A DNA stretch of 35,102 nucleotides from NCBI GenBank assembly GCA_947629945.1, contig CANRFR010000015.1:1-35102 (forward strand), read 5' to 3'. The notes under the pieces were generated by a model. It saw nothing but the letters and a program-made list of their open reading frames with translations. It was not told where the DNA came from and did not search any database. Source of the stretch: an uncultured Clostridia bacterium (GTDB lineage: Bacteria; Bacillota; Clostridia; Oscillospirales; Ruminococcaceae). Both the position numbers and the translations under genes were made by a program. Of the stretch, positions 1 through 35,102 are shown one piece after another. Within the stretch, counting starts at the first letter, position 1, and every line of letters starts with the position of its first letter.

Positions 1-163
1 GTCTCACGCTGCAGCTCAGGGCAAAGATTTATTCGTATTACCTCCGCGTGATATTATTGACGGACGTTTTTCGGGTCAGGCGGGGCTTTTGAGAGACGGG
101 GCGAGCGTTGTTTGCTCTCCTGATGAGATTTTGGATTATTTGTCGGGAGAATGTTACTTATGA
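1..163 (+). CDS. dprA: DNA-processing protein DprA, C-terminal fragment
   Basis: The reading frame is open from base 2 and ends with TGA at 161-163, giving 53 residues of a gene that begins outside the window. The visible part runs from SHAAAQGK through LFVLPPRDI, QAGLLRDGASVV and SPDEILDYL. This matches the end of the Rossmann-type DprA/Smf fold, where the family normally has a run like 'GREVFAVPG', then 'N.LI..GA' and 'dil..l'. DprA loads RecA on incoming single-stranded DNA during transformation. Nothing resembling the extra C-terminal winged helix of longer DprA proteins follows. A hairpin terminator comes right after the stop. topA, which often follows dprA in Firmicutes, is absent here; an opposite-strand cell-wall cluster is present instead. 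The family call is fairly good but rests on a short fragment. Confidence 0.72.
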   Translation, partial: SHAAAQGKDLFVLPPRDIIDGRFSGQAGLLRDGASVVCSPDEILDYLSGECYL

Positions 164-184
164 AAATCGGTTAATAAAACATTG

Positions 185-218
185 AAACGAGGGAACGCCT
201 TAGCACCCTCGTTTTTTG
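185..218 (+). terminator. Intrinsic terminator after dprA
   Basis: A perfect 9-bp stem (185-193 with 206-214, core cgaggg/ccctcg) has a 12-nt loop and is followed by a run of T (212-217). It lies 22 bases after the dprA stop. It could also act weakly on leftward transcripts from the LysM-GH18 gene. Confidence 0.85.
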
Positions 219-305
219 TTTAAGGAAGTGACAATTAAATAGGGGCTTTCCCTTAGATATTACAACGTTCACAGTTTAATTCGGAAACTCGTGTAATTAC
301 AATAA

Positions 306-1172
306 TCACGTATTATCGTATGTGTATCCCCACTCATAGGTCATAATAATAACGTAATCTGCGGCTTCACCCTGAACGCTGTAGTCGTGCGACTCGTAAA
401 GAATTCCGGGCTGGTCGGCGCGGTATTTCGGAGCGACCGCCGTTATAAGAATGTAGCCGTTCTCGTGCAGCCGTTCGGAAAGTTCAATCAAAAACGCGTT
501 GTAGCTCTCGCGGTCAGCGGGGGAGATATATTCCATATCGAGATTTACGCCGTAATATCCTTTTCGAGGAAGCTCGTTCAGGATAGAGGATATCAAATTC
601 TCTTGTGCGTCGGGATCCGCCAGTATTTGCGAAAGAGCCTCGGTGGAAAAACTGCCTTCGCTGATGTTGGTCACTACCATAAGCGGCATAACTCCGGCAG
701 CTTCGGCGTGTTCGATAAGACGTTCGTCGTCGGGCGCAATGATGTCTCCGTTGGGCGTTATAGAATATGAAAACGGCGACAAATACGTCAAAAACGGCAG
801 CGAACAGTTAAGCGCGCTTTCCGTAATGGTTGGGTAAGCGTAGCCGTTTATTACAGCGGGACGCTTTATCGTTACTTCTTCAATCGGGATAGTCACGATG
901 TCGCCCGTGTGAAGCATAATGGGGTTCACATCGGGATTTGCCGCCAGAAGCTCGTCAAGCGGCACATCGAATTCGCGCGACAGCGAATACAATGTTTGAC
1001 CGTCCTCAATGACGTGTCGTATTGAATTCGACATTATAATTAAGTGCTGCCCCACAACGAGATCGTTTGGGCGGGCGAGAGCGTTATCCGCGACAATTCG
1101 GCTCGCGGGTATCCCGAACCGCCTTGAAAGAGTCGCGATATCATCTCCCGCTTCTACCGTATAGATAAACAT
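306..1172 (-). CDS. LysM-LysM-GH18 cell-wall hydrolase, short at the C-terminus (SleL/YaaH-like)
   Basis: 288 residues. Two LysM peptidoglycan-binding repeats (about 1-46 and 50-96) precede a glycoside hydrolase family 18 domain (about 105-288), the architecture of spore cortex-lytic N-acetylglucosaminidases SleL/YaaH. The catalytic strand reads GVNLDMEYISPADRESY, with the Asp and the acid Glu of the GH18 DxE core, and the later MTYEWG strand carries the usual Tyr. The protein stops six residues after MTYEWG, whereas family members continue for about 130-140 more residues covering the last barrel strands. No remnant of the missing part is visible in the 140 bases downstream in any minus-strand frame. 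The ATG is preceded by GAAAGGAG at good spacing. It lies 68 bases after the amidase gene, probably in one operon. It may be a 3'-truncated, inactive gene. Confidence 0.8.
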   Translation of the reverse strand: MFIYTVEAGDDIATLSRRFGIPASRIVADNALARPNDLVVGQHLIIMSNSIRHVIEDGQTLYSLSREFDVPLDELLAANPDVNPIMLHTGDIVTIPIEEVTIKRPAVINGYAYPTITESALNCSLPFLTYLSPFSYSITPNGDIIAPDDERLIEHAEAAGVMPLMVVTNISEGSFSTEALSQILADPDAQENLISSILNELPRKGYYGVNLDMEYISPADRESYNAFLIELSERLHENGYILITAVAPKYRADQPGILYESHDYSVQGEAADYVIIMTYEWGYTYDNT

Positions 1173-1239
1173 AGGCTGCTCCTTTCAATAAGAAAATATT
1201 ATTTTGTAGTTCTCCCTGTTGAGGGGAAAACACGCAAGT

Positions 1240-1752
1240 TTAAACAATTCCGATTTCTTTACGCGCTCCCAGAATGTGAAATCCGACGGCGTTTGCGTAG
1301 TTATACGTAGAAAGTCTGCGGTTTCGAGCGTCCGCTGAGTGCGCGCAGACAAAAATGTTGCTCGGCACAGCGGGACTGAGTATTGCGGATATGATTACAG
1401 TGTGATAAAATCGCCCCTCTCCGTTTACAAGCTGAATGATATCGCCGCGTCGAAGTTCCGAAAGCGGCGCCTCTTCCGCATAAACGGCAACGCCCGTATT
1501 TGTCAGCAAAAACTTGCGCAGAAAGTTAACGCCCGTCCACGAGGGAGCGCGGTCATTGGAATTTATATAGTACCAGCCGTTTTCCCGTGAGTAATTCATC
1601 ACGCCGCAGCCCGCGTATAAGCACTGTGAAACAAAATTTGTGCAGTCGCCGCCTATGTCTTCAAAATCATAGAACCTGGGATTTCTTGCGAACGCCCAGT
1701 TCAGCGCGTATCTGACCGCCGCGCGCCTGTCGTAGCCGCTTTCAATAAGCAT
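1240..1752 (-). CDS. Amidase_6-type Cys/His cell-wall amidase domain protein
   Basis: 170 residues, a compact single-domain protein of the putative amidase domain family (PF12671 type), related to CHAP/NlpC-like cysteine hydrolases. The hallmark GGDCTNFVSQCL carries the presumed nucleophile Cys. GDIIQL and YHTVIIS supply the presumed catalytic His strand, and CAHSAD follows. There is no signal peptide. The start at 1752 is chosen because AAAGGAG lies 8 bases before it; the longer frame from 1773 (MPKGDDV) would translate the ribosome-binding site itself. It is the first gene of a leftward pair with the LysM-GH18 gene and diverges from the repeat-protein/peptidoglycan-binding pair, so the four genes probably serve the same wall or spore-coat function. 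The substrate is unknown. Confidence 0.8.
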   Translation of the reverse strand: MLIESGYDRRAAVRYALNWAFARNPRFYDFEDIGGDCTNFVSQCLYAGCGVMNYSRENGWYYINSNDRAPSWTGVNFLRKFLLTNTGVAVYAEEAPLSELRRGDIIQLVNGEGRFYHTVIISAILSPAVPSNIFVCAHSADARNRRLSTYNYANAVGFHILGARKEIGIV

Positions 1753-1879
1753 AACATCATCTCCTTTGGGCATTGTATGCTAAAAGCGTGTTATGGGTGA
1801 ATTTGATGGGAGCGCGGGGCGGTAATAAATCCAAGTATCTCCGCATAAGATGTAAAAAAGCTATGTAGGAGGTAATTTT

Positions 1880-2866
1880 ATGGACGATACCAAAAAGCTG
1901 ATAGAGAAGTATAAACGTGAGCTTATGGAGTTTAGCCGTGCCAATCCACAACGGTCGTCAAAGGAGTCGGGACAGTGGGAGCGCCAAACGGAACGTGAGA
2001 CAATGCAACAGCAAGAGGGACAACTCGAGTGGGAACCGGCGCACCGACCGGAACGGGAGCCAATGCGGCAGCAGGAAAGACAGCCGGAGCGGGAGACGGA
2101 ACGTCAACCTGAACGGGAGCCGATGCGACAGCAGGAAAGACAACCCGAGCGACAGCCGGAGCGAGAGCCGATGCAGCCCGAACAGGAGAAAAAACAGCCG
2201 AAAATAATCGGATACGTAAGCGAGGAAAGCGGCGAGTACCCGAGCGTGTTCGATAAATTTATAACGGACGCTATGGAGAACGACGAGATAGAAACGGTAA
2301 GCAGCGCGGAGCCAATAGAGCCGGAGCCCCGACCCGAAGATGTTCCCGAAGCGCACACGACCCCACGAGCGCCCGAAATAAATTCGGAGAACACAATGGA
2401 GGAATTGTCTCAGGGAACGGGCGAGTCGATATCCAATTTCACGGTACCGACTTTTTCAAGCCTGGAAGAGTTCGAGGCGCGCAACAGAGGAGGCGGAATG
2501 CTGGAGTTCAGGGTCTTCGCCGCAAGACAGGCAGTGCCGATAGGAAACGCCGATGTTCGCGTTACCACGCGTATAGACGGTAAAGATTACGAAATGTTCT
2601 CGGCAAAAACCAACAATAGCGGAGAGGTCGCCGCGGTAGTTCTTCCCGCGCCGTCAAGAGAGCTGTCGCAGCAGTCCGGAAACCGTATTCAGCCGTTTTC
2701 GCTGTACGACGCAACCGTAGATAAAAAGGGTTTTACAAAGGTGATACTCCGCGATATCCCAATATTCGACGGAGTACGCTCAATACAAAAAGTGGCAATG
2801 CTGCCGCTGTCCGATCAGTCGGACGGCGCCGCCGATGAGATAACGGAGGTGCAAAATGCCGAGTAA
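1880..2866 (+). CDS. Gln/Arg/Glu-repeat protein with C-terminal carboxypeptidase-regulatory-like (Ig-fold) domain
   Basis: 328 residues with no signal peptide or membrane segment. A short charged start (1-25) leads into a low-complexity region (about 30-105) built from repeats such as REPMRQQERQPER, rich in Gln, Arg, Glu and Pro. An acidic linker follows, and then a beta-rich domain (about 205-318). That domain has EFRVFAARQAVPIGNADV, NNSGEVAAVVLP and DATVDKKGF, the pattern of carboxypeptidase-regulatory/transthyretin-like folds. It ends with IPIFDGVRSIQKVAMLPL, a tail typical of such domains paired with wall-binding proteins. AGGAGG lies 8 bases before the ATG. The stop overlaps the start of the next gene by 11 bases, so the two are translationally coupled. 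A structural, possibly spore-surface, role is inferred only from the neighbours. Confidence 0.72.
   Translation: MDDTKKLIEKYKRELMEFSRANPQRSSKESGQWERQTERETMQQQEGQLEWEPAHRPEREPMRQQERQPERETERQPEREPMRQQERQPERQPEREPMQPEQEKKQPKIIGYVSEESGEYPSVFDKFITDAMENDEIETVSSAEPIEPEPRPEDVPEAHTTPRAPEINSENTMEELSQGTGESISNFTVPTFSSLEEFEARNRGGGMLEFRVFAARQAVPIGNADVRVTTRIDGKDYEMFSAKTNNSGEVAAVVLPAPSRELSQQSGNRIQPFSLYDATVDKKGFTKVILRDIPIFDGVRSIQKVAMLPLSDQSDGAADEITEVQNAE
2051..2185 (+). repeat. Coding tandem repeat, about 60-bp period
   Basis: Near-identical blocks beginning gaacgggagcc start at 2051 and 2111 (period 60), and a shorter third block starts near 2158. They encode the EREPMRQQERQPER-type repeats of the protein above. 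Differences are mostly third-position, so the copies are selected at the protein level. The region is a candidate for copy-number variation between strains. Confidence 0.8.
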
Positions 2867-4226
2867 TCTGCCCGCAGTTCCCGAAAGAATAGTAGTGCAT
2901 TTGGGACCGCCCGATTCGGACGCTCCCAACGTTTCCGTGGCGTTTCCCGATTATATCAAGAACGTAGCATCCAGCGAGATTTTTCCGACGTGGCCCGAAG
3001 CGGCTATACGCGCGAATATTTATTCGCAGATATCGTTCGCGCTGAACCGCATTTACACGGAATGGTACCGCAGCCGCGGCTATGATTTCGATATCACAAA
3101 CTCTACGCAGTACGATCAAGCGTTCGTTTACGGACGAGATATTTTCGCGAATATCAATTCGATAGTCGATGAGATATTCAATAATTACATAGTAAGGCGC
3201 GGCAGCGTGGAACCGCTTTTCGCGATGTTCTGCAACGGCACGACAGTTGAATGCGACGGACTTTCGCAATGGGGTACTGTGCCGTTGGCAAACCAAGGTA
3301 TGACGCCGTATGAAATTCTTCAATATTACTATGGTGATGATATAGATATTGTCTATAACGCGCCGATCTCGGAGAATATCCAAAGCTATCCGGGTGCTCC
3401 GTTCGGTTTCGGCTCTTCGGGAAACGAGGTTCGCACCATTCAGTTGGAGCTTAACAGAATAGCGCAAAATTACCCCGCTATTCCGAAAATATATCCCGCC
3501 AACGGTATTTTCGGCGAGAGCACCGTGCAGGCAGTACAAACATTTCAGCAAGTGTTTAACCTACCCGTTACGGGAATAGTCAACAAGGCGACTTGGTACA
3601 AACTGAAGTATATCTACACCGCCGTCAAGGGATTGTCCGAGCTTGAGAGCGAGGGCTTGACGGTTGAGGAGATCTCAAGACCGTGGGGCGAAGATTTAAG
3701 ACTTGGCGACTATGGACAAAAGGTGCGCTCAATTCAGTATTACCTGAATGTCATTTCGTATTTTAATCCCGAGATACCGACCGTTGCGGCAAACGGCGTT
3801 TTCGATAACGCGACCGACGAACAGGTTCGCGCGTTCGAGCGGTTTTACGGCATAAATCCCGACGGCGTTGTCGATTTCAGAACATGGCTTTTGATAAACG
3901 AGATATATCAGCAGATACTCAGAGGTCTTCCCGAGGGCTATGAGGGAGCGGCGGCGGAGCTTTATCCGGGCTACAATCTAACTCCGGGAATGAGCAACAA
4001 CGACGTTCGCGAGTTCCAGACCTATCTCAGGGTAATTGGACAGAATATCGAGGCAGTGCCTGTTATTGAGGTGACGGGCTATTTCGGACCCGAAACGGAG
4101 CGCGCCGTAACGATTTTCCAACGGCTTTACGGCTTGGAGCCTACGGGCTTTGTTGGAGCACCCACATGGGACGCCGCGGCGCGTGAATATAACTACATAA
4201 TGTTCGGAACGGAACGAACGGGTTGA
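2856..4226 (+). CDS. SpoIID/LytB-like protein with three peptidoglycan-binding domains
   Basis: 456 residues. The N-terminal region (about 10-160) has VAFPDYIKNVASSEIFPTWP, EAAIRANIYSQISFALNR and YDFDITNSTQYDQAF, the signature of the SpoIID/LytB fold, whose best-known member cleaves glycan strands during engulfment. Three PG_binding_1 repeats follow, at about 190-255, 285-350 and 385-445. Each has an ExQxxLN-type helix and an 'anGxFgxxTexAVxxFQ' core, for example GIFGESTVQAVQTFQ and GYFGPETERAVTIFQ. There is no signal peptide, unlike SpoIID itself, so the protein may act in the mother cell or leave by another route. The ATG lies inside the end of the previous gene, with GGAGGTG just upstream. 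Family membership is strong; catalytic activity is not shown. Confidence 0.82.
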   Translation: MPSNLPAVPERIVVHLGPPDSDAPNVSVAFPDYIKNVASSEIFPTWPEAAIRANIYSQISFALNRIYTEWYRSRGYDFDITNSTQYDQAFVYGRDIFANINSIVDEIFNNYIVRRGSVEPLFAMFCNGTTVECDGLSQWGTVPLANQGMTPYEILQYYYGDDIDIVYNAPISENIQSYPGAPFGFGSSGNEVRTIQLELNRIAQNYPAIPKIYPANGIFGESTVQAVQTFQQVFNLPVTGIVNKATWYKLKYIYTAVKGLSELESEGLTVEEISRPWGEDLRLGDYGQKVRSIQYYLNVISYFNPEIPTVAANGVFDNATDEQVRAFERFYGINPDGVVDFRTWLLINEIYQQILRGLPEGYEGAAAELYPGYNLTPGMSNNDVREFQTYLRVIGQNIEAVPVIEVTGYFGPETERAVTIFQRLYGLEPTGFVGAPTWDAAAREYNYIMFGTERTG

Positions 4227-4295
4227 GACTGCAATTTCCTCAAAAGCTGCGGAACACCGCGCTATCAAACGATATAGAACTTTTTAATAAAAATA

Positions 4296-4323
4296 TTCCC
4301 CCAACGGAAATACGTCGGGGGAA
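4296..4323 (-). terminator. Hairpin, possible terminator for leftward transcripts
   Basis: ttccccc (4296-4302) pairs with gggggaa (4317-4323), with three further pairs (acg/cgt) inside. On the minus strand the stem is followed by a T-rich run (aatatttttatt); on the plus strand it is followed by A. It would therefore stop transcription coming from the spoIVB side, although it is 335 bases from that gene. Confidence 0.45.
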
Positions 4324-4381
4324 AAATTATTCGGAACGGCTTGGGGATAAAGAAAAATCAAATGTAAAATCGGGATTTTGA

Positions 4382-4516
4382 ATGAGCAGCCGTTCCCAAA
4401 AGCAAATGGAAGATGAATTGAGGTCAAATAGCGGGATGTTTGAAAAGATGTTTGCGCGGATGTTTGGTAAAGCGTTTGCGAAGATGTTATTGTTTTCGAC
4501 CACAATTGTATTTTAA
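4382..4516 (+). CDS. Possible 44-residue amphipathic peptide
   Basis: An ATG-to-TAA frame encodes 44 residues. The middle is a repeated Met/Phe/Lys pattern (MFEKMFARMFGKAFAKMLL) that would form an amphipathic basic helix, and the end is hydrophobic. The DNA underneath repeats gatgtttg-like units. There is no convincing Shine-Dalgarno site and no promoter I can defend, so this may be chance. Membrane activity would be pure inference. Confidence 0.2.
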   Translation: MSSRSQKQMEDELRSNSGMFEKMFARMFGKAFAKMLLFSTTIVF

Positions 4517-4627
4517 CAGATTTTTCCCTAAAAGTCAACTATTATTACAAAAATGTAAGGTAATTGTAATAAAATTGAAATATTATGTAACGTTTCTGTA
4601 ATTTTTAAAGCTGCAAAGCAGTACGCA

Positions 4628-4650
4628 GCCGCGCCAATCAACGGCGCGGC
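4628..4650 (-). terminator. GC-rich hairpin after spoIVB
   Basis: gccgcgcc (4628-4635) pairs perfectly with ggcgcggc (4643-4650) around a 7-nt loop, directly after the spoIVB stop. There is no clean T-run next to it on either strand, so it may be a weak terminator or a 3'-end stabiliser. Confidence 0.45.
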
Positions 4651-4657
4651 CGATCTC

Positions 4658-5785
4658 TTATTCGTTTTCAAGCATACTCTCCGCAAAGACCGCGTACCCG
4701 CGCGACGGGTCGTTTACCAAAACGTGCGTTACAGCTCCGACAAGCATCCCGTCTTGAATTATCGGGCTTCCCGACATTCCTCGGACGATGCCGCCCGTTT
4801 TTTCAATAAGCTCGGGGTCGGTTATTTTGATGAGCATAGCTTTCGAGCCTTTCAGATCCGCAAGATTTATCCGTTCAATTTCAACGGAATATTCCCTCGG
4901 CTCTTTACCGTCGATCGTCGTCAGTATTGAAGCTTCTCCCGCTCTGACCTCCTGACGAAACGCTACGGGAACGGTTTCACCGTCCATTTCGCCGCAGTAT
5001 TTCCCAAATACTCCCGCCGAGGTGTTTTTAAGAACTTCCCCAGCGTCGGGTTCGGGAAGAATTGTGCCGCAAAGTTCTCCGGCGCTGCCGCATTCGCCCT
5101 TTGCCACGTCGTAAATCTCTGCGGGAGCTATCTGCCCGGAACGCAGCGGCACAGGTTCGCAGGTGGTAACGTCGCTCACTGCATGACCTAAACCCCCGAA
5201 TGTTCCGCTTTGCGGCTCTATAAATGTTAGGGTGCCGATGCCCGCCGCGCTGTCGCGTACCCATGCTCCTATTTTCATAACGCCCTCTGCGCTTACAGGT
5301 TCAACATGAGTCGATATCTCGCCGCCGCCGCGTCTGTAAACGATGTCCGCGCTGTTTTCGCAAGTTTGCAGCTCACGTGCGAGATCCTCGTTGGTGTAGA
5401 CCTCCGTGCCGTTCACCGAGGCTATTACATCTCCCGCCTTAATACCAGCACTTTTCGCCGGGGAGCCGTCCTCCGCCGATATGACCATCACTCCGTCCGC
5501 CAGTACCTTTATCCCGAACGGCTCGCCGCCGGGAATAACATATCTGCGCTCCTGTTCCGTGACGTTCGCTCGTTTTAACGGTATCCCTCCCAGAAAATAT
5601 TGGGCGCCGTTTTCCGTCATCTTCAGTGAAGCGGGCGAAAATCCCATTTCGGAGACCGCCGCGCCTGTTTCAATGTTTATATTTAGGGGAAGCGCGGCAT
5701 AATAATAAGCGTAAACGGCAGCCATGCAAAACGCGGCTGCCGACGCCGCCCCGCAAACGATTTTATTTCGTATTGGTTTTATCAT
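4658..5785 (-). CDS. spoIVB: SpoIVB, stage IV sporulation serine protease (family S55)
   Basis: 375 residues. SpoIVB is made in the forespore and cuts SpoIVFA, releasing the SpoIVFB protease so that pro-sigma-K is processed in the mother cell. The N-terminus has one membrane anchor (about 10-32). A PDZ domain (about 85-150) shows GIKVLADGVMVI, SPAKSAGIKAGDVI and VNGTEV. The S55 protease domain carries the catalytic His in GGLGHAVSD (His201) and the catalytic Ser in RGMSGSPI (Ser338). Length and order match the family. A GGGAG site lies upstream of the ATG. In B. subtilis the gene follows recN and precedes spo0A; here neither is adjacent. It is direct evidence that the organism can sporulate. 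No sigma-F/G promoter could be assigned with confidence. Confidence 0.93.
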   Translation of the reverse strand: MIKPIRNKIVCGAASAAAFCMAAVYAYYYAALPLNINIETGAAVSEMGFSPASLKMTENGAQYFLGGIPLKRANVTEQERRYVIPGGEPFGIKVLADGVMVISAEDGSPAKSAGIKAGDVIASVNGTEVYTNEDLARELQTCENSADIVYRRGGGEISTHVEPVSAEGVMKIGAWVRDSAAGIGTLTFIEPQSGTFGGLGHAVSDVTTCEPVPLRSGQIAPAEIYDVAKGECGSAGELCGTILPEPDAGEVLKNTSAGVFGKYCGEMDGETVPVAFRQEVRAGEASILTTIDGKEPREYSVEIERINLADLKGSKAMLIKITDPELIEKTGGIVRGMSGSPIIQDGMLVGAVTHVLVNDPSRGYAVFAESMLENE

Positions 5786-6367
5786 ATTCTTAACTCCCGG
5801 ATGGCGTTGTTCCGAAAAAACGGATACGCCTTTCGATTATTTGCCGCTTTTGGCGACGGATATATTTTTCGCCGCCGTTTGAGGATTATGATTTGAAATA
5901 ATCGGCGGATATTTTAAGTCTATGGGGAAATTTTATCCGCCAAAGTTAAAAAGCCGATTTTCAAATTTCGGAAAATAACCCCTTGACATTTACATCAAAA
6001 TGAGGTATAATATTTATTATGTATTTACCGAATTTTGGAACTTTTGTCGGCGAAAACCGTTTCACCGATAATTTATATATTATATAAGGTTACTTTGTTG
6101 AACGGGACATTTCGGTTTTATAATGAACCTAAAACGTGTTTCTATGTGTAAAATGATATCGGAAAATATTGTAACAAAGAAGCGCCGAAGCGACAGTATT
6201 TTTACTATTACGCAATTACGGAAAACTGCCGCAGATTTGCCGATGTCCGTTTGACCGAATTATACATCAAAAAATAAACGAACGGAAATTTATAGGGAAT
6301 TTCTGCGCTTTTTTGCGCCGTTTTCCGCGTTTTCGGATCTTTCCGTTCAAAAAAGAAAGGATAAGGT
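5786..6367. other. Divergent intergenic region and long RNase J leader
   Basis: This stretch separates spoIVB (leftward) from RNase J (rightward). It holds an 8-bp inverted repeat with a long loop (5904-5911 with 5934-5941, ggcggata/tatccgcc), a perfect sigma-A promoter, and about 350 bases of untranslated leader. The leader contains a second promoter-like site (TTGAAC at 6098, TATAAT at 6119, 15-bp spacer) and a 43-codon frame (6123-6254) with no ribosome-binding site. I recognise no RNA family in the leader. Confidence 0.6.
5983..6011 (+). promoter_or_regulatory. Consensus sigma-A promoter for RNase J
   Basis: TTGACA (5983-5988) and TATAAT (6006-6011) with a 17-bp spacer, a perfect match at both boxes. 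Predicted transcription starts near 6018, about 350 bases before the RNase J start, giving an unusually long leader. Confidence 0.85.
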
Positions 6368-8299
6368 ATGGGATTACTCTCGAACAAGAATTTATTGACA
6401 GAAAAGGAAAATATTGTAAAAAAGCAGCAGAACGGCAAACAATCCATAAAAAAGCAGGTGTTCAAAAACGAGCCGCAGCCCAGATCTATGCGAAAGTCGA
6501 CAGCACCTGTGACGATAAAGCCACAATCGCAGTTGGGGCAGCAAGGGCAGTCGGGGGAGAAACGCTCCGTGCTCAGAAACAACAACGAACGCCGTTCTCA
6601 GTCTCAGCAGCACAAGACCCGTGAGCCGCGTGAGAACAGAAGCACGCCCGTAAGATTTTTTGCGCTCGGCGGACTTAACGAGATTGGTAAGAACTTGTAC
6701 GTTTACGAGTGCGCCAACGATATGTTTATCGTGGACTGCGGTCTGGCGTTCCCAGACGAGGAGATGTTTGGCGTTGATTTGGTCGTGCCCGATTTCACTT
6801 ATCTTGAGAAGAACAAGGATAAGTTTCGCGGTATAATCATTACCCACGGACATGAAGACCACATTGGGGCGCTGCCTTATTTGCTAAAAAAAGTAAATGT
6901 TCCGATTTACGGCACACGGCTGACTATCGGTCTTATTGAGGGCAAGCTTAAGGAGCACAATCTGCTTTCCTCGGCGAGTCTTAACGTCGTGGAACCTCGA
7001 CGCAACGTCAGAATGGGTTGTATGAGCGTTGAATTTATTCGCGTAAACCATTCTATTCCCGATTCCTGTGCGCTTGCTATCCACACTCCCGCAGGCGTTA
7101 TCGTCCACACGGGCGACTTTAAAGTGGATTACACACCGATAGAGGGCGGCATAATAGATCTCGCGCGTTTCGGCGAGCTGGGCAACCGCGGCGTTCTTGC
7201 TTTAATGAGCGAAAGCACTAACGTGGAGCGCCCCGGATACACAAAATCCGAGCGAAGCGTAGGAGAAAGCTTTAAGGGTCTTTTCGCACGCGCCGAGGGC
7301 AAGCGTATTATAATAGCGACTTTTTCCAGCAATATCCACAGAATACAGCAGATAATCGACGAAGCGGTGATTCACGGCAGACGTGTTGCGGTATCGGGCA
7401 GAAGTATGACGAACGTTATCGCAAAGGCAGTCGAACTCAACTATATAAAGGTACCCGACGGCACGCTTATCGATATTGAGGATGTGAACAAATACGACCC
7501 CGAGGAACTGGTCATAGCTACGACAGGTTCTCAGGGTGAACCGCTTTCGGCGCTTTCGAGAATGTCGAGCGGCGACCACCGTCAAGTGACGATAACCCCC
7601 AACGATTTTATTATCATCTCGGCAAACCCCATTCCGGGCAACGAGAAGCTTGTCACAAAAGTTGTAAACGAGCTTATGAAGCAGGGTGCGGACGTTATCT
7701 ATGAAAGTATGTACGAGGTGCACGTTTCGGGACACGCTTGTCAGGAAGAGCTTAAAATGATGATGTCGCTTACCAAGCCGAAGTTCTTCGTGCCGATACA
7801 CGGTGAGTACAAGCATCTTAAAAAGCACGTTCAGTTGGCAGAGAGTATGGGTATTCCCGAAAACCGCGCGTTTATCGCCGATTTGGGAGACGTTCTTGAA
7901 ACGGACGGCGTTGATATGAAGTTTACGGGCACTGTGCCGAGCGGTATGGTAATGGTTGACGGTCTCGGAATAGGTGACGTGGGAAGCGTAGTGCTCCGCG
8001 ACAGAAAGCACCTCGCCGAGGACGGCGTGATGATAATAGTAGCTACGATGGAGCGCGAAACGGGAAAGGTTCTCGCGGGTCCCGATATCGTGTCGCGCGG
8101 CTTTGTGTACGTCCGCGAGAGCGAGGAGCTTCTCGACGAGGCAAAACAGCTTATGGACGGAGTTATGGCTGATTTGTACGAACGCGGCGTACGCGAGTGG
8201 GGAAACATCAAATCTGCGATGCGCGACGCGCTTTCGGAGTTCATATACCAGAGAACCAAGCGCAGTCCGATGATACTTCCCATCATAATGGAAGTGTGA
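6368..8299 (+). CDS. rnj: Ribonuclease J
   Basis: 643 residues. RNase J is the metallo-beta-lactamase/beta-CASP nuclease with 5'-3' exonuclease and endonuclease activity that matures rRNA and decays mRNA in Firmicutes. The catalytic domain starts near residue 96 (VRFFALGGLNEIGKNLYVYE). The zinc motif THGHEDHIGAL has His160, His162, Asp164 and His165. FIRVNHSIPDSCALAI, VHTGDFK and the beta-CASP region follow, and VSGHACQEELK and VPIHGEYKHL provide the late ligands. Residues 1-95 are a Lys/Arg/Gln-rich, probably disordered extension not found in B. subtilis RNase J1, perhaps an RNA- or ribosome-binding tail. AAAGGAT precedes the ATG. A long leader and a 162-bp inverted-repeat element flank the gene. 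Confidence 0.95.
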   Translation: MGLLSNKNLLTEKENIVKKQQNGKQSIKKQVFKNEPQPRSMRKSTAPVTIKPQSQLGQQGQSGEKRSVLRNNNERRSQSQQHKTREPRENRSTPVRFFALGGLNEIGKNLYVYECANDMFIVDCGLAFPDEEMFGVDLVVPDFTYLEKNKDKFRGIIITHGHEDHIGALPYLLKKVNVPIYGTRLTIGLIEGKLKEHNLLSSASLNVVEPRRNVRMGCMSVEFIRVNHSIPDSCALAIHTPAGVIVHTGDFKVDYTPIEGGIIDLARFGELGNRGVLALMSESTNVERPGYTKSERSVGESFKGLFARAEGKRIIIATFSSNIHRIQQIIDEAVIHGRRVAVSGRSMTNVIAKAVELNYIKVPDGTLIDIEDVNKYDPEELVIATTGSQGEPLSALSRMSSGDHRQVTITPNDFIIISANPIPGNEKLVTKVVNELMKQGADVIYESMYEVHVSGHACQEELKMMMSLTKPKFFVPIHGEYKHLKKHVQLAESMGIPENRAFIADLGDVLETDGVDMKFTGTVPSGMVMVDGLGIGDVGSVVLRDRKHLAEDGVMIIVATMERETGKVLAGPDIVSRGFVYVRESEELLDEAKQLMDGVMADLYERGVREWGNIKSAMRDALSEFIYQRTKRSPMILPIIMEV

Positions 8300-8339
8300 T
8301 CGCTTTGCTTTCCCGAAGTTGAGGGAAAACAAAAAAGTG

Positions 8340-8501
8340 AAAGCTTGTGTTCATAGGATTTGTGCGTGGATTTTCGAGCGAATTTTGTCGAGGACAAGGC
8401 AAAATTTCGTAGGCTTGCTGTCGCAAGTCAAGAAATTTTAACGCAGTCATCGGCAAAATTTGCCGAAAAGACGCGTACAATATTCTATGAATACAAGCTT
8501 T
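8340..8501. mobile_element. MITE-like non-coding element with 17-bp inverted ends
   Basis: The left end aaagcttgtgttcatag (8340-8356) is matched by the inverted right end ctatgaatacaagcttt (8485-8501) with one mismatch. Between them are further self-complementary blocks: gcgaattttg with caaaatttcg around 8378-8410, cttgc/gcaag around 8414-8427, and ggcaaa/tttgcc around 8452-8463. There is no open reading frame. The unit fills nearly all the gap between rnj and gdpP, as expected for a small non-autonomous or REP-like repeat. No second copy and no clear target duplication is visible in this window, so mobility is inferred only. Confidence 0.55.
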
Positions 8502-8518
8502 GAAAGCGGGGTGGTGCG

Positions 8519-10564
8519 ATGAGGAACTTTTACAAATCGAACGTGCTGTTGGCGGCGGTATGTGCGCTTATAGTCATTCTTATCGGTATTGATATATACG
8601 TTTTTCGTCACGAAGCGCTGATTTTCTGGTTGACGCTGCCGGTGTTGCTGGGCGTTTCGGGCTTGGCTCTCGGAAAACTGCTGCAAATTCGGCAGAGCGA
8701 GTACTGGTATTTCGAGCAGCTTTCAGAAGAAATTCGCGGCACGGATTCAATGTCGCTCATAGGCTTTCCGCTGCCGATATGCGTGTTGGACGGCGGGCGT
8801 TCCGTTATCTGGAGCAACGATTGCTTCAACGAAACGTTCTTCGCCCCCGACGAGGACAGATGCTCCATTGACGAGGTTACCGATATGCCGCTTGAGCTTT
8901 TCGGCGCGGAGGGCAGAGAGATACGCTACGGTGAACGGTGGTTCCGCGTTTACTCGGCTCCGCACGACTTCACCGTGGATAGCAGGATAACGAAAGGTCA
9001 GGCGTTTGATAAAGACGGCACGGAGCGCATTACGATGCTGATTTTTCGAGAGAACACCGATTTTAAACACTTGAAAGAAACGCACGAGCTTTCCAGACCC
9101 GTGGTAATGATAGCGATGGTAGACAATTACGAGGAGCTGCTTTCGGGCGCGAAAGAAAGCGACCGCGCGTCGGTAACCATTGAAATAGACAAAAAAATGG
9201 AGGAGTATTTCGCGGACAAGCACGCGGTGCTCCAGAAAATAACGAGCGATAAGTTTATGATACTGCTTGAGGAACGCTATTTGCGCGAAATGATCAAGGA
9301 CAAGATGTCGCTTATCAATCAAATGCACGAGATAATCGTTCGTGAGCGTCAGAACGTAACAATGTCGATAGGCGTGGGAACTACGGCGCAGTCGTTGTCG
9401 CAGAGTGAGCGCTACGCTCGTGAAATGCTCGATAAGGCGTTGGATCGCGGCGGCGATCAAGCGCTGGTCAAAACCGTCTCGGGTTTTGACGCGTTCGGAG
9501 CGGTCTCAAAGGGTAAGGAACGCACGGGAAAGGTAAAGATCCGACTTGCCGCAGAGGAAATAAAGGATCTTATTGTAACGTCCGATACGGTCTACATTAT
9601 GGGACATTCCTACGGTGACTTCGACAGTGCGGGTGCGGCGATAGGACTTACTTGCGCTATCCGCAGAATGGGCAAGCCCGCGTATACCGTTGCCCGTTTC
9701 CGCGATGAAAGCAAAACAAACGCCAAGGTGTTGTTCGATAAATTTATGGATTACGACACTTCGGTAGCCATAGAACCCGCCGAAGCGAAGCAGTGGATTT
9801 CGCCGAAATCGGCTCTGTTTATTGTCGATACGCATATCCTTAAAAAGCTTGAGGATCCGGAGCTGTATGAGATAGCGCAAAAGGACAGAGTAGTTGTTAT
9901 TGACCATCACCGCTTGAGCGCGGGCGCTATCACAGAATTTGGGGTGCGCTGTCACGAATCCAACGCGTCCTCCGCTTCCGAGCTGGTGACGGAGATAATC
10001 CAGTATTTAAGTTCGGACGTCATTTTAAAGCCTTTGGAGGCTGAAGCGCTTTTGGCGGGCATAATGCTCGATACGCGCGATTTTGTTATGAGAGCCGGAG
10101 TTTCGACATTCGAGGCGGCGGCGTATCTCAAAAAGCTGGGCGCGGACACCATTTCCGTAAAGAAGATGTTCGATACGTCTATCGAAAGCAAAACGAAGAA
10201 GTCGCAGATAATATCCTCGGCAAAAATATACCGCGGACGTTGTGCAATCGCCGTGGTGGAGGATAACGACACGGGTCTGCGCGTTCTATGCTCTCAGGCT
10301 GCCGATGAAATGCTGTATATACGCAACGTTGACGCGTCCTTTACCGTGTACCCCATTGAAAACGGCTGGAGTATAAGCGCGCGCTCTCTTGGAAAGGTCA
10401 ACGTTCAGGTCATTATGGAGAGCATGGGAAATAAGTTGGACGATGGCGGCGGCCATCTGACGATGGCGGGCGCGCAGCTTTACAGGTGTACCGCCGAGGA
10501 AGCTGTGCAAAAGCTGCACAGCGCGATAGACGAGTATTTTTCAAACGCGCCGAAGAATGATTAA
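8519..10564 (+). CDS. gdpP: Cyclic-di-AMP phosphodiesterase GdpP
   Basis: 681 residues. GdpP hydrolyses c-di-AMP to pApA and so tunes potassium and osmotic balance and wall stress. Two N-terminal membrane helices (about 8-30 and 35-54) are followed by a PAS-like domain (about 80-160), a degenerate GGDEF domain (about 190-325) without an intact GGDEF signature, and a DHH/DHHA1 catalytic unit. Catalytic signs are GHSYGDFDSAGAA, FIVDTH, VVVIDHHR (Asp462-His464) and the DHHA1 motif DDGGGHLTMAGAQL (His646). The first motif reads GHSYGDFD where many members have GHKNPDMD, but the metal-binding Asp pair is kept. A GGGGTGG site precedes the ATG. It is followed by rplI and dnaB, the conserved Firmicutes order. 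Confidence 0.94.
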   Translation: MRNFYKSNVLLAAVCALIVILIGIDIYVFRHEALIFWLTLPVLLGVSGLALGKLLQIRQSEYWYFEQLSEEIRGTDSMSLIGFPLPICVLDGGRSVIWSNDCFNETFFAPDEDRCSIDEVTDMPLELFGAEGREIRYGERWFRVYSAPHDFTVDSRITKGQAFDKDGTERITMLIFRENTDFKHLKETHELSRPVVMIAMVDNYEELLSGAKESDRASVTIEIDKKMEEYFADKHAVLQKITSDKFMILLEERYLREMIKDKMSLINQMHEIIVRERQNVTMSIGVGTTAQSLSQSERYAREMLDKALDRGGDQALVKTVSGFDAFGAVSKGKERTGKVKIRLAAEEIKDLIVTSDTVYIMGHSYGDFDSAGAAIGLTCAIRRMGKPAYTVARFRDESKTNAKVLFDKFMDYDTSVAIEPAEAKQWISPKSALFIVDTHILKKLEDPELYEIAQKDRVVVIDHHRLSAGAITEFGVRCHESNASSASELVTEIIQYLSSDVILKPLEAEALLAGIMLDTRDFVMRAGVSTFEAAAYLKKLGADTISVKKMFDTSIESKTKKSQIISSAKIYRGRCAIAVVEDNDTGLRVLCSQAADEMLYIRNVDASFTVYPIENGWSISARSLGKVNVQVIMESMGNKLDDGGGHLTMAGAQLYRCTAEEAVQKLHSAIDEYFSNAPKND

Positions 10565-10577
10565 ACGGATATATTTT

Positions 10578-10607
10578 GCGTTTTACCCGCACACGCGGGT
10601 AAAACGC
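10578..10607 (+). promoter_or_regulatory. Perfect 13-bp hairpin between gdpP and rplI
   Basis: gcgttttacccgc (10578-10590) pairs perfectly with 10595-10607 around a 4-nt loop (acac). No T-run follows on the plus strand, so it does not look like an intrinsic terminator. It sits 24 bases before the rplI start and may be a processing or stability element that uncouples rplI-dnaB from gdpP. Confidence 0.5.
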
Positions 10608-10631
10608 TGAAAAAACGGGAGGCTATAACGA

Positions 10632-11081
10632 ATGAAAGTAATATTGTTACAGGACGTTCAGGGAACGGGCAAAAAGGGCGAAGTCAAAGAGGTAAAGGAC
10701 GGCTACGCGATAAACTGTCTTATAAAAAAGGGACTGGCTCAGGAGGCTACTCCGAAAAACCTTAACCTTTTGCAGGGTCAAAAGGACAGCGCTCAGCATA
10801 AAATAGATGTTGATGTCGCCAACGCCAAGGACATCGCGGGAAAACTGGAAGGGAAAACCATCGTGGTTACCGCAAAAGCGGGGCAGAACGACAGACTTTT
10901 CGGCACGGTGACATCCAAGGAGGTCGCGGCGGCAATAAAGCAGTCGCTCGGACTGGACGTTGATAAGAAAAAAATCAATATCGGAATGAAAATAGAGGGT
11001 TTCGGCGATTTTTCAGCCGAGGCGAGACTTTATGCGGGAGTGCTCGCAAAATTCACCGTAAGCGTAAAACCCGCTCAGTGA
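10632..11081 (+). CDS. rplI: Large ribosomal subunit protein bL9
   Basis: 149 residues, the usual length for L9. The protein binds domain V of 23S rRNA near the L1 stalk and helps keep the reading frame. The N-terminal domain shows the signature [18 protein letters not shown] and [17 protein letters not shown] long connecting helix (about 45-75) and the C-terminal domain ([20 protein letters not shown] onwards) follow. GGGAGG lies upstream of the ATG. It sits between gdpP and dnaB, 22 bases before the latter, as in most Firmicutes. Confidence 0.96.
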
Positions 11082-11103
11082 TTGTGACGTTTGGGAGGAT
11101 GTA

Positions 11104-12483
11104 ATGGCGGATTACGATTTGTCGGGTCTGTCGCTGCCGTATAATCCGGAAGCGGAGCAGTCGGTGATAGGCTCGATATTGATAGACAGCGAGCTTGTGG
11201 GGGACGTATCGCAGATACTTCGCCCGCAGCATTTCTATGCTGATGTTAATAAGGGAGTTTTTTCGGTAATATATGAACTGTTCACGCGCAGCCAGATGAT
11301 AGATATTGTCTCCGTTATCGATAAGTGTGTAATTCAAGGCGTTTTTGAAAACGACGCGGAGGCGAAAAGCTATCTTTTATCGGCGATGAAGAGCGTTCCG
11401 AACCCTAAGTCTATCGCGAAATACGCCGCTATGATCATTGATAAGTACCTGCTGCGCAGCCTGATATTGGCTGCCAAGGACATCATAGACGCCGCCAACA
11501 GCGCAGAGTCCTCCGAAGATGTAATGGACTTTGCCGAGCAGAAGATATTCGATATCCGCGAGGGCGTGGAAAACAAAACGCTCGTGCCGTTGTCCTCTGT
11601 GGTCTACGACCAATTCAAGGCTTTTTGCGAACTCGTTACGCAGTCTAAGGAAAACGGCGGAAAGCCGGTGATGTCGGGCTTGGGTACGGGATTCGGAAAT
11701 CTTGATAAAATGATTTTTGGGTTGAACCGTTCAGACCTTATCGTTTTGGCGGCGCGACCCGGCATGGGAAAAACATCGTTCGCGCTGAATATGGCTGTGA
11801 ACGTTGCAAAAAAATACAAAGATAAGGCGATTTGTGTTTTCAGTTTGGAGATGTCAAAGGAACAGCTTGTTTCGCGCATTATGTCAAGCGAGGGTCAGAT
11901 ACCTACCGAGGTCATGCGCACGGGCAAGCTGCCGGGAAACGCCGCCGACGAGGTAAGGCGCATTTCGGGTGTCGTTACAAGGCTGCAAGAGCTGAATATT
12001 TACCTTGACGATACTCCCGGCACGAATGTCACGGCGATTAAATCAAAGCTTCGCCGAATAAAGGACCTGGGCTTGGTTATCATAGACTACCTTCAGTTGA
12101 TGAATTCCGTGGGAAATTATCACGGGAACCGCGTCGCGGAAATTTCCGAGATAACGCGCTCTCTGAAAATTATGGCAAAAGAGTTGAATGTGCCCGTTAT
12201 AGTGCTGTCGCAGCTTGCGCGCGGCACCGAGCAGCGCCCCGATAAGCGTCCGCTTATGAGCGATCTTCGCGACTCGGGTTCTATAGAGCAAGACGCGGAT
12301 ATAGTGCTGTTTCTTTACCGCAACTCCTATTACGACAAAACCGACCCCAACCAAAACGCTTGCGAATGTATCGTGGCAAAAAACCGTCACGGAGAAACGG
12401 GCACGGTTTACCTTGGCTGGTTCGGCGAGTACACGAGGTTTACGGAGGCTATCATAAATGGTCAAAGCGGCGGTAACGGATAA
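11104..12483 (+). CDS. dnaB: Replicative DNA helicase DnaB
   Basis: 459 residues. The hexameric helicase unwinds DNA ahead of the replication fork and recruits primase. The N-terminal collar domain starts with LPYNPEAEQSVIGSIL. The RecA-like domain has Walker A AARPGMGKTSFA, Walker B LGLVIIDYLQLM, then VIVLSQLARGTEQRPDKRP and the arginine-finger region SDLRDSGSIEQDADIVLFLYR in part, and ends with a KNRHGETG motif. No intein is present. GGGAGG precedes the ATG. The last 26 bases overlap the start of tilS, so the two are coupled. Confidence 0.96.
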   Translation: MADYDLSGLSLPYNPEAEQSVIGSILIDSELVGDVSQILRPQHFYADVNKGVFSVIYELFTRSQMIDIVSVIDKCVIQGVFENDAEAKSYLLSAMKSVPNPKSIAKYAAMIIDKYLLRSLILAAKDIIDAANSAESSEDVMDFAEQKIFDIREGVENKTLVPLSSVVYDQFKAFCELVTQSKENGGKPVMSGLGTGFGNLDKMIFGLNRSDLIVLAARPGMGKTSFALNMAVNVAKKYKDKAICVFSLEMSKEQLVSRIMSSEGQIPTEVMRTGKLPGNAADEVRRISGVVTRLQELNIYLDDTPGTNVTAIKSKLRRIKDLGLVIIDYLQLMNSVGNYHGNRVAEISEITRSLKIMAKELNVPVIVLSQLARGTEQRPDKRPLMSDLRDSGSIEQDADIVLFLYRNSYYDKTDPNQNACECIVAKNRHGETGTVYLGWFGEYTRFTEAIINGQSGGNG

Positions 12484-13474
12484 TTTTGTTGAAAAAGTAT
12501 GCTCCGCGCTTACGGAACACAATATGCTGAACGGTGAAAAACGCGTTTGCGCGGCGCTTTCCGGCGGCGCGGACAGCGTGTCGCTTATGCTTGCTATGCG
12601 CGAACTGCAAACCGAGAACGGTATGGAAATTTACGCCTGTCACCTGAATCACGGCTTGCGCGGCGCGGAAAGCGACGGAGACGAGCGTTTTTGCCGTGAG
12701 CTTTGCGAAAGTCTGCGAATACCGTTTTATTCGGAGAAAATCGACGTTTCCTCCGATGTTTCAAAGCACGAGAGCCTTGAGGAAGCTGCGCGGCGGCTGC
12801 GTTACGATTTTTTTGAGAGGGCGTTGTCGCATTTTGAGTGCGCCGTTCTTGCGACGGCGCACAACGCTAACGACAATGCCGAGACTGTTCTGCTGAATTT
12901 GACGCGCGGCACGGCATTGAAAGGATTGTGCGGAATACCGCCCGTGCGGAATTTCGGCGGCGGGTTTCGTGTGATACGTCCGTTGATACGCTGCACGCGC
13001 GTCGAAATCGAGGAATATTTGCGCGTGAGCGGTCAGAGTTATGTTACCGATAAAACCAACCTTTCCGAGGATTACACCCGAAACAGGATAAGGCTGCGCG
13101 TGCTGCCGGAACTTTCCGAGATTAACCAGTCGATAGCCGCAACGATTGGCAGAATGACTGAAAAAGTGCGCGGAGACAGCGATTTTTTGGATAGTTTAGC
13201 TGAAAAGGCTCTTGACGATGCGCGCGAGGGTCGCGGCTGGAACGCGCTTAAGCTTTCCGAATTGCCGCCGCCGATAGGCTCCCGAGCTGTGCGGAAAATA
13301 CTCTTGGACGGCGGCATAGAGCCGTCAAGTTTGCGTATCGACACAGCGATGAATCTGCTTACAAAGCGCTCCGCGCGGTTTAATCCGTGCAAAGACCACT
13401 TTTTCACAATACGAAAGGGTGTGTGCTTTGTGGAAAAGATCACGCAGAATTACGGCGCGAATAAACAGCGCTGA
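12458..13474 (+). CDS. tilS: tRNA(Ile)-lysidine synthase TilS
   Basis: 338 residues. TilS ligates lysine to C34 of the tRNA-Ile with CAU anticodon, changing both codon reading (AUA) and charging identity. The N-type ATP pyrophosphatase PP-loop ALSGGADSVSLML covers Ser35-Ser40. CHLNHGLRGAESDGDERF, ATAHNANDNAETVLLNLTRG and TRNRIRLRVLPEL are TilS landmarks. It is shorter than the B. subtilis (about 470) and E. coli (432) proteins; the C-terminal TilS_C domain seems reduced or absent. The ATG lies within dnaB, preceded by GGAGG inside the dnaB frame. hpt and ftsH follow, the standard tilS-hpt-ftsH order, but with a long repeat-bearing gap before hpt. Confidence 0.93.
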   Translation: MVKAAVTDNFVEKVCSALTEHNMLNGEKRVCAALSGGADSVSLMLAMRELQTENGMEIYACHLNHGLRGAESDGDERFCRELCESLRIPFYSEKIDVSSDVSKHESLEEAARRLRYDFFERALSHFECAVLATAHNANDNAETVLLNLTRGTALKGLCGIPPVRNFGGGFRVIRPLIRCTRVEIEEYLRVSGQSYVTDKTNLSEDYTRNRIRLRVLPELSEINQSIAATIGRMTEKVRGDSDFLDSLAEKALDDAREGRGWNALKLSELPPPIGSRAVRKILLDGGIEPSSLRIDTAMNLLTKRSARFNPCKDHFFTIRKGVCFVEKITQNYGANKQR

Positions 13475-13860
13475 ACGGCGGTACAAAGCCAATTTGGACG
13501 TTTTTTGCCGCTTTTTTGAGATTTTGAAATGCTCGTAATTCGCATTACAAAGCCAAATTTACGTTCGGTTCCCTTGGCACCGTGTTGATGAAAATACGCG
13601 TGAAGTACGGGTACGAAGCGAAAAATGAAGAGTTAAGTTGTTTAACCGATTTGCATTAATTGGAATATTCCGCATTGTAAAACCAAATTATATGGAAATT
13701 TAATTTGGGCTGTAAATGAAATTGGCGCAAAAAACGTGATTATAAAGCCAAATTTTATTTTTGTAGAAATTTCCGATAAATTTTCAGCGGATATTCACAA
13801 AAATTTATTGCAATTTCGTGAATTATGTGCTATAATAAATTTTGTATTGGAGGAAATGTC
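13475..13860. repeat. Intergenic array of short repeats before hpt
   Basis: This gap holds at least four direct copies of a tacaaagccaaattt-like word, at 13482, 13546, 13676 and 13740. The second and third are preceded by the same cgcatt. One inverted relative (aatttgggctgtaa) starts at 13702. Copies are 12-16 bases long, imperfect and separated by about 64-130 bases, so this is not a CRISPR array. The stretch ends in the hpt promoter. No ORF or known RNA is seen. Confidence 0.55.
13808..13836 (+). promoter_or_regulatory. Sigma-A promoter for hpt, extended -10
   Basis: TTGCAA (13808-13813) and TATAAT (13831-13836) with a 17-bp spacer and TGC directly before the -10 box. Predicted transcription starts near 13843. 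This leaves only an 18-base leader with GGAGG at 13849, which fixes the hpt start at 13861 and excludes the longer in-frame start at 13825. Confidence 0.8.
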
Positions 13861-14400
13861 ATGTACATTCCCAAGGAAGTTGAAAGGATACTGTTCACCG
13901 GGGAGCAGCTTGGTGAGCGGGTAAAGCAGCTTGGCGAAGAAATAACGCGCGACTACGCGGGGCGTGAGCCGCTGTTTTTGGGCGTGCTGCGCGGCGCGGC
14001 GGTTTTTCTGGTCGATCTTATGCGGGTCGTGGAGCTGCCGCTTGAGATCGATTTTATCAGAACGCAGAGCTATGTCGGCACGGAATCGTGCGGCAAGGTC
14101 GAGGTCGATTTGATGAACGTCGGCAATATAGAGGGAAAAGACGTTGTGATAGTGGAGGACATTTGCGACACGGGGCGTTCGCTTGTTGAGATAAACAAGG
14201 CGCTGAAAGCTAAGGCTCCCAAATCGCTGAAAACGGTTTGCCTTTTGGATAAACCGTCGAGGCGCGTCGTTGATTTTAAGCCCGATTATGTTGGCTTTAG
14301 CGTAGACGATCTGTTCGTTGTCGGCAGCGGCTTTGACTGTGACGGAAAATTTCGCAATCTTCCGTACATAGGCGTTTACAGTTCAGTTAACAATGTATGA
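13861..14400 (+). CDS. hpt: Hypoxanthine-guanine phosphoribosyltransferase
   Basis: 179 residues. It salvages hypoxanthine and guanine to IMP and GMP using PRPP. The PRPP-binding loop is VVIVEDICDTGRSL. LGVLRGAAVFLVDLMR near the N-terminus and the flexible-loop region FIRTQSYVGTESCGKVEV are typical of the class, and VDDLFVVGSGFDCDGKFRNL closes the base-binding site. The start at 13861 is chosen from TTGGAGG 7 bases upstream and from the promoter position. It lies between tilS and ftsH as in B. subtilis but has its own promoter. Confidence 0.95.
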   Translation: MYIPKEVERILFTGEQLGERVKQLGEEITRDYAGREPLFLGVLRGAAVFLVDLMRVVELPLEIDFIRTQSYVGTESCGKVEVDLMNVGNIEGKDVVIVEDICDTGRSLVEINKALKAKAPKSLKTVCLLDKPSRRVVDFKPDYVGFSVDDLFVVGSGFDCDGKFRNLPYIGVYSSVNNV

Positions 14401-14479
14401 TTAAACGAAGAATTTCGATGTGCTGTTTGACGGTGCGTTTTAAAAATAGATCGCGGCAGATCCGTGAACAATAATTGCA

Positions 14480-14505
14480 AATTGTACATTTTCAATTGTC
14501 AATTA
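14480..14505. repeat. AATTG-rich short repeat upstream of ftsH
   Basis: The sequence at 14480-14505 carries aattgtacattttcaatt. A near-identical inverted copy is at 25816-25840 (aattgaaaatggacaatt), and a partial relative is at 18425-18447. Such palindromic AATTG-rich words look like remnants of a small dispersed repeat. Confidence 0.45.
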
Positions 14506-14523
14506 TTATGAAAGGTGGTAAAG

Positions 14524-16533
14524 ATGAAGAAAAATAAGATGAGCGGCGTGATAATTTACGTTCTGGTCGCTGTGCTTCTGATTTTCGGGCTGGTTTCGGT
14601 GCTGAATATGGCAGGCAGAAGAACGGGCGAGGGCGCAAAGTCATATTCGGACGTTATTGCCGAGTTTGATAATTTAAACGTTTCGGCTTATGAGCTGGAT
14701 CTTGGAAAAGGCACGCTGAAATATGTTCTCAAGGGCGGAAGTCCGCAAAATTCACAAGACGTTAAAACCTACTCCGTGCCGAACGTCAATGTATTTTTGA
14801 ATGATATTAACAGCGGTTACACAAAGGATGGCAAGCTTGCCAACTATCGTATCCGCTATAACGAGGAAAACCCCGATCAACCGCTTTTGGAGGACTACAT
14901 CAAGATTTCGGACAACTCGTTCTGGATGAGTTTTCTGCCTTATCTGCTGCTCATAGGCGTGATGATTATTTTTACGTTCATTATTATGCGCCAGACTACC
15001 GGCGGCGGCAAAATGAACACATTCTCCCGAGCGAACGTTCGTCCGCAGTCGGGCAGAAAAGTTACTTTTGAGGATGTTGCAGGCGCGGATGAGGAAAAGC
15101 AGGAGCTTGTTGAGATCGTTGACTTCCTGAAAAACCCCGGAAAATACCGTGAGATAGGTGCGAGAGTGCCAAAGGGCGTACTTTTGGTGGGACCTCCCGG
15201 TACAGGTAAAACACTGCTTGCCAAGGCTGTCGCGGGCGAGGCGGGTGCGCCGTTTTTCTCGATCTCGGGTTCCGACTTCGTGGAAATGTATGTCGGCGTG
15301 GGCGCTTCGCGTGTTCGTGATCTGTTCGACCAAGCCAAGAAGCACACTCCGTCTATTATCTTTATCGACGAGATCGACGCGGTAGGTCGTCAGCGCGGCG
15401 CGGGTCTGGGCGGCGGTCACGACGAGCGCGAGCAGACGCTGAACCAACTTCTTGTTGAGATGGACGGCTTCACCGAAAACGAAAATATCATAGTTATGGC
15501 GGCAACTAACCGCCGCGATATACTCGACCCCGCGCTGCTTCGTCCGGGACGCTTCGACAGACAGGTTGTCGTAAGCTACCCCGATATCAAGGGGCGCGAG
15601 GAGATCCTTAAAGTTCATACAAGAAACAAGAACATTGGTCCCGATGTGAATTTGAAAACTATTGCCGCGACTACGGCAGGGTTTACGGGCGCGGATTTGG
15701 AGAACCTTGTGAACGAGGCGGCTCTGTTGGCGGCTCGCAACAACCGCAAGGCTGTTACCCGCGCGGACATTGAGGAAGCGACAATTAAAGTAGTCGCGGG
15801 TCCCGAGAAGAAGTCGCGCGTCATCACCGACGAGGACAAGCGGCTTACCGCATACCACGAGTCGGGTCACGCTATCACGACATATTTCTGTCCCACACAA
15901 GACAAGGTGCATCAGGTCACAATCATTCCGAGAGGACAGGCGGGCGGTTTTACAATGCACGTTCCCGAAAAGGATCACAGCTACCGCACAAAGACCTTTA
16001 TGGAGGAGAACATCATAGTACTGCTGGGCGGTCGTGTTGCGGAGAAGCTTGTTTTGGACGATATCTCCACGGGCGCGTCGAACGATATTGAGAGAGCAAC
16101 AAATGTTGCGCGGGATATGGTAACGCGCTACGGATTTTCCGAGAAGCTCGGTCCCATTCTTTACGGTAATGCCGATCACGAGGTGTTTTTGGGGCGCGAC
16201 TACTCGCAAGGCAAGAACTACTCCGAGACTGTGGCAAGCGAGATCGACGCGGAGATCCAAGAGATCATTGAGACCGCTTACGAGCGCGCGAAAGATATTC
16301 TCACCGAGCACAGCGACTTGCTCGAGCGCAGCGCTCAGTATTTGCTCAAGCACGAGAAGATCGACGGTCCCGCGTTCTATAAGCTGATGTCCGGTGAGAT
16401 CAACGTTGACGGCGACGAGATCAACGTTAACGCGGAAAAGTCCGAAGAAAAGTCGGAAACTAAGAATGAAGCGGATTCCGAAGAAATCTCAAAAAATAAA
16501 TCGGAAGAAAAAGCCGAAGACAAAAAAGATTAA
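14524..16533 (+). CDS. ftsH: ATP-dependent zinc metalloprotease FtsH
   Basis: 669 residues. FtsH is a membrane-bound hexamer that extracts and degrades membrane and regulatory proteins. Two membrane helices (about 6-28 and 138-157) flank a small extracytoplasmic domain. The AAA domain has Walker A GPPGTGKT (223-230), Walker [11 protein letters not shown], and the second region of homology [19 protein letters not shown]. The M41 protease site is HESGH (445-449) with a later Asp ligand region. The last 45 residues are a Lys/Glu/Ser-rich tail ([16 protein letters not shown]), probably disordered. AAAGGTGG lies 5 bases before the chosen ATG; a GTG three codons earlier sits inside that site and is less likely. 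A strong terminator follows. Confidence 0.96.
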
Positions 16534-16540
16534 AATTTAT

Positions 16541-16572
16541 CCGCCCTGCGGGAACGCGGGGCGGTTCGTTTT
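16541..16572 (+). terminator. Intrinsic terminator after ftsH
   Basis: A 10-bp stem (16541-16550 with 16555-16564, one G-U pair) has a GGAA tetraloop and is followed by ttcgtttt. It begins 7 bases after the ftsH stop, and the ribosome-binding site of the next gene lies just beyond it. Confidence 0.88.
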
Positions 16573-16585
16573 AAGGTGGTAAATT

Positions 16586-17023
16586 ATGGCAATTGAGTAC
16601 ATAGACAAAGCTCCTACTTTGGAGGAATATAAGGCAATGCGCCGCGCAGTGAATTTTATGGTGTTGTCCGACAGGATAGCCACAAACGCGCTTAACAATG
16701 CGTTTCATATTACAACGGTACGCGACGGCGGTCGCGCGATAGGAATGATACGCGTGCTTTCCGACGGCAGCTACGCGAACTTCATAACCGATGTTATGGT
16801 GATACCCGAGTATCAGAAGCGCGGAATTGGTCACGAGCTTATGCGGCGTACAATGGATTATATGAAGTCCACGCTTGAACCTGGGGAGACCATCGTGCTT
16901 TATTTGATGAGCGCAATAGGCAGAGAGGGCTTCTACAAGCAGTTTGGCTTTAAGGAGCGCCCCAACGATGTATGGGGAGCGGGAATGAGCCAATGGATAA
17001 CACGTTCCGACGCGAATACGTGA
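16586..17023 (+). CDS. GNAT-family N-acetyltransferase
   Basis: 145 residues, single domain. The acetyl-CoA site is VMVIPEYQKRGIGHELMRR (the R/Q-x-x-G-x-G/A loop), preceded by the beta strand ANFITDV and followed by GREGFYKQFGFKERP, the usual C-terminal strand of the fold. AAGGTGG precedes the ATG. It lies directly after the ftsH terminator, so read-through or an unseen promoter must serve it. The acceptor substrate cannot be told from sequence; small-molecule or protein N-acetylation are both possible. Confidence 0.85.
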   Translation: MAIEYIDKAPTLEEYKAMRRAVNFMVLSDRIATNALNNAFHITTVRDGGRAIGMIRVLSDGSYANFITDVMVIPEYQKRGIGHELMRRTMDYMKSTLEPGETIVLYLMSAIGREGFYKQFGFKERPNDVWGAGMSQWITRSDANT

Positions 17024-17079
17024 TAAACGGTCAAAAGCCATGCAGACGACCGACAACTAAAGAACTTTTTACCGAATAC

Positions 17080-17108
17080 TTGACAATTTATGCGAAATAT
17101 GCTATAAT
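17080..17108 (+). promoter_or_regulatory. Consensus sigma-A promoter for the zinc-ribbon/YdcF pair
   Basis: TTGACA (17080-17085) and TATAAT (17103-17108) with a 17-bp spacer and TGC before the -10 box. It is one of the strongest promoters in the window. Transcription should start near 17115, giving a leader of about 57 bases with AAAGGA before the ATG. Confidence 0.87.
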
Positions 17109-17171
17109 AACTTTAACGGTGTATTCGCCCTGCTGTGCGGGGTAACGTGTATTAAAGAAAGGATAAACATT

Positions 17172-17663
17172 ATGGAAAGATTTTGCGATAAATGCGGTTC
17201 TTTGGTAAGCGGCGATGTGAAGTTCTGTCCGACTTGCGGCGCGGCACTGTCAGGCGCGGTAGATTTGGATAAGCCTGCGGGTCAGCCCCAAAATACGCAG
17301 ACGGTCACCCCGAATTACGGCTACACCAATCAGCCGACAAACGGCTACGGTTCGCCGCAGTACGGTCAGCCGATAAACTACAATCAGCCTCAGCAGACCA
17401 TGACGGTCGGACAGTGGGTAGGAACTATCTTGCTGTGTTCGTGCCTTGGAATGGTAAGCTTTGTGCTCACGATCGTATGGGCGTTCAGTTCGACTACCCC
17501 GGAACCGAAAAAGAGTTTTTGCAAGGGCTATTTTTACGTGCAGCTTATTATGTTGGGATTGTCAATTCTGGCGTTGATCTTCCTTTTCGTAGTAGTGGGA
17601 GCAAGTTTCGATACGCTGTTTTCTTCGGGCAACTACTATGGCGCACATACCGCTCATTTCTGA
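17172..17663 (+). CDS. Zinc-ribbon membrane protein
   Basis: 163 residues. Residues 1-30 form a zinc ribbon with two CxxC pairs (FCDKCGS and FCPTCGA). A Gln/Asn/Tyr/Pro/Gly-rich flexible linker (about 35-75, with NYGYTNQPTNGYGSPQYGQP) leads to two hydrophobic helices (about 82-105 and 120-145). The short tail is polar. Proteins of this make-up (zinc ribbon, disordered linker, membrane part) are common in Clostridia and are mostly uncharacterised. It is driven by a consensus promoter and followed 12 bases later by the YdcF-like gene. Function is not known. Confidence 0.7.
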   Translation: MERFCDKCGSLVSGDVKFCPTCGAALSGAVDLDKPAGQPQNTQTVTPNYGYTNQPTNGYGSPQYGQPINYNQPQQTMTVGQWVGTILLCSCLGMVSFVLTIVWAFSSTTPEPKKSFCKGYFYVQLIMLGLSILALIFLFVVVGASFDTLFSSGNYYGAHTAHF

Positions 17664-17675
17664 TTTATTTTACTT

Positions 17676-18446
17676 ATGAAAAAAACTTGCTGCATTTTGA
17701 CCGTTATTAGGGTAATCATTGGTGTAATTTCGTTTATTCTGCTGGTGTGGGTAAACATGAATTTTTTTACCGCCGGCACAATTATCGGCTCCGCTCTGTT
17801 TGGCGGAGCCGTTTTGATAACGCTGTTTTGGAAGCCGTTTTGTCGGCTTATTAAGCGGCTGTGGGGCAAACTCGGCGGTAAAATTGCGTTGTGTTTGATT
17901 GGAACGTTCACGGCGGTTTGCGCGGGATTTTGCGTGTTTTTCTCTGTCCGAATGGCTGTTTGCGCGGAGAAACCGCTCGAAAATGCGGGCGCTGTTGTTG
18001 TTTTGGGCTGTCAAGTTCGCGGAGAAACGCCGTCGACTATGCTTGCGCAGCGGTGCGACGCGGCTTTGGAGGTTCTTGAAGAACTGCCCGATGCTCTCTG
18101 CGTAGTAAGCGGCGGTCAGGGGAGAGGCGAGAATATTTCCGAAGCCGAGGCTATGCGGCGGTATCTTGTCGACAAAGGGGTACCGAATGAGCGGATACTT
18201 CTTGAGGACAGGTCTGCCAGTACGGAAGAAAACATTGCCTTTTCCACGGAAATACTGGAAGAGCGCGGAATTGACAGAGTGATTATCGCAACCAACGAGT
18301 TCCACCAGTACCGCGCCGAGCTTTACGCGCGTAAAAACGGACTTACTGCGGGGCATCATTCTAACTCTACGCCGCCGCACAATCTGTTAAACTATTGGGT
18401 ACGCGAGTGGGCGGCGCTGATGAAACAATTGATAATGGATAATTGA
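17676..18446 (+). CDS. YdcF/ElyC-like DUF218 membrane protein
   Basis: 256 residues. Three hydrophobic helices (about 5-28, 33-53 and 70-92) precede a DUF218 domain (about 100-235). Its Rossmann-like core shows GAVVVLGCQVRGETPS, CVVSGGQGRGENISEAEAM, ILLEDRSASTEENIAFS and VIIATNEFHQYRAELYA. The acidic ExR/STxEN and NxxH positions typical of the family are present. E. coli relatives ElyC and SanA affect envelope precursors and barrier function, so an envelope role is plausible. There is no clear Shine-Dalgarno site; translation is probably coupled to the gene 12 bases upstream. The final codons coincide with an AATTG-rich repeat (18425-18447), so the last few residues may be repeat-derived. Confidence 0.82.
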   Translation: MKKTCCILTVIRVIIGVISFILLVWVNMNFFTAGTIIGSALFGGAVLITLFWKPFCRLIKRLWGKLGGKIALCLIGTFTAVCAGFCVFFSVRMAVCAEKPLENAGAVVVLGCQVRGETPSTMLAQRCDAALEVLEELPDALCVVSGGQGRGENISEAEAMRRYLVDKGVPNERILLEDRSASTEENIAFSTEILEERGIDRVIIATNEFHQYRAELYARKNGLTAGHHSNSTPPHNLLNYWVREWAALMKQLIMDN

Positions 18447-18465
18447 CGCCGGACAATTATTGCGC

Positions 18466-18649
18466 GATAGGGCAGGCACCTATCCCGTTAAAACGCATAA
18501 AATAAACAAGGGTAAAACACACAGCCGCCCCCGTAAGGTGGTAACAGCGGTGGCGCTTTGCCCTTGAATAGCTGAGCGGAGCGGTTTGACGAGACCGCAG
18601 ACGGCTGTTGAAATACCCAAAACGGGTCGGTTGAAAAAGCCGACCCGTT
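18466..18649 (+). ncRNA. Candidate structured RNA with a pseudoknot, family unknown
   Basis: Between the convergent YdcF-like and murD genes, several pairings interlock. A 10-bp helix joins 18507-18516 and 18557-18566 (caagggtaaa/tttgcccttg). A 7-bp helix joins 18521-18527 and 18602-18608 (acagccg/cggctgt) and crosses the first, which makes a pseudoknot. Inner hairpins are 18524-18529 with 18549-18554 and 18581-18585 with 18594-18598. A short hairpin lies upstream (18466-18471 with 18479-18484) and a terminator-like stem closes the unit. Two of the helices use U-G pairs that would become A-C on the other strand, so the RNA should be read from the plus strand. No good promoter is seen (TTGACG at 18443 has a poor -10). 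I do not recognise it as a known class. Confidence 0.45.
18621..18649. terminator. 10-bp GC-rich terminator-like stem between convergent genes
   Basis: aacgggtcgg (18621-18630) pairs perfectly with ccgacccgtt (18640-18649). A T-containing run follows on the plus side (gttgttcttcc) and ttttgggtattt on the minus side. It probably works in both directions, ending the upstream unit and murD. Confidence 0.65.
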
Positions 18650-18660
18650 GTTCTTCCTAA

Positions 18661-18764
18661 TTATAGCAAACCATGAAATGTTTGCACGACTTTCAAGCAG
18701 CTTTTCCCAAGATTATGCGGCACTTGTCATTTAAGTGATGTTTGAATTGCGTGGTTTGCTATAA
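18661..18764. mobile_element. MITE-like inverted-repeat unit overlapping the murD 3' end
   Basis: ttatagcaaaccatg (18661-18675) and its inverted partner cgtggtttgctataa (18750-18764) match at 14 of 15 positions and bound 104 bases. Inside, cactt/aagtg (18721-18737) forms a smaller hairpin. The right end and about a third of the unit lie inside murD and encode its last 11 residues plus the stop. This suggests a small element inserted at the gene end; no second copy is visible here. Confidence 0.45.
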
Positions 18765-20064
18765 GTGCGTTAACTAATTCCTTGAAGTGCAGACCGCGTT
18801 CCTCGAAATTGCGGTAAAAACCGTAGCTTGCCGAAGCGGGCGAAAGTATCACGCGCCGCCGCGCGACCTTTGAAGCCAGAGCTACAGCCTTTTCCATATT
18901 CTCCGCTTCTATTACGCTGACGTCGCGGTTGGTGATAAGTTTGCCTATGCGCCGTCCGCTGTCGGGTAGTAAGATCACGTTTTCCACAACTCCCGTGTTG
19001 AGAAATTTTCCCAGAATGTCGTATGAAATTCCTCTGTCCATACCGCCGAGGATAAGGCAGTCCGCACCGTCAAAAGCGTTCACGGCGGCAATCGCGGCTT
19101 CGGGAACGGTGGAAATGCTGTCGTTAATATATTCAACTCCGTTTATTACCGCCACGCGCTCCAGACGGTGTTCCAAGCCGTTGAATTCGGGGAGTGAATC
19201 AAGGCATTTTTCTAAATCAGCGCCCGCTTTTTCCGCCGCCGCCAGCGCCACGGCTATGTTATAGAGATTATGTTTGCCGCAGAGCCGTGTGCTGATTTTT
19301 TCAGGCGGTATCTCGGTATCGTACAGGAAGATCGAGTGCCCGTCCGTCCACACGTCCGCGTGTTTTCCGAACGCGCAGGAGCTTATTTTTCCCGCGCCCT
19401 CGACGGGGAACAGGTCGGAATTTGCGAACGCGAAGTCGGTTTTATCCTGAAAGCGCGTTATATTGCGCTTAGCGTTGGCGTAAGCGTCGAAGTCGATATA
19501 ATGGTCGAGGTGTTCGGGGAAGATGTTCAGCAGAACGGAAATATTTGGCGAGTGCTTAACAAACTCTAACTGATGACAGCTCATTTCGCAGACGGCAACG
19601 GTGTCGGCAGTCATTTCCTCCAGACGTTTGAGTGGCGGAATGCCTATGTTGCCGATAAGCATTGAGGGTATTCCGTTCGCTTGCAAAAAATGATAAATAA
19701 GCGAGGAAGTGGTGGATTTGCCTTTGGTTCCGGTCACTCCGATTATTTTGCAGGGTCCGGAGCGCAAAAGCAGCTCGGTTTGAGTCAGGATTTTCGCTTT
19801 TGCGGCGCTGTCGAGACGGTTTTTAACTATAACGCCCGGCGACTGCAAAATAATATCGTATTCGGCGCATTCCTCAAGGTAATGCTCGCCGCAGATGGGA
19901 CGAATTTCGGGGTCGTCAAATTCCAGCGGGTTCATATCCGCTGCGGCGATTTCGGCGCAATTAAGTCTTTGCAGAAGCTCCAGCCACGTTTTGCCTTCTC
20001 TTCCGAAGCCCAAAATTACTGCCCGTTTATTTTCAAAAATCGGTTTCAGTTGGTCAATGTTCAT
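18727..20064 (-). CDS. murD: UDP-N-acetylmuramoyl-L-alanine:glutamate ligase, MurD2-like
   Basis: 445 residues. Mur ligases add one amino acid to the UDP-MurNAc peptide using ATP. Seen here: GVTGTKGKSTTS (ATP loop), EMSCHQLEFV, NIFPEHLDHY, GKHNLYNIAVALAAAEK and EHRLERV. Two MurD landmarks that contact the incoming glutamate are changed. The classical NDSKATN reads NDSISTVPEA, losing the Lys that touches D-Glu in E. coli MurD (Lys348). SPACASxDxF reads SPASASYGFY. Together with a MurL-type epimerase gene directly upstream (ATGA overlap), this fits MurD2, which adds L-Glu instead of D-Glu; that specificity is inference. The last 11 residues (IANHAIQTSLK) come from an inverted-repeat unit. As the only murD in view it could still be the classical enzyme. 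Confidence 0.88.
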   Translation of the reverse strand: MNIDQLKPIFENKRAVILGFGREGKTWLELLQRLNCAEIAAADMNPLEFDDPEIRPICGEHYLEECAEYDIILQSPGVIVKNRLDSAAKAKILTQTELLLRSGPCKIIGVTGTKGKSTTSSLIYHFLQANGIPSMLIGNIGIPPLKRLEEMTADTVAVCEMSCHQLEFVKHSPNISVLLNIFPEHLDHYIDFDAYANAKRNITRFQDKTDFAFANSDLFPVEGAGKISSCAFGKHADVWTDGHSIFLYDTEIPPEKISTRLCGKHNLYNIAVALAAAEKAGADLEKCLDSLPEFNGLEHRLERVAVINGVEYINDSISTVPEAAIAAVNAFDGADCLILGGMDRGISYDILGKFLNTGVVENVILLPDSGRRIGKLITNRDVSVIEAENMEKAVALASKVARRRVILSPASASYGFYRNFEERGLHFKELVNALIANHAIQTSLK

Positions 20065-21395
20065 CTTGAGTTCCCCTTTGTTTGTAAAATACGCAAGAAT
20101 TTTTCGGGTACAAAATTGTTATCATCAAAATAGTTGTCCAGACTAATCGGCTTATAATTCGGGAACAGCTCCGCAAAGCGCTTAAGCAGTGCGGGAGGGT
20201 TCATTTTTCGGCGCTCCATAGCCATTTGCAGCGACAAGCGCACCTCGTTTTTCGTACCCACACATTCAAACGGTTTGTCCTCTCCGTCAAGGATAAGCCC
20301 GTCGAATTCCTCGACAAGCTCGGTTTTTTCCAGCATATCGCAGCCGAATATTTTGTGAAGCTCTGCGTCGTCCAAAAACGCGGCGAGTAGGATGTAAACA
20401 TACAGGCACTTCGCGCAGTTACAGCACCAACTGTTGGTTTTAGAGCCTAAATTGCAGCTTTGAAAGACCGTAAAATATTGCGGATATTTTACGAACTCGC
20501 GTGCTATCTGCCACTCGGAGAGCGGTCGCAGCAAGCTGAAATACTCGGGTATTTCTCCGAAATTGCCGAAGCTTTCCACGCAGTATTCGCGGAAATCACG
20601 CTCAAATTCCGTGGACTTGCTGTACTGATGATTTATCATAGCGCCCTCGACGTAGCTCTCGTTTGCGGAGCTTTCGTTCGACAAAGCGATAAACCTTGCG
20701 CCTTTCACATAGCCGAAAAGCAGCGTTGAGAACGCCACCACCGCCGAAAACGGTGTGTGCCCGTTCAGCCAGCCCGCGGCGTTGCGCTCCAGCAGCGTTT
20801 TGTCGATAGTGCGGCGCGGTGTTACAGCCGTTTCGGGAGCTATCCCCGCCGCTTCCACGCAGCCCAGTGTAGCGCCGCGTGCGTTAATGATGTATGGAGT
20901 TATCGGTTCGCCGGCGCTTTTCAGAAGTTCCAGCGACACCACGCTGTCCTTGCCGCCGCCCACCGGAACCAACGTTCCCGAGAGGGAGCGGGTAAAATTC
21001 GGCTTAGCGTATGGCTCGGGAGCGGTTATAGTCATAAATTCTTCAAAACTCGTGTGGATCTCGTTGCGGTAAAAAAATTCGCCAAGCCCATTCCAATAAA
21101 GCTTTTTCCACCAGTTTATCTGACTATCCGAAAGTCCGCCGCAGCGTATCTCTACGACTGGGCAGCAAGCGCATTTCCAGTAGCTTACAAGCTCCGCCAT
21201 ACCAAGCGAGAACGCGAGCGGTTCCAGTTCTTCGCGCGGAACATCGGCTATCCCGAGAGCGCTGTCGAACGTCCACTCGGGATTAAAGTGAAACTCGTCT
21301 ATAGAAAAATGAAAGCGCAGATAATTCTCGTTAAGTTCAAAATTGTGGTATATAAATGTCGGGTGCTCCCGACGCAGTTCGTCAAATTTACTCAT
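20061..21395 (-). CDS. murL: MurL-type UDP-MurNAc-L-Ala-L-Glu epimerase
   Basis: 444 residues. MurL, first described in Xanthomonas oryzae, epimerises the terminal L-Glu of UDP-MurNAc-L-Ala-L-Glu to D-Glu in an ATP- and magnesium-dependent reaction and replaces the need for free D-Glu. Family landmarks as I recall them are present in order: NGLGEFFYRNEI, the ATP-loop-like LVPVGGGKDSVVSLELL, AGWLNGHTPFSAVVAFS, ALSNESSANES, INHQYSKSTEFERDFREY, YFSLLRPLSEWQIAREF, a four-Cys cluster in SWCCNCAKC with the preceding QSCNLG, and KPFECVG. There is no signal peptide or membrane helix, as expected for a cytosolic precursor enzyme. GGAG precedes the ATG. It follows tmcAL by 57 bases and overlaps murD by ATGA. 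MurL is not the usual route in Firmicutes, which use MurI. Confidence 0.82.
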   Translation of the reverse strand: MSKFDELRREHPTFIYHNFELNENYLRFHFSIDEFHFNPEWTFDSALGIADVPREELEPLAFSLGMAELVSYWKCACCPVVEIRCGGLSDSQINWWKKLYWNGLGEFFYRNEIHTSFEEFMTITAPEPYAKPNFTRSLSGTLVPVGGGKDSVVSLELLKSAGEPITPYIINARGATLGCVEAAGIAPETAVTPRRTIDKTLLERNAAGWLNGHTPFSAVVAFSTLLFGYVKGARFIALSNESSANESYVEGAMINHQYSKSTEFERDFREYCVESFGNFGEIPEYFSLLRPLSEWQIAREFVKYPQYFTVFQSCNLGSKTNSWCCNCAKCLYVYILLAAFLDDAELHKIFGCDMLEKTELVEEFDGLILDGEDKPFECVGTKNEVRLSLQMAMERRKMNPPALLKRFAELFPNYKPISLDNYFDDNNFVPEKFLRILQTKGNSR

Positions 21396-21452
21396 TACCG
21401 CTCCTTATTATGTCAATAATTTGTAGATATATACAAAAATCGGTGATGTCGT

Positions 21453-22613
21453 TCAATCAAGAATTATCGGCTTCGCTGTGAAGTCAACGCCGCAGGGAAG
21501 AGGCTCTTTAAAGCAAAGCGAGTACATATCGGTTATGTAGGCTTCAAATTCCGCTTGACGACGGGCTTCGCGGGAGGTCTTTGAAAGGGCTTTGAGAGAT
21601 GTGTCGATAGGAAGCGGACAATTCGCAGAAGAAAGTATCTCTTTACCGCGTGAATTCATTCCCAATATACGAATATACGCACATTTTTCGCGGGATATGT
21701 CCTTACTTATTCCCAAAAACGCGCACAACACCGCACGGCGTATCCTTGCAAGGGTGTACCGCTTGGTTTTTGTCATAAAGTATATCCCCGAAAGAGAAGT
21801 ACCGCGCCGCACGGCTTTAAAGAGCCTGTCGCCCAATCCACCGGAGCAGTCGGCGATACGGTCAAAGTCGGCGGGGGAGAGGGAGCGCAGCTTCGCCAAG
21901 ACAGCGCGCTCCAAACGCGAGAAATCGGCGGTTGGAGCGTCGATTTTCGGCGCGTATTTTTCGATGGTCTCGATGTTTTCACCGTTCATAATTCTTCGGC
22001 GCAGTTCCGAGCCGCTCAAAAACTCCGCTTCTTCGGCGCTGTCGTGGGCGGCTCCGTAACGCCGCACGGTGAAAGGCTCTATGGAGCTTCCGCAGCTGTC
22101 GAGCGCGTTGAGATACTCAATGGCAAGAGTATTGTTGGGAGCGGCTATCGTTTCGGCGACGTCGTCGGTATAAAATTGCCGCAAAGCCTTTTCCAGCGCG
22201 GCGGGATAGCTGCTGCCTTTTTTCAGAAGCTTATCGAATTCCTCACTGTGGAGTGTGTATTCAATGGCTCCCGAAGCCTCTTTCAGAGCCGCGATATCGC
22301 CGCTTTCGCTGCCGAAAGCAAGCATATTGATACAGTTAAGTGCGCTGATGATTTCGACGGCTCCACGCGCAAATCCCGCCGCGGAGGTCAGGGAATAGCG
22401 CACTGGCAGTTCGAGCACCAAATCGACGCCGTTTTCGAGAGCCGTTTTCGCGCGTGAAAATTTATCGCAGACTGACGCGCCTCCACGTTGTGTGAAGCTG
22501 CCGCTCATTATTGCCGCTACGTGCGTTGCGCCTGCGGCGCGGGTTTGGTCTATGAGGTATTTGTGTCCGTAGTGAAAAGGGTCATATTCCGCAATTATCG
22601 CCGCTGTTTTCAT
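21453..22613 (-). CDS. tmcAL: tRNA(Met) cytidine acetate ligase TmcAL
   Basis: 386 residues from the start at 22613. TmcAL uses acetate and ATP to make N4-acetylcytidine at the wobble base of elongator tRNA-Met. The nucleotidyltransferase motif is AEYDPFHYGHKYLI (most members have NPFH; here Asp replaces Asn). MSGSFTQRGGASVCDKFSRA and ELPVRYSLTSAAGFARGAV follow, and the helical C-terminal part covers about 270-386. The start is set by GGAGGG 5 bases upstream and by a promoter at 22660-22688, which would lie inside any longer frame. It is probably co-transcribed with murL and murD. Confidence 0.92.
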   Translation of the reverse strand: MKTAAIIAEYDPFHYGHKYLIDQTRAAGATHVAAIMSGSFTQRGGASVCDKFSRAKTALENGVDLVLELPVRYSLTSAAGFARGAVEIISALNCINMLAFGSESGDIAALKEASGAIEYTLHSEEFDKLLKKGSSYPAALEKALRQFYTDDVAETIAAPNNTLAIEYLNALDSCGSSIEPFTVRRYGAAHDSAEEAEFLSGSELRRRIMNGENIETIEKYAPKIDAPTADFSRLERAVLAKLRSLSPADFDRIADCSGGLGDRLFKAVRRGTSLSGIYFMTKTKRYTLARIRRAVLCAFLGISKDISREKCAYIRILGMNSRGKEILSSANCPLPIDTSLKALSKTSREARRQAEFEAYITDMYSLCFKEPLPCGVDFTAKPIILD

Positions 22614-22659
22614 AATTCCCTCCGAAAAATCGTACATTTTAAATTCTGCCGTTACACTT

Positions 22660-22688
22660 ATTTTACTACATTTCGGAGATAAAATCAA
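22660..22688 (-). promoter_or_regulatory. Sigma-A promoter for tmcAL-murL-murD
   Basis: On the minus strand, TTGATT (22688-22683) and TAAAAT (22665-22660) with a 17-bp spacer. Transcription should start near 22653, 40 bases before the tmcAL start. Confidence 0.65.
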
Positions 22689-22780
22689 GTGCTTTCGTAA
22701 ATTATTGTTTTATTATAAGCGTTTTTCGGATTGGAGAGGACGCTCCGCAGATTTTGCGCGGTCGGTCGTTGTGGCTGAGT

Positions 22781-23326
22781 TCAAATGCGCTGCCGAAATT
22801 TCCGCAGCTTTGTCATCGCCGACTTTTCCGATTTCTTGATTTTTTCGCAAAATCTCCTCCATAAATAAGAGCTAAGTTCCGCAGATGCACAAAATTTGTC
22901 CACGAGAGTTATCACAAAGGTCTCCGCGTGACGCGGCAAATGCGGAGTTGCGGGCCACATGTGATTGACTATCATGTCTCCTTCAAGTTCGGTTATGGAA
23001 AACCGCATTGACGCGTTATACAAAGCAACGTTCGCGTGTTCCGCGGGGTGACGGTTTCGTATTCTTTCGTGAGTTTTGCGGTCATAGTAAAACAAGTCGT
23101 GAAGCAGCCCCGCCCGAGCCGCCGCTTTAGCGTCCAGACGAAGAAATCTGCACAATAAAAAGTTGTAATACGAAACGTTCAGCGAGTGCTGAAGCCGCGA
23201 CGTACCTATATGATGCGCAAAGTTCTCAAGCTCGCGTATGTCTCTGCAGTTAAGCAGATCGCCAATGTATGAGTAGAATTCAGAGTTTTCTGAAAGTTCT
23301 TTACGTGATAAAATTGCTTTTAGCAT
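22781..23326 (-). CDS. HD-domain phosphohydrolase-like protein
   Basis: 181 residues. The metal-binding HD pattern is visible: SRLQHSLNVSYYNF supplies the first His, AGLLHDLFYYD the HD pair, RHPAEHANVA a further His, and a later VDKFCASAE a final Asp. This layout matches small stand-alone HD proteins with unknown substrates, probably nucleotide or phosphate-ester hydrolases. The C-terminal 25 residues are strongly basic (KKSEKSAMTKLRKFRQR), which could contact nucleic acid or membrane. A weak AGGCGG site lies upstream. Its own promoter is at 23368-23396, and it diverges from the helicase/GHKL pair. Confidence 0.83.
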   Translation of the reverse strand: MLKAILSRKELSENSEFYSYIGDLLNCRDIRELENFAHHIGTSRLQHSLNVSYYNFLLCRFLRLDAKAAARAGLLHDLFYYDRKTHERIRNRHPAEHANVALYNASMRFSITELEGDMIVNHMWPATPHLPRHAETFVITLVDKFCASAELSSYLWRRFCEKIKKSEKSAMTKLRKFRQRI

Positions 23327-23367
23327 TTTGATAATACCGCCTAAATTATTTTTTATATTTTAATTAT

Positions 23368-23396
23368 ATTTTAACTTTTTTCTTGTCAGATTTCAA
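23368..23396 (-). promoter_or_regulatory. Sigma-A-like promoter for the HD gene
   Basis: On the minus strand, TTGAAA (23396-23391) and TAAAAT (23373-23368) with a 17-bp spacer, 42 bases before the start codon. The surrounding AT-rich sequence makes chance matches more likely. Confidence 0.5.
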
Positions 23397-23621
23397 ATGT
23401 AAATTTTGGTAGTTTCACCAAAATATTTTTCACTTTATTGTGCAAGCTGACGTGAAGTCATTTTTTCGTATATAAATCCAATATGTTTTTGTCAAATTTT
23501 ACCCAATCTTAATTATAAAAATTAAGCAAATTAGGTAAAAACGTTCAAAATGAAACTATTTTGTTGAAAATCAACAAAAAAACTGAGATTGATTTTTATA
23601 GAATTACCATACCCTCGGCAC

Positions 23622-23650
23622 TTGTAATAATTCACGATTTGGTGTATAAT
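23622..23650 (+). promoter_or_regulatory. Sigma-A promoter for the helicase/GHKL pair
   Basis: TTGTAA (23622-23627) and TATAAT (23645-23650) with a 17-bp spacer. Predicted transcription starts near 23657, giving a leader of about 200 bases before the TTG start of the helicase-like gene. Confidence 0.72.
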
Positions 23651-23860
23651 TAAATATGGAATATAGTAAAAATATCATTCTGCGTAAAAAGTTTGTTTTC
23701 GGTGTGAAAAACCGTTTGTTTCCTTAAACAACGTTTGACGGAACATAGCGAAAAAGCGGACTTTTTATTCAGTATGAACATATTGATCCCGAATTCAAGC
23801 GGAACGCTCCGCTTGGCATAAATAAATTATGCGTAATTGACTTTTGGAGGTGCGATCGTT

Positions 23861-25801
23861 TTGAGCAACTTTAAATGGATGCCGTTGGCGGGTCTGAATT
23901 TGTCTGCGGCAAATCTTGCTGCAGCGGAGAAGCTTCGCAAATTTGGCTTTGTTGTAAATTGCAGCGTGTTTGGTATGGAAAAATATACCAAAGCTTCGTT
24001 GGGCGTTTATGATGTTCTGGCGGAGAAGGAAAATCCGAATATCCTTATAATATCAAATTCAAGCGGACTTTACAGCTGGTACAGAGTACTGGTTACGGGC
24101 ATAGGCGCGGACTTTAAGCTAATTACGGACGCTCCCGATCCGCTGGTTTATCTTAACGAACAGGCAGCGGGACTGTATCTGATATCGTCGGAAACGCTTT
24201 TTAAGGACAACATTCTGAAAAAGAAGCTTGGACGACGCTTTTTGTGGGATTTGGTCATCATTGATGAGGAAATGAACACAAATGTTCCCGATTACAAAAA
24301 ATATAAAGAAAATTTCCCGTGGACGGTTGAAAAACTGATGATAAACACGCCGTTCCCCGCGAAAAATCCCGAGGATAAGGCAAGTTTGACCGAACTCATA
24401 AAGACAGTTCTCGATTCCAAGGAAGTTTCCGGCGATTTCGAGTTTGACGCCTCGGTATCCAAACTGAATGAATCGCTGCCCGTTATGCGGTATTTCGATA
24501 AGTCGGTTTATTCGGGAGACGCGAAACGCAGCGTGTTGTTCGTTGACTACAGCTTTGACGACGACGTTATGAGCAATCTTCGCAGACGCGTCGATTTGCG
24601 TTCCGGCATACCGACGTATAAATACGGAGGAAATGTTTTTGAGGAATATGACTGCGAAAAGTTTGAAAAAGAGAAAAAGATTTATTTAAAGCCGTTTTTC
24701 TCGCGTTCCGATGTTGAGGATCTGCGCGCGTTCGATAAAAAGCTGGATAGTCTGCTGAGTCTGTGCGGCGAGATGCTTACAGAGCCTAACAACCGCATGA
24801 TGATCTACTGCTGCGACAAAAATACTCTCGATTACTTAAACAAGGCGCTTTCGTGCTTATACGGCGCGGAGGTCAGGGTGGCAAGAGAAGAGCTTATGCG
24901 TAACGATGAGATAGTGCGCAAGCTTTCGGTAAACGCGGGAGCGGATCTTCCGAAAATAATGATCGGAACGGACGGATTGGAAACGTTCGGCGACGGTATT
25001 GAGGATATCACCTGTGTGGTGAATTATGAGCTGCCGCTTTCGCCGGTGCTGCTTGAAAGAAGAATGACGCGTCACGGCGGCGCGAACGAGCACAAGAGAA
25101 AATTCTTTATTTTCAGGGACACGAACAAGGCGTTCGATTCCTGCGTACTGAACAAGGTGCTGTATCTGCAGCTTGAGGACGCGTTTTGCGGAATGCTTCC
25201 TACGCGTAACATTCTGCTTGACAGTCCCAAAAAGGCTGAATGTGTGAACGCGCTTATTTCCGATTTGAAATATACCCGCGATTTTGCAAAGCAAGTTGAC
25301 AACTGCCTTGACCTTATTAAGAAAGTCAAGTGCGAATACATCGTTCCGCAGACGGCGAGAATAACTAACGGCAAGCAGCTTGCGGATTTCGTCTCGTCAA
25401 TGCTCGACAGGCTTTATAAGTTTTTCGGGATAAGCGACAGTTCTTCGGAAAGCGATATCGAGACGGCAGTGAATTCATTGGGAGGTCTTTGCGTCGTAAA
25501 CGACGGCAAGCTGGAAAAGGCGCCCGATATCGAACAAATGGCGGCTTCTTTTGAAAGCGACGATTATATGGGTCTTCCTTTCGCGGCGGACGCAATCAAG
25601 GGTCTTTCAGAAGCTAAATCGGAGATTGATGAATTTCACAAGGGCGATGATTTCCATTTGCGTATAAAGCAGGAAATAAGCGAATTGGGCGATTGTATTC
25701 AATACCCGGTTTTGTATGGAATTTGGAAATACAGAGCAAAAGAACAGGATTCCGATCGCTCGTTTAAAGACTATATCAAGATATATAACGACGGCATTTG
25801 A
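23861..25801 (+). CDS. SNF2/DEAH-like helicase with degraded Walker A motif
   Basis: 646 residues from a TTG start, chosen because TTTTGGAGG lies 10 bases before it; an earlier in-frame TTG at 23837 lies upstream of that site. Helicase superfamily 2 order can be followed. At the motif I position is FGMEKYTKAS (Gly38, Lys41), a broken version of GxGKT. NILIISNSSGLYSWYRVLV resembles the SNF2 motif Ia strand. DLVIIDEEMN (Asp135-Glu136) replaces DEAH. NRMMIYCCDK, IMIGTDGLETFGDG, CVVNYELPLSP and LLERRMTRHGG correspond to motifs IV-VI of the second RecA lobe. A helical C-terminal region (about 440-646) matches nothing I know. ATP hydrolysis is doubtful, so it may be a scaffold or use the ATPase next door. 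It is followed after 142 bases by the GHKL protein; together they form a two-gene unit of unknown function. Confidence 0.62.
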   Translation: MSNFKWMPLAGLNLSAANLAAAEKLRKFGFVVNCSVFGMEKYTKASLGVYDVLAEKENPNILIISNSSGLYSWYRVLVTGIGADFKLITDAPDPLVYLNEQAAGLYLISSETLFKDNILKKKLGRRFLWDLVIIDEEMNTNVPDYKKYKENFPWTVEKLMINTPFPAKNPEDKASLTELIKTVLDSKEVSGDFEFDASVSKLNESLPVMRYFDKSVYSGDAKRSVLFVDYSFDDDVMSNLRRRVDLRSGIPTYKYGGNVFEEYDCEKFEKEKKIYLKPFFSRSDVEDLRAFDKKLDSLLSLCGEMLTEPNNRMMIYCCDKNTLDYLNKALSCLYGAEVRVAREELMRNDEIVRKLSVNAGADLPKIMIGTDGLETFGDGIEDITCVVNYELPLSPVLLERRMTRHGGANEHKRKFFIFRDTNKAFDSCVLNKVLYLQLEDAFCGMLPTRNILLDSPKKAECVNALISDLKYTRDFAKQVDNCLDLIKKVKCEYIVPQTARITNGKQLADFVSSMLDRLYKFFGISDSSSESDIETAVNSLGGLCVVNDGKLEKAPDIEQMAASFESDDYMGLPFAADAIKGLSEAKSEIDEFHKGDDFHLRIKQEISELGDCIQYPVLYGIWKYRAKEQDSDRSFKDYIKIYNDGI

Positions 25802-25815
25802 AAAATTATGATGTG

Positions 25816-25840
25816 TAATTGAAAATGGACAATTGATAAT
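25816..25840. repeat. AATTG-rich short repeat between helicase and GHKL genes
   Basis: aattgaaaatggacaatt is the inverted near-copy of the word at 14480-14505, and acaattgataat at its right edge is shared with 18425-18436. The following bases up to 25943 are non-coding and include a GC-rich self-complementary patch (gcctgccgcgcgggc). Confidence 0.45.
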
Positions 25841-25943
25841 ACGCGTGCAGATGCCGCCGAAATTGTCGATTTTTCATTGTGCGTTGCGCCTGCCGCGCGG
25901 GCTAAAGCAGAAAATATTGCGCGGAGAAACGGGGATTAGGGTA

Positions 25944-28900
25944 ATGAGCGGAACTTATGACGCAGTGGAAAAGCTGCTTGGCGATTTTTTTGAACGCAAC
26001 ACAGCCGGCGATAAAGAAGGCGCAAAAACTGTTGTTGCGGAAATAAAGCAGAAGCTGAAAAACGGAGAGTTTGACAGCTCGCCGTTTAAGGATTATTTCA
26101 ACAACCAGTTTGCCGGCAGAGGCGCGGCGAACGTAAATAGTATTTTTAAAGACTATCCGAGAGAATCTATCGTAAGAGAGCTGCTGCAAAACAGCTTTGG
26201 GTGCGATTATGACGACCCCGGCATCAAAATTATGATAGAGTTTCTCGACGAGGGTCAGGTAAAACTTACCTATAACGAGACGGGCTTTAATTTGGAGCAG
26301 GTGTTTTATTATCTTTCCGTCGGCAGAAACGAGGGCGACAAGAAGCGCGAGGGTCGTTTCGGCTTGGGCGCCAAGAGCGTTTTCGCAAACGTGGATTGGT
26401 TTAAAATGCGCTCGAACGAATACTCTTTACGTGTGGTCAACGACGACGGCACGCTGAAAGTGCGTGAGTTGGAGCTTAACGGTCCGCATTTTCCGCACAC
26501 CGAGATAGTGTTCGCGCTGCCCTTGGACGAACAAAAGACTTTGCACGAAAATCTGGTCTCGCTTACCTCCAAAAAGGGAAGCTACATCAATATGGTGGAT
26601 TTGTGCTTCGCGTTCATCAAGAAGAAAAATCTCAAATCGGTCGATGAACGGGAGTGCGTTGAAAGAACTTTCAACATAGCGATAATTAATTTCGGTAAGC
26701 CCGAGGTCGTATATAAGATCCAGCAATACCGCAAAAGTGAAGAGGATATTCCGAAGGTTCGTTTCTTTGAAAACGGCAAAAGCGTCGCTGACTTCATTTA
26801 TTCCGAATACGACGGGTTCGTTTATCTTGTCCCTTACGCAATCTCGGGCGCAAAGCGTGAAGCCGCGAGGGTTTTGATGAACAAGTACAACTACTTCTCC
26901 ACCTTTGAGCTTACGGGCTTTGTGAACGCCTCTAACCAGAAATTTGTAGAGGATCAGCTTTCGGCGTTTTTTGTTTCCGTGCCGAACAAGTTTATCACAA
27001 ATAACCGTTCCGGTATAAAGTACGATTCTCTTGAAGAATGTTCCGAGAAAATCGAGCAGGGCATTTTGTCCGTTACCGAGGAATATAAGAAGCTGTTCGT
27101 GCTTGAGTTGGTACAGCGCCAGGATAACCCTAACCTTTATATGCTTCGCCCGAAGCAGTATGTTTTTGAGTTTTTCTACAATTATATAAATAACAGCGCC
27201 ATAGTTAAGGGACTTCGTGAAAAATTCAGCAGCAGCGTTTCAATTTTGTTCCCGAATTCCGAGATTCCCGTATTGTTTTCCGCTTTACGTGAAAAAGGCT
27301 TCTTTATGGAGAACGATGAAGTATCAAAAGAAGACCACGACGAGGGTATCGCCGCAAAGCAGCTTTATTCCGATATCGAGCAGATGAATAAGTGGTACGG
27401 TGAGGACGACGACCACGTTTTGGTGGCAAAGTACCGCTGGAGCGTTGCGGGCACGAACAAGGGCGGCGAGGAGTTTTTGTACGCGTTCTATAAGGATGAA
27501 CACAAATACTTTATGGCGTCCGACAGCGCCAAGAAGCTTAAGGACTACGAGCTTTCGGCGAATTTCAGAAGCATCATAAGCCTGAAGCTTTCGGAAAGTA
27601 TTCAGAACGGTCAGATTGCCGACGAGGACGCGCTCGCGAAAGCTTTTGAGGTCATAGACCGTATGTTCGGAGAAAATTACCGTATTTCGATGAGGTACTT
27701 CCAGTTGGTCGTTACATCGGGTACGGCGCAAGTTCAGTTTGAAATATCCAAGATCAACATAACCAATCTGAAAAAGGCGTATGATACTCTTGCGGCGCAT
27801 GAGATGAGATTTGAAAATCACCAAATCTTCAATCAGATATCTACGCTTTTGGTGAACTCCTTTACAAACGGCAAAGACACCATAACGTTCCTTAAGCAGA
27901 TCAAATCGCAGGGCGGAGATATCACTCTCGCGCTTGATATCAATAAGCGTTACCGCTTTTCGGTTTACGGAAAACAGTTTATTATCCCGCCGAATATCGC
28001 GACAGCCGATCTTATGGATATCGTAGGAGACATATATGCGCTTATCGAAAGCGGCTTGCTTAACAACCGCGTTTTCGATTTTATGTTCACTTTGGGACGC
28101 TTTAATTTCGACGCACAAGACGTTATGTCCGTGCTGCCCGAGGTGCACAGCGCCGATGAGATTGAGAAAACTTTGGCAAAGATGTATGTTTGCGACCTCA
28201 GTCTTGACAAGATTGCGCTGCTTAATTCCGAAGATAAGCTGATAAAGATTATTGATTTGTCCGCGCCCATATCCGAGGAGGATAAGGCGAAAACGGCAAA
28301 GTTTGTTATTTTGCGCGATGGAATGACGAAGCCTCAGTACGCGGGCTTTGTGGAGTTTATTCTCGCGGGTGAGAACAAAAACCGTCTGCGCGGGTTGTAT
28401 TCGGGTACCGAGGAACCGAATTTGGTGCTTATCGATCAGCTCCCTTATTACTACAAGCCCGTGCCCATGATAAGCCGCGCCGAGTTTGACAGTCTTCGCG
28501 GTCAGGTGCGTAAGATTGCGGGGTATGAAAAGGCAAGTCCAAAGGCTTACCGCAACTATTTCGCGCGCGATGTTAACGCGAAACTTTACGGTTACGGCTG
28601 TATTTGTCCTTACTGCGGACGCGAGACCGGGATACTTAACAGCTTTGTGGTAAAGAAGTTTTCGATAGGTCTTATGAACGGCGAGAAAGAGCAGAAGTTC
28701 AATTTCTCTCTGTACCTTTGCCACAACGACGCGGACGCAGCCGCGGGTTGGCTTATCGACGATGTAAGCATCGGCGGTATGACGCCGTTCATATGGTTGG
28801 ACGAGATGGCTCAGATAGACAGTATTCCGCCGGAGTTCTTGTATTGCAGGATAAAATTCCGCCGTCAGATGAGTTATGACATTTGTGAGCCTAACGCGAG

Positions 28901-29330
28901 CGGCGTATTGCCTATAGAAACTGTTTACGAGGGTACGCCCGAGATTTACGACGTGGTTCTAAGCCCGATGATGGCGGCAAAATGGTTTGAGGACAACACG
29001 GGCAAGCCCGCGCCGTCGGTCGAAAACAGAGTGCCTGTCCGCGCCAATACAGCTTCCGACGAAAAGCCGAAAGCCGCCGAAGCGCGTCCTGCTCCACAGC
29101 AGCGGTCGGCAGAGGTTGGCAATTCCGCGCCGCGTCAGGCGGCTCCCGCTTCCGCACCGCCCAAACGTGCGGGAAGCGCTCCGATGATGTCGACGGGCGG
29201 CGCGCCGCATACGCGTAAGCCGGCGGCTCAGCACGCTACTCATGAGATGAAGCCGCGTTATCCCGCTCCGGAGGGAGTTACTCCCAGAAAACCGCGGGTA
29301 GAGCCTATGCAGGACGACGATAAAAAGTAA
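25944..29330 (+). CDS. Large HSP90/sacsin-like GHKL ATPase with zinc-ribbon-like cluster and disordered tail
   Basis: 1128 residues from ATG at 25944; the longer frame from a TTG at 25833 would read through a dispersed repeat and has no ribosome-binding site. The N-terminal GHKL fold shows the N box VRELLQNSFG (Glu79, Asn83), the G1 position YNETGF (110-115, where HSP90 has DxGxG) and the G2 loop EGRFGLGAKSVF (136-147), close to the GKFGIGFKSVF style of sacsin and MORC-type proteins. The long middle (about 220-880) is unrecognised. A CxCxxC group (Cys886, 888, 891) and a later Cys926-His927 resemble a zinc ribbon. The last 120 or so residues are Pro/Ala/Arg-rich and probably disordered. It is the second gene of a pair with a degraded SNF2-like helicase. 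Similar ATPase/helicase pairings occur in phage defence, but no named system matches. Confidence 0.68.
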   Translation: MSGTYDAVEKLLGDFFERNTAGDKEGAKTVVAEIKQKLKNGEFDSSPFKDYFNNQFAGRGAANVNSIFKDYPRESIVRELLQNSFGCDYDDPGIKIMIEFLDEGQVKLTYNETGFNLEQVFYYLSVGRNEGDKKREGRFGLGAKSVFANVDWFKMRSNEYSLRVVNDDGTLKVRELELNGPHFPHTEIVFALPLDEQKTLHENLVSLTSKKGSYINMVDLCFAFIKKKNLKSVDERECVERTFNIAIINFGKPEVVYKIQQYRKSEEDIPKVRFFENGKSVADFIYSEYDGFVYLVPYAISGAKREAARVLMNKYNYFSTFELTGFVNASNQKFVEDQLSAFFVSVPNKFITNNRSGIKYDSLEECSEKIEQGILSVTEEYKKLFVLELVQRQDNPNLYMLRPKQYVFEFFYNYINNSAIVKGLREKFSSSVSILFPNSEIPVLFSALREKGFFMENDEVSKEDHDEGIAAKQLYSDIEQMNKWYGEDDDHVLVAKYRWSVAGTNKGGEEFLYAFYKDEHKYFMASDSAKKLKDYELSANFRSIISLKLSESIQNGQIADEDALAKAFEVIDRMFGENYRISMRYFQLVVTSGTAQVQFEISKINITNLKKAYDTLAAHEMRFENHQIFNQISTLLVNSFTNGKDTITFLKQIKSQGGDITLALDINKRYRFSVYGKQFIIPPNIATADLMDIVGDIYALIESGLLNNRVFDFMFTLGRFNFDAQDVMSVLPEVHSADEIEKTLAKMYVCDLSLDKIALLNSEDKLIKIIDLSAPISEEDKAKTAKFVILRDGMTKPQYAGFVEFILAGENKNRLRGLYSGTEEPNLVLIDQLPYYYKPVPMISRAEFDSLRGQVRKIAGYEKASPKAYRNYFARDVNAKLYGYGCICPYCGRETGILNSFVVKKFSIGLMNGEKEQKFNFSLYLCHNDADAAAGWLIDDVSIGGMTPFIWLDEMAQIDSIPPEFLYCRIKFRRQMSYDICEPNASGVLPIETVYEGTPEIYDVVLSPMMAAKWFEDNTGKPAPSVENRVPVRANTASDEKPKAAEARPAPQQRSAEVGNSAPRQAAPASAPPKRAGSAPMMSTGGAPHTRKPAAQHATHEMKPRYPAPEGVTPRKPRVEPMQDDDKK

Positions 29331-29335
29331 ACTGT

Positions 29336-29364
29336 AAACCGCCTTGAAAATCTCAAGGCGGTTT
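29336..29364 (+). terminator. Intrinsic terminator after the GHKL gene
   Basis: aaaccgccttga (29336-29347) pairs perfectly over 12 bases with tcaaggcggttt (29353-29364) around a 5-nt loop, 6 bases after the stop codon. The T-run is only three bases long and lies within the stem, so efficiency is uncertain. Confidence 0.75.
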
Positions 29365-29426
29365 CAGTCTGTATAAAAAGTCGGTTATAAAAAAGAAAAA
29401 ATGGTCAACCTCATTGAGTGGTATAT

Positions 29427-29471
29427 GGGGGAAAGGGGGAGAGGGGGCGCAAAACGTTACAGACGCCCCCT
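29427..29471. repeat. Triple G5 tract and C-rich partner (hairpin or quadruplex candidate)
   Basis: Three runs of five G lie at 29427-29431, 29435-29439 and 29443-29447 with 3-base spacers. agggggcg (29442-29449) pairs with cgccccct (29464-29471) over 8 bp with a 14-nt loop. A second C-rich run follows (29475-29482). Confidence 0.6.
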
Positions 29472-29654
29472 TTTCCCCTCCCGAAGGGTTGTCCCCTCGC
29501 AACGGGCGCGTAAAGTTTACAATTAAACGTGAAAAATGACTTTTTATACAATATTTTGCATTTTCCCCGTCTTCCGCGGAGAAAATCAAATTTATAAAGC
29601 TGTTTTTAAAATGCAGTTTTCCCGGTTCCGAAAAATCGGGGAGGGAAAACTTGG

Positions 29655-29683
29655 TTGACAAATGAAACAAAATCTGGTATAAT
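29655..29683 (+). promoter_or_regulatory. Consensus sigma-A promoter for the MetH operon
   Basis: TTGACA (29655-29660) and TATAAT (29678-29683) with a 17-bp spacer. Transcription should start near 29690, giving a very short leader with TTGGAG just before the ATG at 29704. No cobalamin or SAM riboswitch fits in this leader. Confidence 0.85.
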
Positions 29684-29703
29684 TAATATTTGGAGTGATT
29701 ATT

Positions 29704-30375
29704 ATGGTTTTGGAAAAGCTGAATCGCGCGGAGGCGTTTCGATATATGGGACACAAGGGCGGAGATATCCCAACGAACATCGAAGCGCTTGCCAACGAGT
29801 GCGAGGAGCGGTTGTTAAAGAACAGCGCACCGAAATTTGTATGGCGTGTATTTGATATTGAGAAAACCGCCGAGGGCGTTTTGGTGAAAGATACGCCGCT
29901 TGTTCTTAAAGGACGGAGTATTGCTTCGCATTTGCGAGTTTGTGAAAAATGCGCGTTGATTGCGGCGACGCTCGGCGCGGGAGCGGATACGGTTATTCGA
30001 GGTTATGAAAGCGGTGAAATGGAAAAAGCTGTCGTTGCGGATTGTTTGGCAAGCGCCGCGATAGAACAGGTGTGCGACCTCGCCGAAGCGGAAATTCAAA
30101 GCGCGCTTTCGGGAACGCACTTCACATGGCGTTTTTCTCCGGGCTACGGTGATTTGCCGTTGGATATCCAAAGCGATTTTTTGAATGTTCTGAACGCGCA
30201 AAAGCGCATAGGTCTTACCGTTACGGAAAATCTGATACTGGTGCCGCGCAAATCCGTGACGGCGGTAATCGGGCTGTCCGCGCAAGAAATTCCCAAAGGG
30301 CGGCGCGGTTGCGCGACCTGCAATTTAAGAGATACTTGTAATTTCAGAAAAAGCGGCAAACATTGCGGAGGTTGA
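29704..30375 (+). CDS. Stand-alone methionine synthase reactivation-domain protein
   Basis: 223 residues. It matches the vitamin B12-dependent methionine synthase activation domain (PF02965 type), which in long MetH proteins binds SAM and reductively remethylates inactive cob(II)alamin. Seen: RSIASHLRVCEKCALIAATLG, the helix with AVVADCLASAAIEQVCDLAE, and the SAM-binding style FSPGYGDLPLDIQSDFLNVL, followed by RIGLTVTENLILVPRKSVTAVIG. The tail has four cysteines (CATCNLRDTC and a later KHC), common in such stand-alone versions and possibly an Fe-S or zinc site. The ATG at 29704 is chosen over an in-frame GTG at 29695 because GGAG overlaps that GTG. It is one base from metH, whose product lacks this domain. 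Confidence 0.9.
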   Translation: MVLEKLNRAEAFRYMGHKGGDIPTNIEALANECEERLLKNSAPKFVWRVFDIEKTAEGVLVKDTPLVLKGRSIASHLRVCEKCALIAATLGAGADTVIRGYESGEMEKAVVADCLASAAIEQVCDLAEAEIQSALSGTHFTWRFSPGYGDLPLDIQSDFLNVLNAQKRIGLTVTENLILVPRKSVTAVIGLSAQEIPKGRRGCATCNLRDTCNFRKSGKHCGG

Positions 30376-30376
30376 T

Positions 30377-32764
30377 ATGGACTTCAAAACTTTACTAAAT
30401 AAAGAATTTATTTTGCTTGATGGCGGTATGGGCACAATGCTTCAGGCGCGCGGTTTAAAAATGGGCGAAACTCCCGAAGCGCTGAATTTGGAAAAGCCAC
30501 AGATTCTCATTGATATTCATAAGGAATATATCGCCGCCGGTGCGGATATCATCTACGCGAACACGTTCGGAGCGAACCGATATAAACTCGAACATTGCGG
30601 ATATTCCGTTGACCGAGTTGTCCGCGCGGGTATTCTGAACGCTAAAAGAGCTGTTTCGGAAAGCGTAAATCCGGAAGCGCTTGTCGCTTTGGATATCGGT
30701 CCTATCGGACAGCTTTTGGAGCCTACAGGCACTTTGACTTTTGAGGAGGCTTATGGAATTTACAAGGAGCAAGTCGAAGCGGGCAAGGATGCGGACGTTA
30801 TCGTTTTTGAGACAATGACGGACTTGTATGAACTGAAAGCTGCCGTGCTTGCTGCTAAGGAAAACTCCGATCTGCCGATTGTTTGCACGATGACGTTTGA
30901 GGAAAATATGCGAACGTTTACGGGCTGCGCCATTTCCTCGATGGCGCTGACGCTTGAGGGTTTGGGAGTCGACGCGATAGGCGTGAACTGTTCGCTGGGT
31001 CCTGCCGAACTTTACCCCGTTGCCGAGGAGTTGTGCAAATGGACAAATCTTCCCGTGGTTTTAAAGCCCAACGCGGGACTTCCCGATCCAGTCACCAACG
31101 AATACAACGTTTCTCCGAAAATGTTCGCCGAACTTATGGGAAAAATTGTGCCGCTTGGTGTGAAAATCTTTGGCGGCTGCTGCGGCACAAACCCCGAATT
31201 TATCAAAGAACTTAATTTAATGCTAAAAACGCAGAAATTCCGCGAAATCAAGCACGAGATACCCGCCGCGTGCTGCTCGGCGAGCAAAACAGTTGTGATA
31301 AACCGCCCCAGAATTATCGGTGAACGAATTAATCCGACAGGCAAGAAGCGCTTTAAAGAGGCGCTTATCGCGGGCGATATTGACTACATTCTCGGACAGG
31401 CTATAGAGCAAGTCCGCGGCGGAGCGGATATCCTTGACGTAAACGTTGGACTTCCCGGGATAGACGAGGGCGAGATGATGATACGCGCCGTAAAAGCCGT
31501 TCAAGGCGTGGTTGACGTGCCTTTGCAGGTCGACAGCACGATACCCGAGGTCTTGGTAAAAGCTTTGAGAGTTTACAACGGCAAGCCAATAGTAAACTCC
31601 GTAAACGGAGAGGAAAAGAGCCTTCAAACGGTTCTGCCGCTTGTCAAAAAATACGGCGCGTGCGTTGTGGGGCTTACTCTTGATGAAAACGGAATACCCA
31701 AAACCGTCGAGGGACGTTTTCAAATTGCGAAGCGAATTTTGGAGCGTGCGCTTTCTCTCGGAATACCAAAAGAAAACGTCTTTATAGATTGTCTTACGCT
31801 TACTGTTTCCGCTGAACAGGACGCGGCAATGATAACGCTTGAAGCCGTTCGGCGCGTGAAAACGGAACTTGGACTGCGTACCGTGCTTGGCGTTTCCAAC
31901 ATAAGTTTTGGACTGCCCGAGCGTGTTATAGTCACTCACAACTTCCTCACAATGGCTCTTGCTAACGGTCTTGATATGCCTATCATAAACCCCAATGTGG
32001 CTGATATGATAGGCGCGGTGAGGGCGTTCAACGTGCTTAGCGGTTACGACAAAAACTCGTTGGAATATGTAGCGGCTTACGGAACAAAAAAGGACGCTCC
32101 CGTTTCTGTAAACGTTCCGAAACAAGACATAGACCTGAATTACGCGATAGAAAACGGTTTAAAAGCCGAGGGCGCGAAAATCACCGAAGAATTGCTTAAA
32201 ACCACCGACCCTATGGCGGTAATCAACGAAATTTTGATACCCGCGCTTGACAAAACCGGAGCGGAGTTTGAAAGCGGAAAGATATTCCTGCCGCAGCTTA
32301 TCCTCAGCGCGGGAGTTGCTCAAGGGTGCTTTGAGGTGATAAAAAACCACTTTGCGAAAACGGGCGCGAAGTCCGTTTCAAAGGGCAAGATAATTTTAGC
32401 CACCGTCAAGGGAGACATTCACGATATTGGAAAAAACATCGTAAAAGTTCTGTTGGAAAACTACGGTTACGAGGTAATAGACCTCGGCAAGGACGTGCCT
32501 TACGAAGCGGTTCTCAACGCTGCCGTGGAACAGAACGTTCATTTGGTTGGACTTTCCGCGCTTATGACTACCACGCTTGCGAGTATGGAGAAAACTATTC
32601 AGCTTCTGCGTGAAAACAACGTTGACTGTAAGATAATGGTGGGCGGCGCGGTGCTTACTCCCGAATATGCCGAGCAAATCGGCGCGGACTTTTACGCCAA
32701 AGACGCGAAAGAAAGCTGCGATATCGCTAAGCGCGTTTTCGAGGAATTTTATCCGCAAGGATAA
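30377..32764 (+). CDS. metH: Cobalamin-dependent methionine synthase lacking the activation domain
   Basis: 795 residues, against about 1,200 for E. coli MetH. It transfers a methyl group from methyltetrahydrofolate to homocysteine through methylcobalamin. The homocysteine domain (1-285) has LLDGGMGTMLQARG, GVNCSLGP and the zinc pair GGCCGTNPEF. The pterin domain (about 310-570) has GERINPTGKKRFKEAL, DVNVGLPGIDE and VSNISFGLPER. The cobalamin cap and binding domains follow, with VKGDIHDIGKNIV (Asp680-x-His682, the cobalt ligand), GLSALMTTTLASM and GGAVLTPEYAEQIGADFY. The C-terminal reactivation domain is missing and is supplied by the gene just upstream. GGAGG lies in the end of that gene. 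No metF is adjacent. Confidence 0.95.
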   Translation: MDFKTLLNKEFILLDGGMGTMLQARGLKMGETPEALNLEKPQILIDIHKEYIAAGADIIYANTFGANRYKLEHCGYSVDRVVRAGILNAKRAVSESVNPEALVALDIGPIGQLLEPTGTLTFEEAYGIYKEQVEAGKDADVIVFETMTDLYELKAAVLAAKENSDLPIVCTMTFEENMRTFTGCAISSMALTLEGLGVDAIGVNCSLGPAELYPVAEELCKWTNLPVVLKPNAGLPDPVTNEYNVSPKMFAELMGKIVPLGVKIFGGCCGTNPEFIKELNLMLKTQKFREIKHEIPAACCSASKTVVINRPRIIGERINPTGKKRFKEALIAGDIDYILGQAIEQVRGGADILDVNVGLPGIDEGEMMIRAVKAVQGVVDVPLQVDSTIPEVLVKALRVYNGKPIVNSVNGEEKSLQTVLPLVKKYGACVVGLTLDENGIPKTVEGRFQIAKRILERALSLGIPKENVFIDCLTLTVSAEQDAAMITLEAVRRVKTELGLRTVLGVSNISFGLPERVIVTHNFLTMALANGLDMPIINPNVADMIGAVRAFNVLSGYDKNSLEYVAAYGTKKDAPVSVNVPKQDIDLNYAIENGLKAEGAKITEELLKTTDPMAVINEILIPALDKTGAEFESGKIFLPQLILSAGVAQGCFEVIKNHFAKTGAKSVSKGKIILATVKGDIHDIGKNIVKVLLENYGYEVIDLGKDVPYEAVLNAAVEQNVHLVGLSALMTTTLASMEKTIQLLRENNVDCKIMVGGAVLTPEYAEQIGADFYAKDAKESCDIAKRVFEEFYPQG

Positions 32765-32775
32765 TAGGTCAATCG

Positions 32776-32804
32776 TTGACAAATCGGATATTTTGTGATA
32801 TAAT
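32776..32804 (+). promoter_or_regulatory. Consensus sigma-A promoter of the B12 uptake operon
   Basis: TTGACA (32776-32781) and TATAAT (32799-32804) with a 17-bp spacer. It starts 11 bases after metH ends. Transcription should begin near 32811, directly upstream of the riboswitch. Confidence 0.87.
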
Positions 32805-32824
32805 GATAAAGTTCATGAGAAACA

Positions 32825-32975
32825 CGGCGAATCGCCTTTTTGGGCGTTGTTGAACGGGAAACCGCGAGACGGCAAGGGAACAGAAGTGAAATTCTTCGGC
32901 AGCAGCCACTATCGTATGAGCCAATCTATTTTAGGCTTTAAAGTCGGAATACTTGCCCCGCCGCGATACCGCGTT
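32825..32975 (+). ncRNA. Cobalamin riboswitch
   Basis: The leader holds the conserved landmarks of the cobalamin class in order. These are aagggaacagaagtgaaatt (from 32874, matching the GGGAA...GTGnAA core), gcagcagccact (32899-32910, the B12-box type sequence), gagcca, and aagtcggaatacttgcc (32941-32957, the conserved 3' half). It controls a predicted cobalamin-uptake pair downstream and should reduce their expression when B12 is plentiful. Outer boundaries are approximate. Confidence 0.88.
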
Positions 32976-33008
32976 AAGGCTTTTGGGCAATGAAGAGCCG
33001 ATACGCTT

Positions 33009-33039
33009 TCTTTTCGAACAAATAAAATCGAAAAGAGGA
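33009..33039 (+). promoter_or_regulatory. Hairpin next to the ribosome-binding site (riboswitch output)
   Basis: tcttttcga (33009-33017) pairs perfectly with tcgaaaaga (33028-33036), which covers the first bases of the AGAGGA site used by the gene at 33047. There is no T-run, so the riboswitch probably acts on translation rather than termination. How this stem is linked to ligand binding is not visible. Confidence 0.5.
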
Positions 33040-33046
33040 AATCAAA

Positions 33047-33598
33047 ATGAAAAAAACAACCAAAACGCTTGCGGCGGTAGTGCTCGCTATTACGATGGCT
33101 TTTACGGGCTGCAGCAACAAAACCTCGTCAGTATCGTCAGATACTGCGAGTTCCACGGCAAACTCTGACGTAAGCGGAGCCGGAAGCAAGTCCGAAAGTT
33201 CGGCAATCTCTGTAGCAAGCGAAGCTGAGAGCGAACTCGGCAGCGGCATTTGGGAAAACGCTCAATACACCGAGGATGCGGAACTTGGCGAGGGCGCTCA
33301 CACGGTAAAGTTAGAGGTCAAGGCGGGTGATAAGAGCGTCACTCTCACCGTAAAATCGGACAATGACAATCTGGAAAAAATACTTATCGAAAATAAGCTC
33401 GTCGAGGGCGACGACAGCGAGTTCGGGCTGTATATAAAAAAGGTTATCGGAATCCACGCCGATTATGACGCGGACGGCGCTTATTGGGCGCTCTGCAAGG
33501 ACGGCGAAACAACGGCAACGGGCGCTTCGGGTATCACGATAGCGGACGGCGATCATTACGAGTTTGTCTATACGCCCGCAAACGGCTCTGCTGCTTGA
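33047..33598 (+). CDS. DUF4430 lipoprotein, predicted cobalamin-binding
   Basis: 183 residues. A lipoprotein signal peptide (1-21) ends in AFTGC with Cys22 as the lipidated residue. A Ser/Ala-rich linker (23-70) leads to a DUF4430 domain (about 85-180) with VKLEVKAGDKSVTLTV, KKVIGIHADYDADGAYWAL and GITIADGDHYEFVYT. DUF4430 resembles the C-terminal beta domain of intrinsic factor and transcobalamin, which contacts B12. The gene sits under a cobalamin riboswitch and its stop overlaps the start of an ECF S component (TGATG), so a surface B12 or corrinoid capture role is well supported by context, though not proven. Confidence 0.86.
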   Translation: MKKTTKTLAAVVLAITMAFTGCSNKTSSVSSDTASSTANSDVSGAGSKSESSAISVASEAESELGSGIWENAQYTEDAELGEGAHTVKLEVKAGDKSVTLTVKSDNDNLEKILIENKLVEGDDSEFGLYIKKVIGIHADYDADGAYWALCKDGETTATGASGITIADGDHYEFVYTPANGSAA

Positions 33599-34152
33599 TG
33601 AACGCGCCGAATAAACGCAAACAACCGCTTGTTTCCGTGCAAGAGCTTGTGGTTTTCGCGATGTTGGGTTCTGTAATGTACTGCTCCAAAATAATTATGG
33701 AGTGGGCGCCGAACGTTCATCTTTTGGGAATGTTCACAATGATATTTACACTGTGCTACCGCGTTAAAGCGCTTGTCCCGATATATGTTTATGTAATGCT
33801 GAACGGTTTGTTTTCGGGATTTGCAATGTGGTGGATACCGTATCTTTATATTTGGACGATACTTTGGGGCGTGACTATGCTGCTCCCGAAAAATCTTCCC
33901 GATAAGTTTGCGTGGATTTATCCGTTAATATGCGGACTTCACGGGTTGGCGTTCGGAACGCTTTACGCACCCGTACAAGCGATAATGTTTCATTTGAATT
34001 TTAAGCAGACTATCGCGTGGATAGCGGCGGGGCTTCCGTTTGACGCAATTCACGCGCTGGGAAATCTCGCGGCGGGATTTTTGATTTTTCCGCTCGTAAA
34101 GCTGATACGCAGAATAGATCCAAACTGTAAAACAGCGCGGCGGCAGAAATAA
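33598..34152 (+). CDS. ECF transporter S component, predicted corrinoid specificity
   Basis: 184 residues with about five or six membrane helices (for example LVVFAMLGSVMYCSKIIM, ALVPIYVYVMLNGLFSGFAM, YLYIWTILWGVTMLL, FDAIHALGNLAAGFLIFPL) and a basic tail. Size and helix pattern fit the substrate-binding S subunit of energy-coupling factor transporters. Its place under a cobalamin riboswitch and its overlap with the DUF4430 lipoprotein point to cobalamin or a precursor, as predicted for CblT-type proteins. No EcfA or EcfT gene is nearby, so a shared energising module elsewhere is expected. The start at 33598 overlaps the previous stop; an earlier in-frame ATG at 33484 would overlap the lipoprotein gene by 115 bases. 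Confidence 0.84.
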   Translation: MNAPNKRKQPLVSVQELVVFAMLGSVMYCSKIIMEWAPNVHLLGMFTMIFTLCYRVKALVPIYVYVMLNGLFSGFAMWWIPYLYIWTILWGVTMLLPKNLPDKFAWIYPLICGLHGLAFGTLYAPVQAIMFHLNFKQTIAWIAAGLPFDAIHALGNLAAGFLIFPLVKLIRRIDPNCKTARRQK

Positions 34153-34157
34153 CTGTT

Positions 34158-34197
34158 CGGGCAGACGGTTTTCATATCGTCTGCCCGAGTTGTTTAT
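34158..34197 (+). terminator. Intrinsic terminator of the B12 uptake operon
   Basis: cgggcagacg (34158-34167) pairs perfectly with cgtctgcccg (34178-34187) around a 10-nt loop, followed by agttgttta. It begins 6 bases after the S-component stop. Confidence 0.85.
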
Positions 34198-34270
34198 GTG
34201 ACAAAACGACGTTCGTTTACGACTATATAAACAGAAGATCGATTTTCAATAATACGAGAGGAGGGATAGA

Positions 34271-34582
34271 ATGGAGGACAGTGTGGAGTTCCTGTATAAT
34301 CTTACGAACAATGCGACGGGTCTGGATGTGCAGATAACCGCCAATGCGCGGTTTAGTACGGAGCGCGGCGGTATACGCAGCGGAAATGCGGGTATTGACG
34401 GTGAGATTTGGACGCTTCGTGACGATTCTAAGGCGTTTGTCGGGCACGAGTTTTCACGGCTATATAACTCCGATAAATATTACTGCACGTTCTCTTGGGG
34501 CGGTATCGTTTACAATATGAGTGTTGTTGGCGCTGACGACGCTTCCATAAAGCAGATACTTTCCGATTTTAATGTTCTGTAA
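34271..34582 (+). CDS. Small protein of unknown function
   Basis: 103 residues with no signal peptide, membrane helix or cysteine cluster. A strong GAGGAGGG site lies 7 bases before the ATG, which makes it a real gene. The second half (SDKYYCTFSWGGIVYNMSV followed by SIKQILSDFNVL) has the look of small alpha/beta domains that end in a 'W-x-x-x-x-Y-x-L' strand plus a helix, as in DUF4367-type proteins, but I do not recognise the family. It is flanked by terminators on both sides, so it is probably expressed alone. Confidence 0.6.
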   Translation: MEDSVEFLYNLTNNATGLDVQITANARFSTERGGIRSGNAGIDGEIWTLRDDSKAFVGHEFSRLYNSDKYYCTFSWGGIVYNMSVVGADDASIKQILSDFNVL

Positions 34583-34587
34583 ATAAC

Positions 34588-34619
34588 AAAAAAATCCCCC
34601 GGCTTTTCAGTCGGGGGAT
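34588..34619 (-). terminator. Intrinsic terminator after the PFOR gene
   Basis: atcccccggc (34594-34603) pairs with gtcgggggat (34610-34619, one G-U) around a 6-nt loop. On the minus strand the stem is followed by seven T (complement of 34588-34594). It lies 24 bases after the PFOR stop and may also stop the convergent small gene weakly. Confidence 0.88.
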
Positions 34620-34642
34620 AAATTATAGTTTAAAGAGCGAAA

Positions 34643-35102
34643 TTACTTCTCAAACTCTTCCTTGTAAGCCTTTTGCATTTCAACAAGGTGATCGTACTTC
34701 GCCTTGGAGTTCGCGACTGCCTTGTCAAACAGAACGTTCGCTCTGTCGGGGTTAGCGCGCATAAGAGAGTTGTAACGAACTTCTCTCATCATAAACTCCT
34801 TGTAGTCGCCGGTCGGAGCCTTGCTGTCAAGCATAAACGGAGACTTGCCCTCGTCCGCAAGCGCGGGATTAAATCTGAACAAGTGCCAGTAACCCGCTTC
34901 AACAGCTTCTTTCTCAACCTTTTGAGCGATAGTCAAACCGCCCTTGATACCGTGGTTAATGCACGGTGCGTAAGCGATAACGAGCGACGGTCCGTCATAA
35001 GCCTCTGCCTCTGCAATTGCTTTCAAGCACTGATTTCTGTCGGCGCCCATTGCAATTTGTGCAACGTAGATGTAGCCGTAGCTCATAGCGATACCCGCGA
35101 GG
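34643..35102 (-). CDS. nifJ: Pyruvate:ferredoxin oxidoreductase, C-terminal part
   Basis: The frame stays open to the window edge, so only the last 153 residues are seen; the gene starts outside. The enzyme oxidises pyruvate with CoA to acetyl-CoA and CO2 and passes electrons to ferredoxin or flavodoxin, central to anaerobic fermentation. LAGIAMSYGYIYVAQIAMGA, IAEAEAYDGPSLVIAYAPCI, NHGIKGGLTIAQKVEKEAVE and YWHLFRFNPAL are characteristic of the thiamine-diphosphate-binding C-terminal domain of single-chain PFOR. The ATG at 35086 is an internal Met, not a start. A strong terminator follows. Confidence 0.9.
   Translation of the reverse strand, partial: LAGIAMSYGYIYVAQIAMGADRNQCLKAIAEAEAYDGPSLVIAYAPCINHGIKGGLTIAQKVEKEAVEAGYWHLFRFNPALADEGKSPFMLDSKAPTGDYKEFMMREVRYNSLMRANPDRANVLFDKAVANSKAKYDHLVEMQKAYKEEFEK

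Follow-up and report, generated by a model that had tools for sequence, protein, structure and literature searches.

Across a single lineage of bacteria, most of them from the gut, a gene pair encoding a SNF2-like protein and a GHKL ATPase is conserved in the manner of housekeeping genes. We found it in a 35,102-nucleotide stretch of DNA from an uncultured Clostridia bacterium (contig CANRFR010000015.1), the whole of which we call the window. The account we favor, and consider reasonably probable, is that a conflict-type SNF2–GHKL pair was recruited to the core genome and is now one growth-linked housekeeping complex with the GHKL protein as its sole ATPase.

Gene 1 encodes a genuine SNF2-fold protein that should not act as a normal ATPase, as the initial annotation had proposed. 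Its helicase motifs are placed as follows:

23861..25801, plus strand: gene 1, 646 residues from a TTG start; SNF2 fold with degenerate motifs (pseudo-SNF2 helicase)
23972..23992, plus strand: degenerate Walker A, residues 38–44, GMEKYTK
24263..24271, plus strand: motif II, residues 135–137, DEE
25055..25078, plus strand: motif VI, residues 399–406, ERRMTRHG

The two-lobe SNF2 fold spans residues 3–458, and the C-terminal part is helical (190 residues). Pfam gave no family above cut-off on either gene of the pair; Helicase_C on gene 1 stayed below its threshold, at 19.5 bits against 23.5. We compared 57 homologues, 34 from the window's genus, 22 from a second genus that we take to resemble Ruminococcus, and one from a third genus. 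Not one of the 57 combines an intact Walker A GK[ST] with the Walker B Glu. GK[ST] is missing in 34/34 members of the window's genus, where the lysine K41 is nonetheless retained (34/34, and 19 of the 23 other homologues). D135 is present in 57/57. E136 is found in 30 of 34 proteins of the window's genus, in the single third-genus protein and in 0/22 of the second genus, where the Walker B Glu is gone throughout (22/22). Motif VI keeps R401 in all 57 and R404 in 53. The helicase active site was lost by different routes in different genera, and judged by its motifs the helicase looks dead in all 57 homologues compared. The product is acidic (pI 5.1, net charge −16), which does not favor the earlier idea that it senses nucleic acids.

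Gene 2 encodes a GHKL+S5 ATPase whose N- and G2-box residues are conserved in 55/55 homologues, bearing out the identification of the neighbor as a GHKL ATPase. Open reading frame and predicted fold give the following layout:

25944..29330, plus strand: gene 2, 1128 residues; GHKL+S5 ATPase with a C-terminal Cys motif and a disordered tail
26178..26192, plus strand: GHKL N box, E79–N83 (ELLQN); E79, L80, Q82 and N83 invariant, 55/55
26271..26288, plus strand: G1-box equivalent YNETGF, residues 110–115
26349..26384, plus strand: G2 box EGRFGLGAKSVF, residues 136–147; E136–G140, G142 and K144–F147 invariant, 55/55
28605..28721, plus strand: zinc-site-like C888xxC891...C926; all three Cys invariant, 55/55
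28998..29327, plus strand: variable Pro/Ala/Lys-rich tail, probably disordered (pLDDT about 23–33 over most of it)

A GHKL domain is followed by an S5/transducer fold, and TopoVI-B and GyrB match this fold as well as Hsp90 or sacsin does. The G2 box reads EGRFGxGxKSVF in 55/55 homologues. The G1 box reads YNExGF, again in 55/55, where the Asp of DxGxG would be expected; since Glu/Asn replaces that Asp, ATP hydrolysis by the GHKL protein is probable rather than certain. Several homologues do without the Pro/Ala/Lys-rich tail. A PDB profile search with gene 2 returned no match. Pfam found no nuclease family in the pair, agreeing with the earlier remark that no nuclease motif is visible.

The two genes travel together and are inherited vertically. 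Of 39 relatives, 35 have genes 1 and 2 side by side, and in the remaining four the contig begins inside gene 2; the genes are also adjacent in 23/23 loci fetched from two other genera. The survey of co-occurrence that had been called for came out in favor of a constant pairing. The intergenic gap was −1 to +1 nt in the three other-genus loci measured. Gene 2 is present in 27/27 good genomes of the window's genus and in 41/41 of the second genus; wider sampling found it rarely, in 16/394 genomes from the order, 2/391 from the class and 1/398 from the phylum. Stop signs appeared in 12 gene 2 match rows (4 in the window's genus, 8 in the second); as nine of these hold an open frame of at least 1021 residues and three are pieces, we interpret them collectively, not row by row, as split genes or natural gene ends. 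An RNase J tree of 27 genomes places all holders of the pair on one side of a single branch (support 100/98), and one gain explains the distribution. Distances for gene 2, partial gene 1 and RNase J are congruent across 23 genomes (Mantel r 0.89–0.93; 0/2000 permutations). Relative to RNase J, the evolutionary rate is about 3.7-fold for gene 1 and about 1.9-fold for gene 2, which is high for a core machine. Median dN/dS values of 0.088 and 0.079 place the pair under purifying selection. The initial annotation had named stable core genes with a known housekeeping role as the result that would speak against its defense reading: the stable-core part largely holds, every good genome of the two genera having the pair, while the known housekeeping role does not.

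In the window's genus, mraZ and other growth genes carry the same operator as the pair. Its regulatory signals are as follows:

23559..23579, no strand assigned: 21-bp palindromic operator TTTTGTTGAAAATCAACAAAA, from pattern comparison across loci
23622..23650, plus strand: promoter TTGTAA-N17-TATAAT, listed by the promoter scan and found in 31/31 upstream regions
29331..29368, plus strand: hairpin 3' of gene 2, a possible terminator (−23.3 kcal/mol, z −8.4), absent from the terminator scan output

The operator consists of half-sites TTTTGTGCA-N3-TGCACAAAA. With at most two mismatches to TTTTGTKSANNNTSMACAAAA, it precedes 24 of 31 loci and 0 of 620 shuffles; the pattern was derived from the pair's own upstream regions, so this count is not independent, whereas the genome-wide excess is (across 8 genomes, the pattern occurs at 198 sites and its reversed version at 20). 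The operator precedes mraZ in 6 of those 8 genomes. Allowing three mismatches, it lies upstream of the pair in just 1 of 22 loci of the second genus. Rex, suggested as the regulator by gapA- and hydrogenase-type genes, was rejected because the half-site spacing differs from that of the Rex box. We likewise set aside heat-shock or SOS control, as 31 upstream regions of 420 nt contained no CIRCE, CtsR or LexA-like pattern. For the leader RNA, Rfam gave no match within the window.

The surroundings of the pair are those of ordinary cellular genes. Pfam names SpoIVB, RNase J, GdpP, DnaB, a TilS-type protein, a phosphoribosyltransferase, FtsH, a HIGH nucleotidyltransferase and MetH in the window, and no nuclease or methylase among the neighbors. 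A frequent neighbor in this genus is a divergent gene:

22781..23326, minus strand: HD-domain-like protein of 181 residues (Pfam HD 20.9 bits, cut-off 22)

This HD-domain-like gene neighbors the pair in 23 loci of the window's genus, the window included. Among the 23 sister-genus loci, 14 have the pair directly before the division and cell-wall (dcw) cluster, and 9 do not have it next to that cluster. At other loci the flanking genes, judged by eye, vary or are housekeeping. We rejected a defense island around the pair, given housekeeping neighbors in the window and a PHROGs search that returned nothing at E up to 0.01. A trio of TerY-like vWA, PP2C and kinase-like genes, identified by eye, lies near the pair in one locus only (L040) and was not counted as a partner. 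HtpG and MutL, named by eye, are both present in the window genome, and replacement of either by the pair was discarded on that ground.

One alternative is that the pair is a dedicated folding or assembly chaperone, in which the GHKL protein would act on clients like Hsp90 or sacsin, with the pseudo-SNF2 protein as co-chaperone and no nucleic acid involved. This overlaps our favored account and would be one specific form of it; we regard it as possible though doubtful. The NCBIfam profile P_loop_sacsin (NF047352) matched 9/9 gene 2 members tested at E up to 0.1, but the window protein reached 23.3 bits (E 6.5e-5) against a curated cut-off of 50. The equally good matches to TopoVI-B and GyrB, the SNF2 fold of the partner, the presence of HtpG in the genome and the absence of CIRCE or CtsR sites from the 31 upstream regions also argue against it.

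Accessory SNF2–GHKL pairs with intact helicase motifs are related to the core pair in sequence and gene order. We saw two. The first, on Lysinibacillus capsici plasmid pFN9B (NZ_CP106864.1, OCI51_RS26020–RS26025), encodes SNF2 then GHKL proteins of 810 and 1081 residues. It adjoins genes for a PD-(D/E)XK nuclease and UvrD, which we take to be AddAB-like, and for an integrase and an Eco57I-type methylase. The second lies in a genome of the window's own genus, G214 (L086:6063-11863), with the same gene order, overlapping genes and products of 816 and 1117 residues; a second GHKL match of this accessory kind occurred in 1 of 43 genomes of the genus. Both accessory helicases carry DEVGTGK[ST] and a DE[AC]H motif (DEVGTGKS and VDEAH on pFN9B, DEVGTGKT and IDECH in L086), unlike the core pair. 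The pFN9B pair also differs in being plasmid-borne with restriction neighbors, and resembles the core pair in gene order, in PxRNxxL after motif VI and in CPxC near the GHKL C-terminus. The CPxC motif of both accessory GHKL proteins aligns to the C888xxC891 region of gene 2, and YNETGF aligns to YPDKGF of the L086 protein.

Profile comparisons rank the accessory proteins as closer than the controls. With HMMER filters off, the gene 2 HMM scored L086 at 34.3 and pFN9B at 30.6 bits, against 3.6 for HtpG, with MutL unlisted; the gene 1 HMM gave the accessory helicases 66.2 (L086) and 78.5 bits (pFN9B), whereas an unrelated SNF2 control (L119) reached 51.7. With filters on, L119 and the accessory GHKL proteins were unlisted. 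Profile–profile comparison with controls returned the same order, and hhalign aligned gene 2 to the accessory GHKL proteins over 65 and 72 columns, mainly in the G1/G2 region, at probabilities of 71 and 80%. On these scores, gene 1 is modestly closer to the accessory helicases than to a generic SNF2 protein (66–79 versus 52 bits, one control).

We consider it unlikely that the pair is a genus-wide, vertically inherited anti-phage system, fixed in the core, that detects phage proteins or incoming nucleic acid and acts on them through the GHKL clamp. Rapid evolution of gene 1, the restriction neighbors of the pFN9B pair and similarity to PADLOC profiles would all suit such a system. On gene 1, DrmD matched 9/9 members (best E 2e-10) and HmaA 8/9 (best E 5e-10), with the window protein at 3.7e-5; TmtA profiles, for which we found no description, matched gene 2 in some members, at E 4.6e-8 in the best case. 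Gene 1 is matched over 110–165 of the roughly 1000 positions in a profile, and the window's gene 2 over 75 of 1486. Against the reading stand the presence in 27/27 and 41/41 good genomes, the congruence with RNase J, the growth-gene operator and the lack of a nuclease or methylase among the window's neighbors. Plasmid sequences held no match to either protein, and viral contigs, searched with gene 2, held none. The sole "phage" match, a "Bacteriophage sp." record (MT835670.1; 48% to gene 2, 32% to gene 1), is an UNVERIFIED scaffold that places the pair with bactofilin-, deacetylase- and ABC-transporter-like genes (by eye) in host-genome order; no phage gene was recognized among its longer ORFs, so we treated it as host DNA. 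The evidence does not support the anti-phage reading first proposed for the locus, which is a core pair explained by one gain, with housekeeping neighbors, a growth operator and no plasmid match. The defense idea survives one level back, in accessory pairs with intact helicase motifs, because these relatives include a plasmid region with restriction genes.

That the pair is a decaying remnant of a helicase–GHKL system drifting out of function is highly improbable: helicase motifs are lost, differently by genus, and some match rows carry stop signs, but dN/dS is about 0.08, the GHKL motifs are invariant and gene 2 is found in 68/68 good genomes of the two genera.

Recruitment of a conflict-type pair to the core, our favored account, would have run as follows. 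A mobile SNF2–GHKL pair would have become part of the core genome in the common ancestor of three genera, in one Oscillospirales family, and been inherited vertically thereafter, so that descent probably ran from accessory to core. The two products may form one physical complex whose sole ATPase is the GHKL+S5 protein, acting as a dimeric clamp that closes on ATP like MutL, GyrB, TopoVI-B or Hsp90. The SNF2-shaped protein would no longer translocate but would be indispensable as a scaffold or for recognizing clients. Together the two would serve a growth-linked housekeeping process, not inducible phage defense. A bolder version, to which we give a rather low chance, is that bacteria have their own parallel to the eukaryotic MORC story. 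A mobile conflict-type pair would have turned into an indispensable core machine in which the former helicase, now a pseudo-enzyme, holds a GHKL clamp in place; the clamp would link the assembly of chromosome or envelope to growth, controlled by the operator of the dcw cluster. One lineage appears to have fixed, under growth control, a GHKL–helicase pair of a type described as mobile. How conflict systems become housekeeping machines is rarely testable, and the pair makes that question concrete. G214 holds both the intact-motif version and the dead core version, allowing side-by-side comparison. The pair also marks two large uncharacterized proteins as core to two genera.

Known systems each resemble the pair in part. 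Our literature search, to which subscription papers were mostly outside, found no publication on a SNF2–GHKL core pair. HmaA, DrmD, BrxHI and TmtA differ in that the pair's matches are confined to helicase or GHKL stretches: full-length matches with cognate partners were not found, and Pfam recognized no partner genes of the named PADLOC systems among the window's neighbors. INO80, ISWI and RapA share the two-lobe SNF2 fold of gene 1, which departs from them in lacking Walker A and/or Walker B in 57/57 homologues and in its acidity. Sacsin and Hsp90 share the N and G2 boxes, the P_loop_sacsin match and the fold; gene 2 differs in its score below the curated cut-off, its SNF2-like partner and a remainder with no PDB profile match.

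Prokaryotic MORC/paraMORC operons offer a further parallel. These GHKL operons with SF-II helicases are described as restriction-modification loci that move laterally and carry nucleases or methylases; a clamp or looping mechanism has been proposed for them, and GhXhhpXXRhl is the MORC-specific S5 motif (Iyer et al. 2008, PMC2292703). Measured against that description, the core pair likewise sets a GHKL+S5 ATPase beside a SWI2/SNF2-family protein, but it stands without an adjacent nuclease or methylase and is vertically inherited rather than patchy.

On our best reading, the core pair of the window, an SNF2-like gene 1 followed by a GHKL gene 2, would be a conflict-type SNF2-GHKL pair that was recruited and now works as a growth-linked core machine. 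The initial annotation had proposed a pseudo-helicase beside a GHKL ATPase, and alignments support this. GK[ST] and DE occur together in none of 57 gene 1 proteins, drawn from the window's genus (g1, 34), a second genus (g16, 22) and a third of the same family (g99, 1). GK[ST] is gone from all 34 g1 proteins and DE is retained in 30; the Walker B glutamate is gone from all 22 g16 proteins and GK[ST] is retained in 4; the single g99 protein retains DE and not GK[ST]. E79, N83, YNExGF and the G2 residues stand in 55/55 aligned gene 2 proteins (32 g1, 23 from other genera). Dead motifs in gene 1 and kept GHKL residues in gene 2 suggest that, if one of the two partners uses ATP, it is gene 2, in which the G1-box Asp is replaced by Glu or Asn in all 55. 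In a paper on sacsin (PMC9880540), the case is made for ATPase activity of a related N domain.

The pair is consistently adjacent and confined to few lineages. A genome-contig scan found 39 loci, every one in a MAG whose title names Oscillospiraceae, Ruminococcaceae or Clostridia; animal guts were the sample source for several. Gene 1 lies next to gene 2 in 35, the remaining 4 contigs starting within gene 2, and in 23/23 fetched g16 and g99 loci (22 of 69 g16 holders plus one g99), confirming the two-gene unit. Whole-genome searches detected it in 41/43 g1 genomes (27/27 good ones), largely the same assemblies as the contig scan, and in 69/71 g16 genomes (41/41 good ones). Stop signs appear in 12 match rows (4 from g1, 8 from g16), with an open frame of at least 1021 aa in 9. 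Family-wide, 6/197 genomes and 3/125 genera were positive. At order level, 16/394 genomes have gene 2 and each of these has gene 1 too, while a partial helicase match of 44 bits came from one further genome; class- and phylum-level searches gave 2/391 and 1/398. The pair also lies on MT835670.1, a human faecal scaffold filed in GenBank as 'Bacteriophage sp.', which is apparently bacterial chromosomal DNA.

Inheritance appears vertical within the holders' clade. An RNase J tree (28 genomes named, 27 with a match; one holder, G601, gave none) placed all 10 holders on one side of a single branch (support 100/98), with both outgroup genomes opposite. This distribution is one change, a value reached by 0/500 shuffles. 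Distances for gene 2, for as much of gene 1 as lies no more than 1.5 kb from it, and for RNase J correlate at r 0.89–0.93 across 23 genomes; the two locus sets share 24, of which one was left out for a missing hit. Median dN/dS is 0.088 for gene 1 (21 pairs) and 0.079 for gene 2 (39 pairs); relative to RNase J they evolve about 3.7 and 1.9 times as fast.

Neighbouring genes and a shared operator point to growth. Two features precede the pair in the window:

22781–23326, divergent from the pair: small HD-like protein, in 23 g1 loci counting the window
23559–23579: 21-bp palindrome (operator), about TTTTGTGCA-N3-TGCACAAAA, farther upstream than the promoter

Housekeeping genes surround the pair here, and it is core in good g1 and g16 genomes, so the phage-defence role first suggested is not supported for this locus. 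In g1 the divergent HD-like gene is often upstream, and often the downstream operon, judged by eye, is rnf. Division/cell-wall (dcw) genes (mraZ, rsmH, ftsL, pbp, murE, mraY) follow the pair in 14/23 g16 and g99 loci, two of them with two additional genes between (the dcw names were assigned by eye). At one locus only (L040:5702–9268), TerY-like vWA, PP2C-like and kinase-like genes, identified by eye, lie a few kb after the pair. Separately, a perfect TTGACA-N17-TATAAT promoter (window 29655–29683) precedes metH and the gene for its activation domain.

The promoter TTGTAA-N17-TATAAT is present in each of the 31 g1 upstream regions. The palindrome, at up to 2 mismatches, occurs in 24/31 of them versus 0/620 shuffled sequences, a count that is not independent because the pattern was derived from those regions. 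An independent genome-wide test in 8 g1 genomes found 198 sites versus 20 for the reversed pattern. Among the 88 of these 198 sites that were fetched, 11 fall within ORFs of at least 150 aa, versus 68% for random places, and 54 lie at most 400 nt upstream of such an ORF, versus 17%. By eye-assigned gene names, the operator adjoins mraZ in 6 of the 8 genomes (G199, G180, G094, G231, G232, G225), a NuoE-like subunit gene at 5 loci, pgi (3), rpsJ (3), motB (2), gapA, dnaA and minD (one genome each), and many further genes without clear theme. In g16 it is absent before the pair (1/22 within 3 mismatches) and present before mraZ in 4/5 loci measured (up to 2 mismatches); in g99 it precedes both. 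Position thus links the pair to growth genes in g16 and g99, and the operator does so in g1 and g99; the operator's breadth speaks for growth control rather than division in particular.

Accessory pairs, related SNF2-GHKL pairs with intact helicase motifs, suggest an origin. G214, a g1 genome that has the core pair, also contains another (L086:6063–11863), in which the gene for a helicase of 816 aa, with the motifs DEVGTGKT and IDECH, overlaps a 1117-aa GHKL gene. A pair of this type, with proteins of 810 and 1081 aa, is found on Lysinibacillus capsici plasmid pFN9B, in the order PD-(D/E)XK and UvrD genes, pair, AbrB, integrase, Eco57I-type methylase. This plasmid region (NZ_CP106864.1, 29116–49709) is possibly an undescribed defence system.

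HMMs built from the 55 gene 2 and 57 gene 1 core proteins were searched with filters off. The gene 2 HMM scored the accessory GHKL proteins at 34.3 (L086) and 30.6 (pFN9B) bits versus 3.6 for HtpG, and left MutL unlisted; the gene 1 HMM gave the accessory helicases 66.2 and 78.5 bits versus 51.7 for its one control, the unrelated SNF2 protein L119. Profile comparison pointed the same way, with 54.4 and 50.7 for gene 2 (probability 80 and 71%; controls HtpG 26.8, MutL 27.2) and 103.7 and 127.0 for gene 1 (L119, 74.8). Specific kinship to the accessory pairs is clearer in gene 2 than in gene 1, and the case is strengthened by the order and size of the genes. The simplest reading is that the dead-helicase core pair descends from a conflict-type pair that was mobile and had a working helicase, a direction we infer.

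Our literature search found no paper on the core pair. Iyer and colleagues describe prokaryotic MORC/paraMORC GHKL genes adjoining SF-II helicases, SWI2/SNF2 types included, in restriction-modification loci that are mobile; they propose that the GHKL clamp loops DNA (PMC2292703). Unlike the loci described there, the core pair lacks mobility and nuclease/methylase features; it resembles those operons in outline, as a GHKL gene next to a helicase-family gene.
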